The position numbers and the translations under genes are program-made. The notes beneath the pieces are model-generated. The model was not told the origin of the DNA. It did not search any database and saw only the letters and a program-made list of their open reading frames with translations. A stretch of 41,576 nucleotides of DNA from positions 1-41,576 of the forward strand of contig CAIOOA010000182.1 of NCBI GenBank assembly GCA_903859815.1, read 5' to 3'. Shown in pieces: positions 1 through 41,576 of the stretch. Position 1 is the stretch's first letter. Every line of letters begins with the position of its first letter. Source of the DNA: an uncultured Methylococcaceae bacterium (GTDB taxonomy: Bacteria > Pseudomonadota > Gammaproteobacteria > Methylococcales > Methylococcaceae).

Positions 1-620
1 TCAGCCAAATAGCGGTAACTGTCGGAGTCATTGGCAATCAGCTTGCCTAAGAATGGCAAAATCTTGAAAGAATACACATCATAGCCTTTTTTCAGCAAAT
101 CGCCTTGCACCTCGGAAAATTCCAAGATGATGATCCGTCCGCCCGGTTTTAAAACCCGATGGATGGATTTCAACGCTTCTTCTTTGTGGGTGACATTGCG
201 CAAGCCGAAGGCGATGCTGACACAATCGAATGAATTATCCGGGAAAGGGAGTTTTTCCGCGTCAATCTGGGCATATTGGACATTACCGGCCACGCCTTCA
301 TCGATCAAGCGATCACGCCCACGTTGCAGCATGGCGGCGTTGATGTCGGACAGCACCACTCTCCCGGTTGGGCCGACTCGCTTTTGAAACAAAGCGGTCA
401 TGTCCCCCGTGCCGCCTGCCAAATCCAGCACTTGCTCACCCGTCCGCACATGGCTGAGTTGGATGGCAATCCGCTTCCATATCCGGTGTATTCCCATCGA
501 CATCAAGTCGTTCATGATGTCATACTTGCCCGCCACCGAGTCAAATACGCCTTTGACCAGCTTGGCCTTTTCGTTAACGGGGACATCTTTGAAGCCGAAA
601 TGAGTAGTGTTGTCAGTCAT
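1..620 (-). CDS. ubiE: UbiE demethylmenaquinone/ubiquinone C-methyltransferase (3' end cut by window edge)
   Basis: SAM-dependent C-methyltransferase of ubiquinone and menaquinone biosynthesis. The reverse strand from an ATG at 620 reads [18 protein letters not shown], followed by a [17 protein letters not shown] stretch and the SAM-binding loop [10 protein letters not shown]. Further on come [13 protein letters not shown] and RVLKPGGR, all hallmark UbiE motifs. The frame stays open to base 1, so the C-terminal part lies outside the window. In many gammaproteobacteria ubiE lies close behind hslV-hslU and a DUF971 gene; here accessory genes at 685-5379 separate it from that group. The identity is seen directly from the motifs; the operon comparison is established knowledge recalled without a search. 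Confidence 0.95.
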
Positions 621-684
621 GGTTTTTCTCGTTGTGTATCCCACCCAAAGGAATAGGGCGAAAAAGATTAATTAAGTTAGATGT

Positions 685-1638
685 TTATGAGGAAGATTCA
701 GATTGATTTTTCTGTTGAGAGAGGGCTTCAACTTCCGCTAGGGGCAATTGGGTTAGTCTAGCAACTTGTGACTGCGACATTCCTTCGGCGAGCAGATTGG
801 CGGCAATAGCCAAGGATTGGCTGTGCGCTCCTTGTTCCAAACCCTGTTCCAAACCCTGCTCCAAACCCTGCTCCAAACCCTGCTCCAAACCCTGCTCCAA
901 ACCCTGCTCCAAACCCTGCTCCAAACCCTGCTCCAAGCCTTGTTGCAAACCTTTTTCAAGTCCTAGCTCAACCCCCTTCTTCATTCCGATACGATAGGTT
1001 GGTAATTTTTCATAGTCGATGGTCAACATTTCCAATTCCTCCTCTATATTTAGATTAAGCTCGCGATTGGTTGCCAAAATTTCCAAAATACTCACATATT
1101 CACGAAATCGTGGCGGTTCCTCACCGAGGCGGTCAATAAGCCGAGCAAGAATTTCATGGACAATATCGCTTGGCAATTGATCTTTAAAATCACATAATAC
1201 CGCCAAAACCCATGCATCGGGGGAATCCTGCCGCAACAGTTCTTGGCAATCCACTTGATGCATGTCAATCAGCGAGTAGCGGTAAGGCATTTGTGGCAAA
1301 TCCAAACCCGCCGCCATGCGTAAAGCTGGCTTACCGATGTATACCAGATATTGCCTTACCCACATGTCGGGATAAGCTAGGAGTAAGTCAGCCAGATAAC
1401 GCAACATGCGCTGAGGCATCAACGGGTCATTGTAGTTCTGAATTTCGATGTGCAATATAAACGTTTGCTCTTCAGTATCTTTGACCTTGGCGACTAAATC
1501 GGCGCGGCGGTCTTCGACCCTGTGCGATTCGGTTTCCAATAATTCGACATCCGTTACGGGCAAATTGAACAAATAAGTCGCAAAATCGCGTACCAAACGT
1601 TTGAAAATGTCTTTAGAAATGATGTCTTTGTTACCCAT
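685..1638 (-). CDS. Rpn-family (recombination-promoting nuclease / putative transposase) protein with LEQG repeats
   Basis: A 317-residue protein of the Rpn/PD-(D/E)XK family, whose E. coli members are DNA nucleases that stimulate RecA-independent recombination. The N-terminal nuclease core shows the expected acidic residue (RRADLVAKV) followed by the E-x-Q signature in FILHIEIQNYNDPL. Residues about 225-270 are a low-complexity run: LEKG, LQQG and then nine LEQG tetrapeptides, encoded by a 12-bp tandem DNA repeat. The C-terminal tail (ANLLAEGMSQSQVARLTQLP) resembles the small helix-turn-helix-like tail common in this family. It is the last accessory gene before ubiE and is co-oriented with it. 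The repeat number is probably variable between strains (inference). Confidence 0.85.
   Translation of the reverse strand: MGNKDIISKDIFKRLVRDFATYLFNLPVTDVELLETESHRVEDRRADLVAKVKDTEEQTFILHIEIQNYNDPLMPQRMLRYLADLLLAYPDMWVRQYLVYIGKPALRMAAGLDLPQMPYRYSLIDMHQVDCQELLRQDSPDAWVLAVLCDFKDQLPSDIVHEILARLIDRLGEEPPRFREYVSILEILATNRELNLNIEEELEMLTIDYEKLPTYRIGMKKGVELGLEKGLQQGLEQGLEQGLEQGLEQGLEQGLEQGLEQGLEQGLEQGAHSQSLAIAANLLAEGMSQSQVARLTQLPLAEVEALSQQKNQSESSS
834..950. repeat. 12-bp in-frame tandem repeat inside the Rpn gene
   Basis: Plus-strand unit CCAAACCCTGCT is repeated about nine times, with near-identical central copies and diverged edge copies at both ends. It encodes LEQG on the minus strand. Copy-number change in steps of 12 bp would keep the reading frame. 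Confidence 0.9.
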
Positions 1639-1650
1639 GTTTTCTATTGC

Positions 1651-1962
1651 CTAGAGCTTCATGTGACAGTTCCATGTATTGAGTACTGTTTCCAAGTCCT
1701 GTTGAGCAAGAGTGCCAAGGCGACGTATAAAAATGGTTTTTTCGGCGGTGACTATCCGATCAAGGCGGGCCACTGAAGGCTTAAGTAGCCCTGCGGCTTG
1801 CCATTGATTGATACTGACATCCAAAAGCCCAAAATGCGGCACAGAGGTAATTCGGCAGATCAAGGCATCCTGCTGGAGATCGAATAGAATAAGTGCTGGA
1901 CGAACTTTGCTATCGGCCCCCGATGAAAAGGGAAATTTGCAAATGATGATTTCACCAAACAT
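1651..1962 (-). CDS. MazF/PemK-family type II toxin (mRNA interferase)
   Basis: About 103 residues starting at MFGEIIICKFPFSSGADSK. The motif KVRPALIL and the beta-barrel pattern (ICRITS, then LLKPSVARLDRIVT) match the PemK/MazF fold of ribosome-independent endoribonucleases. A longer in-frame start exists upstream, but it would overlap the antitoxin gene heavily and lies before the first core beta strand. The chosen ATG at 1962 sits just beyond the antitoxin stop (1964-1966), the usual antitoxin-toxin coupling. Expected to be neutralised by the protein encoded at 1964-2173. Cellular substrate specificity cannot be read from the sequence. Confidence 0.85.
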   Translation of the reverse strand: MFGEIIICKFPFSSGADSKVRPALILFDLQQDALICRITSVPHFGLLDVSINQWQAAGLLKPSVARLDRIVTAEKTIFIRRLGTLAQQDLETVLNTWNCHMKL

Positions 1963-1963
1963 A

Positions 1964-2173
1964 TCAAATAATCGACTCGTAGATGGCATCCTCATCTGAA
2001 TCATCGCGCAGGAATTGCTCATAGGCACCCAGTTGCCATTCCTTATCATCTGAATCATCGGTCAATACAATAACCCTTGCCCTTCCCGATTTTGGTATTT
2101 GAGAGGCCATATTACTGGGAATATTTAAAACAGATGAATCTGTCAATTCAGTTGTAAATTCAATTGCGTTCAT
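1964..2173 (-). CDS. MazE/AbrB-like small antitoxin partner of the MazF-type toxin
   Basis: A 69-residue acidic protein (MNAIEFTTELTDSSVLNIPSN and onward) with the layout of antitoxins paired with PemK toxins: an N-terminal beta-rich segment with LNIPSNMASQIPKSGRARVIV, then an acidic C-terminal tail (DDSDDKEWQ ... DDSDEDAIYES). The ATG at 2173 is preferred over an in-frame TTG at 2182, which overlaps the stop of the upstream antitoxin gene. No clear ribosome-binding site is visible, so translation is probably coupled to the gene ending at 2179. Function is inferred from position and composition, as the N-terminal DNA-binding fold is not strongly diagnostic. Confidence 0.75.
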   Translation of the reverse strand: MNAIEFTTELTDSSVLNIPSNMASQIPKSGRARVIVLTDDSDDKEWQLGAYEQFLRDDSDEDAIYESII

Positions 2174-2178
2174 AATGA

Positions 2179-2463
2179 TCAAACAGTGTGAGTATGTAGA
2201 CGAAACCCTAAGGCATTGATGACTCTCATCACAGTGGCAAATTCGGGCTTACCTTCAGCCGAAAGCGCAGAACAAAGACTTTCCCTAGCCATGCCTGTTT
2301 CATCGGCCATTTGATTAATGCCTTTTGCTCTCGCTATAATACCCAAAGCATGAGTGACTAGAGCGGGGTCGCCTTCTTCTAGCACTGCATCCAAATATGC
2401 AGCTATATCCTCATTGGTTTTTAAGTATTCGGCAGAATCCCAAGGTGTTGTTTGCAAAGTCAT
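2179..2463 (-). CDS. HigA-like antitoxin (addiction module antidote, HTH)
   Basis: A 94-residue protein of the probable addiction-module antidote family. The helix-turn-helix lies about residues 40-75 (ALGIIARAKGINQMADETG, then MARESLCSALS), and the tail VMRVINALGFRLH is typical. The N-terminus (WDSAEYLKTNEDIAAYLDAV) also fits the family. It follows its toxin gene with a 9-bp gap (toxin first, antitoxin second, the HigBA order) and is followed 5 bp later by the MazEF-like antitoxin. It probably autoregulates the pair through its HTH; no operator was identified. Confidence 0.88.
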   Translation of the reverse strand: MTLQTTPWDSAEYLKTNEDIAAYLDAVLEEGDPALVTHALGIIARAKGINQMADETGMARESLCSALSAEGKPEFATVMRVINALGFRLHTHTV

Positions 2464-2472
2464 GATACCCTC

Positions 2473-2763
2473 CTAAAGTTGCCGCGCCAATTCAAGAGCC
2501 ATGGAAATATCGCGAGTTTGAGTGCTTTTATCGCCACCACCCAGCAAAATAGCCAATACTCTTCCTTTTCTTACAAAATAAACCCGATAGCCGGGGCCAT
2601 AATGGATGCGCATTTCTGAAACCCCTTCTCCGATAGATTCCACATCGCCAAAATTTCCCAATTCAGCACGGTCAATGCGCATCTGAATACGAGCGCGAGC
2701 TTGCCTGTCCTTCAAGCCATTAAACCAAACGGAAAATTGATCAGTTTTGCGTATTTCAATCAT
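2473..2763 (-). CDS. HigB/RelE-like type II toxin (phage-derived Gp49-like family)
   Basis: A 96-residue basic protein starting MIEIRKTDQFSVWFNGLKD. It carries the family motifs ARARIQMRIDRAELGNFGD, GVSEMRIHYGPGYRVYF and VLAILLGGGDKSTQ, which mark the RelE/ParE-fold addiction-module killer proteins that cut mRNA on the ribosome. The antitoxin gene follows 9 bp downstream. Both parts look full-length, so the module may be functional. Confidence 0.9.
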   Translation of the reverse strand: MIEIRKTDQFSVWFNGLKDRQARARIQMRIDRAELGNFGDVESIGEGVSEMRIHYGPGYRVYFVRKGRVLAILLGGGDKSTQTRDISMALELARQL

Positions 2764-2809
2764 TCTGCAAATTGAAAAAATCCTTGTGCATCGTCTAATA
2801 AGAAACTTC

Positions 2810-4191
<1,382 letters not shown>

Positions 4192-4196
4192 TTACC

Positions 4197-4442
4197 TCAA
4201 GCGGCAGCAAGTCTTGTTTGGTTATGAACCACAATAGTTGGGTTTGGGTTTGATTGTGGAATTGTTAAGCCTTGCTCGGCGAGAAGTTCGGCATGTTCTT
4301 TCATTCCCCACTTCGCTTGATAAATGCAATCTTCAATGGAATTCCCGATACCAGTAAAGCCTTCAAGTTCCGATGAATAGAACCCAAAATAATTAGGTTC
4401 ATCTGTGGCTTCAATGATTAACGAATAAGGCAAGTCGATCAT
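4197..4442 (-). CDS. HicB-family antitoxin
   Basis: An 81-residue protein (MIDLPYSLIIEATDEPNYFG, then SELEGFTGIGNSIEDCIYQA, then KWGMKEHAELLAEQGLTIPQ). This is the HicB partial RNase-H fold with the usual GFTGIG turn and the 'LAEQGLTIPQ' helix. The DNA-binding tail is short. Its cognate hicA is present only as a 16-codon remnant directly upstream, so this antitoxin appears orphaned. Confidence 0.8.
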   Translation of the reverse strand: MIDLPYSLIIEATDEPNYFGFYSSELEGFTGIGNSIEDCIYQAKWGMKEHAELLAEQGLTIPQSNPNPTIVVHNQTRLAAA

Positions 4443-4456
4443 AATGTTTTCACACC

Positions 4457-4507
4457 TCAGATTTTTTTAATGCCAGCGGCTTTCAGAATTGCGTGACAAG
4501 TTCCAAC
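4457..4507 (-). pseudogene. 3' remnant of a hicA toxin gene
   Basis: Just upstream of the HicB gene the minus strand reads VGTCHAILKAAGIKKI and stop, preceded in frame by a TAG. HicA toxins end in a G-T-x-x-x-I-L-K-x-A-G-I helix, so this is the C-terminal tip of a deleted hicA. The stretch is short, and the call rests on the motif plus the adjacent HicB gene. Confidence 0.55.
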
Positions 4508-4534
4508 CTAAATTTCCTTATACAAACCTAAAAC

Positions 4535-4936
4535 CTAAGCCGCTTTGCCAGTGACATCGCACAAAAAGGCATCGGCAGTTTCTTTGGGTGATTGCCGCCA
4601 TAAAAATTTTCTCACTCGAAATGGTTGAGGTAAACGAGATATGTCAATGTCTTGCGGTACGACTGCAACGAGTCGTTTGTTCATCCCCAAAGCGGCACCC
4701 AGTTCAAAATATAGATTGGCCGATTTTACACTTTCTGGGTTAATCAAATAGATTATCGTATCACTTCCTCGCAAACCCGCTTCTATGGCATCGCTAATCG
4801 AATCCCCTGGGCGTATGCGTTCTTCATCTATCCACACATCCACGCCTCGTTGTTCCAAAGCATTAACGAATTCTTTTCGCCACGCCTCGTCCGAGTCCCG
4901 ATGAGAGTAAGATATGAATACTTTCGCCGCTGTCAT
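4535..4936 (-). CDS. Stand-alone TIR-domain protein, second of an overlapping pair
   Basis: A 133-residue single TIR domain. It opens with the box-1 motif KVFISYSHRD, continues with GVDVWIDEERIRPGDSIS (BB-loop region), and has the putative NADase glutamate at about E78 in NLYFELGAALG. There is no fused sensor or effector domain. The start overlaps the stop of the preceding TIR gene by 4 bp (ATGA), so the two are co-translated. Bacterial TIR domains commonly hydrolyse NAD+ or make cyclic ADP-ribose signals in antiphage systems such as Thoeris. Whether this pair does so is inference, as no ThsA-like gene is nearby. Confidence 0.85.
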   Translation of the reverse strand: MTAAKVFISYSHRDSDEAWRKEFVNALEQRGVDVWIDEERIRPGDSISDAIEAGLRGSDTIIYLINPESVKSANLYFELGAALGMNKRLVAVVPQDIDISRLPQPFRVRKFLWRQSPKETADAFLCDVTGKAA

Positions 4937-5379
4937 TGGGAATCTCCTTTTGATTTTGAAAATTCAGCCGTAACCCTTTGTCTGAGTTGATTGAAATAAC
5001 TGTTAACTTCATTCAAATCAAGCAAGTTACGTTTTTTTAAAAATAACGGAACATTAGGTTTGGATTGTAATTCTTCTGAGGTCATTCCATGTAATAAGAC
5101 AACAATTGGAATGCGCCGTCCCCATGCCACACCAATTTCAGCCCAAATGTAAGGCCGCTCTAATGCCCAAGGTGTAAGCAAAACCACAAGCTCATGAGCT
5201 TGCTGCAAGAAATCACGAATATCTTCTTCAAAATCCGCTCCAATATCTATCTGGGCTTCGTCCAAAAATGGCACTGCTCCAGATTCGGTAATTGCTCTGG
5301 CTATTTGCTTCGCCACCCAAGTATCCCTAGCACTATGGCTTACGAAAACGAGCAAATTGTTAGACACATTAGTTAACAT
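4933..5379 (-). CDS. Stand-alone TIR-domain protein, first of an overlapping pair
   Basis: A 148-residue single TIR domain: LLVFVSHSARDTWVAKQIAR, VPFLDEAQIDIGADFEEDI, then VVLLTPWALERPYIWAEIGV with the putative catalytic glutamate at about E81. It ends in a short basic tail. It differs clearly from the overlapping downstream TIR protein, so the pair is not a recent tandem duplication. The ATG at 5379 lies 17 bp beyond the DUF971 stop, at the upstream edge of the accessory insertion, so the genes may be read from the hslVU promoter. Heterodimerisation of the two TIRs is a reasonable guess. Confidence 0.85.
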   Translation of the reverse strand: MLTNVSNNLLVFVSHSARDTWVAKQIARAITESGAVPFLDEAQIDIGADFEEDIRDFLQQAHELVVLLTPWALERPYIWAEIGVAWGRRIPIVVLLHGMTSEELQSKPNVPLFLKKRNLLDLNEVNSYFNQLRQRVTAEFSKSKGDSQ

Positions 5380-5396
5380 GCTACAACTTCATTGCC

Positions 5397-5759
5397 TCAT
5401 TGCAACCGCCTATCCACCCCCGCATCCCTCAACCGCCTTAGATACTCCCCCCACAATTCCTTTTGATGAATGCCTAAGTTATATAAAGTTTCCCAAGTAA
5501 AAATTCCACTATCATGACCGTCGCTAAAAGTCGGGCAGATGGCATAATTGCCAACCGGGCGGATGTCGGTGATGGTGACATTTTCCTTGCCGAGCTGTAG
5601 CACTTCCTGACCCGGCCCATGGCCCCTGACTTCGGCAGAGGGGGAATAGACTCGCAAGTATTCACAGGGCAATTCATAGTGGGAGCCATCGTCAAAACTG
5701 ATTTCAAGAATGGCGGATTGTTGATGGAGTTTGATGTCGGTGGGAATGGGTGTGGACAT
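5397..5759 (-). CDS. DUF971 (GBBH-like N-terminal domain) protein
   Basis: About 120 residues from MSTPIPTDIKLHQQSAILEI. It contains the DUF971 pattern of a beta-rich domain: FDDGSHYELPCEYLRVYSPS and ITDIRPVGNYAICPTFSDGH. The end is DSGIFTWETLYNLGIHQKEL. The family resembles the N-terminal zinc-binding domain of gamma-butyrobetaine hydroxylase. Its cellular role is unknown, but it is a common neighbour of hslUV in gammaproteobacteria. The internal ATG at 5759 was chosen because the preceding 11 residues do not belong to the domain. Confidence 0.88.
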   Translation of the reverse strand: MSTPIPTDIKLHQQSAILEISFDDGSHYELPCEYLRVYSPSAEVRGHGPGQEVLQLGKENVTITDIRPVGNYAICPTFSDGHDSGIFTWETLYNLGIHQKELWGEYLRRLRDAGVDRRLQ

Positions 5760-5811
5760 AAGCTTATTTACCAGATTGTGAACTCGACTCAAGGGAATTC
5801 CATTATCTTTC

Positions 5812-5848
5812 CCCTCTCCCTAAACCTCTCCCCAAGGGGAGAGGGGAT
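5812..5848. repeat. CCCCTCTCC-type palindromic intergenic repeat
   Basis: A CCTCTCCCC / GGGGAGAGG hairpin with a short AA centre between hslU and the DUF971 gene, preceded by a further CCCCTCTCCC copy. A related C/G-rich palindrome lies at about 15748-15785. It is probably a dispersed repeat; it has no T-run on either side that would make it a good terminator. Confidence 0.6.
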
Positions 5849-5857
5849 AACAGTACG

Positions 5858-7183
5858 TTACAGAATATACCGGCTCAAATCTTCGTCCTCGGCCAGTTCG
5901 CCCAACTGTTGATTGACATAAGCGGCATCAATCACGACCGATTGACCGCTCAAATCGGCAGCAGTGAAGGAGACGTTTTCCAAAAGACGTTCCAAAACAG
6001 TATGCAAGCGACGGGCACCGATGTTCTCGGTCTTCTCGTTAACATCGAAACTGATTTCGGCGAGGCGAATGATGCCATCTTCGCGAAACTCCAGCGTAAC
6101 ACCCTCTGTCGCCAATAGCGCCACGTATTGTTCCGTTAGCGAAGCATCCGGCTCGGTGAGGATACGCACAAAATCCGCAGCACTTAGCGCTTCCAATTCC
6201 ACGCGGATGGGAAAGCGGCCTTGCATTTCCGGGATTAGGTCGGAAGGTTTAGACAAATGAAACGCACCGGAGGCAATGAACAAAATATGGTCTGTCTTCA
6301 TCATGCCGTATTTGGTGCTGACCGTGCAACCTTCCACTAGAGGCAGCAAGTCGCGCTGTACGCCTTCGCGGGACACGTCCGGGCCACCGTAATCGGAGCG
6401 TTTACAAATTTTGTCGATCTCGTCTAAGAAAACAATGCCGTTCTGCTCGACCGACTCCACGGCCCGTAATCTGACATCCTCTTCATTCACCATCTTCGAG
6501 GCTTCTTCCTCACGCAGGTTTTTCAGGGCATCCTTAACCCTTAGTTTGCGGGTCTTTTTTCGACCCGAGCCAATATTTTGGAATAAACCCTGAAGCTGGC
6601 TGCTCATTTCTTCCATGCCCGGAGGGGCCATGATTTCAACGCCAATGGGGTTTGCCGCCAGTTCGATTTCTATTTCCTTGTCATCCAACTCGCCATTGCG
6701 CAATTTCTTGCGGAATTTTTTTCGGGTGGGCGATTCTTCCGTGCCTTCTTCATTTGACCAACCTTCTGCCGAAGGCAGCAAAACGTCAAGAACGGCTTCC
6801 TCAGCGGATAATTCCGCACGGGATTGAACCTTGGCCATTTCCTCTTGACGGGTCAATTTAACTGCGGCTTCCACCAGATCGCGGATAATAGACTCCACAT
6901 CACGCCCCACATAACCCACTTCGGTGAATTTGGTGGCTTCCACTTTGATGAATGGTGCATGTGCAAGTCGCGCCAAGCGACGGGCGATTTCGGTCTTGCC
7001 AACACCCGTAGGCCCAATCATCAAAATGTTTTTCGGCGTGATTTCATCGCGCAAGGATTCTTCCACTTGTGAGCGACGCCAGCGATTGCGCAAGGCTATT
7101 GCCACGGCACGCTTGGCGTTGGTTTGACCGACAATGTGTTTGTCCAACTCGTGGACGATTTCTCTAGGTGTCATCTGGGTCAT
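5858..7183 (-). CDS. hslU: HslU ATPase subunit of the HslUV protease
   Basis: A 441-residue AAA+ unfoldase that feeds substrates to the HslV peptidase in the cytoplasm. Visible are the N-terminal [17 protein letters not shown], Walker [10 protein letters not shown], pore motif GYVGRD, an intermediate I-domain rich in charged residues (about 115-240), Walker B FLDEIDKI, and sensor/arginine region [16 protein letters not shown]. The C-terminal tail EDLSRYIL is the part that docks into HslV. The start at 7183 overlaps the hslV stop by 4 bp (ATGA). A longer upstream start would run deep into hslV and was rejected. Length and motifs match the family fully. Confidence 0.97.
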
Positions 7184-7740
7184 GCTTGGTTTTGTTCTTC
7201 TCGCGTATCCAACTCTTCGATGGTCAGGTTGTGGTTGGTGTAAATACAAATGTCAGCGGCAATGTGCAGCGCCTTTTCGACAATGTCATGCGCTGACAAT
7301 TCAGTATTTTCCCAAAGCGCACGGGCAGCAGACTGGGCGAAAGGGCCACCCGAGCCAATGGCGATAAGTCCGTTTTCAGGCTCTATGACATCTCCAGTGC
7401 CTGAAATGATCAGGGATGCCTTAGAGTCAGCCACTGCTAGCAGGGCTTCGAGCCGCCTCAACATCCGGTCGGTGCGCCAGTCTTTGACCAATTCAACCGC
7501 CGCCTTGGTCAAATTGCCGCGCTGCTTTTCCAACTGGCCTTCAAAACGCTCAAACAGTGTGAAGGCATCCGCTGTCGCACCGGCAAACCCAGCGATCACA
7601 CGCCCGTGGTAAAGCCTGCGCACCTTGCGGGCATTGCCTTTCATAACAGTATTGCCCAGCGTCACCTGTCCGTCGCCGCCGATGACCACTTGGTCGCCGC
7701 GACGGACAGATACAATCGTTGTACCGTGAAAATTCTCCAC
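7180..7740 (-). CDS. hslV: HslV peptidase subunit of the HslUV protease
   Basis: A 186-residue threonine peptidase (proteasome beta-like) forming the HslV double hexamer. The start is GTG at 7740: [15 protein letters not shown], with the catalytic threonine exposed after removal of the short propeptide before TTIVSVRR. Other family motifs are [40 protein letters not shown], and [16 protein letters not shown]. No ATG alternative exists in this frame. It is the first gene of the minus-strand hslV-hslU-DUF971 unit, and its promoter must lie in 7741-7927, shared divergently with the YjbQ gene. No heat-shock promoter was confidently recognised there. Confidence 0.97.
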
Positions 7741-7927
7741 CTTTGGAATTCCGCATCTGTAGATTTAAAGAACTATGAATTTTACACGATTTGCCGGAAA
7801 GAGGCTGAATTTTCGGGTTTTGGACCCATGCCCAAATTAAGGAAACGAAAATCCACTTTGGGAGATAAGTGCGTTTGTGGTAGGGTAAGCACTATGAAAA
7901 CTAGCCTATGCAAGTGAGTTCCAAAAA

Positions 7928-8359
7928 ATGTGGGTCCAACACGAAATTTTATTGAATCCTCGCCCTCGGGGTTTTCACCTCATTACCGCTGAGTTAGTGG
8001 CGCACATGCCAGAGCTTTTCCGGTTAAAGGTAGGTCTTGCGCACTTTTTCATTCAACACACCTCCGCTTCGCTGGTCATCAATGAAAATGCAGACCCTGA
8101 AGTACGTATGGATTTGGAAAGTCATTTGCGGCGCATGATACCCGATGGGGCTGCGCATTTTCTCCACCGCGAAGAAGGGCCTGATGACATGCCATCTCAT
8201 GTGAAGTCGTGTTTATTAGGCTCCGGCCTTATTGTGCCAATAGGTATGGGCAAATTATTATTGGGTAGCTGGCAAGGCATTTATTTGGGCGAACATAGGG
8301 AGCGTGGAGGTCCGCGATCAGTCATAGCCACCTTATATGGCGAAGTCAAGATGGCCTAG
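7928..8359 (+). CDS. YjbQ/UPF0047 family protein (secondary thiamine-phosphate synthase type)
   Basis: A 143-residue protein of the YjbQ family, some members of which show weak thiamine-phosphate synthase activity while the true role is unsettled. Diagnostic stretches are HTSASLVINENADPEVR, GPDDMPSHVKSCLLGSGLI and LLLGSWQGIYLGEHRERGG, with the conserved histidines and acidic residues of the presumed active site. Length is standard. The gene is first on the plus strand, divergent from hslV, and is followed 29 bp later by the DUF411 gene. Confidence 0.93.
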   Translation: MWVQHEILLNPRPRGFHLITAELVAHMPELFRLKVGLAHFFIQHTSASLVINENADPEVRMDLESHLRRMIPDGAAHFLHREEGPDDMPSHVKSCLLGSGLIVPIGMGKLLLGSWQGIYLGEHRERGGPRSVIATLYGEVKMA

Positions 8360-8388
8360 CAATAAAAACATAACTAAAGGGTAGCATT

Positions 8389-8868
8389 TTGATAAAATTA
8401 ATTTTCATCTTTTTGTTTGCTGCGTTAACCCAGAATGCCTGTGCGGAGACCAGCATTTGGGATAAGCCAACGAGCGTTATGGATAGTCCTAAAGAAATCA
8501 CCGTCTATCGCAGTCCAAGCTGCGGATGCTGCGGAAAATGGATAAACCACATGATAAAACATGGCTTCGTGGTAAATGATGTCCCATCAGAAGGGATGGA
8601 CTCAATTAAAGAGAAATTGGGGGTTCCAAAGTCCCTGCAATCGTGTCATACCGCAGTGGTGGATGGCTATGTGGTGGAGGGTCATGTGCCTGCTGGTGAC
8701 GTAAAAAAGCTGTTGGTCACTAAGCCGAAGGTCGTTGGTCTCGCCGCACCGGGAATGCCGTCAGGCTCTCCGGGTATGGAAATGGACGGCTCAAAACCGA
8801 ACTTTTCAATACTTCTTTTTGACAAGCAAGGGAAAACTCAATCATTCCATGAATATTCTAATCAATAA
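8389..8868 (+). CDS. DUF411 secreted metal-binding protein
   Basis: A 159-residue protein with a TTG start after an AAGGGTAG ribosome-binding site. It has a signal peptide (LIFIFLFAALTQNACA, cleaved before ETSIW). The DUF411 core follows: ITVYRSPSCGCCGKWINHM (a CxCC cluster), SCHTAVVDGYVVEGHVPAGD, and KPKVVGLAAPGMPSGSPGME. Family members occur in copper-resistance and periplasmic metal-handling contexts, and the cysteine cluster suggests copper or disulfide chemistry. It probably acts in the periplasm. It ends 17 bp before the glucokinase gene, so the three genes may be cotranscribed. Confidence 0.9.
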   Translation: MIKLIFIFLFAALTQNACAETSIWDKPTSVMDSPKEITVYRSPSCGCCGKWINHMIKHGFVVNDVPSEGMDSIKEKLGVPKSLQSCHTAVVDGYVVEGHVPAGDVKKLLVTKPKVVGLAAPGMPSGSPGMEMDGSKPNFSILLFDKQGKTQSFHEYSNQ

Positions 8869-8885
8869 CTTTTTAGGTTAAGTCA

Positions 8886-9890
8886 ATGAAGACAGGGGCT
8901 TTGCTGCTGGCCGGCGATATAGGCGGAACGAAAACCAAACTCGCACTTTATAACCTTGTCGGAGATCGCTTGGAAATACTGCGCGAGGATGTTTATAAAA
9001 GCATCCATTATGACGGACTAGGTGGTATTGTCATCGAGTTTTTAGGTGATTCAAACCCAGTACCGAATGCCGCATGCTTTGGGATTGCCGGACCCGTCAG
9101 TGACGGTCAATGCCGGACCACCAATCTGCCTTGGTTCGTTGAGGAAACTGAAATTTCCAATCAAACTGGGATACCCATTGTGCGCCTGTTGAATGATCTA
9201 CAGGCAATGGCAATTGGGCTATCGAAATTGCCACCTGAAGAATTGGTGGAACTGAACCCCGATGCCCAAACTGCGGTTGGGAATATTGCCGTCATTGCCG
9301 CCGGCACAGGCTGTGGAGAGGCGATGCTGTACTGGGACGGTAAAATGCATCACGCTATCGCCACCGAAGGCGGTCATACCGATTTTGCCCCTAACACGAG
9401 AGAGCAAGAGGGCTTGTTGCGCTCACTCAGAATTAAATTCGGCGGCGGACATGTCAGTTATGAAAGAATCTTGTCCGGTTCTGGGCTCTATAACACCTAT
9501 CAATATCTAGCCGAGGAGCGCGTCGCGCCTGAATCCCCATCCTTTCGGGAGGCAATGCTGGATGGTGAAGACCCGGGGAAAATAATCGGTCGACTGGCAT
9601 TGGAAGAAAATGACCCGCTTTGCCGGGAGACTCTTCGCCTGTTTGTCCGCGTATACGGCGCAGAAGCGGGCAATTGGGCTTTAAAATCTTTGGCTCACGG
9701 CGGAGTGCTGATTGGAGGGGGAATAGCCGCAAAAATCCTCCCCGCCATCACCAATGGAGATTTCATGGCAAGTTTTCGTGACAAGGGGCGGTTTTCCGAT
9801 TGGATGAGTACCCTTTCTGTAAAAGTTGCTCTGAATCAAGATGCCGGGCTGCTAGGAGCGGCCCAGCATGCAGTCAAACTCATTGCCTGA
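8886..9890 (+). CDS. glk: Glucokinase (Glk type, ROK/hexokinase fold)
   Basis: A 334-residue kinase that phosphorylates glucose with ATP. Motifs: phosphate loop LAGDIGGTKTKLAL, glucose-binding LNDLQAMA (Asn-Asp), adenosine-binding AVIAAGTGCGEA, EGGHTDFAP with the conserved Glu-His pair, and LSGSGLYNTY. The C-terminal GGVLIGGGIAAKILP closes the nucleotide site. Length fits the proteobacterial Glk family. The start at 8886 follows a GGTTAAGTC spacer with a weak ribosome-binding site. The gene probably feeds glycogen or sucrose-derived glucose into glycolysis. Confidence 0.94.
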   Translation: MKTGALLLAGDIGGTKTKLALYNLVGDRLEILREDVYKSIHYDGLGGIVIEFLGDSNPVPNAACFGIAGPVSDGQCRTTNLPWFVEETEISNQTGIPIVRLLNDLQAMAIGLSKLPPEELVELNPDAQTAVGNIAVIAAGTGCGEAMLYWDGKMHHAIATEGGHTDFAPNTREQEGLLRSLRIKFGGGHVSYERILSGSGLYNTYQYLAEERVAPESPSFREAMLDGEDPGKIIGRLALEENDPLCRETLRLFVRVYGAEAGNWALKSLAHGGVLIGGGIAAKILPAITNGDFMASFRDKGRFSDWMSTLSVKVALNQDAGLLGAAQHAVKLIA

Positions 9891-10015
9891 GCTTCACTGG
9901 CGATGTTTGCGTGTTACTTTTGGTTTATAACGGGATTTATAATGCCCAAACCAAGTCTACTGATTAAAAATTCTTGTGTTAATAGCTTTTGAATTAAGTA
10001 CCTAGGTAATCAATT

Positions 10016-10651
10016 ATGAGCACTACTCCCGATACCCAGAAAAACAAAACCATTCCCAGCCAGCTTCCCAATGCCTTGCGTTCAAACAAACGAAGTGGCA
10101 ACAGACCGGGATTGATTTTACTCAAAGGCATTTTTTGGCTTGCCTTGATGACAGGCTTGCTTGTCGTTTTAGTCATGTATTACGAGATTGTCTGGGAATT
10201 CCTGGCGGGCAACATTTTCCCAGCCTTGCAAACCTTATTTGAATTGGCAGAAGGGGCTTTGGACACCTTATTCCTGTTTGTCGGAGTTGGCGCATCCTTC
10301 GCGCCCATGGCTACTGCTTATACGGGTTTCGTGCTGGCCTTGGGGATTATCTACTTGGTGTCCAGGCAAGGCATCAAGACTTACCAAAAAATCCAGCTTA
10401 AAAAACAGGAAGTCAGCCAAACCTACGCCAGCGCATGGGATGAGTGGTATGGGTCACTGAAAGATAAAACCAATAACTTAAAGGCCAATGCCATGGAAAG
10501 GCTGTTGAAATGGTGGACGTCCCTAGACATTTACAACAAAGTGTTCGCCGTCATATTCATAATCCTCATTGGCATACCGCTTTTATTGCTGCTCTCAGTG
10601 ATTTTAGGAAATCTGTTCATCTTGGTCGCTGGCTTGCTTGGCCTGTTTTGA
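10016..10651 (+). CDS. Hypothetical membrane protein, three predicted transmembrane segments
   Basis: I do not recognise this 211-residue protein. The N-terminal 30 residues are polar and basic (likely cytoplasmic). Hydrophobic segments lie near residues 35-60 (LLKGIFWLALMTGLLVVLVM), 85-125 (DTLFLFVGVGASF and FVLALGIIYLVS) and 178-210 (VFAVIFIILIGIPLLLLLSV). A charged, helical stretch (QKIQLKKQEVSQTYASAWDE) separates the last two and could be a coiled coil. It sits between glk and the convergent SpoU-type gene, whose stop is 6 bp away. No catalytic motif is visible. Confidence 0.75.
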   Translation: MSTTPDTQKNKTIPSQLPNALRSNKRSGNRPGLILLKGIFWLALMTGLLVVLVMYYEIVWEFLAGNIFPALQTLFELAEGALDTLFLFVGVGASFAPMATAYTGFVLALGIIYLVSRQGIKTYQKIQLKKQEVSQTYASAWDEWYGSLKDKTNNLKANAMERLLKWWTSLDIYNKVFAVIFIILIGIPLLLLLSVILGNLFILVAGLLGLF

Positions 10652-10657
10652 CAAGCC

Positions 10658-11623
10658 TTAAGGCTGTTTTCTTTCGGGTCGTTGCCTGCGTTGCGTTTTA
10701 GGTCCGCGAAACCTGTTTTCGGCTTGTTTAACGGTCTGTTTATGGTTAGCTGCACTCGTCTGCTTAGCCGCGATTTGATGAATGAGAATTGCGGCTGTGG
10801 CTGAGACATTCAGCGATTGCACATGACCGCAACCGGGTATCAGCAAAGCCGCTTCACAAGCGTTAACGGTGTCATGGGGCAAGCCGTGTTCTTCGTTGCC
10901 CAAAACCAAAGCCAGTGGGCGAGGATCGGTCGGCAGCTTGTCCATTTCCACGGATCGCCCCCCTAAGGATGTCCCGACCACCCGATAATATTCTTGCAGG
11001 CGTTTGCAAACACGGGCAGCCCCAACAGCCCGGTAAACCGAAAGCAGCTCCAAGCCACCCTCCGCCACGCGGTGAGCCGCATCGGACAATCCTGCCTGCG
11101 CCGGATGGTCGGAAATCAGCAGATATTTGAGGCCAAAATAAGCCATGGTCCGAGCGATGGCTCCGAGATTATGCGGATTGCCGATACCATCCAATATGAC
11201 GACTGGCTGACCCGATTGCGCCCAAACTTTTGCATCTTCAATGTCAAAATCGGGCACCACTCTAGGCACTGCTGCGGCAACCACTCCACCATGCAAAATC
11301 GTGCCTGAAATTTTTTGCAACTCGCTATCATCCACCAAACGATAGGGTCGCTGCATCTTGGCCATTTGAGAACAGAAACCACCCACGGATTTCTTCATTT
11401 TCTCGTCAAAATACAGCCGGATGACTTGGTGTGGATCACGTCGGAATAATGCGGAAACCGCCTGCAAACCGGCGATCTTAGCCAGCTTGTCGTGGAATTC
11501 TGAAACTTCGGTCACAGGATGGTTGTTTGGCTCAACAGAATGGTCGGTTTCGTCATCGGTGCGATGTGGATTATGATGGGAGTTACGGGGTAAGTGCGAT
11601 TTCGGTTTATCTGATGTATTCAT
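10658..11623 (-). CDS. SpoU/TrmH-family tRNA/rRNA 2'-O-ribose methyltransferase (YfiF-like)
   Basis: A SPOUT-fold RNA methyltransferase. After a polar N-terminal linker (His, Asn and Pro rich) there is a substrate-binding domain (KIAGLQAVSALFRRDPHQVI). The catalytic domain shows motif 1 NPHNLGAIARTMAYFG, motif 2 LALVLGNEEHGLP and motif 3 CGHVQSLNVSATAAIL, forming the SAM-binding knot. The extra N-terminal domain resembles E. coli YfiF, whose target is not settled. I chose ATG 11623 (MNTSDKPKSH); an in-frame ATG at 11695 would add 24 residues unlike the family and has its GAGGA directly abutting it. The basic tail (PKTQRRQRPERKQP) may help RNA binding. Confidence 0.9.
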   Translation of the reverse strand: MNTSDKPKSHLPRNSHHNPHRTDDETDHSVEPNNHPVTEVSEFHDKLAKIAGLQAVSALFRRDPHQVIRLYFDEKMKKSVGGFCSQMAKMQRPYRLVDDSELQKISGTILHGGVVAAAVPRVVPDFDIEDAKVWAQSGQPVVILDGIGNPHNLGAIARTMAYFGLKYLLISDHPAQAGLSDAAHRVAEGGLELLSVYRAVGAARVCKRLQEYYRVVGTSLGGRSVEMDKLPTDPRPLALVLGNEEHGLPHDTVNACEAALLIPGCGHVQSLNVSATAAILIHQIAAKQTSAANHKQTVKQAENRFRGPKTQRRQRPERKQP

Positions 11624-11838
11624 AAGGTTCACTGTCTCGCTCCCGGCCTCGTCCGCAGGGAGATCATCCACCCAGCGGATTGAGGCCGGTGGCATTCCTC
11701 ATCGTGAGTGAAGAGGATGTCCTTTACGGTAGCCCTGACAGCTTGGAAAGTCAATTGTTGTTGTGCTTGGAAGATCGCTAATGCGCCTACAATCGACGGC
11801 CAAACGAAATATTTTTTCGAAAAATCAAACCAACGCTT

Positions 11839-12381
11839 ATGACTCGTTTAGTATTGTTCAACAAACCATACGGAGTACTGACTCAATTCACCGATCAAGG
11901 ACAAGGGCGAGCTACGCTGGCCGACTATATTCCTATCCCTAATGTTTATGTGGCTGGTCGGTTAGATCGGGACAGCGAAGGTTTGTTACTGCTGACTGAC
12001 GACGGCAAGCTTCAAGCCCGTATCGCCGACCCAAAACATAAAACGCCCAAGGTCTATTGGGCGCAGGTTGAAGGCATCCCTGACGAAGCTGCTCTCGAAC
12101 ATCTGCGCAAAGGCGTCATGCTAAACGATGGTCCTACCCGTCCCGCACAAGCACGATTCATTGAACAACCGGAAATTTTATGGCCGCGCAACCCACCGAT
12201 TCGCCATCGGGCGGCGATTCCAACCCATTGGATTGAATTGACTTTGCGTGAAGGGCGCAATCGTCAAGTTCGTCGCATGACTGCCGCCGTGGGCTTCCCT
12301 ACCCTGCGTTTGATTCGCTACGCCATCGCCGAATGGACTTTGGACGGTTTGGCATCTGGGCAATGGCGGGAAGCAGCATGA
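11839..12381 (+). CDS. rluE: RluE-type 23S rRNA pseudouridine synthase (RsuA family)
   Basis: A 180-residue pseudouridine synthase. It shows [20 protein letters not shown], the catalytic aspartate motif [18 protein letters not shown], the [11 protein letters not shown] strand, and [19 protein letters not shown] with the RsuA-family basic signature. The N-terminal S4 domain found in RsuA, RluB and RluF is missing, which is characteristic of RluE (modifies U2457 of 23S rRNA in E. coli). The stop overlaps the next start by 4 bp, so it is coupled to the YigZ gene. Confidence 0.92.
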
Positions 12382-12986
12382 AATCTTTCACTACCTTGAA
12401 AGGGGTTTCAACTCACCAAGAAGAAATCAAGAACTCAGTCTTTATCGCCTATGCGACCCGAGCGGAATCCCAAGAAAAAGCATTTTCATTCTTGGGGGAA
12501 GTCCTGTCACGTCATGCCGATGCCGCGCATTGTTGCTGGGCTTACCGCATTGCCAACCAATATCGATTCAGTGACGGCGGGGAACCAGGAGGCACAGCCG
12601 GACAACCCATTCTTCGCGCCATTGAGGGGCAAGATTTAGATCATGTCGTCGTGGGTGTGATCCGTTATTGGGGCGGCACTAAACTTGGGGCGGGTGGATT
12701 AATGCGCGCCTATGGAGGGACCGCTGCCGAAGCGCTTAGAAAGGCGGAAAAGCAAGTGGAATCCCCTCTAGTTACGATAATCATCGAAACCGGATTTGAC
12801 CACATCAGTGCATTATATCGAACGCTTGATGCTTGCTCCGCCGAGGAGCGCATCGAAGATTATCATGAAAACGGCGTTCGCATGACGGCCAAACTGCCCG
12901 CCAATGAACTGGACCGTTTCCTGAACCAATTGCGCGACGGAACCAAGGGCCAGTTTCAATTGATTTCGCCTCGCCAAAACACTTAA
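12378..12986 (+). CDS. YigZ/IMPACT family protein
   Basis: About 202 residues from [20 protein letters not shown]. It carries the IMPACT N-terminal domain signature: [28 protein letters not shown] and [19 protein letters not shown], followed by the ferredoxin-like C-terminal half. E. coli YigZ has no firm biochemical role; eukaryotic IMPACT regulates the GCN2 kinase. The start at 12378 gives an ATGA overlap with rluE; a longer frame upstream lies inside rluE and was discarded. Confidence 0.92.
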
Positions 12987-13008
12987 ACCTATTATTTTGG
13001 AGAAAACT

Positions 13009-13467
13009 ATGAAACTGACATCGATTGTTTGCATTTGCGTTTTACTATTTTTGCAAGGATGTTCCACTGCCCCGATGCAATGGACCCAAGAAACCTTCGG
13101 CACACCTCCAGGCTATGTAAAAACCTTCAATATGGTTCCAAGGCTGGATAGCTGCGACCCGGATGCCTATATTGATGGATACCGTTTCGGCTATATGACA
13201 AACTGGAACCAAACCATTAGCAAATCTATGGAAAGCTACGATTTGGCATTAAAGCAAAACCCTCAAGACCACCAAGCCCAATCCAAATATGCATTCTACA
13301 AAAGCAAGCTCTTCAATATGGACAGCGTAAACCAAAAAGAAACTCGATTTGGCTTTGTTCCGCCATCCGTGACCTGTGAATCTGACAGTTACGCGATGGG
13401 ACGAGGCCAAGGTTCAACAGATGCCATCCGCGATGCCGAAGCGATCCGCGCCCCGGAAGCGAAATAA
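13009..13467 (+). CDS. DUF2799-like outer-membrane lipoprotein
   Basis: A 152-residue protein starting MKLTSIVCICVLLFLQGCST, with a clear lipobox (LQGC) for signal peptidase II. No Asp follows the Cys, so outer-membrane sorting is expected. The mature part has DSCDPDAYIDGYRFGYMTNW, matching the spaced Tyr-x-x-Gly repeats of DUF2799-type lipoproteins, and a second cysteine-containing segment (VTCESDSYAMGRGQGSTDAI). Function is unknown. It ends 6 bp before nth. The ATG at 13009 follows TTTGGAGAAAAC, a good ribosome-binding site. Confidence 0.8.
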   Translation: MKLTSIVCICVLLFLQGCSTAPMQWTQETFGTPPGYVKTFNMVPRLDSCDPDAYIDGYRFGYMTNWNQTISKSMESYDLALKQNPQDHQAQSKYAFYKSKLFNMDSVNQKETRFGFVPPSVTCESDSYAMGRGQGSTDAIRDAEAIRAPEAK

Positions 13468-13473
13468 GCATTT

Positions 13474-14109
13474 ATGAATGCCGACAAACGCCGTCAAATT
13501 TTCAAACGCCTTGCCGAAGCCATCCCAGAACCCACCACCGAACTGAATTATTCCAGCCCGTTCGAGTTATTAGTCGCCGTGGTATTATCAGCCCAAGCTA
13601 CAGACAAAGGCGTCAACAAGGCGACAGCCAAATTATTTCCAGTCGCCAACACCCCACGCGCACTGATTGAATTGGGCGAAGACGGTTTGAAGGAGTATGT
13701 CAAAACCATCGGATTATTTAACAGCAAGGCAAAAAACATCATCGAACTCAGCCGCTTGCTACTGGAAAGGCACGGAGGCGAAGTACCTAATACACGCGAA
13801 GCATTGGAAGCCCTGCCAGGGGTTGGCCGCAAAACCGCCAATGTCATCCTCAACACTGCTTTTGGGCAGCACACCATAGCCGTGGACACCCACATTTTTC
13901 GCGTGTCCAACCGTACCGGGATTGCGCAGGGAAAAAATGTATTGGAAGTGGAAAAAAAGCTGGAACGTCATGTTCCCAAAGAATTTAAGAAAGATGCCCA
14001 TCACCTACTGATCCTGCATGGGCGCTACACTTGCATCGCCCGCAAGCCGCGTTGCGATAGTTGCGTGATTGCCGATTTGTGTGAATTTCCAAGCAAAACA
14101 GAATTATAG
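13474..14109 (+). CDS. nth: Endonuclease III (Nth)
   Basis: A 211-residue base-excision repair glycosylase/AP lyase acting on oxidised pyrimidines. The helix-hairpin-helix reads LEALPGVGRKTANVILN with the catalytic lysine in GRKTA, and the catalytic aspartate is in IAVDTHIFRVSNRTG. The 4Fe-4S cluster ligands are visible at the C-terminus as C-x6-C-x2-C-x5-C (CIARKPRCDSCVIADLC). Length is standard. It is followed by 300 bp without a gene that contains the long inverted repeat at 14121-14215. Confidence 0.97.
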   Translation: MNADKRRQIFKRLAEAIPEPTTELNYSSPFELLVAVVLSAQATDKGVNKATAKLFPVANTPRALIELGEDGLKEYVKTIGLFNSKAKNIIELSRLLLERHGGEVPNTREALEALPGVGRKTANVILNTAFGQHTIAVDTHIFRVSNRTGIAQGKNVLEVEKKLERHVPKEFKKDAHHLLILHGRYTCIARKPRCDSCVIADLCEFPSKTEL

Positions 14110-14120
14110 TCAATATGACT

Positions 14121-14215
14121 GGAGCGTCAAAGCTTGCTTTGACAGGCGAAGCAAGCTTCGCTTATTCATACTTATGTCAAAGTAAGCCTCATGTCAAAGC
14201 AAGCTTTGACGCTCC
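14121..14215. repeat. Inverted pair of TCAAAGC-TT-GCTTTGA palindromic repeats
   Basis: Two 23-bp copies of the GGAGCGTCAAAGCTTGCTTT element (14121-14143 and 14193-14215) face each other as a perfect inverted repeat. Inside lies a variant palindrome GCGAAGCAAGCTTCGC at 14145-14160. Related copies occur at 16711-16890 and 34395-34458. The rest of 14110-14410 shows no gene. Confidence 0.85.
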
Positions 14216-14410
14216 TAAACCTTGACGATCCAGCGTGACATGGTTTGTCTGTTCTTGCGTTGCACCTACACTAGCACTAAACAAATTCGCTCCATTATGT
14301 GAGAATAACCCTGTTGGAGCTATCATCGCACCTTTGCCCAATTCAATGGTCAAATGGCGTGTGTGAAAGCACAAAGCCCCAAAAATCAATAATCACCTAA
14401 GAGGACACTC

Positions 14411-14785
14411 ATGAAAAAAGACAAGAAATCCTTGGCCGCCTTTGTTGGCGCGAGCATCGTCACCTCCCTGTCCGCCGGAGTCGTCAACGCAGCGGAAAAT
14501 CCTTTCGTGCTGAAAGACATGGCCCAAGGCTACATGCAAGTCGCAGAAGTCGTCCCTTTTTCGGGTCAGGCCGCTGCACCAGCCGCTAAACCTGCAGAAG
14601 CAGCCAAGCCCGCCGCAGAAATGAAATGCGGCGCGGAAATGATGAAGGGCAACCCGGAAATGAAATGCGGCGCTTCCATGATGAAAGGCATGGATGCACC
14701 TGCGCCTGCTGAAGCAGCGAAAGCCGTAGAAAAAAAATGTGCTGGCATGAAAATGGAAAAGCCAGCCACCCCCGAAACCAAGTAA
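14411..14785 (+). CDS. HvfA/bufferin-type secreted precursor peptide with three EMKCG-like Cys motifs
   Basis: A 124-residue putative RiPP precursor. An atypically long signal peptide ([19 protein letters not shown]) is cleaved near VVNAA|ENPF. The leader then has the family segment [17 protein letters not shown]. The core is Ala/Pro-rich with three cysteines: C73 in [13 protein letters not shown]86 in [12 protein letters not shown] and C110 in [11 protein letters not shown]. HvfA peptides carry EGKCG repeats whose cysteines are modified by a DUF692 oxidase (established for the family). Here the motif is EMKCG with added methionines, which may widen metal, especially copper, binding (inference). 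An AGAGGA ribosome-binding site precedes the ATG. It is followed by an attenuator-like hairpin and the DUF692 and DUF2063 genes. Confidence 0.85.
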
Positions 14786-14794
14786 GCTCCTGCC

Positions 14795-14828
14795 AATCAG
14801 GCCGGGCCCGTCCGGCCTGATTGTTTTT
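14795..14828 (+). terminator. Rho-independent terminator or attenuator between precursor and oxidase genes
   Basis: An 11-bp perfect stem AATCAGGCCGG / CCGGCCTGATT with a short loop, followed by GTTTTT. It starts 9 bp after the precursor stop and ends 10 bp before the oxidase ATG. As drawn it should end most transcripts after the precursor while letting some read through. Confidence 0.88.
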
Positions 14829-14837
14829 CCAACAACA

Positions 14838-15713
14838 ATGAACCCACCTAACTCCCTATTACAAGGCTCCGGGCTTGGCCTTAGGCGCGATTTCGCCGAA
14901 GAAGTCCTGAATAATCCTCCCTTCGTCGATTTTTACGAAGTGGCCCCGGAAAATTGGATGCGCTTTGGCGGAAGGCTAGGCAAACAATTTCGCGCCCTAA
15001 CCGAACGCTTCCCTTTTGTCTGCCATGGCCTGTCGCTATCCTTAGGTGGCCCTACTCCGCTGGATGAGGATTTTCTGCTCGAATTAAAATCCTTCCTCCA
15101 CGATCATCAAATCGCCTTATATAGCGAGCATTTGAGCTTTTGCGGTGACGACGGCTTGCTCTACGACCTGATGCCGATTCCATTCACTAGTGAAGCCGTG
15201 GATTATGTCGCAGCCCGCATACGCCGAGTGCAAGAACTATTGGAACAACGGATTGCCATCGAAAATGTCTCCTACTATGCTGCACCGGGCAAGGAAATGG
15301 AAGAAATCGACTTCCTCAATGCCGTGTTGCACGAAGCCGATTGCGGATTGTTGATAGACATCAATAATATTCACGTCAATAGTGTGAATCATGGCTATGA
15401 TGCCGAAGAATTTTTGAATGCCATACCCGGTGAACGCATCGTGTATGCCCATATTGCCGGTCATTATGTCGAAGCGCCGGATTTCCTCGTAGACACCCAT
15501 GGAGCCACGATTATCGACCCGGTATGGAAACTACTCGATACCGCTTATCAAAAGTTTGGCGTATTCCCTACTTTATTGGAGCGGGATTTTAATATCCCAC
15601 CCCTCGCCGAATTGATGAAGGAAGTGGAAACCATAAGGATGATTCAAAATGCTCGATTAAGCTCAAACGCCAAAATAAATCGATTGAACTTTGACTCCCT
15701 GCTTACGGGCTAA
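14838..15713 (+). CDS. DUF692 multinuclear non-heme iron oxidase (HvfB/BufB/MbnB type)
   Basis: A 291-residue TIM-barrel enzyme of the MNIO family that oxidatively rearranges cysteines of precursor peptides (oxazolone/thioamide in methanobactin, thiooxazole in bufferins). The metal ligands of the family are visible: H63 ([11 protein letters not shown]), E97-H98 (YSEHLSF), E142-N143 (IENVSYY), D174-N177-H179 ([16 protein letters not shown]), H205 (YAHIAGH), D219-H221 (VDTHG) and E249-D250 (LLERDFNIP). It lies between the precursor gene and the DUF2063 gene. The ATG at 14838 comes directly after the hairpin, with no good ribosome-binding site visible. Its presumed substrate is the protein at 14411-14785. 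Confidence 0.93.
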
Positions 15714-15747
15714 CCTATTGACACATTACATGACATTGTTTTTTTAC

Positions 15748-15785
15748 TCCCCTCCCCCTCACAGGGGGAGGGGCCGGGGGAGAGG
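15748..15785. repeat. C/G-rich palindromic intergenic repeat
   Basis: CCCCTCCCCCTCACAGGGGG followed by AGGGG forms a strong hairpin between the oxidase and DUF2063 genes (218 bp apart). The T-run lies before, not after, the stem on the plus strand, so I read it as a dispersed repeat related to 5812-5848 rather than a terminator. Confidence 0.55.
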
Positions 15786-15931
15786 ATCTTGGTTTGGTTG
15801 AAATGGCGACAAACCCATTGCAATCAACCCGATTCCCCTCTACTAAATCCCTTCCCCCAATAGAAAAAGGACTTGTAAAAATAAATTAGCCACTTGTAGG
15901 GGATAAAGACAATTATCTGATTGAAACCGCC

Positions 15932-16684
15932 ATGACAAAACCAAACTTCCAACAAACCCAATATGCTTTCGCCGCCTACATCCGCGACCCGCTGCATAAC
16001 CCCGCTCCGCTTGATGTCAAACCGGAACGGGTCGCCATGTACCGTGAATTGTTCTTCAATAACATCAACAATTTCATCAGCACCAGCTTCCCGGTATTAA
16101 AAACGATACTGGACAAATCCCATTGGCTGGAATTGACGCAAGATTTTTTCGCCCGTCATCGCAGCACTACGCCTTTTTTCTCCGACTTCGCCGAGGAATT
16201 CTTGAAATACTTGCGAGAAGAACGCAATAACCCGCAAGACCCGCCTTTTTTACTAGAACTGGCGCATTATGAATGGGTGGAATTGGCTTTGGAACTTGCC
16301 GAAGGCGAAGCGCCATTACCGAGTTTGGCGCTAGAACAAAACCCATTGGACTGCATGATTACCCTGTCCGATGTGGCTTGGCCCTTGGCTTATCATTTTC
16401 CAGTGCAGCGGATTAGCCGCGACTATCAACCCACCGAACCGCCTCCCGAACCGACTTTATTAGTGGTTTATCGTGACCGCGAAGACAAGGTGCATTTTGT
16501 CGAGCTTAACCCCCCAACCTACCGATTATTGCAATTATTGGAAACCGAAGGCAGACTACCAGCCAAGCAATGCCTATTACAAATCGCAACAGAAATGGGT
16601 ACGAGCAATACCGATTCCATCTTGACGTTTGGCGCGGAAATCATTCGGGATTTGGCAAACAGAGGTGTGCTGGGTGAGGGATAA
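15932..16684 (+). CDS. DUF2063 partner protein (HvfC/BufC type)
   Basis: A 250-residue protein with the DUF2063 N-terminal helix bundle: FAAYIRDPL, then PERVAMYRELFFNNINNFIS and FPVLKTILD. A winged-helix-like C-terminal half follows (YRLLQLLETEGRLPAKQCLL). In methanobactin and bufferin systems the cognate partner binds the leader of the precursor and activates the DUF692 oxidase. It therefore completes an A-B-C cluster with 14411-14785 and 14838-15713. No DoxX-type HvfD gene is present here, so the set is a minimal one. The 218-bp gap before it is unusual for this operon type. Confidence 0.9.
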   Translation: MTKPNFQQTQYAFAAYIRDPLHNPAPLDVKPERVAMYRELFFNNINNFISTSFPVLKTILDKSHWLELTQDFFARHRSTTPFFSDFAEEFLKYLREERNNPQDPPFLLELAHYEWVELALELAEGEAPLPSLALEQNPLDCMITLSDVAWPLAYHFPVQRISRDYQPTEPPPEPTLLVVYRDREDKVHFVELNPPTYRLLQLLETEGRLPAKQCLLQIATEMGTSNTDSILTFGAEIIRDLANRGVLGEG

Positions 16685-16710
16685 TGTATTAGCCTTGATC
16701 GTCTAAGCTT

Positions 16711-16890
16711 GGAGCATCAAAGCTTGCTTTGACTAGAGATTGGAGCGTCAAAGCTTGCTTTGACTTAGAGATTGGAGCATCAAAGCTTGCTTTGACTAGA
16801 GATTGGAGCGTCAAAGCTTGCTTTGACTTAGAGATTGGAGCATCAAAGCTTGCTTTGACTAGAGATTGGAGCGTCAAAGCTTGCTTTGAC
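16711..16890. repeat. Six-unit tandem array of a 31/32-bp palindromic repeat
   Basis: Units begin GGAGC at 16711, 16742, 16774, 16805, 16837 and 16868 (spacing 31, 32, 31, 32, 31). Each contains TCAAAGC-TT-GCTTTGA. Units alternate GGAGCATC and GGAGCGTC and alternate CTAGAG and CTTAGAG spacers, so the real repeat is a 63-bp dimer in three copies. The minus-strand reading frame across it is a by-product. Confidence 0.93.
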
Positions 16891-16929
16891 AAGAAATAGT
16901 GCTAAACCGAAACATCGGAGCAACCAACG

Positions 16930-17502
16930 ATGAGCAACCCCGCACCCGTCTTATATCAACCGACGCTTTATGAACAATTGATCGACTTGCCGGAAAACCT
17001 GACTGGCGAGATTATTGACGGCGAACTCTATACCCAACCGCGTCCGGCGGGGCGGCATATCGAAGCGGAAAGCGTATTGAGTATGCGCATCGGCCCACCC
17101 TTTAGATTTGGTGAGGGTGGACCCGGTGGCTGGTGGATTATAAACGAACCGGAAATCCATTTTGAACGCGATACGGTTGTCGTCGTCCCGGATTTGGCGG
17201 GTTGGCGGCGCGAGCGGATGCCCAACATCCCCGACGATCATCGCTTTGAAGTCGTCCCCGATTGGGTTTGCGAAATCCTCTCGCCTTCCACTGGAAAAAA
17301 AGACCGCATCAAGAAACTGCCGCTTTACGCCCGTTACGGTGTTGCCCATGCTTGGCTGGTCGATCCTCTAGCGCAGACTTTGGAAGCCTATACGCTCACG
17401 GAGGGTAAGTGGATGCTGGTTGCCACACTGAAAGACGATGATCCGGTTAGCGTCGCACCATTTGATGCCATCACTTTTTCGCTTGCCGATTTGTGGGTGT
17501 GA
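16930..17502 (+). CDS. Uma2 family (DUF820) putative endonuclease
   Basis: A 190-residue protein of the Uma2/DUF820 PD-(D/E)XK superfamily, common in cyanobacteria and in gammaproteobacteria with large accessory genomes. Visible are YEQLIDLPENLTGEIIDGEL, the acidic catalytic pair in NEPEIHFER and VVVPDLAGWRRERMP, and the VCEILSPSTGKKDRIKKLPL motif with its E-x-x-S-P-S-T signature, then YARYGVAHAWLVDP. Its biological role is unknown, and a DNA-nuclease or transposition link is only inferred. It is preceded by the six-unit palindrome array. Confidence 0.9.
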   Translation: MSNPAPVLYQPTLYEQLIDLPENLTGEIIDGELYTQPRPAGRHIEAESVLSMRIGPPFRFGEGGPGGWWIINEPEIHFERDTVVVVPDLAGWRRERMPNIPDDHRFEVVPDWVCEILSPSTGKKDRIKKLPLYARYGVAHAWLVDPLAQTLEAYTLTEGKWMLVATLKDDDPVSVAPFDAITFSLADLWV

Positions 17503-17559
17503 TGATGTTGTTGGTTGGCTACATGTTCCAGCTTGTTTTCATTATTTTCATCTCGTTTT

Positions 17560-17845
17560 TTACAAAAACAAGCTTGGTTTTATGATTTCCAACCAGTTTT
17601 CAAAAAAACAAGCTTGCTTTTGATAAAAACCAATTGGTTTTTGGAAAAATGAAGCTTTCTTTCAGAAAATTCCAGTCGGTTTTTCGGAAAAACAAACTGG
17701 TTTTTGGAAAAACCAATTGTTTTTTCTAAAATCAAGCTTGCTTTCGTCAAATTCCAATTGGTTTTTGGAAAAATGAAGCTTGTTTTCAGAAAATTCTAGT
17801 CGGTTTTTTGGAAAAACAAGCTGTGTTTTGGAAAAACCGGCATCA
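17560..17845. repeat. 21-bp-period palindromic tract with a 124-bp higher-order repeat
   Basis: Short palindromic centres recur about every 21 bp: CAAGCTTG 17609, CCAATTGG 17630, GAAGCTTT 17651, CCAGTCGG 17672, CAAACTGG 17693, CCAATTGT 17713. The same order starts again at 17733, 17754, 17775, 17796 and 17817, exactly 124 bp later. The flanks are A- and T-runs (TTTTTGGAAAAA). On the minus strand part of it reads as heptads such as FSENKLH FSKNQLE (inside an open frame 17662-17988), but the heptad phase is broken by a one- or two-base length change, so coding is doubtful. The rest of 17503-18199 contains the hairpin at 17974-18036 and no gene I can support. Confidence 0.8.
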
Positions 17846-17973
17846 AATTCCCGCAAACCAATCGCTATTTTCATCAATCCAAGCCATCTAACAAAAAACC
17901 TCCAGCAATTCTCATTATGGTCTGAAGCACTATGGCTTAGGCATTGTAATGTCATCGTTCCAAAAGAAAACCT

Positions 17974-18036
17974 CACGCAACGACGCAACGGCGCAACGTA
18001 AAGCGGCTCTTCGTTGCGTCGTTGCGCCGTTGCGTG
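17974..18036. repeat. Large hairpin built from three 8-bp units per arm
   Basis: The left arm is three tandem units of (A/G)CGCAACG, the right arm three units of CGTTGCG(T/C). The arms pair over about 25 bp with one G/T-type exchange, around a 13-nt loop. It lies in the non-coding region before the FN3 gene. It lacks a clean T-run. Confidence 0.8.
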
Positions 18037-18199
18037 AAACCTTTTGTTGCTGTCTTGGCGCTGAAAAGTTTACGCCAAACTGAGAATTGCTGAAAAACCT
18101 CTTGGTTACTTGTGAAATCTTGTCGATTATGTTATGAAGTGACTTTCACTCACCCAAAAACAAGCATTTTTTTTCTGTGACTCCAGAAGGAATAGAGCA

Positions 18200-18805
18200 A
18201 TGTCGCAATTTCCCAAAACCCGAGCCGAAATCCTTGATTTGGCCCAGAAAGTATTGAATGGCTTCGTCAATCATCCCGATATTTTCACCAACCCGCCCTT
18301 TGATCTCGACACTTTCCGACAATGCATACAAGCCGATTATGGCTTGCATGATGCGGCAGCCAGCTTACAGGCGGCTTTAGTCGATGCACTCGATAAAGCC
18401 AGTCATTCAACCGATCAAATCGGCGAACAAACCCGAACAGCCGTTCGTTATGCCGAGAATTTAAACCTGACCGAGGAACAATTGGCGTTGATCGGTTGGG
18501 GAAGCCGAGCCACCCCAACCCCGCAAGCAATCCCCGGACAAACTCGCAATTTGGAAATCGCCAGCCATGGTGAAGGGGCAGTGGAATTGCATTGGAAATC
18601 CCCGAATGATGGCGGCAAACCCTCATCGTACAAAATCTATCGGCGTGAACTGCCCGACGGGGAATGGATGCTGGTGGAAAGCATCGCTTCCAAATCCGTT
18701 GTCTTGTCCAACCAGCCACGCGGCAAACCCTTGGAATACAAAGTCGTGGCGATGAACAAAGCCGGCGACGGGGCGGAGAGCAATATCGTCGTGGTGACTT
18801 TGTAG
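18200..18805 (+). CDS. Protein with a C-terminal fibronectin type III domain
   Basis: A 201-residue protein without signal peptide. Residues 1-105 are mostly helical (RAEILDLAQKVLNGFVNHPD, AAASLQAALVDALDKASHST) and not recognised. Residues 115-200 form one FN3 module: VELHWKSPNDGGKPSSYKIY, then YKVVAMNKAGDGAESNIVVV. A cytoplasmic helical-FN3 architecture suggests a protein-interaction role, which is inference. The last 25 codons plus the downstream hairpin are duplicated at 22195-22318, marking the edges of the accessory block between them. The start ATG follows AGAAGGAATAG. Confidence 0.8.
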   Translation: MSQFPKTRAEILDLAQKVLNGFVNHPDIFTNPPFDLDTFRQCIQADYGLHDAAASLQAALVDALDKASHSTDQIGEQTRTAVRYAENLNLTEEQLALIGWGSRATPTPQAIPGQTRNLEIASHGEGAVELHWKSPNDGGKPSSYKIYRRELPDGEWMLVESIASKSVVLSNQPRGKPLEYKVVAMNKAGDGAESNIVVVTL

Positions 18806-18828
18806 TAAGATCAAAGATAGACAATTGT

Positions 18829-18852
18829 GATTCCCATCGGGTGATGGGAATC
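18829..18852 (+). terminator. Hairpin downstream of the FN3 gene (probable terminator)
   Basis: A perfect 10-bp stem GATTCCCATC / GATGGGAATC with a GGGT loop, 23 bp after the stop codon. The T-run is absent, so it is a weak intrinsic terminator at best. A copy with a G-U pair lies at 22292-22315 in the duplicated segment, showing that the stem is conserved. Confidence 0.55.
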
Positions 18853-19065
18853 AGAAGAAGGTATGCGCGTTTGCATTCGTGTGGGCAAATGACTTTATCG
18901 TTTGCCCATGCTGAACGGAACCTCCATACCTTCGGTGAATGGTGGGCAAGCTAAAACGCTTTACTACCCTACAAGCCCATTATAATATTTCCGTGATAAC
19001 AAGGTGCTAAGTTTCAATGTTTGGTGTAAGTAAAAAAAACGTTCTTCCAAAGTTATGAGTGAAGC

Positions 19066-19482
19066 ATGAATTGCTATAAAGAGAGTTTGCCAATAAATTG
19101 TCCTCCTCTGTCTTCTCTAGAAAATGATGATTCACTTATTTTATACAGAGTTGTAAATACTAACATACTTTCTGAAAGTGATTTTTTACCCTATTCAAGA
19201 CTTTATCCAGATAACCCAAGATATAAAACTTGCTGCGATGCTCATGGTGTATCCTTTTACTCTAATCCTGAAGTAGCAAAGAATAAATGCTTGGAAATTT
19301 ATAAGAAAGGTAAAAAGCTTGGGGTTTTTATAGCTAAGGTTAAATTTAAATTAAACAATCTAGGAAAATACAAGTGTACCGAACAAACTGCACATTGTAA
19401 TTTTTGGTTTTATTCAATAACCAACATTGAATCTGATTTAGAATATTTAGAGCTAGTGAATATCTCATATGACAATAGATAA
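19066..19482 (+). CDS. Unknown protein, first gene of an AT-rich three-gene operon
   Basis: A 138-residue protein I do not recognise. The opening contains DDSLILYRVVNTNILSESDF and later CCDAHGVSFYSNPEVAKNKC, then KLGVFIAKVKFKLNN. It has seven cysteines, no signal peptide and no membrane segment. The LYRVVN beginning and the ordered beta pattern vaguely recall small ADP-ribosyl or RES-type folds, but I see no catalytic signature, so no function is claimed. The stop overlaps the next start by 14 bp. Base composition is far more AT-rich than the flanking housekeeping genes, which points to recent acquisition. Confidence 0.65.
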   Translation: MNCYKESLPINCPPLSSLENDDSLILYRVVNTNILSESDFLPYSRLYPDNPRYKTCCDAHGVSFYSNPEVAKNKCLEIYKKGKKLGVFIAKVKFKLNNLGKYKCTEQTAHCNFWFYSITNIESDLEYLELVNISYDNR

Positions 19483-20131
19483 TAGTGTTATCGATAAATA
19501 CAAAGTGGATGCACTTATATTTTCAAAAAATAAAACAATAGAATCATTGGATTTTGAGGATATTCCTGTTTTAGTCGTTGAAAAAGACTTGTTTGGAGGA
19601 TTATATTTAAGTTATTTAGATAGTTATATTAATGAATATATTGAACAACGCATTCTCATTAAAATTACAAAAGCACGATTGCAACAAGTAAAGAAGGGGT
19701 CAATCTCCATTAGAACTGCATTTAATTCCCCAGAGTCAGATGATGTTTATTTAGTCCGTTTTAGAGAGGATACAGGCCAAGTAGACTGCGTCTTTTTGAT
19801 TCCTTCCGGTGTTTTTTCAGAAATAAACCCTATTAGTGAGTCATATGAGATAAAAATAACTGATTCTACTGAAATTGCGCAAGAACAAAGAGAACCTGAA
19901 ATATCTTTTAATAAAGATATAGAACGTTTACTTTCGTCTGTATCTGAAAATCAGAAAACTCTAGAAGCTAAAATAGACAAAAATAATGTAAAATTTTTAT
20001 CGATTTTAGTAGAAATTATAATCAAATTACAAAACTCTAAAGATAGTCAGATGATAAGAAGCTTAGATTTGGATAATACGGTGAAAAATTCTAATTACTC
20101 AAATAGAAACATTTCTGGAGGCAATTACTAA
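19469..20131 (+). CDS. DUF6575-like protein with C-terminal coiled coil, second gene of AT-rich operon
   Basis: A 220-residue protein. Residues 20-110 have the pattern FEDIPVLVVEKDLFGGLYLS, RLQQVKKGSISIRTAFNSPE, DDVYLVRFREDTG, similar to the small DUF6575 family as I remember it; this needs a profile search. Residues 140-200 are charged and helical (DIERLLSSVSENQKTLEAKI), probably a coiled coil for oligomerisation. The tail is Asn/Ser-rich. Its stop shares one base with the start of the next gene (TAATG), so it is translationally coupled. Cytoplasmic, function unknown. Confidence 0.65.
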   Translation: MTIDNSVIDKYKVDALIFSKNKTIESLDFEDIPVLVVEKDLFGGLYLSYLDSYINEYIEQRILIKITKARLQQVKKGSISIRTAFNSPESDDVYLVRFREDTGQVDCVFLIPSGVFSEINPISESYEIKITDSTEIAQEQREPEISFNKDIERLLSSVSENQKTLEAKIDKNNVKFLSILVEIIIKLQNSKDSQMIRSLDLDNTVKNSNYSNRNISGGNY

Positions 20132-20556
20132 TGTCAGAAACAAGCCTTGTAGATATTTTGAATTCTAATGATGATGGAATTAACCAAGAAACGCTTATGC
20201 GTATTTTGTCTAAAATTAAATTAAACTTAGAAGATGAGAAGCTTGAAGATTATGGAGAGGATTATATTAACAAGTTAAGATCATTAAATGAAGCTTATAA
20301 TGATAAAATAGAATTTAAACCTGGACAATTAGTAGTATGGAAGGATGGTCTAAAAAATAGGAAATTTCCATATAAAAATCAACCCGCTATCGTTGTTAAA
20401 GTTTTAGAGACCCCTTTATATGTAGATAAAGATTCGGGAACTCCTTATTTTCAAGAGCCTCTTGATATAGCTTTAGCTGTAATTGGTGGAGAAAAAAGTG
20501 AATTTCTAATCTATTATTATGATAAAAGAAGATTCCGGTTGTATGCCACGGAATAA
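20131..20556 (+). CDS. Unknown small protein with SH3-like FKPGQLVVWK domain, third gene of AT-rich operon
   Basis: A 141-residue protein. The N-terminal 60 residues are acidic and helical. The C-terminal 80 residues (FKPGQLVVWKDGLKNRKFPY, QPAIVVKVLETPLYV, GTPYFQEPLDIALAVIGGE) look like a small beta barrel with a partner-binding loop. I recall a widespread, unnamed family with this signature in bacterial accessory islands. It probably acts with the upstream protein, given the one-base overlap. The operon ends immediately before repeat element R1. Confidence 0.65.
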   Translation: MSETSLVDILNSNDDGINQETLMRILSKIKLNLEDEKLEDYGEDYINKLRSLNEAYNDKIEFKPGQLVVWKDGLKNRKFPYKNQPAIVVKVLETPLYVDKDSGTPYFQEPLDIALAVIGGEKSEFLIYYYDKRRFRLYATE

Positions 20557-20618
20557 AAATTAAAGCCAAATTAAGGTATGCCGGTTTTCAACCCTTAACC
20601 CGTAAGGCGGATTCGGAG

Positions 20619-20738
20619 GGCCGTAGAGCGCAATAGCGGCTCCGCTGCGTATTGTGCCGAATGGTTAAAAAGTCAAGTAGGGTACGCCGTGCATACCTTC
20701 AGGATTGGAATGGTACGCACGGCATACCCTACTTGGCT
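20619..20738. repeat. Composite palindromic element R, copy 1
   Basis: Two linked palindromes: GGCCGTAGAGCGCAATAGCG paired with the GCGTATTGTGCC side, then an AAGTAGGGTACGCC arm paired with GGCATACCCTACTT. Copy 2 (21792-21913) is in the same orientation on the far side of the TIR gene, and its inner loop is inverted relative to this one. A half copy (first palindrome only) is at 22973-23019. Confidence 0.88.
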
Positions 20739-20769
20739 CCTTTATAGCCAAAAATAGCCGGATCGATTT

Positions 20770-21777
20770 ATGAAAGATATTTTTCTTTGCCACGCCTCGA
20801 TAAATAAGGATGCAATTGCGCGTCCTCTATTCTCAGCACTACTCTCAGAAGGACTTGATGTCTGGTTTGATGAAGCTGAAATTAAATGGGGCGATTCAAT
20901 CTCAGCACTAATACAGCACGGACTAAGCTCATCGCGTTATGTGCTTGTACTTTTAACTCCCGAATTCTTGGATAATCCTGGAAAGTGGCGGTTTGAAGAG
21001 CTTAATGCAGCTTTAAGCTCACAAATAGACTCTGGTCGAACCTCTGTATTGCCAATTGTTTACAAAGTTAACCACGATAAGCTATGCAAGCACTTACCGT
21101 TCGTAGCATCTCGTAGATACGAATCTATAAATGACGATTCCGATATTGCGCGAATCGCTCATACAGTGAAAACTCGAATCGTAGAATCGACGCGACCCCT
21201 TTTCCTTGTTCGCACTGATGTCGATCCCACAATAGGGAGCGTTGAGAGTAGGATCGCTTCCACCCGGACATCTTTATATATCTCTGGAAATGACTGTAAA
21301 TATGTTGCGGAATCGTTATCACCACATATTGAACAAGGACTTACTAAAGGAATTAAAGTCAAAATTTTATGTGTTGACCCTTTCTCGTCCGCCGTTGAAA
21401 TGCTACCAAAAATAGACCCACGATTCCCCACAGCAGAATCGTTTCGCGAATCAATGATCGGAGTAGAATCGAAACTTCTTGGAATGGTCAAAACATATCC
21501 AAATTTAGAGCTACGTTATTTACCAATACTTCCTTCAATTGGATTCTTTATGACTGACCCAGATAGAGAATCAGGCATAATAAAAATCGAATTATATCTG
21601 GCTCAGCCATTTGAACCGCTTGATTCAAGACCTCACATAGTTATTAACGGGGCAATGCGAGAATGGCGAGAATACTTTATTAAGCAGTGGGAAAACTATT
21701 GGGCTATGAGCCGTATAATTTTACCGCATGATGATAATAAATTGATTTTACGCACTGAGCAAATAAATACTGCGTAG
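20770..21777 (+). CDS. TIR-domain protein with a C-terminal PLD-like domain
   Basis: A 335-residue protein. Residues 1-140 form a TIR domain: MKDIFLCHASINKD, GLDVWFDEAEIKWGDSIS, and a putative NADase glutamate at about E76/E77 in WRFEELNAAL. Residues 150-330 (SRIASTRTSLYISGNDCKYV, then GLTKGIKVKILCVDPFS) have the alternating strand-helix pattern of phospholipase-D-like or transcript-sensor domains. I do not see a complete HxKxxxxD motif, so this half may be a sensor. A TIR coupled to a C-terminal sensing domain is the usual layout of prokaryotic NAD+-depleting immune effectors (inference). It is a single gene bracketed by direct copies of element R. Confidence 0.8.
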   Translation: MKDIFLCHASINKDAIARPLFSALLSEGLDVWFDEAEIKWGDSISALIQHGLSSSRYVLVLLTPEFLDNPGKWRFEELNAALSSQIDSGRTSVLPIVYKVNHDKLCKHLPFVASRRYESINDDSDIARIAHTVKTRIVESTRPLFLVRTDVDPTIGSVESRIASTRTSLYISGNDCKYVAESLSPHIEQGLTKGIKVKILCVDPFSSAVEMLPKIDPRFPTAESFRESMIGVESKLLGMVKTYPNLELRYLPILPSIGFFMTDPDRESGIIKIELYLAQPFEPLDSRPHIVINGAMREWREYFIKQWENYWAMSRIILPHDDNKLILRTEQINTA

Positions 21778-21791
21778 GATGCGGCAAGCTA

Positions 21792-21913
21792 GGGCCGTAG
21801 GGCGCAATAGCGGCTCCGCCGCGTATTGCGCCGAATGGGTAAAAAGCCAAGTAGGGTACGCTGTGCGTACCATTCCAATCCAAAAGGTATGCACAGCTTT
21901 ACCCTACTTGGCT
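21792..21913. repeat. Composite palindromic element R, copy 2
   Basis: Same orientation and about 85-90 percent similar by eye to copy 1 in the outer parts. Its central segment reads GTGCGTACCATTCCAATCC where copy 1 reads the reverse complement. It begins 14 bp after the TIR stop codon and ends 11 bp before the next small gene. Confidence 0.88.
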
Positions 21914-21924
21914 AAAGAGGAACC

Positions 21925-22131
21925 ATGAACACCGAAACCGTGATGACTGAAGAACAACTGATCCGTCAAGCAATAGATGCCCTAATCGAAAGCTTGGGCA
22001 TAATGGAGGCAACCCGCTTTCTTGCCATCAAGCGCGAAAGCCGCCTAGAATCTGTGGAAAGGCATAGATTATGGCAAAGCGAGTTGGATAAAGATAAGTT
22101 CTTTGAAGAAGTTTTCATCCGTGGGAAATGA
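21925..22131 (+). CDS. Small antitoxin-like protein of unknown family
   Basis: A 68-residue mostly helical protein: EEQLIRQAIDALIESLGIME, ATRFLAIKRESRLESVERHR, WQSELDKDKFFEEVF. Short proteins of this composition are common beside toxin genes in cyanobacteria and gammaproteobacteria, but I cannot name the family and no toxin gene follows. Only decayed sequence lies at 22132-22194. The ATG follows AAAGAGGAACC, a good ribosome-binding site, so it is probably expressed. Confidence 0.6.
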   Translation: MNTETVMTEEQLIRQAIDALIESLGIMEATRFLAIKRESRLESVERHRLWQSELDKDKFFEEVFIRGK

Positions 22132-22194
22132 AATAAGCGGATTGAGGTGCAAAACCGTTTTGTGTAGGATAGCGCAGGAAGCGCAGACAAATTC

Positions 22195-22318
22195 TTGGAA
22201 TACAAAGTAGTTGCGATGTTCAAACCGGCGACGGGGCGGAGAGCAATACCATCGTGGTGACTTTGTAATAAGATCAACATTAAAGAAATCTGATTCCCAT
22301 CGGGCGGTGGGAATCAGA
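22195..22318 (+). pseudogene. Duplicated 3' end of the FN3 gene plus its hairpin
   Basis: Matches 18731-18856 at roughly 85 percent by eye, from TTGGAATACAAAGT through the stop region to the end of the GATTCCCATC hairpin. One base is lost (AAACCGG where the intact gene has AAAGCCGG), shifting the frame, so it is non-functional. The region 22319-22496 after it shows no gene. Confidence 0.85.
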
Positions 22319-22496
22319 AAAAAGTTAGGTGTATTTGTAACGTCCAATAGTCCTATTTGCTTTGTTTATTTTTTTAAAACAATAATCGATTTATGGTGGC
22401 ATGTTTATACACCGATTTGTTAAACATTAGGCTACAGTTATTTAATAATTAGCATTTATTGTATAAATAATTCAATTAGTTTGTGAGTCGTTCGCA

Positions 22497-22961
22497 ATGG
22501 TACGTTTTAAATACTCTTTGACATTAGCAGTAGAGACACATGGGATGTTTATCCCAATGTGGTTTTTCGCCATTTCATTATGCTTGTTGACCGATAAATT
22601 CAACCCATTCAAAGGGTTGATTTATTATATCTGCAATATTCTAGGATTTTTGCTGGGATGGTTTGTCGGTCTCGCCCTTTTTATTGCTCTTGTAGAGTGG
22701 ATGCGTAAGAGAACAGTTTGGGCGGGTGATTGGGAAAGATATTTTGGAAATGATGAAACATTTCTTCTTAATTTTGATGAGTTAGGATGCATTGTTATAG
22801 GTCTAGCTGCAAATATTTTGTTTATTTTCACATCTGTAAGTGACTACATTAACAACTCATCTTTAGAAGGTTTTACAAAATCATCACTATTCATAATTGT
22901 TATTTTCGTTTTACAGGTATTTGCATATAATAAAGGTTTAAAACGGAAAACCAGCAAGTAG
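22497..22961 (+). CDS. Hypothetical membrane protein, four predicted transmembrane segments
   Basis: A 154-residue protein of unrecognised family. Hydrophobic segments lie near residues 16-33 (MFIPMWFFAISLCLL), 42-68 (IYYICNILGFLLGWFVGLAL), 95-113 (GCIVIGLAANILFIF) and 128-147 (SLFIIVIFVLQVFAY). The loop after segment 2 is charged (EWMRKRTVWAGDWERYFGND). The tail is basic (KGLKRKTSK), consistent with a cytoplasmic C-terminus. The gene is AT-rich like the 19-20.6 kb operon and ends next to the half copy of element R. No operon partner is obvious. Confidence 0.65.
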   Translation: MVRFKYSLTLAVETHGMFIPMWFFAISLCLLTDKFNPFKGLIYYICNILGFLLGWFVGLALFIALVEWMRKRTVWAGDWERYFGNDETFLLNFDELGCIVIGLAANILFIFTSVSDYINNSSLEGFTKSSLFIIVIFVLQVFAYNKGLKRKTSK

Positions 22962-22972
22962 CCAGCCCGGTA

Positions 22973-23019
22973 GGTCCGTAGGGCGCAATAGCGGCTCCGC
23001 CGCGTATTGCGCCGAATGG
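22973..23019. repeat. Half copy of palindromic element R (copy 3)
   Basis: GGGCGCAATAGCGGCTCCGC followed by the GCGTATTGCGCC side: the first palindrome of element R only. It abuts the truncated 5' end of the PIN-domain remnant, so it sits exactly at a gene break. Confidence 0.8.
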
Positions 23020-23204
23020 ATAACAAGCTCGCGGTTGCGGCGGTTCAAGGCATGGATTATCTGCTTACTTGGAATTGTCGGCATATTGACAACGCTACCA
23101 GGAAACCCATAATCCGTGCTATCTGTGAAACTGCCGGGTATTCCTACCCTGAAATCTGTACTCCCATGGAGCTTTTACCAGAGGAAAATAATACCGATGG
23201 TTAG
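23016..23204 (+). pseudogene. 3' fragment of a PIN-domain (VapC-like) toxin gene
   Basis: Reads MDNKLAVAAVQGMDYLLTWN, then CRHIDNATRKPIIRAICETA, then PEICTPMELL. The GMDYLLTWNCRHI and ICTPxEL motifs are the C-terminal third of a common PIN-domain family. The N-terminal part with the first catalytic aspartates is missing, replaced by element R. It is therefore a remnant. Confidence 0.75.
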
Positions 23205-23397
23205 CGATGAAATTATTATTGAGGTTTGGCGAAACCGAGACGCTTATGCTGCCCGTCATCACGACAGCCTAGCCAGCGTAGCCCGGATGAAGCCGCTTTG
23301 CGGCGTAATCCGGGATAATCGTGGGCTAAACCCGTATCCGCTTCGCCCTCCGACTTCGCTCAGGACTGGCTTCATAAGGGCTACAAACCTGCCATAG
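23197..23397 (+). pseudogene. 5' fragment of a small partner gene, interrupted by a repeat
   Basis: MVSDEIIIEVWRNRDAYAAR followed by HHDSLASVA resembles the start of a small protein usually encoded directly after this PIN-domain family. After about codon 27 the frame runs into the 23277-23390 repeat (GTAGCCCGGATGAAGCCG), so the end of the gene is lost. The start overlaps the PIN fragment by 8 bp. Confidence 0.6.
23277..23390. repeat. GTAGCCCGGATGAAGC-type dispersed repeat
   Basis: Begins GCGTAGCCCGGATGAAGCCG, has an internal CGGCGTAATCCGGG hairpin arm, and ends GAAGGGCTACAAAC-like (GGGCTACAAAC). Elements with this signature are widespread intergenic repeats in gammaproteobacteria. Here it has landed within the small partner gene. 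Confidence 0.7.
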
Positions 23398-23466
23398 TCC
23401 TGTGTGTTTATGAGGTAGGATTAAATCAATGAATATAAGCTTTGAAAAAATTGCCGAACAAGCATT

Positions 23467-23676
23467 ATGGAACTTTCGATAAGTGACGAAAAGACTAAAG
23501 AACTTCTCACTGAGGTTGTGCTTGAGCTTCTGAAGACGAAAAGGAATGTTTTATATGATGTCGTTCTGGAAACATTAGAAGAAGTTGGATTAGCCAACGC
23601 TATTGTTGAAGGAAGGAAAAATGAATTCGTTTCTGAAGAAGAAGTTTTTTCCATTATTGACTGCGCGTCAACGTGA
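23467..23676 (+). CDS. Small antitoxin-like protein
   Basis: A 69-residue acidic helical protein: MELSISDEKTKELLTEVVLE, LLKTKRNVLYDVVLETLEEV, GLANAIVEGRKNEFVSEEEV. This matches a frequent, unnamed family of small antitoxin-like proteins usually followed by a RelE-type toxin gene. The toxin is not present here; an unrelated reading frame follows. A 17-codon frame starting at 23429 lies just upstream and is probably meaningless. Confidence 0.6.
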   Translation: MELSISDEKTKELLTEVVLELLKTKRNVLYDVVLETLEEVGLANAIVEGRKNEFVSEEEVFSIIDCAST

Positions 23677-23750
23677 GAATTTGTGAATACCATTGGTATG
23701 AGCATTATGGCATTGGCAGATTTGAAATCAGTGAAGGTAGTCAGATAAAG

Positions 23751-24077
23751 ATGATTGTCAAACTTAAATCAAACACTCAAAATCATACCGATCTTTCCGT
23801 GAATCAACCTTATTTTGTCATAGGCATAGAAGCTGATGACTACAGGCTATTAAATGATGCAGGGAAACCGTATCTTTACCCCCATGAATTCTTCGATGTC
23901 ATCGACTCAACTCAGCCTATTGATTGGATCACACAATACGGCGAGGATAGCGAACAGTATTCCTACCCTGAGCCATTAAATGAGGTCGGTTTTTTTGAGG
24001 ATTTATTTGAACAACAGCAAGAAAAAATTTCAATATTTTGGCATGTTGTCAATCAAACATTATCAAAAGCCGCATGA
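23751..24077 (+). CDS. Hypothetical protein with conserved GIEADDYRLLND motif
   Basis: About 108 residues from MIVKLKSNTQNHTDLSVNQP. The motifs YFVIGIEADDYRLLNDAGKP, YLYPHEFFDVID and SYPEPLNEVGFFEDLFE recall a scattered family of unknown function. No catalytic signature, signal peptide or membrane segment is seen. A GTG 78 bp upstream (23673) would lengthen it, but the extra residues look unrelated and overlap the preceding gene; the ATG at 23751 is preferred. Confidence 0.6.
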   Translation: MIVKLKSNTQNHTDLSVNQPYFVIGIEADDYRLLNDAGKPYLYPHEFFDVIDSTQPIDWITQYGEDSEQYSYPEPLNEVGFFEDLFEQQQEKISIFWHVVNQTLSKAA

Positions 24078-24139
24078 ATTGATTGCAGAAGCTATAATAA
24101 CACTCCAAAAAAGCATTTCTTGGATGATGAAAATATACC

Positions 24140-24250
24140 TTGACATGTGATTATACCGAATGGCAGCAAACACTTTTGCAGAATGAAAGTGTTGACGAAG
24201 TATTCGATATGGCGAAAAAGCATACTGAAGTAGTCTTTACCGGAAAATAG
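24140..24250 (+). pseudogene. Short remnant coding for TCDYTEWQQTLLQN-type sequence
   Basis: A 36-codon open stretch reads LTCDYTEWQQTLLQNESVDE, then VFDMAKKHTEVVFTGK and stop. It is protein-like in composition but has only a TTG to start from and stops just upstream. It may be the end of a small lost gene. The family is not recognised. Confidence 0.35.
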
Positions 24251-24277
24251 GGGCGCTGGAAACGGCATTTCAACATA

Positions 24278-27226
24278 CTACTTTTTCTTCCTGCCTGTCT
24301 GTGCCAATAAGCGCTTGACTGATTCCACCCTTTGTCGCTCCAACTCCCGTGCAGCTTCCTCCTCGGCCTTGCGTTCAGCCTCTTTGCGTTTGACTCTCAG
24401 CTCCCCGGTAATGGGGATGCCGACTGGCTCCAGATTAGCTTTAGCCAGCAGTCGATCAATCGCACCCCAGCGTGGCGGTTGAGCGAACTCCTTGACCAGC
24501 CGAAGGTTTAACGCCTCGTAGACGGGTAGCCAGATTTCTTCTTCGGCAGTTTTGCGGCGTATCGACAATTCCGGGTTGAATTGATACCAGCCTTGTGTAA
24601 CCCGCCAAAATAAGCGTCGGTTGTAGGCATAGTTTCTGTCCACTTCATTGCGCGACAACACATTGGACAGGTGGGCGCGTTTGTTGCGCTCGGGCCTTAC
24701 CACACTGGCCGGTAGGTGCTGCCATGCATCCAGAATGGTGCCGGTGTCGAATGCCGCCCAATCGCCGTAGTCAAAGGTATGGAAACGAGCAGGGAACAGT
24801 ACCCATAAGGTTTGGAACAGGAAGTATTCAGTCAAGTGTTTGTCGATGCGCACCAAGCGTTCCCCAACCTGAACGTCAATGCTAGACGGTGCAATGAGTT
24901 CATAAATCGCCGCAAATGTGTTTTTGGCATAATGAGGATCGCGGAAGGCTTCCCGCATCGCCCAATGCAAGGCATTCCGGCCTAAATGGTCGACAGCATT
25001 CGGGTTGGCCCCGCGCTCCAACAGGGTTTCGACTAGGCTTACATTACCGACGGCGGCGGCGGCCATCAACGGCGTCAGGTTCATCGGTGTGCGGTGGTCT
25101 ACGCCATGCCGTTCGCATTGTTTGAGGATGTCCTTGAAGCTTTTCGCGCAATACGGAACCAGATGCTTGCGGCCAAAGGTATGGAGTTGGTCATGGTAGG
25201 ATTTGGCCGGTTCGTAATGAGCTTCTTCGACCAAATAATACGCCAAGACTTCTTCGCCTTGGCTACAGGCGTATTCGTAGAGTTGCTGCTTGAATTTAGA
25301 GCCATGCACCTGTTCCCTGAACACCTTGACCAAGGCTTCCCGCAGACGCAGCTCGTCGAACACCAGCCAAGGCACGGGAGTTTCTTTGAGGATGCCCTTG
25401 CGGATCGCGTCGGCCTGCTCTTGCTTGCCTTGCAATTCCAGCTTGTGGGCTTCCCTTTGCCAGTCGTCCAAGGTCGAATTCCTTGATGTCACGTCCACTT
25501 TGTCGCCACTGACCTGCAAACCCAGTAAATTGAGCAAGCCATGGCGGGTATCAGATTCGATCAAGTAAACGTTTTTGATTGCCCGTGTCAGCGCGACGTA
25601 CAAGGCGTTGACGTAAAACTTGTAGACTTCCAGCGATTTGTCGGCCTTGTCCTTGGCTCGGCGGTATTCCAAATCGTCGCTTGCCAAGTCGGCGGCGGTG
25701 ACTCCATCAACCAGTTCGGCAAACTCCGCCCGGTGGTCGGAGAGGAAGCGATACAGGATGATGTTCTCGTATTCCAAGCCCTTGGCCTCGTGGATCGAGA
25801 AAATCAGCGGGGTCTGGAAGTATTTTCGCGCCTGGCCCTTGTCTTCGTCACGCATCACCAACACAGCAAATTGGGTCGAGCCTTTGGTTTTTTGGTTAAG
25901 TTCCTTTTTCACCGCGTCCTTATCGTTCAGTACAGTCACCGAACCGGTTTCCCCCGCGACCGCGTCCACCAAGAAGTTGCTCTCTCGGTCGATGGAACCA
26001 AAGCGCTTGTGTTTGATTTTGAGCAGGGTGTTGGCGACCCGCGTGGCTTCTTGGCTGTTGCGGAAATTGGCGCGTAGCACCTTGAGTTCCTGCCGCATCG
26101 CCAAGTCAGGGTCGCGCCAAAACAACGACTTGACTTTGCCCCAAGAGAAGAAGTTGGGGTGGACAATCTGGTTGGAATCGCCGCAGAGCAGGAAGTGTCC
26201 GGGCTTTTTGAGTGTCTTCAGAATCAAGGCCAGTTGCGCATTGGTCAGGTCTTGCACCTCATCGACAACCACGAAGTCATAATGCGGTTTGGCCTCGATG
26301 CGCCACTCATGCGAAAGTAGGTTGAGGTCGTAGAGTCGGGCTTCAGCCAGCCAGTCGCGGTATTTCTCAAACAATTCATACAAGCGGCCCCGTTCACCAA
26401 CCGGAAAGATGGATTGGCGCACGCCTAACTCACGATAAGCTTCAAGCGATAGCACCCCTTCGGCGGAGGCTGCGATCACGCCCCGGATTTCTTCAAAGGC
26501 TTGATGGGCATCGATGGCTTTGAATTGTTGGCGCATCCGCCCAAACCAGCCGGCAAAATCCCGCCATTGGGCTTCGCGACCTTTGGGAACCCGTATGCTT
26601 TCGAGGAATTCGCGGAACGAGAAGAACGTGGCATCCTGACCTTCTTTCTCAAAACCATGGGAGTAATAAAGATCGCGGGCGCTTTGTGCAAGATAGGCGG
26701 AATGGGTGACATACAGCACCTCGCCCTCGGTGTGCTTGAGCTTTTCCAAGGTCAACGCGGTCTTGCCACTGCCAGCCGAACCGACCACGATCAACGGCGC
26801 AGGCAGGCGGTAGACCATCTCCTGTACATCGTCAAAAGAGATGACCTTGTCGAGCAGATGGATTTCGCTCCGCTCAGGGTGGACATAGCGAACCGGTTCC
26901 GCATCTTTAGATGCTTGCAAGGCTTCAATCGTCGGCAGTTTGTCGTCATCGACCTCCGCGCCGCGCAAGAACCTGGATTTGTCGTAGGCGTGGTTCTCAA
27001 TAACCTCCAACATCAACGCATACACTTCGCCGCCATGGCTGACGATGGAAAATAGTAGCCGGTTGGCATAATCCAGCTTGGCCCGGTAGAACCGGCCATG
27101 GGTGACATGGCTAAGTTTTTTTACGTCCGCCGTGCGGAAATCATCCCGTGCGATGGCCTCCGTGACTTTTTTGTAGGTGGCCTTGTGCCGCGAGGTGTCA
27201 ATTCCGGTGTATTCTAGGATCTTCAT
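24278..27226 (-). CDS. SF1 (UvrD-like) helicase with RelE-like N-terminus and ankyrin repeats
   Basis: A 982-residue multidomain protein. Residues 1-85 resemble a RelE/YoeB-type toxin fold (KKLSHVTHGRFYRAKLDYAN, RLLFSIVSHGGEVYALMLEV). Residues 140-590 are a superfamily 1 helicase: Walker A GSAGSGKTALT (about 149-158), Walker B VVVDEVQDL (about 319-327), motif III CGDSNQIVHP, motif IV RANFRNSQEA, motif V FSIHEAKGLEYENII and motif VI YVALTRAIKNVYLIE. Residues about 715-770 hold ankyrin repeats (NLTPLMAAAAVGNVSLVETL, GANPNAVDHLGRNALHWA). The end is a charged helix (EAERKAEEEAARELERQRVE). GC matches the core genes, unlike the region before it. A defence role is inference. Confidence 0.85.
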   Translation of the reverse strand: MKILEYTGIDTSRHKATYKKVTEAIARDDFRTADVKKLSHVTHGRFYRAKLDYANRLLFSIVSHGGEVYALMLEVIENHAYDKSRFLRGAEVDDDKLPTIEALQASKDAEPVRYVHPERSEIHLLDKVISFDDVQEMVYRLPAPLIVVGSAGSGKTALTLEKLKHTEGEVLYVTHSAYLAQSARDLYYSHGFEKEGQDATFFSFREFLESIRVPKGREAQWRDFAGWFGRMRQQFKAIDAHQAFEEIRGVIAASAEGVLSLEAYRELGVRQSIFPVGERGRLYELFEKYRDWLAEARLYDLNLLSHEWRIEAKPHYDFVVVDEVQDLTNAQLALILKTLKKPGHFLLCGDSNQIVHPNFFSWGKVKSLFWRDPDLAMRQELKVLRANFRNSQEATRVANTLLKIKHKRFGSIDRESNFLVDAVAGETGSVTVLNDKDAVKKELNQKTKGSTQFAVLVMRDEDKGQARKYFQTPLIFSIHEAKGLEYENIILYRFLSDHRAEFAELVDGVTAADLASDDLEYRRAKDKADKSLEVYKFYVNALYVALTRAIKNVYLIESDTRHGLLNLLGLQVSGDKVDVTSRNSTLDDWQREAHKLELQGKQEQADAIRKGILKETPVPWLVFDELRLREALVKVFREQVHGSKFKQQLYEYACSQGEEVLAYYLVEEAHYEPAKSYHDQLHTFGRKHLVPYCAKSFKDILKQCERHGVDHRTPMNLTPLMAAAAVGNVSLVETLLERGANPNAVDHLGRNALHWAMREAFRDPHYAKNTFAAIYELIAPSSIDVQVGERLVRIDKHLTEYFLFQTLWVLFPARFHTFDYGDWAAFDTGTILDAWQHLPASVVRPERNKRAHLSNVLSRNEVDRNYAYNRRLFWRVTQGWYQFNPELSIRRKTAEEEIWLPVYEALNLRLVKEFAQPPRWGAIDRLLAKANLEPVGIPITGELRVKRKEAERKAEEEAARELERQRVESVKRLLAQTGRKKK

Positions 27227-27327
27227 GTCACTTTTTTGTGCTGTCTGGCAGGGTCAGATTTGCAAAGTGTTAGGGTGTCCATTAATAGTAACATATTCTT
27301 CTTTTTCGACTGGAACTTGAAAAGACA

Positions 27328-28317
27328 ATGATCTCAATCACACTGAAAAAACCTATCCTGTGGGCTATGACGATCATCGCACTCTTCGCTGCGACTACCC
27401 CGTCAGGCTCGGAAAAAACCATGCACAAAGCCGAAGATACTCCACAGCCGACCTTTAACTTCAACCAATATTTAGTCGCCAAACCCCATTTCACGCTGCC
27501 ATTTTACTTGTTCAATGGCCACATACTGATTGATGGTGCTGTCAATGGCAGGCGAGGAAAATTCCTGTTCGATACCGCAACTGAGTTCCCGTTTTTACTC
27601 AACAATCACTTCTTGTCACTATCCAAGGATAAACTCATTGGGCAGGGGTACGCGACTTCTGGTCAGAAAATAGTGATTTACACGCAAACTCGCGCTATCG
27701 CAAACATCGAAATCGCCAACCAGATTCGTTTTAAAAACGTACCCTCCCTGCCGCATAATGATTTCAGTTTCATAGAGCAGGCATACACCCCCAATTTCCT
27801 CGGCATGATCGGCCACGGTTTCAACAACAACTATCTTTTTATGATCGACTATGATGCTCAAACGATTGAGTTCCATGGCCTAAACCAAGATAAGGCTGTT
27901 CTCGCCAGCCTCGTCGATCCGTCGCGAGTAATCGCCACACTGGCGTTCACCCCCACGGGTGTCGATGGGAAAATGCCCGAAATCGAACTGCGGATGGGTG
28001 ATATAACCATCAACGCATTTTTTGACACAGGTAGTGCCGGTAGCCTGGAATTGACAGAGTCCATGAAAAAGACGCTGGAAGACCGGGGCAACCTGATCCT
28101 TACCGCAAGAGAACACAGTTATGGAAGCTATGAAACCCATGTGAGCGCTACCTTGAAGGGGATCAGTTACGGAACTCAAGACCTACACGATGCCAGCAAC
28201 CTTACCTTCAAAATTGGAAAACAAAATCTACTAGGATTAGGCTATCATTTCCTTAAAAATTACATTTCAGTCTGGGATTACAAACACCATACGCTGACAC
28301 TACTCAAACCATCGTAG
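27328..28317 (+). CDS. Secreted aspartic-protease-like (retropepsin/pepsin-like) protein
   Basis: A 329-residue protein with an N-terminal hydrophobic export segment (ILWAMTIIALFAATTPSGS). It has two related lobes, each with an aspartic-protease-like motif: KFLFDTATEFPFLL (about residue 75) and AFFDTGSAGSLEL (about 233). Only the second keeps the canonical D-T-G; the first is D-T-A. Each lobe ends with a GMIGHGF / LLGLGYHFL segment typical of the family. A single-chain, two-lobe, periplasmic protein of this type could be a protease or a pseudo-protease. It diverges from the helicase gene at 27226 with a 101-bp gap containing both promoters. Confidence 0.75.
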   Translation: MISITLKKPILWAMTIIALFAATTPSGSEKTMHKAEDTPQPTFNFNQYLVAKPHFTLPFYLFNGHILIDGAVNGRRGKFLFDTATEFPFLLNNHFLSLSKDKLIGQGYATSGQKIVIYTQTRAIANIEIANQIRFKNVPSLPHNDFSFIEQAYTPNFLGMIGHGFNNNYLFMIDYDAQTIEFHGLNQDKAVLASLVDPSRVIATLAFTPTGVDGKMPEIELRMGDITINAFFDTGSAGSLELTESMKKTLEDRGNLILTAREHSYGSYETHVSATLKGISYGTQDLHDASNLTFKIGKQNLLGLGYHFLKNYISVWDYKHHTLTLLKPS

Positions 28318-28475
28318 TGGCGTAGGTTGATTTGCTGCCCTATCACAAGCCAACGAACATCATGGTTGGATCGTTTTTGGTAAACTGGGAACTAGGTTAT
28401 TAGTTGAGCTTTGGTCTATCAACAGGGCAATCGCATTATCCAAAGGCAATGACTTTTCTAACACTGATCCAATGA

Positions 28476-29063
28476 CGGAGGTTTGATTTCCTCTGGGTAA
28501 TAGACGCGGCATTGGCTCAAATGGTCAAATGGCAAGAACAGTATTTTGACATGCCCATCAGCGTGAACATCGCCGCCTATCATTTACAATGCGACGGCTT
28601 CGCAATGAGGCTGCGCGAACGGTTTGCCGCCCACCCAACCATCCGGCCTGACCAGTTTGAACTGGAAGTGTTGGAAACGTCCGCCTTGGAAGACATGGGC
28701 AATGCCTCCAAGATCATGCAAGCCTGTTGTGAGGTTGGTGTGCATTTCGCCCCAGATGACTTCGGCACTGGCTATTCTTCGCTGATCTACCTCAAGCGCC
28801 TACCCGTGGACATTATTAAGATCGACCAGAGTTTCGTCTACGACATGCTTAACGACCCCGAAGACCTGTCCATTATCGAGGGTGTGGTAGGGCTGGCTAA
28901 GTCATTCAACCGTCAAGTGATCGCCGAAGGTGTGGAAACGGCAGGTCAAGGCGAGCGCCTGATGAGACTGGGCTGTGACCTGGCGCAAGGCTGCGCCATC
29001 GCCAGTCCAATGCCGGCAAGTGATCTGCCGGGGTGGGCGGCTGCTTGGACCGGCAAAATTTAG
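28476..29063 (+). pseudogene. C-terminal fragment of an EAL-domain (c-di-GMP phosphodiesterase) gene
   Basis: Reads FLWVIDAALAQMVKWQEQYF, then the EAL-domain motifs LEVLETSALEDMGNASKIMQ, DDFGTGYSSLIYLKRLPVDI, IKIDQSFVYDML and VIAEGVETAGQ. The beginning of the domain, including the E-A-L metal-binding motif, is missing, and an in-frame TGA precedes it at 28473-28475. Catalysis is therefore unlikely. It is most simply a truncated gene whose GGDEF/EAL front part was lost, although a regulatory binding role cannot be excluded. Confidence 0.85.
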
Positions 29064-29160
29064 GGAGGTTGGGAATATAATGCACTCCTGCCTCACTTTC
29101 AATCACCCCGATTTAACTTGCCCTATGGTCTACAACGATGTTCAATAGGATTCTATTTCA

Positions 29161-30768
29161 ATGATTTTCCATGCCGACACGGCATCCAACCAAACAATGC
29201 GAAAATGCCTTGGCAGTGACTTTGCCATGCTGTGCGGCTTGGGTTTTTTCAAGCTCTTGCTACATTTCTTTAGTAACCAGCAATACGGCTATTTCACAGA
29301 CGAGTTTTACTATATGGCGGCCGGCGATCATCTCGAATGGGGATTTGCCGAAGGCACTCCCCTGACCCCGGCGATTGCCAGCCTGAGCCGGTGGATGCTG
29401 GGGGATTCCCTGTTTTCGATTCGCCTGTTTCCCGCCATCGCAGGGGCGTTCACCGTCATATTGACCGGACTCATCGCCCGCGAGTTAGGCGGGGGACGCC
29501 TCGCCCAAGCACTCAGCACAATTGCCGCCATCTTCGCACCGGGATATTTATTTCTCCATACGGTGCTGACGATGAATGCCTTCGAGCCTTTGCTGTGGAC
29601 AACATGTGCTTATCTGGTCATTCGCATCATCAGGACGGGGCAAGTTAGCCTATGGGTTGTCGCTGGCATCGTGGCCGGCATTGGGCTGATGAATAAATTT
29701 TCGATAGCTTTTTTCATCGCCAGCTTGGTCACCGGAATATTCTTCACCCCAGCCAGAAAGATTCTATTCAACCGCTGGATAATATTAGCCGCCATTTTGG
29801 CGATTATCATGTTTACACCCGCTATTCTTTGGCAAATCGATCATGGATGGCCATTTCTGGAACACCAGCGAGAGTCCAATCTTTACGAGAAAAAAGGCTT
29901 TACCGAGTCCACTTTCGACTTGCTTGCACAACAATTTATTTGGACTAATCCGGGGTCAGTACCGCTTTGGCTCTGTGGGCTATATTATTATCTTGGCAGT
30001 CCTGCGGGAAAACCCTACCGCGCTCTTGGCTGGTCTTACCTAATCGTTGTTGGCTGTTTTATATTGTTCAAAGGCCGGTTTTATTATCTTTTCCCGATCT
30101 ATCCGATTTTATTTGCTGCTGGTGCGGTTTTTTTGGAACCGGAGCTACAACGCCCGGCATGGAAATATGCCTCATTCGCCCTCCTAATCGGCAGTGGTTT
30201 GGTATTCTTGCCGGTTGGTTTGCCCGTCTTGCCAGTCGAAACCTTGATCCGCTACTCCAACGCCGTTTACCAACCACCCAGCCTTTCCCGGTTCAATGTT
30301 TATGACCCGACGCAAGCCCCTTGGCATTATCGGATCATGCTGGGATGGGATGAGGCGGTTGAGCAAATTGCCCAAGCTTATCAAAAGCTTTCCCCGCAAG
30401 ATCGGGCCGAGGCGGGGATATTGGCTTGGAGCTATGACTATGCAGGCGCAGTAGACTTGCTGGGAGCGCCTTACCATCTGCCTAAAGCCATAAGCGGACA
30501 TACCGGCTACTATTTTTGGGGCACGCGGGACTATTCTGGCAAGGTCATGCTAAGCCTTGGGGGCGACCTTAATTTCCTACGCCAAACCTTTAACAGCGTT
30601 GAACGGGTGGCCGTTGTCAAGCATGAGAAATCCGTCGGCAACAAAAGCGAACTTCCCATCTACCTGTGCAAGGACATCAAGCGTCCCTTGCAAGAAGTTT
30701 GGCCGGCTTTCAAATATTACTTTAAACTACCCTCCGAGAATTTCATCACTGGCAAAGAACAAATGTGA
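29161..30768 (+). CDS. GT39-family glycosyltransferase (ArnT/PMT-like membrane enzyme)
   Basis: A 535-residue polytopic inner-membrane glycosyltransferase using polyprenyl-phosphate sugar donors. After a first transmembrane helix, QYGYFTDEFYYMAAGDHLEW contains the conserved catalytic Asp-Glu of the first periplasmic loop, followed by GFAEGTPLTP. About ten to twelve hydrophobic segments follow. The C-terminal region (GILAWSYDYAGAVDLLGAPY) is the soluble part. Substrate (lipid A, S-layer or exopolysaccharide) cannot be read from sequence. The gene ends 43 bp before the ClC gene. Confidence 0.88.
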   Translation: MIFHADTASNQTMRKCLGSDFAMLCGLGFFKLLLHFFSNQQYGYFTDEFYYMAAGDHLEWGFAEGTPLTPAIASLSRWMLGDSLFSIRLFPAIAGAFTVILTGLIARELGGGRLAQALSTIAAIFAPGYLFLHTVLTMNAFEPLLWTTCAYLVIRIIRTGQVSLWVVAGIVAGIGLMNKFSIAFFIASLVTGIFFTPARKILFNRWIILAAILAIIMFTPAILWQIDHGWPFLEHQRESNLYEKKGFTESTFDLLAQQFIWTNPGSVPLWLCGLYYYLGSPAGKPYRALGWSYLIVVGCFILFKGRFYYLFPIYPILFAAGAVFLEPELQRPAWKYASFALLIGSGLVFLPVGLPVLPVETLIRYSNAVYQPPSLSRFNVYDPTQAPWHYRIMLGWDEAVEQIAQAYQKLSPQDRAEAGILAWSYDYAGAVDLLGAPYHLPKAISGHTGYYFWGTRDYSGKVMLSLGGDLNFLRQTFNSVERVAVVKHEKSVGNKSELPIYLCKDIKRPLQEVWPAFKYYFKLPSENFITGKEQM

Positions 30769-30811
30769 AGGCGCTTGATGCTCATGAACTTCTGGCAACT
30801 GAAATCGAATA

Positions 30812-32179
30812 ATGATGAAAACGAAATTTAAACCCCGCAAACAAAACCAAGCCATAAAACCCCTCCTGCCCGAAGAACAAATCCGCTTTAATGCCCGTAG
30901 TGACCAACGCAAAAAACTATTGCCAAAAGCGGTGGCACTGGGAGTTTTATCGGGCTTGTTGGCGGTGGCTTTTCGGTATAGCCTAGATTATGGCGAACAA
31001 ACTCGGGGCGAATGGCTACGCTTGGCCCATCAACACGAAACCATGGGCTTGGCGGCAGTGCTGCTGTTGTCAGCCTTGGCAACCATGCTGGCAGGCTGGA
31101 TAGTCGCACGTTTTGCCCCCGAAGCATCGGGTAGCGGCATCCCTCATCTTAAAGCCGTGCTGCAAGGGCAGCGCCAATTCAACTGGCTTCGAGTAATTAT
31201 CGTCAAATTTATCAGTGGATTGGTTGCAATCAGCACCGGGCTTGCCTTAGGCCGGGAGGGTCCGACCGTGCAAATGGGCGGTGCGGTGGGCCATGCCTTG
31301 GCACGAAACAAAACCGGGGATGACGGCGAGGCACGGATACTGGTTGCCGCCGGTGGAGGAGCGGGGCTTGCCGCAGCGTTCAATGCGCCCTTGTCAGGTT
31401 TGATGTTTGTGTTGGAAGAATTGCAGGAGAATTGCGCAACCGTGGTTTTTTTTGTGGCGGCACTGGCCTGCCTTGCTTCCGACATGATCTGTAGACAATT
31501 GCTAGGACAATTGCCCATTTTCCCGCTTGCCATCAACAATGCACCTTCTTTGTATTTACTCCCCGTCATTCTCCCATTGGGGGCTGTTTGCGGCATAGTG
31601 GGCGTGATCTTCAATAAAGCCTTGCTTGCCGGACAACGGCTGGTGGTTTTGCCGATGTTTGGACGCTGGGTTTATTGGGGGTTTTGGGGGGTGATCGTAG
31701 GCTTGATCGGTTGGTGGCGACCGGAAATGCTTGGCGGTGGGCAGCATTTGGCGAAGCATATCGTTGCAGGACAAACCATCCCACAGACGACGATCATCAT
31801 TTTCTTCGTGGTGCGCTTTTTCCTGACCATCGGGAGTTATTCGACCGGCGTGGCCGGCGGTATTTTTGCGCCCGTGCTAGTCTTGGGTGCTTTGCTCGGC
31901 TTGGGCATGGGCGAATGGGCGATGGATTGGTTCCCGCAGATTCCCAATGATAAATTATCCTTCGCCGTGGTGGGCATGGCGGCATTGTTTACCGGCGTGG
32001 TCCGCGCCCCGTTGACCGGCATGGTTTTAGTGATAGAGATGACCGCCAATTACGAGTTGGTGCTGCCATTGTTCTTGGCTTGTTTTGTGGCGTTAACGGT
32101 TGCGGACAGCCTGCGCAATCTGCCCATTTACGAGGCTTTGCTGGAACGCGACTTGTTGCGTCACAAAGAGGATTCTTAA
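30812..32179 (+). CDS. ClC-family chloride channel or H+/Cl- antiporter
   Basis: A 455-residue membrane protein with the three ClC selectivity motifs: GSGIPHLKAVLQG, GREGPTVQMGGAVG (gating glutamate present) and GVAGGIFAPVLVLGALLG. The glutamate in FVLEELQENC corresponds to the internal proton glutamate of antiporters, so transport by 2Cl-/H+ exchange is likely (inference). No C-terminal CBS domains are present. Ten or more hydrophobic helices are visible. Two adjacent ATGs (30812, 30815) could both serve as the start. Probably acid or ion stress related. Confidence 0.93.
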   Translation: MMKTKFKPRKQNQAIKPLLPEEQIRFNARSDQRKKLLPKAVALGVLSGLLAVAFRYSLDYGEQTRGEWLRLAHQHETMGLAAVLLLSALATMLAGWIVARFAPEASGSGIPHLKAVLQGQRQFNWLRVIIVKFISGLVAISTGLALGREGPTVQMGGAVGHALARNKTGDDGEARILVAAGGGAGLAAAFNAPLSGLMFVLEELQENCATVVFFVAALACLASDMICRQLLGQLPIFPLAINNAPSLYLLPVILPLGAVCGIVGVIFNKALLAGQRLVVLPMFGRWVYWGFWGVIVGLIGWWRPEMLGGGQHLAKHIVAGQTIPQTTIIIFFVVRFFLTIGSYSTGVAGGIFAPVLVLGALLGLGMGEWAMDWFPQIPNDKLSFAVVGMAALFTGVVRAPLTGMVLVIEMTANYELVLPLFLACFVALTVADSLRNLPIYEALLERDLLRHKEDS

Positions 32180-32217
32180 TAGCTGATGCTACTGTCGAAA
32201 ACACCCGCCGAGGCAGG

Positions 32218-32871
32218 CTAATTGCGACCTAATTTATCCCTTTTTCGGGGTGTGAAGCCCATACCAACCAAACCAATCGCAAACAGTGCCAAGCTCGTGG
32301 GTTCGGGAACATCGGCTTCGACTTTTATCAAATTAGGGTTGGCAGTGAAATCTTGCCAACTGCTGTTATAAATAGCATTATTGGTTAAAAAGCCTAACCC
32401 AGACCCAGAACTGTCAGTCGTGAAGTTCCAAGCTAAATTGTGACCCGACGCAACCCCCAAGCCTGAAAGTGCAAGATAATAGGTCGTATCTTTAGTCAAA
32501 GTGGTCAGATTTAATCCCGTCAAGGCGACATTGCCAACGCTCGCAACAATTCCAGTCGCATTAATGTTGGCATAATTGCCAATCGTAATTGGGGAACCGC
32601 TCTGACTATTGTAGATAAAAGCTTCAAAAGTATCACCCGAGCCTAAATTACTCCCAGATAGGTTCACCGTAACCATCAAATTGCGAATATAATCAGAATT
32701 CGGAGTTTTGAATGCTTGCGCCGCTAGATGAGATCCCGTCAATGCAGTGCCGTTTGTGGAAAAATTGCCGATATTGTTAGCTACTTCAATAATCTGTGCC
32801 GATACCGGCATGACAGCAAACAGGCTAATAACTAGCAAACACTGGGAAGGAAAAATTTTAATAGAATTCAC
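32218..32871 (-). CDS. PEP-CTERM sorted exported protein (choice-of-anchor type)
   Basis: A 217-residue protein with a GTG start behind AAGGAGT. Signal peptide: FPSQCLLVISLFAVMPVSA, cleaved before QIIEV. The C-terminus has the PEP-CTERM tripartite tail: VPEPTSLALFAIGLVGMGF, then basic PRKRDK, the signal processed by an EpsH/XrtA-type exosortase. The middle is a beta-rich domain (LAAQAFKTPNSDYIRNLMVT, YYLALSGLGV) like choice-of-anchor proteins. Exported and probably extracellular-polymer associated. No exosortase lies in this window. Confidence 0.88.
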   Translation of the reverse strand: MNSIKIFPSQCLLVISLFAVMPVSAQIIEVANNIGNFSTNGTALTGSHLAAQAFKTPNSDYIRNLMVTVNLSGSNLGSGDTFEAFIYNSQSGSPITIGNYANINATGIVASVGNVALTGLNLTTLTKDTTYYLALSGLGVASGHNLAWNFTTDSSGSGLGFLTNNAIYNSSWQDFTANPNLIKVEADVPEPTSLALFAIGLVGMGFTPRKRDKLGRN

Positions 32872-32963
32872 AGGTGACTCCTTAGTTTATGTAATCAGGT
32901 TTCGATTCACAAAAAACCCAATTGCGGTAATAGACACAAAAAAATAAGTAGCTTCTAATTCAA

Positions 32964-33635
32964 CTAGTCCGTTCGTTGTATGTTAGTGAATCTTCGATAG
33001 ACCCAAGCAGTTACGCTACCCAACACAAGCCAAAAAACACCATTCGCTAGGGCTGTGGCAATCAAAAATTGATTTGCCAAGGATTCAGAGGCAGGGCCGA
33101 CATAAAGGCCCGAATTGGGTGGGCCAATCCAATGCGGTATGATTAGTAGCAATAAACCGATCAGTTTGAACCATAGTTTGCCGGTAAAAACCAGTAAGAC
33201 CAGGCCACCGGCAGAACACGACACGGTGAGTAGCCACCAAGATTGGCGGGCAATCAACGACCCCGACTCAGCACCCGGCAATTCTGGCGGCAAACCGAGC
33301 GACGGGGCTATGAAAAACACCGAAAAACCCGCCACACCCCAAAACAAACCTTGAATCGCACTAATACGCTGGCGTAACGAATACGCACCGACGAGCAGCA
33401 AGCCCAAGCCTATCGCCATGGACACATTGGCGGCGAGGGTGAGGGACATGCGCTCCCAGCCTTCTTGTGGCGACCATCCATCGTCATTGCCATGTTCTTG
33501 ATGAACCATCGCCGCCTTTTCGTAACGCTCGGCTTCTTGGATGATGGGTATCACTTGCAAGTATTGAATGGCACTCAACACCAAACCGGACACTAAACCG
33601 GCCAATAACCCCGCCAGCAGCAAACGTTTGAACAT
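32964..33635 (-). CDS. cbtA: CbtA cobalt transporter subunit
   Basis: About 223 residues from MFKRLLLAGLLAGLVSGLVL. Five or six transmembrane segments (MAIGLGLLLVGAYSLR, GLVLLVFTGKLWFKLIGLLL, LATALANGVFWLVLGS-like end) and the family motif LFWGVAGFSVFFIAPSLGLP with PPELPGAES match CbtA. Family members are predicted cobalt transporters, often under cobalamin control. Here no riboswitch is visible and the gene is the last of the nitrile hydratase operon, matching a cobalt need. The ATG at 33635 shares one base with the cbtB stop (TAATG). Confidence 0.9.
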   Translation of the reverse strand: MFKRLLLAGLLAGLVSGLVLSAIQYLQVIPIIQEAERYEKAAMVHQEHGNDDGWSPQEGWERMSLTLAANVSMAIGLGLLLVGAYSLRQRISAIQGLFWGVAGFSVFFIAPSLGLPPELPGAESGSLIARQSWWLLTVSCSAGGLVLLVFTGKLWFKLIGLLLLIIPHWIGPPNSGLYVGPASESLANQFLIATALANGVFWLVLGSVTAWVYRRFTNIQRTD

Positions 33636-33826
33636 TAGTGGCAAGGCACTACGAAGGCATGACGGGTGTCGTGGGTCGCATTGTGAACGGCTTGCACCGG
33701 AGCAAATGCGGTGATTAAGATCAAGGTCAAACCTAAGATCATTACACTCAATGCCGAGGCGATTCGGGCAACATCGGCTGAAACTTGAATGTCACTATTA
33801 TTGGTAATTTGTGAATTGTTAAACAT
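33635..33826 (-). CDS. cbtB: CbtB small cobalt transporter subunit
   Basis: A 63-residue protein with one transmembrane helix (RIASALSVMILGLTLILITA) and the CbtB C-terminal histidine motif HNATHDTRHAFVVPCH, expected to bind cobalt. The ATG at 33826 is preceded by GGAGG at the proper distance. An upstream in-frame start would add 13 residues and was rejected. It begins 22 bp after the accessory gene, within the same operon. Confidence 0.9.
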   Translation of the reverse strand: MFNNSQITNNSDIQVSADVARIASALSVMILGLTLILITAFAPVQAVHNATHDTRHAFVVPCH

Positions 33827-33848
33827 CTTTAATACCTCCAAGCTTGTT

Positions 33849-34343
33849 TTAAACGCGATTATCAATATTGCCCTTGTCAGTGCAAACTTTCATTGGGCGT
33901 AACATTTCTTCGGATGGCAAATCCCCGTGATGATGATGGTCGTGATCATGATCGTCATGGTCGAGGAATGCGTTTTCCAGCGATAAAGGAACCCCATGCG
34001 GGGTATTCTTTCGGGCTAGTTCCCAGAGCCTTTGCTGTTCGGTCAGGGTTTCGCGGTCGATCAAACCACGCTCGATGAAAATCCTTTCCAAAGCCGAGGC
34101 CCAGTGGTCGTAGTAAGTATCGCCACGATCCGGGTCACCCCGTTCTTGAGCCGCTTTGATTTCTTGACTAAATACATCCACCCATTCCTTTTGGGTCATG
34201 AAACCTTGTTTAATCAAACTATTGCCCATGGCGAAGAGTTCCGCCTCGAAAATATTACGGAACGGATTTTCCTCGCCTTCGCGCAGCAAAGGCTCGGCTG
34301 GTTCATTCAATAGTTCGTCCCGTATGGACTTGCATTCACTCAT
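33849..34343 (-). CDS. Nitrile hydratase accessory protein (activator) with His-rich tail
   Basis: A 164-residue protein of the nitrile hydratase accessory family, related to the N-terminal part of the beta subunit: NPFRNIFEAELFAMGNSLIK, QGFMTQKEWVDVFSQEIK, DTYYDHWASALERIFIERGL. The C-terminal region carries an unusual His/Asp cluster (DHDDHDHDHHHHGDLP). Family members help deliver and insert the active-site metal. The His cluster suggests cobalt storage or delivery (inference). It sits between the beta subunit and cbtB. Confidence 0.85.
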   Translation of the reverse strand: MSECKSIRDELLNEPAEPLLREGEENPFRNIFEAELFAMGNSLIKQGFMTQKEWVDVFSQEIKAAQERGDPDRGDTYYDHWASALERIFIERGLIDRETLTEQQRLWELARKNTPHGVPLSLENAFLDHDDHDHDHHHHGDLPSEEMLRPMKVCTDKGNIDNRV

Positions 34344-34394
34344 CTTAACTCCATTCTCGATTAACTCATGTTAAGGAACATTCTTTTTGTGTTA

Positions 34395-34458
34395 GAGCGT
34401 CAGGGCTTGCCATGATTGATAAAGCAAGCTTTATTGACAAAGCAAGCTTTGTCGCTCC
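34395..34458. repeat. Palindromic repeat of the TCAAAGC/GCTTTGA family, diverged copies
   Basis: GAGCGTCAGGGCTTGCC followed by AAAGCAAGCTTTATTGAC and AAAGCAAGCTTTGTCGCTCC. These are diverged copies of the element at 14121-14215 and 16711-16890, placed between the beta subunit and the accessory gene. Confidence 0.75.
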
Positions 34459-34463
34459 AAAGA

Positions 34464-35345
34464 TTAGCTGTCCACCACTGCCGGGCCAATTCTGCGTAGA
34501 TAGGGTTCCCACATGTCCGCATAGATCATGGTTCGGCTGGGATTGCCCGTGCCACGCTCCACATACTGTGGACCCCAGATAGCCGAGGATTCAAACCGCA
34601 CACTGTAAAGCGGAACTAAAAAACTCTGGAAACCCTTGCAGTTGACATCCGGGTAAGCACCTTGATAGTAAGGTTTAAAGGTGTTGAATTCAGCTAAGGC
34701 CAGACCGTAATAGGCCACTATGGTGCCGATTTTATTCCGATACATCGGGTAATGCCTGGAATGGCTATCGCTACGCAGCAGAATGGCCCGTACCCGATCC
34801 CCTACTTTAAATTTTGGCGTCGCCGCCGCGGAATTCTCTTTATAGTCGGTGGATGAATATTTTGGGTAAACTTGTCCGTCAATGGTCACCTGTCCTACTG
34901 GCAAACCAAAACCCGGTACGGCCTCTTTTTTAGCACTGTTTTCAATCGCTATAGCCCGGTTTAATGATTCCTCATCAATGATGGCAGGATAAGTAGCGGA
35001 CCCGCTGGTTCTAGAATCGATTAATTCCTGTTTGCTGGCCTTGCCGCTACGTTGCAGATAGCGGGACACTGACCGAAGCCACAATTCAAAATACGGCGAG
35101 TTTGAGTAGTTCCTCGGTTGCATGGTCTCCCTCCCCCAACGCGCCATATCCAAATTATTGTTTTGTGGCTTATCAGCATGCTCAAAAGCCACCGCAGTAA
35201 ACGCAAAAATACAGTGCAATGGGGCTTCCCATTCGTGTTCAGGCCAAGGCCAAGGGCCACCTGGCCCGTTAGTGGGTTCTGGCTGATCTTTATAAGGAAT
35301 GGCATCATACCCGGACCAAGCGTGAGTATTGTGTGGACCTTCCAT
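34464..35345 (-). CDS. Nitrile hydratase beta subunit
   Basis: A 293-residue protein. The N-terminal half has the beta-subunit helices (WEAPLHCIFAFTAVAFEHAD, YFELWLRSVSRYLQRSGKAS). The C-terminal half has the SH3-like barrel with the characteristic KFKVGDRVRAILLRSDSHSR, YPMYRNKIGTIVAYYG, and PLYSVRFESSAIWGPQYVER. It is longer than typical beta subunits (about 220-230 residues), with extra residues at both ends and in the middle. It has no signal of its own, so export could occur only with the alpha subunit. Starts at 35345 after GGGGA, 22 bp downstream of the alpha gene. Confidence 0.9.
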   Translation of the reverse strand: MEGPHNTHAWSGYDAIPYKDQPEPTNGPGGPWPWPEHEWEAPLHCIFAFTAVAFEHADKPQNNNLDMARWGRETMQPRNYSNSPYFELWLRSVSRYLQRSGKASKQELIDSRTSGSATYPAIIDEESLNRAIAIENSAKKEAVPGFGLPVGQVTIDGQVYPKYSSTDYKENSAAATPKFKVGDRVRAILLRSDSHSRHYPMYRNKIGTIVAYYGLALAEFNTFKPYYQGAYPDVNCKGFQSFLVPLYSVRFESSAIWGPQYVERGTGNPSRTMIYADMWEPYLRRIGPAVVDS

Positions 35346-35367
35346 CGTAGTTCCCCTTTCTTAGGTT

Positions 35368-36387
35368 TTAGATGAGTTCAGCGCCTATCATGCCATTGCG
35401 AGTAACCAGCGTGGCAAGATGCATTTCGTTATCGTAGGTCAAAGGTTCGTTCTTGGGCGGTTCGGGAATCACAAAGAAGCGAACTTCAGAATTGGAGTCC
35501 CACACCCGCAATTCGTTAACGGTACTAAGATAAGTTTGCACATCGGTCGAATTGCCTTTGGATTCGGCAAACTCCAACATCACACCACGCGGCGCGGAAA
35601 CGCTTCGTGCCCGGTATTGGCGAGATTTATACCAAACCGGTTGCACTCCCAGCAGGGCCTGCGGGTAGCACGAGCATAAAGTGCAGGAAACCATGTTATG
35701 CACAAATTGTCCGGTCTTGGCTTCTAGTCCATTGGCGACCACGCGAACAGAATTCCCCTCTGGGCCGATAGGCGGGGTGAACTGAAACCCCCCAGCGGGT
35801 GGCCAAATGAAACTTAGCCTATTCGCAGCGGCGGCGGCATCCAGAAACTCCCCAATGTAAATGGAAGCAGCAAAAGGCCCTCGCTTGGGATGGCTTTTGT
35901 AAGGTTCGTAGGTGGGGTTTTCGGGGTTTAGCAAGGCATCTTTGAAGGCTGGGTCAACCCAAGCATGGGCCACCACGGCCTTGCCAATATAAGGCCCAAC
36001 TTGTTCGTGGTAATACTGGATGAAGTCGTCGATTACTTCTTGGCTAGTTTTGCCAGGGACATTCAAAATCCCCTTGTCGATGATCAATTGCTTTAGCGCA
36101 TCGGCCCGCTTTGCCAAGGGCGAGAGTATAGTGGTCGTCGGTTTGAATGCAGCCTCATCATCAAAGATAGGCGCACCGCCTAAATCGGCGCGAGCCGGGT
36201 CGGCTTCCGGGGATGTACCATTGGCCTCTGCTTCAGTGCTTGTGCCTAACGCCACCACGCCTGCCGCAACCCCTCCAACACCCGTGGTGCTGGCAGCCAA
36301 ACCGGCAACACCCGCTGACTTTAGGAAGTTTCGTCGCGATTCCAAGTTTGTCGCATCGGAGTCTGTATCTTTTATTGGTTTTGTCAT
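35368..36387 (-). CDS. Cobalt-type nitrile hydratase alpha subunit with Tat signal
   Basis: A 339-residue protein, about 130 residues longer than standard alpha subunits. Residues 235-240 are CTLCSC, the metal site; the C-T-L form is characteristic of cobalt enzymes (iron enzymes have C-S-L). The downstream WYKSRQYRARSVSAPRGVML is the conserved alpha segment. The N-terminus is a twin-arginine signal: SRRNFLKSAGVAGLAASTTG (RR at 18-19), with a cleavage region near EAEANG. An insertion at about 155-205 (KSHPKRGPFAASIYIGEFLD) is unlike classical enzymes. The operon is alpha-beta-accessory-cbtB-cbtA. Nitrile hydratases convert nitriles to amides; a related hydrolase substrate cannot be excluded. 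Confidence 0.92.
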   Translation of the reverse strand: MTKPIKDTDSDATNLESRRNFLKSAGVAGLAASTTGVGGVAAGVVALGTSTEAEANGTSPEADPARADLGGAPIFDDEAAFKPTTTILSPLAKRADALKQLIIDKGILNVPGKTSQEVIDDFIQYYHEQVGPYIGKAVVAHAWVDPAFKDALLNPENPTYEPYKSHPKRGPFAASIYIGEFLDAAAAANRLSFIWPPAGGFQFTPPIGPEGNSVRVVANGLEAKTGQFVHNMVSCTLCSCYPQALLGVQPVWYKSRQYRARSVSAPRGVMLEFAESKGNSTDVQTYLSTVNELRVWDSNSEVRFFVIPEPPKNEPLTYDNEMHLATLVTRNGMIGAELI

Positions 36388-36715
36388 AGTTGGGTTCCCA
36401 AGGCGTTAGTCTTGTGTAAATCGTTATATTGAATTTTATTGGTCCAGCAAAACATCCCTCGAAAACAATTCCTTTTTAAAATCAATTTTTGAATATACAA
36501 GATGGGAAATCATTAGTCTATGACGATTTCTGCATATTTTAAATATAGGGGCATTATTGGTAATTTTTCATAAATGTCTGTTGTTGAAATAAAAAAGACT
36601 CGATAGAATGCATTTTCAACGAATTAGGGTAACCACTTACGACCCTTAATAACGCATGGCTTATAGGCACGTTAAATGTCGAACTATTCAATCAACAGTA
36701 GAGGAGAGCAGTCCC

Positions 36716-37465
36716 TTGCAGAAAAAACAATCATCCAAACCCCGATCTGCCTCCCCTTCTGCCAGCAACCGATTGGCACTGGCAACAGGTTCTTTGTCGG
36801 CATTATCAGTGCTGTCCTTCAGCGCCCAAGCGGCCATCATTTACTACGACACGCCAATCGGCCCGATCACCACCTTCCCTCCCCCATCCACCAATACGAC
36901 TTGGGATGTGGATGGCAAAGGCGGGGCTGAATTCCGGCTGAAAGGGGCAGGTTACACCAGCAGGGGAACTGCCCGCGCCATGCTGACCAGTGACGGTCTC
37001 AACGGGCGGGGACTCATCCAGCAACTCGTCACAAACGGCCAAGGCGGTTACAACGCTCAAGGTGGCTACGTGTTTCAAAATTTGCGCCATAATTTTCTCA
37101 TCGGGCCGACTTTAGCGAAAGGCTATGGGTTTGGATCTTACAACAATACCAACCGAAAACTCGCCTCGTCCAAGTCGTTTTCGCATCAAGTGGCCGGCTC
37201 TGCCGTTGGCTTTGGCAGTGGGGTCAATGGCTACTTTGGCTTTAAATTCACCAGCGGAGGTGATACGTTTTATGGTTGGGCCGAATTGAATATTGATGGG
37301 CCTAGTCTCTCCTATACCATCAATCGCTGGGCTTACAATGAAAACCCTGGTGGACTCATCCAACCGGGTCAAACCATCCCCGAACCGGACACTCTCTCTT
37401 TAACTTTGTTGGGCTTGGGCGCGGGCGGTGTACGCGCTTGGCGGCGGCGCAAACTGACTTTGTAA
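36716..37465 (+). CDS. PEP-CTERM sorted exported protein
   Basis: About 249 residues from a TTG start at 36716 (read as M-QKKQSSKPRSAS), preceded by GAGGAG. An in-frame ATG at 36656 has no ribosome-binding site. The signal segment is LATGSLSALSVLSFSAQAA, followed by IIYYDTPIGPI. The C-terminus is PEP-CTERM: IPEPDTLSLTLLGLGAGGVR, then AWRRRK. The middle is Gly/Asn-rich (GSYNNTNRKLASSKSFSHQV, GYFGFKFTSGGDTFYGWAEL). Function unknown; probably surface or matrix associated. The 268 bp upstream (36388-36655) is AT-rich, holds the divergent promoters of this gene and the nitrile hydratase operon, and contains no gene I can see. Confidence 0.85.
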   Translation: MQKKQSSKPRSASPSASNRLALATGSLSALSVLSFSAQAAIIYYDTPIGPITTFPPPSTNTTWDVDGKGGAEFRLKGAGYTSRGTARAMLTSDGLNGRGLIQQLVTNGQGGYNAQGGYVFQNLRHNFLIGPTLAKGYGFGSYNNTNRKLASSKSFSHQVAGSAVGFGSGVNGYFGFKFTSGGDTFYGWAELNIDGPSLSYTINRWAYNENPGGLIQPGQTIPEPDTLSLTLLGLGAGGVRAWRRRKLTL

Positions 37466-37563
37466 ACCGTTTGTAGTCCCGACTTCAGCCGGTACTTCCC
37501 GGTTAGCTTGCCGCCTAAAGGCGGGACTACGAACGCTAATTTAATAGCAGTGGGATCACGAAT

Positions 37564-37695
37564 TTATGGCCACCTAACACCAGCTTGTTTACGAATGCAG
37601 CGAACGGTTCCGGTCGGCAAGTCTTTCTTTGGATGCGGCACGACGACGATACTGCCGCGTTGCGAATGGGTGAAGATATTGGGTGTTAGCAACAT
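37564..37695 (-). pseudogene. C-terminal remnant of a HicA toxin gene
   Basis: The minus strand reads NIFTHSQRGSIVVVPHPKKD, then LPTGTVRCIRKQAGVRWP and stop. The pattern VPHPKKDLPxGTVRxIxKQAG is the HicA (YcfA) C-terminal half. The N-terminal GW motif and catalytic His are missing, and no hicB follows. The neighbouring 37466-37563 contains GC-rich inverted sequence (CCGCCTAAAGGCGGGACTAC). Confidence 0.65.
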
Positions 37696-37763
37696 CTTCA
37701 CCAAAATGTCATAAACATATTTTATAGTTGCCAAATTACTTTAAGTCAACTCTAAAATATTTT

Positions 37764-38990
37764 ATGAATCGTGGCTTTTACACTATTCTTGCGGCGCAGT
37801 TCTTCTCTTCTTTAGGGGATAATGCGCTCTTGTTTGCTGCTATCGCATTGCTAAAGTCCATAGCCGCTCCCACTTGGCAAATACCTGTCCTACAACAATT
37901 CTTTGTTTTCGCTTTTATTATCATTGCACCTTTTGTTGGCCCATTTTCCGATGCCTTGCCAAAAGGTCGGGTAATGTTGATTAGCAATGGAATAAAAATG
38001 GTCGGGTGTTTGGCAATGTTAATTGGAATACATCCATTGCTCGCTTATGGTTTGGTAGGTATTGGCGCAGCCATCTATTCCCCTGCGAAATATGGCATTC
38101 TGACCGAGTATCTCCCTGCCAACAGATTGGTATGGGCCAATGGTTGGATGGAGGGGCTGACGGTTGCGGCTGTTATTTTAGGGGCGATATTTGGGGGCTT
38201 ACTGGTCGGTCATCGCATCGAAATGCAAGTTGAACAACAATTAAGCAGCATGGATTATAACGCTGGAATAAAAACGGCACCAGAGTTTGCCATCGCTGTG
38301 ATTTTTTTAGTTTATCTGATGGCTATGCTATTCAATTTATTTATTCCAAAACTGCCAATCGAACATCGATTGTCCAAGCGGAATTTGACCTTCTTCTTGA
38401 CTGATTTCTGGCGTTGTTTCGTGTTGCTGTGGAAAGACCCATTGGGTCAGGTTTCCCTTGCTGTGACCGCATTGTTCTGGGGGGCGGGGACAACTTTACG
38501 CTTCATCATCCTTGCTTGGGCAGCCACTTCGCTTAATCTTGATCTTGAACAATCCACTCAACTAACCGCCGTTGTCGCGGTGGGACTTGCCATTGGATCA
38601 GTATTGGCTGCCAAGTATGTGTCATTGGAGCATTCTGTCAATGTATTGCCTTTGGGCATGGCAATGGGGGTTGTCGTGGCACTGATGATATTTGTAAATG
38701 ACTGGAAGTTGGCAATACCTTTGCTAGTGCTGGTAGGCATCTTGGCAGGAAGTTTTGTCATACCCATGAATGCCTTATTGCAACACCGTGGGCATCAACT
38801 AATGGGCTCAGGACATTCCATTGCCCTGCAAAATTTCAATGAAAATATAACCATATTGTTGATGCTCGGGGCTTATGCCCTGATGATTAGATCAGGATTA
38901 TCGGTGAATTTCGCCGTCGTCGCTTTTGGGAGTTTCGTATTCACCGTCATGGCTTGGCTTTACCGCAAACATGGTCATGACCAAGACTAA
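37764..38990 (+). CDS. lplT: LplT-like lysophospholipid transporter (MFS)
   Basis: A 408-residue inner-membrane transporter. The N-terminus FYTILAAQFFSSLGDNALLF and the later AIYSPAKYGILTEYLPANRL are LplT signatures, with about 12 hydrophobic helices. LplT flips lysophospholipids for re-acylation by Aas, but no aas gene follows here. The ATG at 37764 was chosen over a TTG at 37728, since homologues start at MNRGFYT. The gene ends 15 bp before the convergent nspC stop. Confidence 0.9.
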   Translation: MNRGFYTILAAQFFSSLGDNALLFAAIALLKSIAAPTWQIPVLQQFFVFAFIIIAPFVGPFSDALPKGRVMLISNGIKMVGCLAMLIGIHPLLAYGLVGIGAAIYSPAKYGILTEYLPANRLVWANGWMEGLTVAAVILGAIFGGLLVGHRIEMQVEQQLSSMDYNAGIKTAPEFAIAVIFLVYLMAMLFNLFIPKLPIEHRLSKRNLTFFLTDFWRCFVLLWKDPLGQVSLAVTALFWGAGTTLRFIILAWAATSLNLDLEQSTQLTAVVAVGLAIGSVLAAKYVSLEHSVNVLPLGMAMGVVVALMIFVNDWKLAIPLLVLVGILAGSFVIPMNALLQHRGHQLMGSGHSIALQNFNENITILLMLGAYALMIRSGLSVNFAVVAFGSFVFTVMAWLYRKHGHDQD

Positions 38991-39005
38991 AATCCTGAAA
39001 AGTAT

Positions 39006-40142
39006 TTAAGACAATCTGCCTACATAATCTTCATAGTCAAACTTTCTGACTATCTTAAAACCTTCCTCTTCGTTGAATGTGGCGATAGCCGGAAGATTGA
39101 CACCATTGAACATGTTATTCTTGACCATGGTATAGTGTGCCATGTCACAAAACACGAGTTTATCGCCGGGTTTCAAAGCTTGTTTAAATGAATAATCACC
39201 AATCACATCCCCAGATAAACATGTCAAACCGCCAAGCCGGTAAGTATATTGATATTCTTCAGCTTGCCCTGAACCTATGATATTGGGTCGATAAGGCATT
39301 TCGAGAACATCAGGCATGTGACAGGCAGCCGACGTGTCTAAAATGGCTATATCCATTTCATTATGAATAATATCCAACACTTTTGCCACCAGAAAGCCGG
39401 TATTCAGGGCAATGGCTTCACCGGGCTCAAGATAGATGTCCACGGAGTATTTTTCTTTAAAAAATAGGATGGACTGGATCAGTGTCTCAATATCATAATC
39501 AGGTCGGGTAATATGATGCCCACCCCCCATATTAAGCCATTTCATGCCTTTAATATAATCACCAAATTTCTCATCCACGACTTTAATCGTCCGAAACAAG
39601 GTATCCGAGTTCTGTTCACAAAGCGTATGAAAATGCAGACCGTCGATACCTTCTAATTCGTCCGGCTTAAAGTTTTTCAGAGTGACACCCATCCTAGAAA
39701 ACTGGTAGCAAGGATCATAAATGGGGGTTTTAATTTCTGAATATTCGGGATTGACCCGAATGCCGCACTCTATTTTTTTGGCAGATTGCCTGATACGCGG
39801 GCTAAACTTTTTCCATTGCTCGAAGGAATTGAATACAATATGGTCGCAATATTGCATTATTTCATCAAATTCCTCTTCAATATACGCCGGGGCACAGATA
39901 TGCACCTCCTTGCCCATCTTTTCATACCCTAGCCTTGCCTCAAACAAGGAACTGGAGGTGACACCCTTAAGATATTTCCCGATTAAAGGAAAAAGGCTAT
40001 GCATCGCAAAGCCTTTCAGTGCAAGCACTATACTGCACCCCGTCCTTTGTTGGACAGATTGCAGTATTTCGAGATTCTTGATTAGGAGCCGCTCATCAAT
40101 GACATAACAAGGGGTGGGTAGTGCGTTAAAGTCTAACTCCAT
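39006..40142 (-). CDS. nspC: Carboxynorspermidine/carboxyspermidine decarboxylase
   Basis: A 378-residue PLP-dependent decarboxylase of the alanine-racemase fold. It decarboxylates carboxyspermidine or carboxynorspermidine to the triamine. Visible are LPTPCYVIDERLLIKNLEIL, the PLP lysine in SIVLALKGFAMHSLFPLI, GLHFHTLCEQNSD, WLNMGGGHHITRPDYD, EPGEAIALNTGFL, and CDMAHYTMVKNNMFNGVNLP near the C-terminus. It follows its partner synthase by 9 bp on the same strand, completing the aspartate-semialdehyde route to spermidine-type polyamines. Confidence 0.95.
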   Translation of the reverse strand: MELDFNALPTPCYVIDERLLIKNLEILQSVQQRTGCSIVLALKGFAMHSLFPLIGKYLKGVTSSSLFEARLGYEKMGKEVHICAPAYIEEEFDEIMQYCDHIVFNSFEQWKKFSPRIRQSAKKIECGIRVNPEYSEIKTPIYDPCYQFSRMGVTLKNFKPDELEGIDGLHFHTLCEQNSDTLFRTIKVVDEKFGDYIKGMKWLNMGGGHHITRPDYDIETLIQSILFFKEKYSVDIYLEPGEAIALNTGFLVAKVLDIIHNEMDIAILDTSAACHMPDVLEMPYRPNIIGSGQAEEYQYTYRLGGLTCLSGDVIGDYSFKQALKPGDKLVFCDMAHYTMVKNNMFNGVNLPAIATFNEEEGFKIVRKFDYEDYVGRLS

Positions 40143-40151
40143 GTTCGCCCC

Positions 40152-41366
40152 TCAATCATCCAACAAAACAGGCGAGAATTCTTCTTTCCAAGGAAGCCCA
40201 CATTGATTGAGCGCTTCCATGAAGGGATCAGGATCGAATTCTTCCACATTGTATACCCCGGCTTTTTTCCAGATTCCTTTCAACATCAACATCGCGCCTA
40301 TCATCGCAGGAACACCTGTGGTATAAGAAATAGCCTGTGAACCGACTTCAGCATAGCATTCTTGATGATCGCAAACATTATAAACATAGTAACGCATAGG
40401 CTTTCCGTCTTTAGTTCCCTGTATGATGCAGCCGATATTAGTCTTGCCTTTTGTTCTAGGCCCGAGCGATGCTGGATCAGGCAAAACCGCCTTCAAAAAC
40501 TGTAGCGGAATGATTTCCTTGCCTTCAAAAATAATTGGTTGGATTGAAGTCATTCCAACATTTTCAAGAACTCGCAAATGGTTTATGTAATTATCGGAAA
40601 AAGTCATCCAGAATCTAATCTGTTTCACGCCTTTAATATTGATAGCCAGCGATTCTAACTCTTCATGGTAAAGTAAGTAGATATTTTTGGGGCCAATTTC
40701 AGCGAAGTCGTAGACTTTCTTAATAGCGAGTGGGTCAGTTTCTATCCATTGACCATTTTCAAAGTATCTTCCGTTGGCCGTAATCTCGCGGATATTGATT
40801 TCTGGGTTAAAATTAGTTGCAAAGGGATAACCATGATCCCCTCCATTGGCATCCAGTATGTCAATGCTGTGAATTTCATCAAAGTAGTGTTTCTGCGCAT
40901 AGGCACAGAATACGCCTGTCACACCGGGATCGAAACCACATCCCAACAAAGCAGTGAGCCCGGCATTCTTGAATTTATCCCTATAGGCCCATTGCCAACT
41001 GTATTCAAATTTAGCAGTATCCGGCGGTTCATAGTTAGCCGTATCCAAATAATCAACACCTGTGGCAAGGCAAGCATCCATGATAGACAAATCTTGATAG
41101 GGAAGAGCCACATTGATGACGATATCAGGTTTAAAGCCTTCAATCAGAGCAATCAACATTCCCACATTATCGGCATCGACATAGGCAGTATGTACCTTAG
41201 TCTGAGTTGGCGGCAATTTATTTTTTATGGCTATGCACTTTTCTTCGGTCCGGCTTGCAATGCATATTTCTTCGAACACATCCGAGTTCTGACAACATTT
41301 GTTGATGACGACGCTCGCCACACCACCCGCCCCAATTATCAATGCCTTTCCCATACTATTACCCAT
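40152..41366 (-). CDS. Carboxynorspermidine/carboxyspermidine synthase (saccharopine dehydrogenase family)
   Basis: About 404 residues from MGNSMGKALIIGAGGVASVV; either this ATG (41366) or the one 12 bp on (41354) could be used. It condenses aspartate semialdehyde with a diamine and reduces the imine with NADPH. The NAD(P) fold is GKALIIGAGGVASVVINKCC, followed by LDTANYEPPDTAKFEYSWQW and GCGFDPGVTGVFCAYAQKHY, all typical of the family. The C-terminal part includes SQAISYTTGVPAMIGAMLML. A much longer upstream frame was rejected because it has no family similarity. Operon with nspC downstream. Confidence 0.93.
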   Translation of the reverse strand: MGNSMGKALIIGAGGVASVVINKCCQNSDVFEEICIASRTEEKCIAIKNKLPPTQTKVHTAYVDADNVGMLIALIEGFKPDIVINVALPYQDLSIMDACLATGVDYLDTANYEPPDTAKFEYSWQWAYRDKFKNAGLTALLGCGFDPGVTGVFCAYAQKHYFDEIHSIDILDANGGDHGYPFATNFNPEINIREITANGRYFENGQWIETDPLAIKKVYDFAEIGPKNIYLLYHEELESLAINIKGVKQIRFWMTFSDNYINHLRVLENVGMTSIQPIIFEGKEIIPLQFLKAVLPDPASLGPRTKGKTNIGCIIQGTKDGKPMRYYVYNVCDHQECYAEVGSQAISYTTGVPAMIGAMLMLKGIWKKAGVYNVEEFDPDPFMEALNQCGLPWKEEFSPVLLDD

Positions 41367-41473
41367 ACTGCTAAAGTTTAAATAAAATAGATTATCCTTC
41401 GAATCAATAAAAATGTCAACTGCCCGCTTAGCATACCAGCAATTCTCATTATGAGGCAAAGCGTTGTATAACC

Positions 41474-41503
41474 CGTCATTCCTGCCGGGAAGCAGGAATC
41501 CAG
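41474..41503. repeat. CGTCATTCCTGC-type palindromic repeat
   Basis: A hairpin ATTCCTGC / GCAGGAAT around a CGGGAA centre, framed by CGTC and CCAG. It belongs to the common class of dispersed intergenic repeats in gammaproteobacteria (recalled, not searched). It lies upstream of the carboxy(nor)spermidine synthase gene. Confidence 0.65.
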
Positions 41504-41576
41504 TCACAGGGACGTGAAACTAGAATTTGCCAGTCATGTTTAATCAGACACTTATGAACCGACAAGTTACCGTCCA

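Follow-up and report, generated by a model that had tools for sequence, protein, structure and literature searches.

The closest described relatives of the locus analysed here are clusters in which a multinuclear non-haem iron oxidase (MNIO) and a DUF2063 partner accompany a secreted precursor. As described in PMC12668002, the fon cluster of Fontimonas thermophila, the source of fontiphorin, contains a Lys-Cys precursor, an MNIO and a DUF2063 partner without DoxX, and seven sites in EGKCG repeats are modified. The HvfABC/oxazolin system of Haemophilus influenzae is reported to have a Sec-signal precursor, enzymes of the HvfB and HvfC families and a DoxX-like HvfX in the operon; its HvfA carries three AEGKCGEGKCG motifs with six cysteines (PMC13419390). 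The Buf_EGKCG/oxazolin group of PMC12452194 combines a signal-peptide precursor, an MNIO and DUF2063 with DoxX in various combinations. For published relatives, 5-thiooxazoles (-4 Da per Cys), absorbance at ~305 nm and copper binding have been reported (PMC12668002, PMC13419390, PMC12538549). According to the authors of PMC12668002, the characterised MNIO-PME1 products all carry 5-thiooxazoles and generally bind copper.

We analysed a stretch of 41,576 nucleotides (the window) from an uncultured Methylococcaceae bacterium. Its cluster (Table 1) resembles the fon cluster in gene content, in the Lys-Cys precursor, in the signature residues of the oxidase and in having no DoxX, and it shares both enzyme families and, as judged by eye, a signal-peptide precursor with the HvfABC and Buf_EGKCG systems. 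It differs in the precursor core, where the EGKCG repeats are replaced by three isolated sites (EMKCG, EMKCG and EKKCA) among many methionines, without a tandem pair of the H. influenzae kind. The ORF coordinates and the order precursor, oxidase, partner agreed with the first-pass annotation, and the variant motif that it had pointed out was read directly at Cys73, Cys86 and Cys110. By analogy with characterised relatives, the three genes probably make a secreted copper-buffering peptide through cysteine oxidation. Rather than a novel kind of system, the cluster appears to be a methionine-rich variant, specific to this lineage, of a peptide class already known.

Table 1. Positions of the cluster genes, precursor elements and neighbouring features in the window.
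Feature	Position	Strand	Basis or remark
nth-like gene (endonuclease III, named from sequence)	13474..14109	+	outside the system; upstream syntenic marker
Putative secreted precursor gene, HvfA-type, 124 aa	14411..14785	+	ORF list; below NF050137 cut-off
Precursor signal peptide	aa 1-27/28		by eye
Precursor conserved stretch NPFxxKDLxxGYxQVAE	aa 30-46
Precursor core	Cys73, Cys86, Cys110		with nearby Met
Site 1, Cys73, EMKCG	14618..14650	+	35-row alignment
Site 2, Cys86, EMKCG	14657..14689	+	35-row alignment
Site 3, Cys110, EKKCA	14729..14761	+	35-row alignment
Hairpin and T-tract between precursor and oxidase genes, possible attenuator/terminator	14794..14828	+	13-pair stem
HvfB-type MNIO, 291 aa	14838..15713	+	PF05114, NF003818
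218-bp gap	15714..15931	+	unmatched in genus loci compared; adjoins changed HvfB C-terminus
HvfC-type partner, DUF2063 + NGO1945_C, 250 aa	15932..16684	+	PF09836, PF22106, NF050145

The HvfABC-type assignment of the first-pass annotation was borne out by the two enzymes. In profile searches the oxidase scored 352.6 bits against PF05114 and passed the HvfB equivalog NF003818 (430.6 bits, cut-off 360). The partner scored 81 bits against PF09836 and 105.6 bits against PF22106, and passed the HvfC equivalog NF050145 (301 bits, cut-off 142). Each was the only match found in the host genome (G000), for PF05114 and NF050145, respectively. Their best solved relatives were 3BWW for the oxidase and 3DEE for the partner, which PMC12668002 assigns to the captophorin class. 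Two other peptide systems were rejected. For bufferin 1, the BufB score was 273.4 against a cut-off of 310, and the precursor had no Pfam match at E<=1, so no DUF2282; for methanobactin, the MbnB score was 44.8 against a cut-off of 325.

The metal ligands of the oxidase were all present, as had been claimed. The iron ligands of VcMbnB named in PMC8888699 correspond in the phmmer alignment with 7dz9 to H98, E142, D174, N177, H205, D219, H221 and E248, and the catalytic base to D250. We infer that 7dz9 carries the VcMbnB numbering, because these nine named residues all fall on the right letter. H63, which lies outside this alignment, was assigned to VcMbnB His55 by conservation. These ten residues were invariant in 72 of 72 aligned MNIOs of the order (59 HvfB-type and 13 BufB1-like; the 72-row tree contains only MNIO sequences longer than 200 aa). 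BufB1-like is our label for one clade of that tree, in which two neighbouring precursors were tested and were DUF2282, while the rest were judged by eye or none was visible. The Arg-Arg/Asp-Phe substrate signature of Lys-Cys oxidases, reported for FonB as Arg15, Arg16 and Phe250 (PMC12668002), was also found; R16, R17 and F251 were matched to these residues by motif and near-identical numbering, FonB itself being unaligned. R16 and R17 occur in 59/59 and F251 in 57/59 HvfB-type oxidases of the order; the counts in the BufB1-like oxidases are 10/13, 0/13 and 0/13, respectively. In the tree, the window oxidase falls among HvfB enzymes of EGKCG precursors. The oxidases of methionine-rich clusters require four changes on this tree, and two of them (L045 and L046) sit near other families, so they form a grade and not a proven clade.

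The precursor begins with what was read by eye as a Sec signal (KKDKK, a hydrophobic stretch and VNA/AENPF). When it was checked against the HvfA and BufA families, as the first-pass annotation had proposed, it matched the HvfA domain model NF050137 below the cut-off (9.6 versus 19.5 bits), NF050188 (HvfA) gave no listing at E<=1, and DUF2282 was unmatched. With E<=1 as the limit in place of the cut-offs, 19 aligned precursors gave 18 matches to the HvfA domain model and 14 to the full HvfA model; above the cut-off, the domain was matched in 44 of 61 genomes. Homologues of the precursor were found in 51 of these 61 genomes, including 37/37 of the host's own family and 14/24 others of the order. 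The sister genome G002 differs from the window precursor by 5 synonymous and 0 nonsynonymous codon differences over 125 codons. The precursor is therefore not a chance reading frame. A phage family was also ruled out (0 families in PHROGs).

The leader and the cysteines are strongly conserved in a 35-row alignment, from which L051 (uncertain start, no leader motif) and three single-cysteine rows were excluded. Met84 is kept in 33/35, Met113 in 33/35, Met78 in 31/35 and Met90 in 24/35 rows, counts that are not independent because the rows are related and the window and L036 are identical. At site 1 the methionine of position 2 is not fixed, and EMKCG, EAKCG, EGKCG and ESKCG all occur within the window's genus. 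EMKCG is not a one-off oddity, as it was found in 21 of 39 family precursors (a table without the second precursor-like matches G004:C437, G011:C1:2453986, G026:C32 and G033:C5). With 30 of the family's 130 cysteine sites, it is one ahead of EGKCA (29). Outside the family it was found in 3/17 precursors from other families of the order, in 0/8 DoxX-type precursors and in 0/40 more distant precursors, which were taken from the top of a match list covering 109 of 369 genomes. In two distant precursors (L140 and L144), the EGKCG repeats are interrupted by DKDGDG, which resembles an EF-hand; EF-hand fusions of this precursor class are already described in PMC12452194.

The methionine-rich core noted earlier was confirmed, with 11.6% Met from NPF onward (11/95). 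The median over the same region was 9.6% in the 39 family rows versus 4.8% in the best 40 distant rows (Mann-Whitney p 7e-8, the rows being treated as independent despite kinship). Methionine makes up 2.1% of HvfB and 1.6% of HvfC. Richness of this degree is not unique to the family, since the distant L123 (12.7%) and L147 (13.5%) and several f8 rows (>11%) reach similar values. The distant HvfA-type precursors L123, L138, L146 and L147 are all Met-rich (10.9-13.5%), one of them with CGAGMKMK repeats, which suggests that methionine enrichment arose repeatedly in the HvfA-type class. Methionines near cysteines summed to 252 over the 39 rows, versus 152 expected from shuffles; the excess reached p<0.05 in 25 rows, the window included (p 0.015), and not in the other 14. 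Pro/Ala-rich tails may inflate part of this signal.

We then compared the loci around the precursor. The order precursor-oxidase-partner was found at 33 of 39 own-family loci. L047 reads precursor-oxidase up to the contig end, L036 has precursor and oxidase side by side with the partner 5.5 kb away, and in one genus four loci (L041, L042, L056 and L062) have a precursor with no oxidase in the stretch. An nth homologue lies upstream of the precursor at 10/39 own-family loci, including 7/7 of the window's genus. In the sister family f6, the precursors behind nth (5/5 loci) are of the canonical EGKCG-repeat type. They have 7-13 cysteines each, EGKCG or EAKCG accounts for 41 of the 47 in total, and their Met content is about 1-3%. 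One close C-x4-C pair, for example EMVCGEGKCG, is left in 22/39 own-family rows, and in genus g10 (6 rows) a five-residue alignment gap converts EMxCGEGKCG to EMKCG. The best reading is that the window system is a captophorin that has lost its tandem EGKCG pairs, with conserved methionines near the sites.

Within the same order, a further group of loci (L075, L076, L081, L086, L090, L092, L093 and L104) has a similar leader, an HvfB-type oxidase and, where the stretch reaches that far, an HvfC homologue. These loci differ from the window in their EGGCS/EGNCG motifs, in a separate MNIO clade (100/100) and in DoxX, which lies alongside in 7 of the 8, the eighth being cut by the contig end. The absence of a DoxX membrane partner from the window cluster held up, as PF07681, the only DoxX-type family searched, had no match in G000 (99.06% complete). 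Among 55 own-family DoxX places, the shortest distance to a methionine-rich cluster on a shared contig is 49.6 kb; many contigs are short, so at some loci a partner may lie just past the contig end. The missing DoxX is not remarkable, because none lies near these clusters in the family and the fon cluster also has none. One own-family locus (L049) is the only one with a membrane protein right after HvfC, a GDT1-type divalent cation/proton antiporter at 2950-3615 (PF01169, 151.6 bits).

Taken together, the cluster is likely of the captophorin (HvfABC) type and makes an exported 5-thiooxazole buffer for Cu(I); modification, export and copper binding are here carried over from characterised relatives. 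In this mechanism, HvfC would recognise the Sec signal and the NPFxxKDLxxGYxQVAE stretch of the precursor in the cytoplasm. HvfB would oxidise Cys73, Cys86 and Cys110 each to a 5-thiooxazole, with a loss of 4 Da per site and about 12 Da in total. The modified peptide would then be exported, cleaved and act as a periplasmic Cu(I) buffer, with the thiooxazole thiols as ligands, probably assisted by the conserved methionines close by. Before modification, the peptide would have a computed monoisotopic mass of 10,011.78 Da with cleavage following residue 27, or 9,940.74 Da with cleavage following residue 28. An excess of precursor mRNA over enzyme mRNA may be maintained by the hairpin that follows the precursor gene. 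For the methionines and the attenuator, we infer these roles. Several observations weaken the captophorin reading: the precursor fails the HvfA cut-off, four family loci have a precursor without a nearby oxidase, and proteomics of Microbulbifer, whether copper was added or not, did not detect the homologue (PMC12538549).

The host family consists of probable methane oxidisers with a high copper demand. Of 12 family genomes, 8 have PF02461, G000 not being one of them, and 11 have PF04744; both are Pfam families of the copper-dependent methane/ammonia monooxygenase. The matches in G000 are limited to two short ends of PF04744, one of which lies at the start of a contig. For this particular host, methane oxidation is therefore deduced from kinship and these fragments. 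Methane/ammonia monooxygenase is a source of copper demand, and methionine ligands favour Cu(I). Copper, which the first-pass annotation had considered together with other thiophilic metals, is a plausible metal for the peptide by analogy, as the characterised thiooxazole peptides generally bind it. It is unlikely that the same modification serves another thiophilic metal or oxidative stress instead. Metal specificity is not readable from sequence, and PMC12668002 ties the clusters to metal and oxidative stress; the copper binding of the class in that same source, the preference of methionine for Cu(I) and the copper-dependent monooxygenase families of the host's relatives speak against this alternative.

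The isolated sites raise the question of modification itself. According to PMC12668002, FonBC accepted a second residue other than Pro and a fifth residue that was Gly or Ala, rules that cover all three window sites, and left a FonA peptide with one repeat unmodified. The window has three spaced KC[GA] sites, 13 and 24 residues apart and none in tandem, and this isolation, set against the one-repeat result, also weakens the captophorin reading. L042, L056 and L063, all of one genus, are methionine-rich paralogues with a single cysteine (EMKCGANMMK, EMKCGAQMMK); two of them have no adjoining oxidase, and L063 lies next to its own HvfB and HvfC. These observations would fit partial or different modification at the EMKCG/EKKCA sites, for example with methionine oxidation or crosslinks. 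We consider this improbable, because the oxidase has the standard signature and groups with the HvfB enzymes of EGKCG precursors, and the published position rules are satisfied. The FonBC data suggest that EMKCG and EKKCA motifs are processable, so no new chemistry is needed. Consistently, the oxidase passes the HvfB equivalog cut-off and bears the substrate residues of the Lys-Cys group. Of the earlier interpretation, the anatomy, the variant motif and the methionine-rich core stood, and the proposed new modification pattern found no support. It is very improbable that the precursor stays unmodified, as a Cys/Met protein for metal binding or redox reactions, and that the oxidase acts on another substrate: the oxidase-free loci and the sub-cut-off HvfA score would fit this alternative, whereas the kept gene order, the strongly conserved leader and cysteines, and the one MNIO and one HvfC of G000, both in this cluster, stand against it.

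Returning to the captophorin reading, a more specific version for the methane oxidisers of the family is only tentative. Isolated thiooxazoles without a tandem repeat might combine with conserved methionine thioethers into mixed Cu(I) sites, and in one genus the precursor might have shrunk to single-cysteine peptides (EMKCGAxMMK). The captophorin class has been defined only recently, and the natural substrates of this family, with isolated sites or a single cysteine, offer a direct test of tandem-repeat dependence. They bear on how captophorin oxidases select cysteines, and the mismatch between isolated sites and the FonBC one-repeat result is the most useful question raised. Besides methanobactin, the cluster suggests a second metal peptide produced by an MNIO, in all searched genomes of a probable methane-oxidiser family.

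The literature on methanotroph DUF692 and copper, covered as titles and the beginnings of abstracts, did not describe this cluster, although supplementary tables outside that scope may list its sequences. Literature searches found nothing on a Methylomonas thiooxazole or on methionine-rich MNIO copper peptides, and 'EMKCG' returned only unrelated medical texts. In a paper that seemed to connect Methylobacter with DUF692, the organism proved to be Methylobacterium. The window precursor may fall among the ungrouped small cysteine precursors of PMC12452194. Outside the families it names, that source describes hundreds of short ORFs with a signal peptide and 1 to 18 cysteines preceding MNIO genes, so its lists may already include sequences of this type.

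The hairpin between the precursor and oxidase genes was the sole one prominent by folding energy (z -4.77 versus 200 shuffles). A similar stem was seen by eye in 7/7 genus loci, with a weak T-tract in some. A terminator scan showed no excess over the region (5 found versus 4.1 expected). At 14241-14410 of the window, upstream of the precursor gene, lie patches including GTGTGAGAAT and ATCGCACCTTTGCC...GGTCAA that are shared by most of the seven genus loci and may be a promoter or regulator site. Alignment of the seven upstream regions gave shared patches and no nameable regulator site. The junction between HvfB and HvfC is altered in both sister genomes, and the HvfB C-termini differ in both. 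In G002 (L094, G002:C269) 5,493 bp separate the two genes, with ORFs named by eye as radical-SAM-like, WecG-like, deacetylase-like and glycosyltransferase-like. Arrays of REP-like near-palindromes flank the window cluster at 14120-14210 and 16715-16890. Their 19-mer GTCAAAGCAAGCTTTGACG was found at 147 forward and 149 reverse places of the genome, and its reversed control at none.
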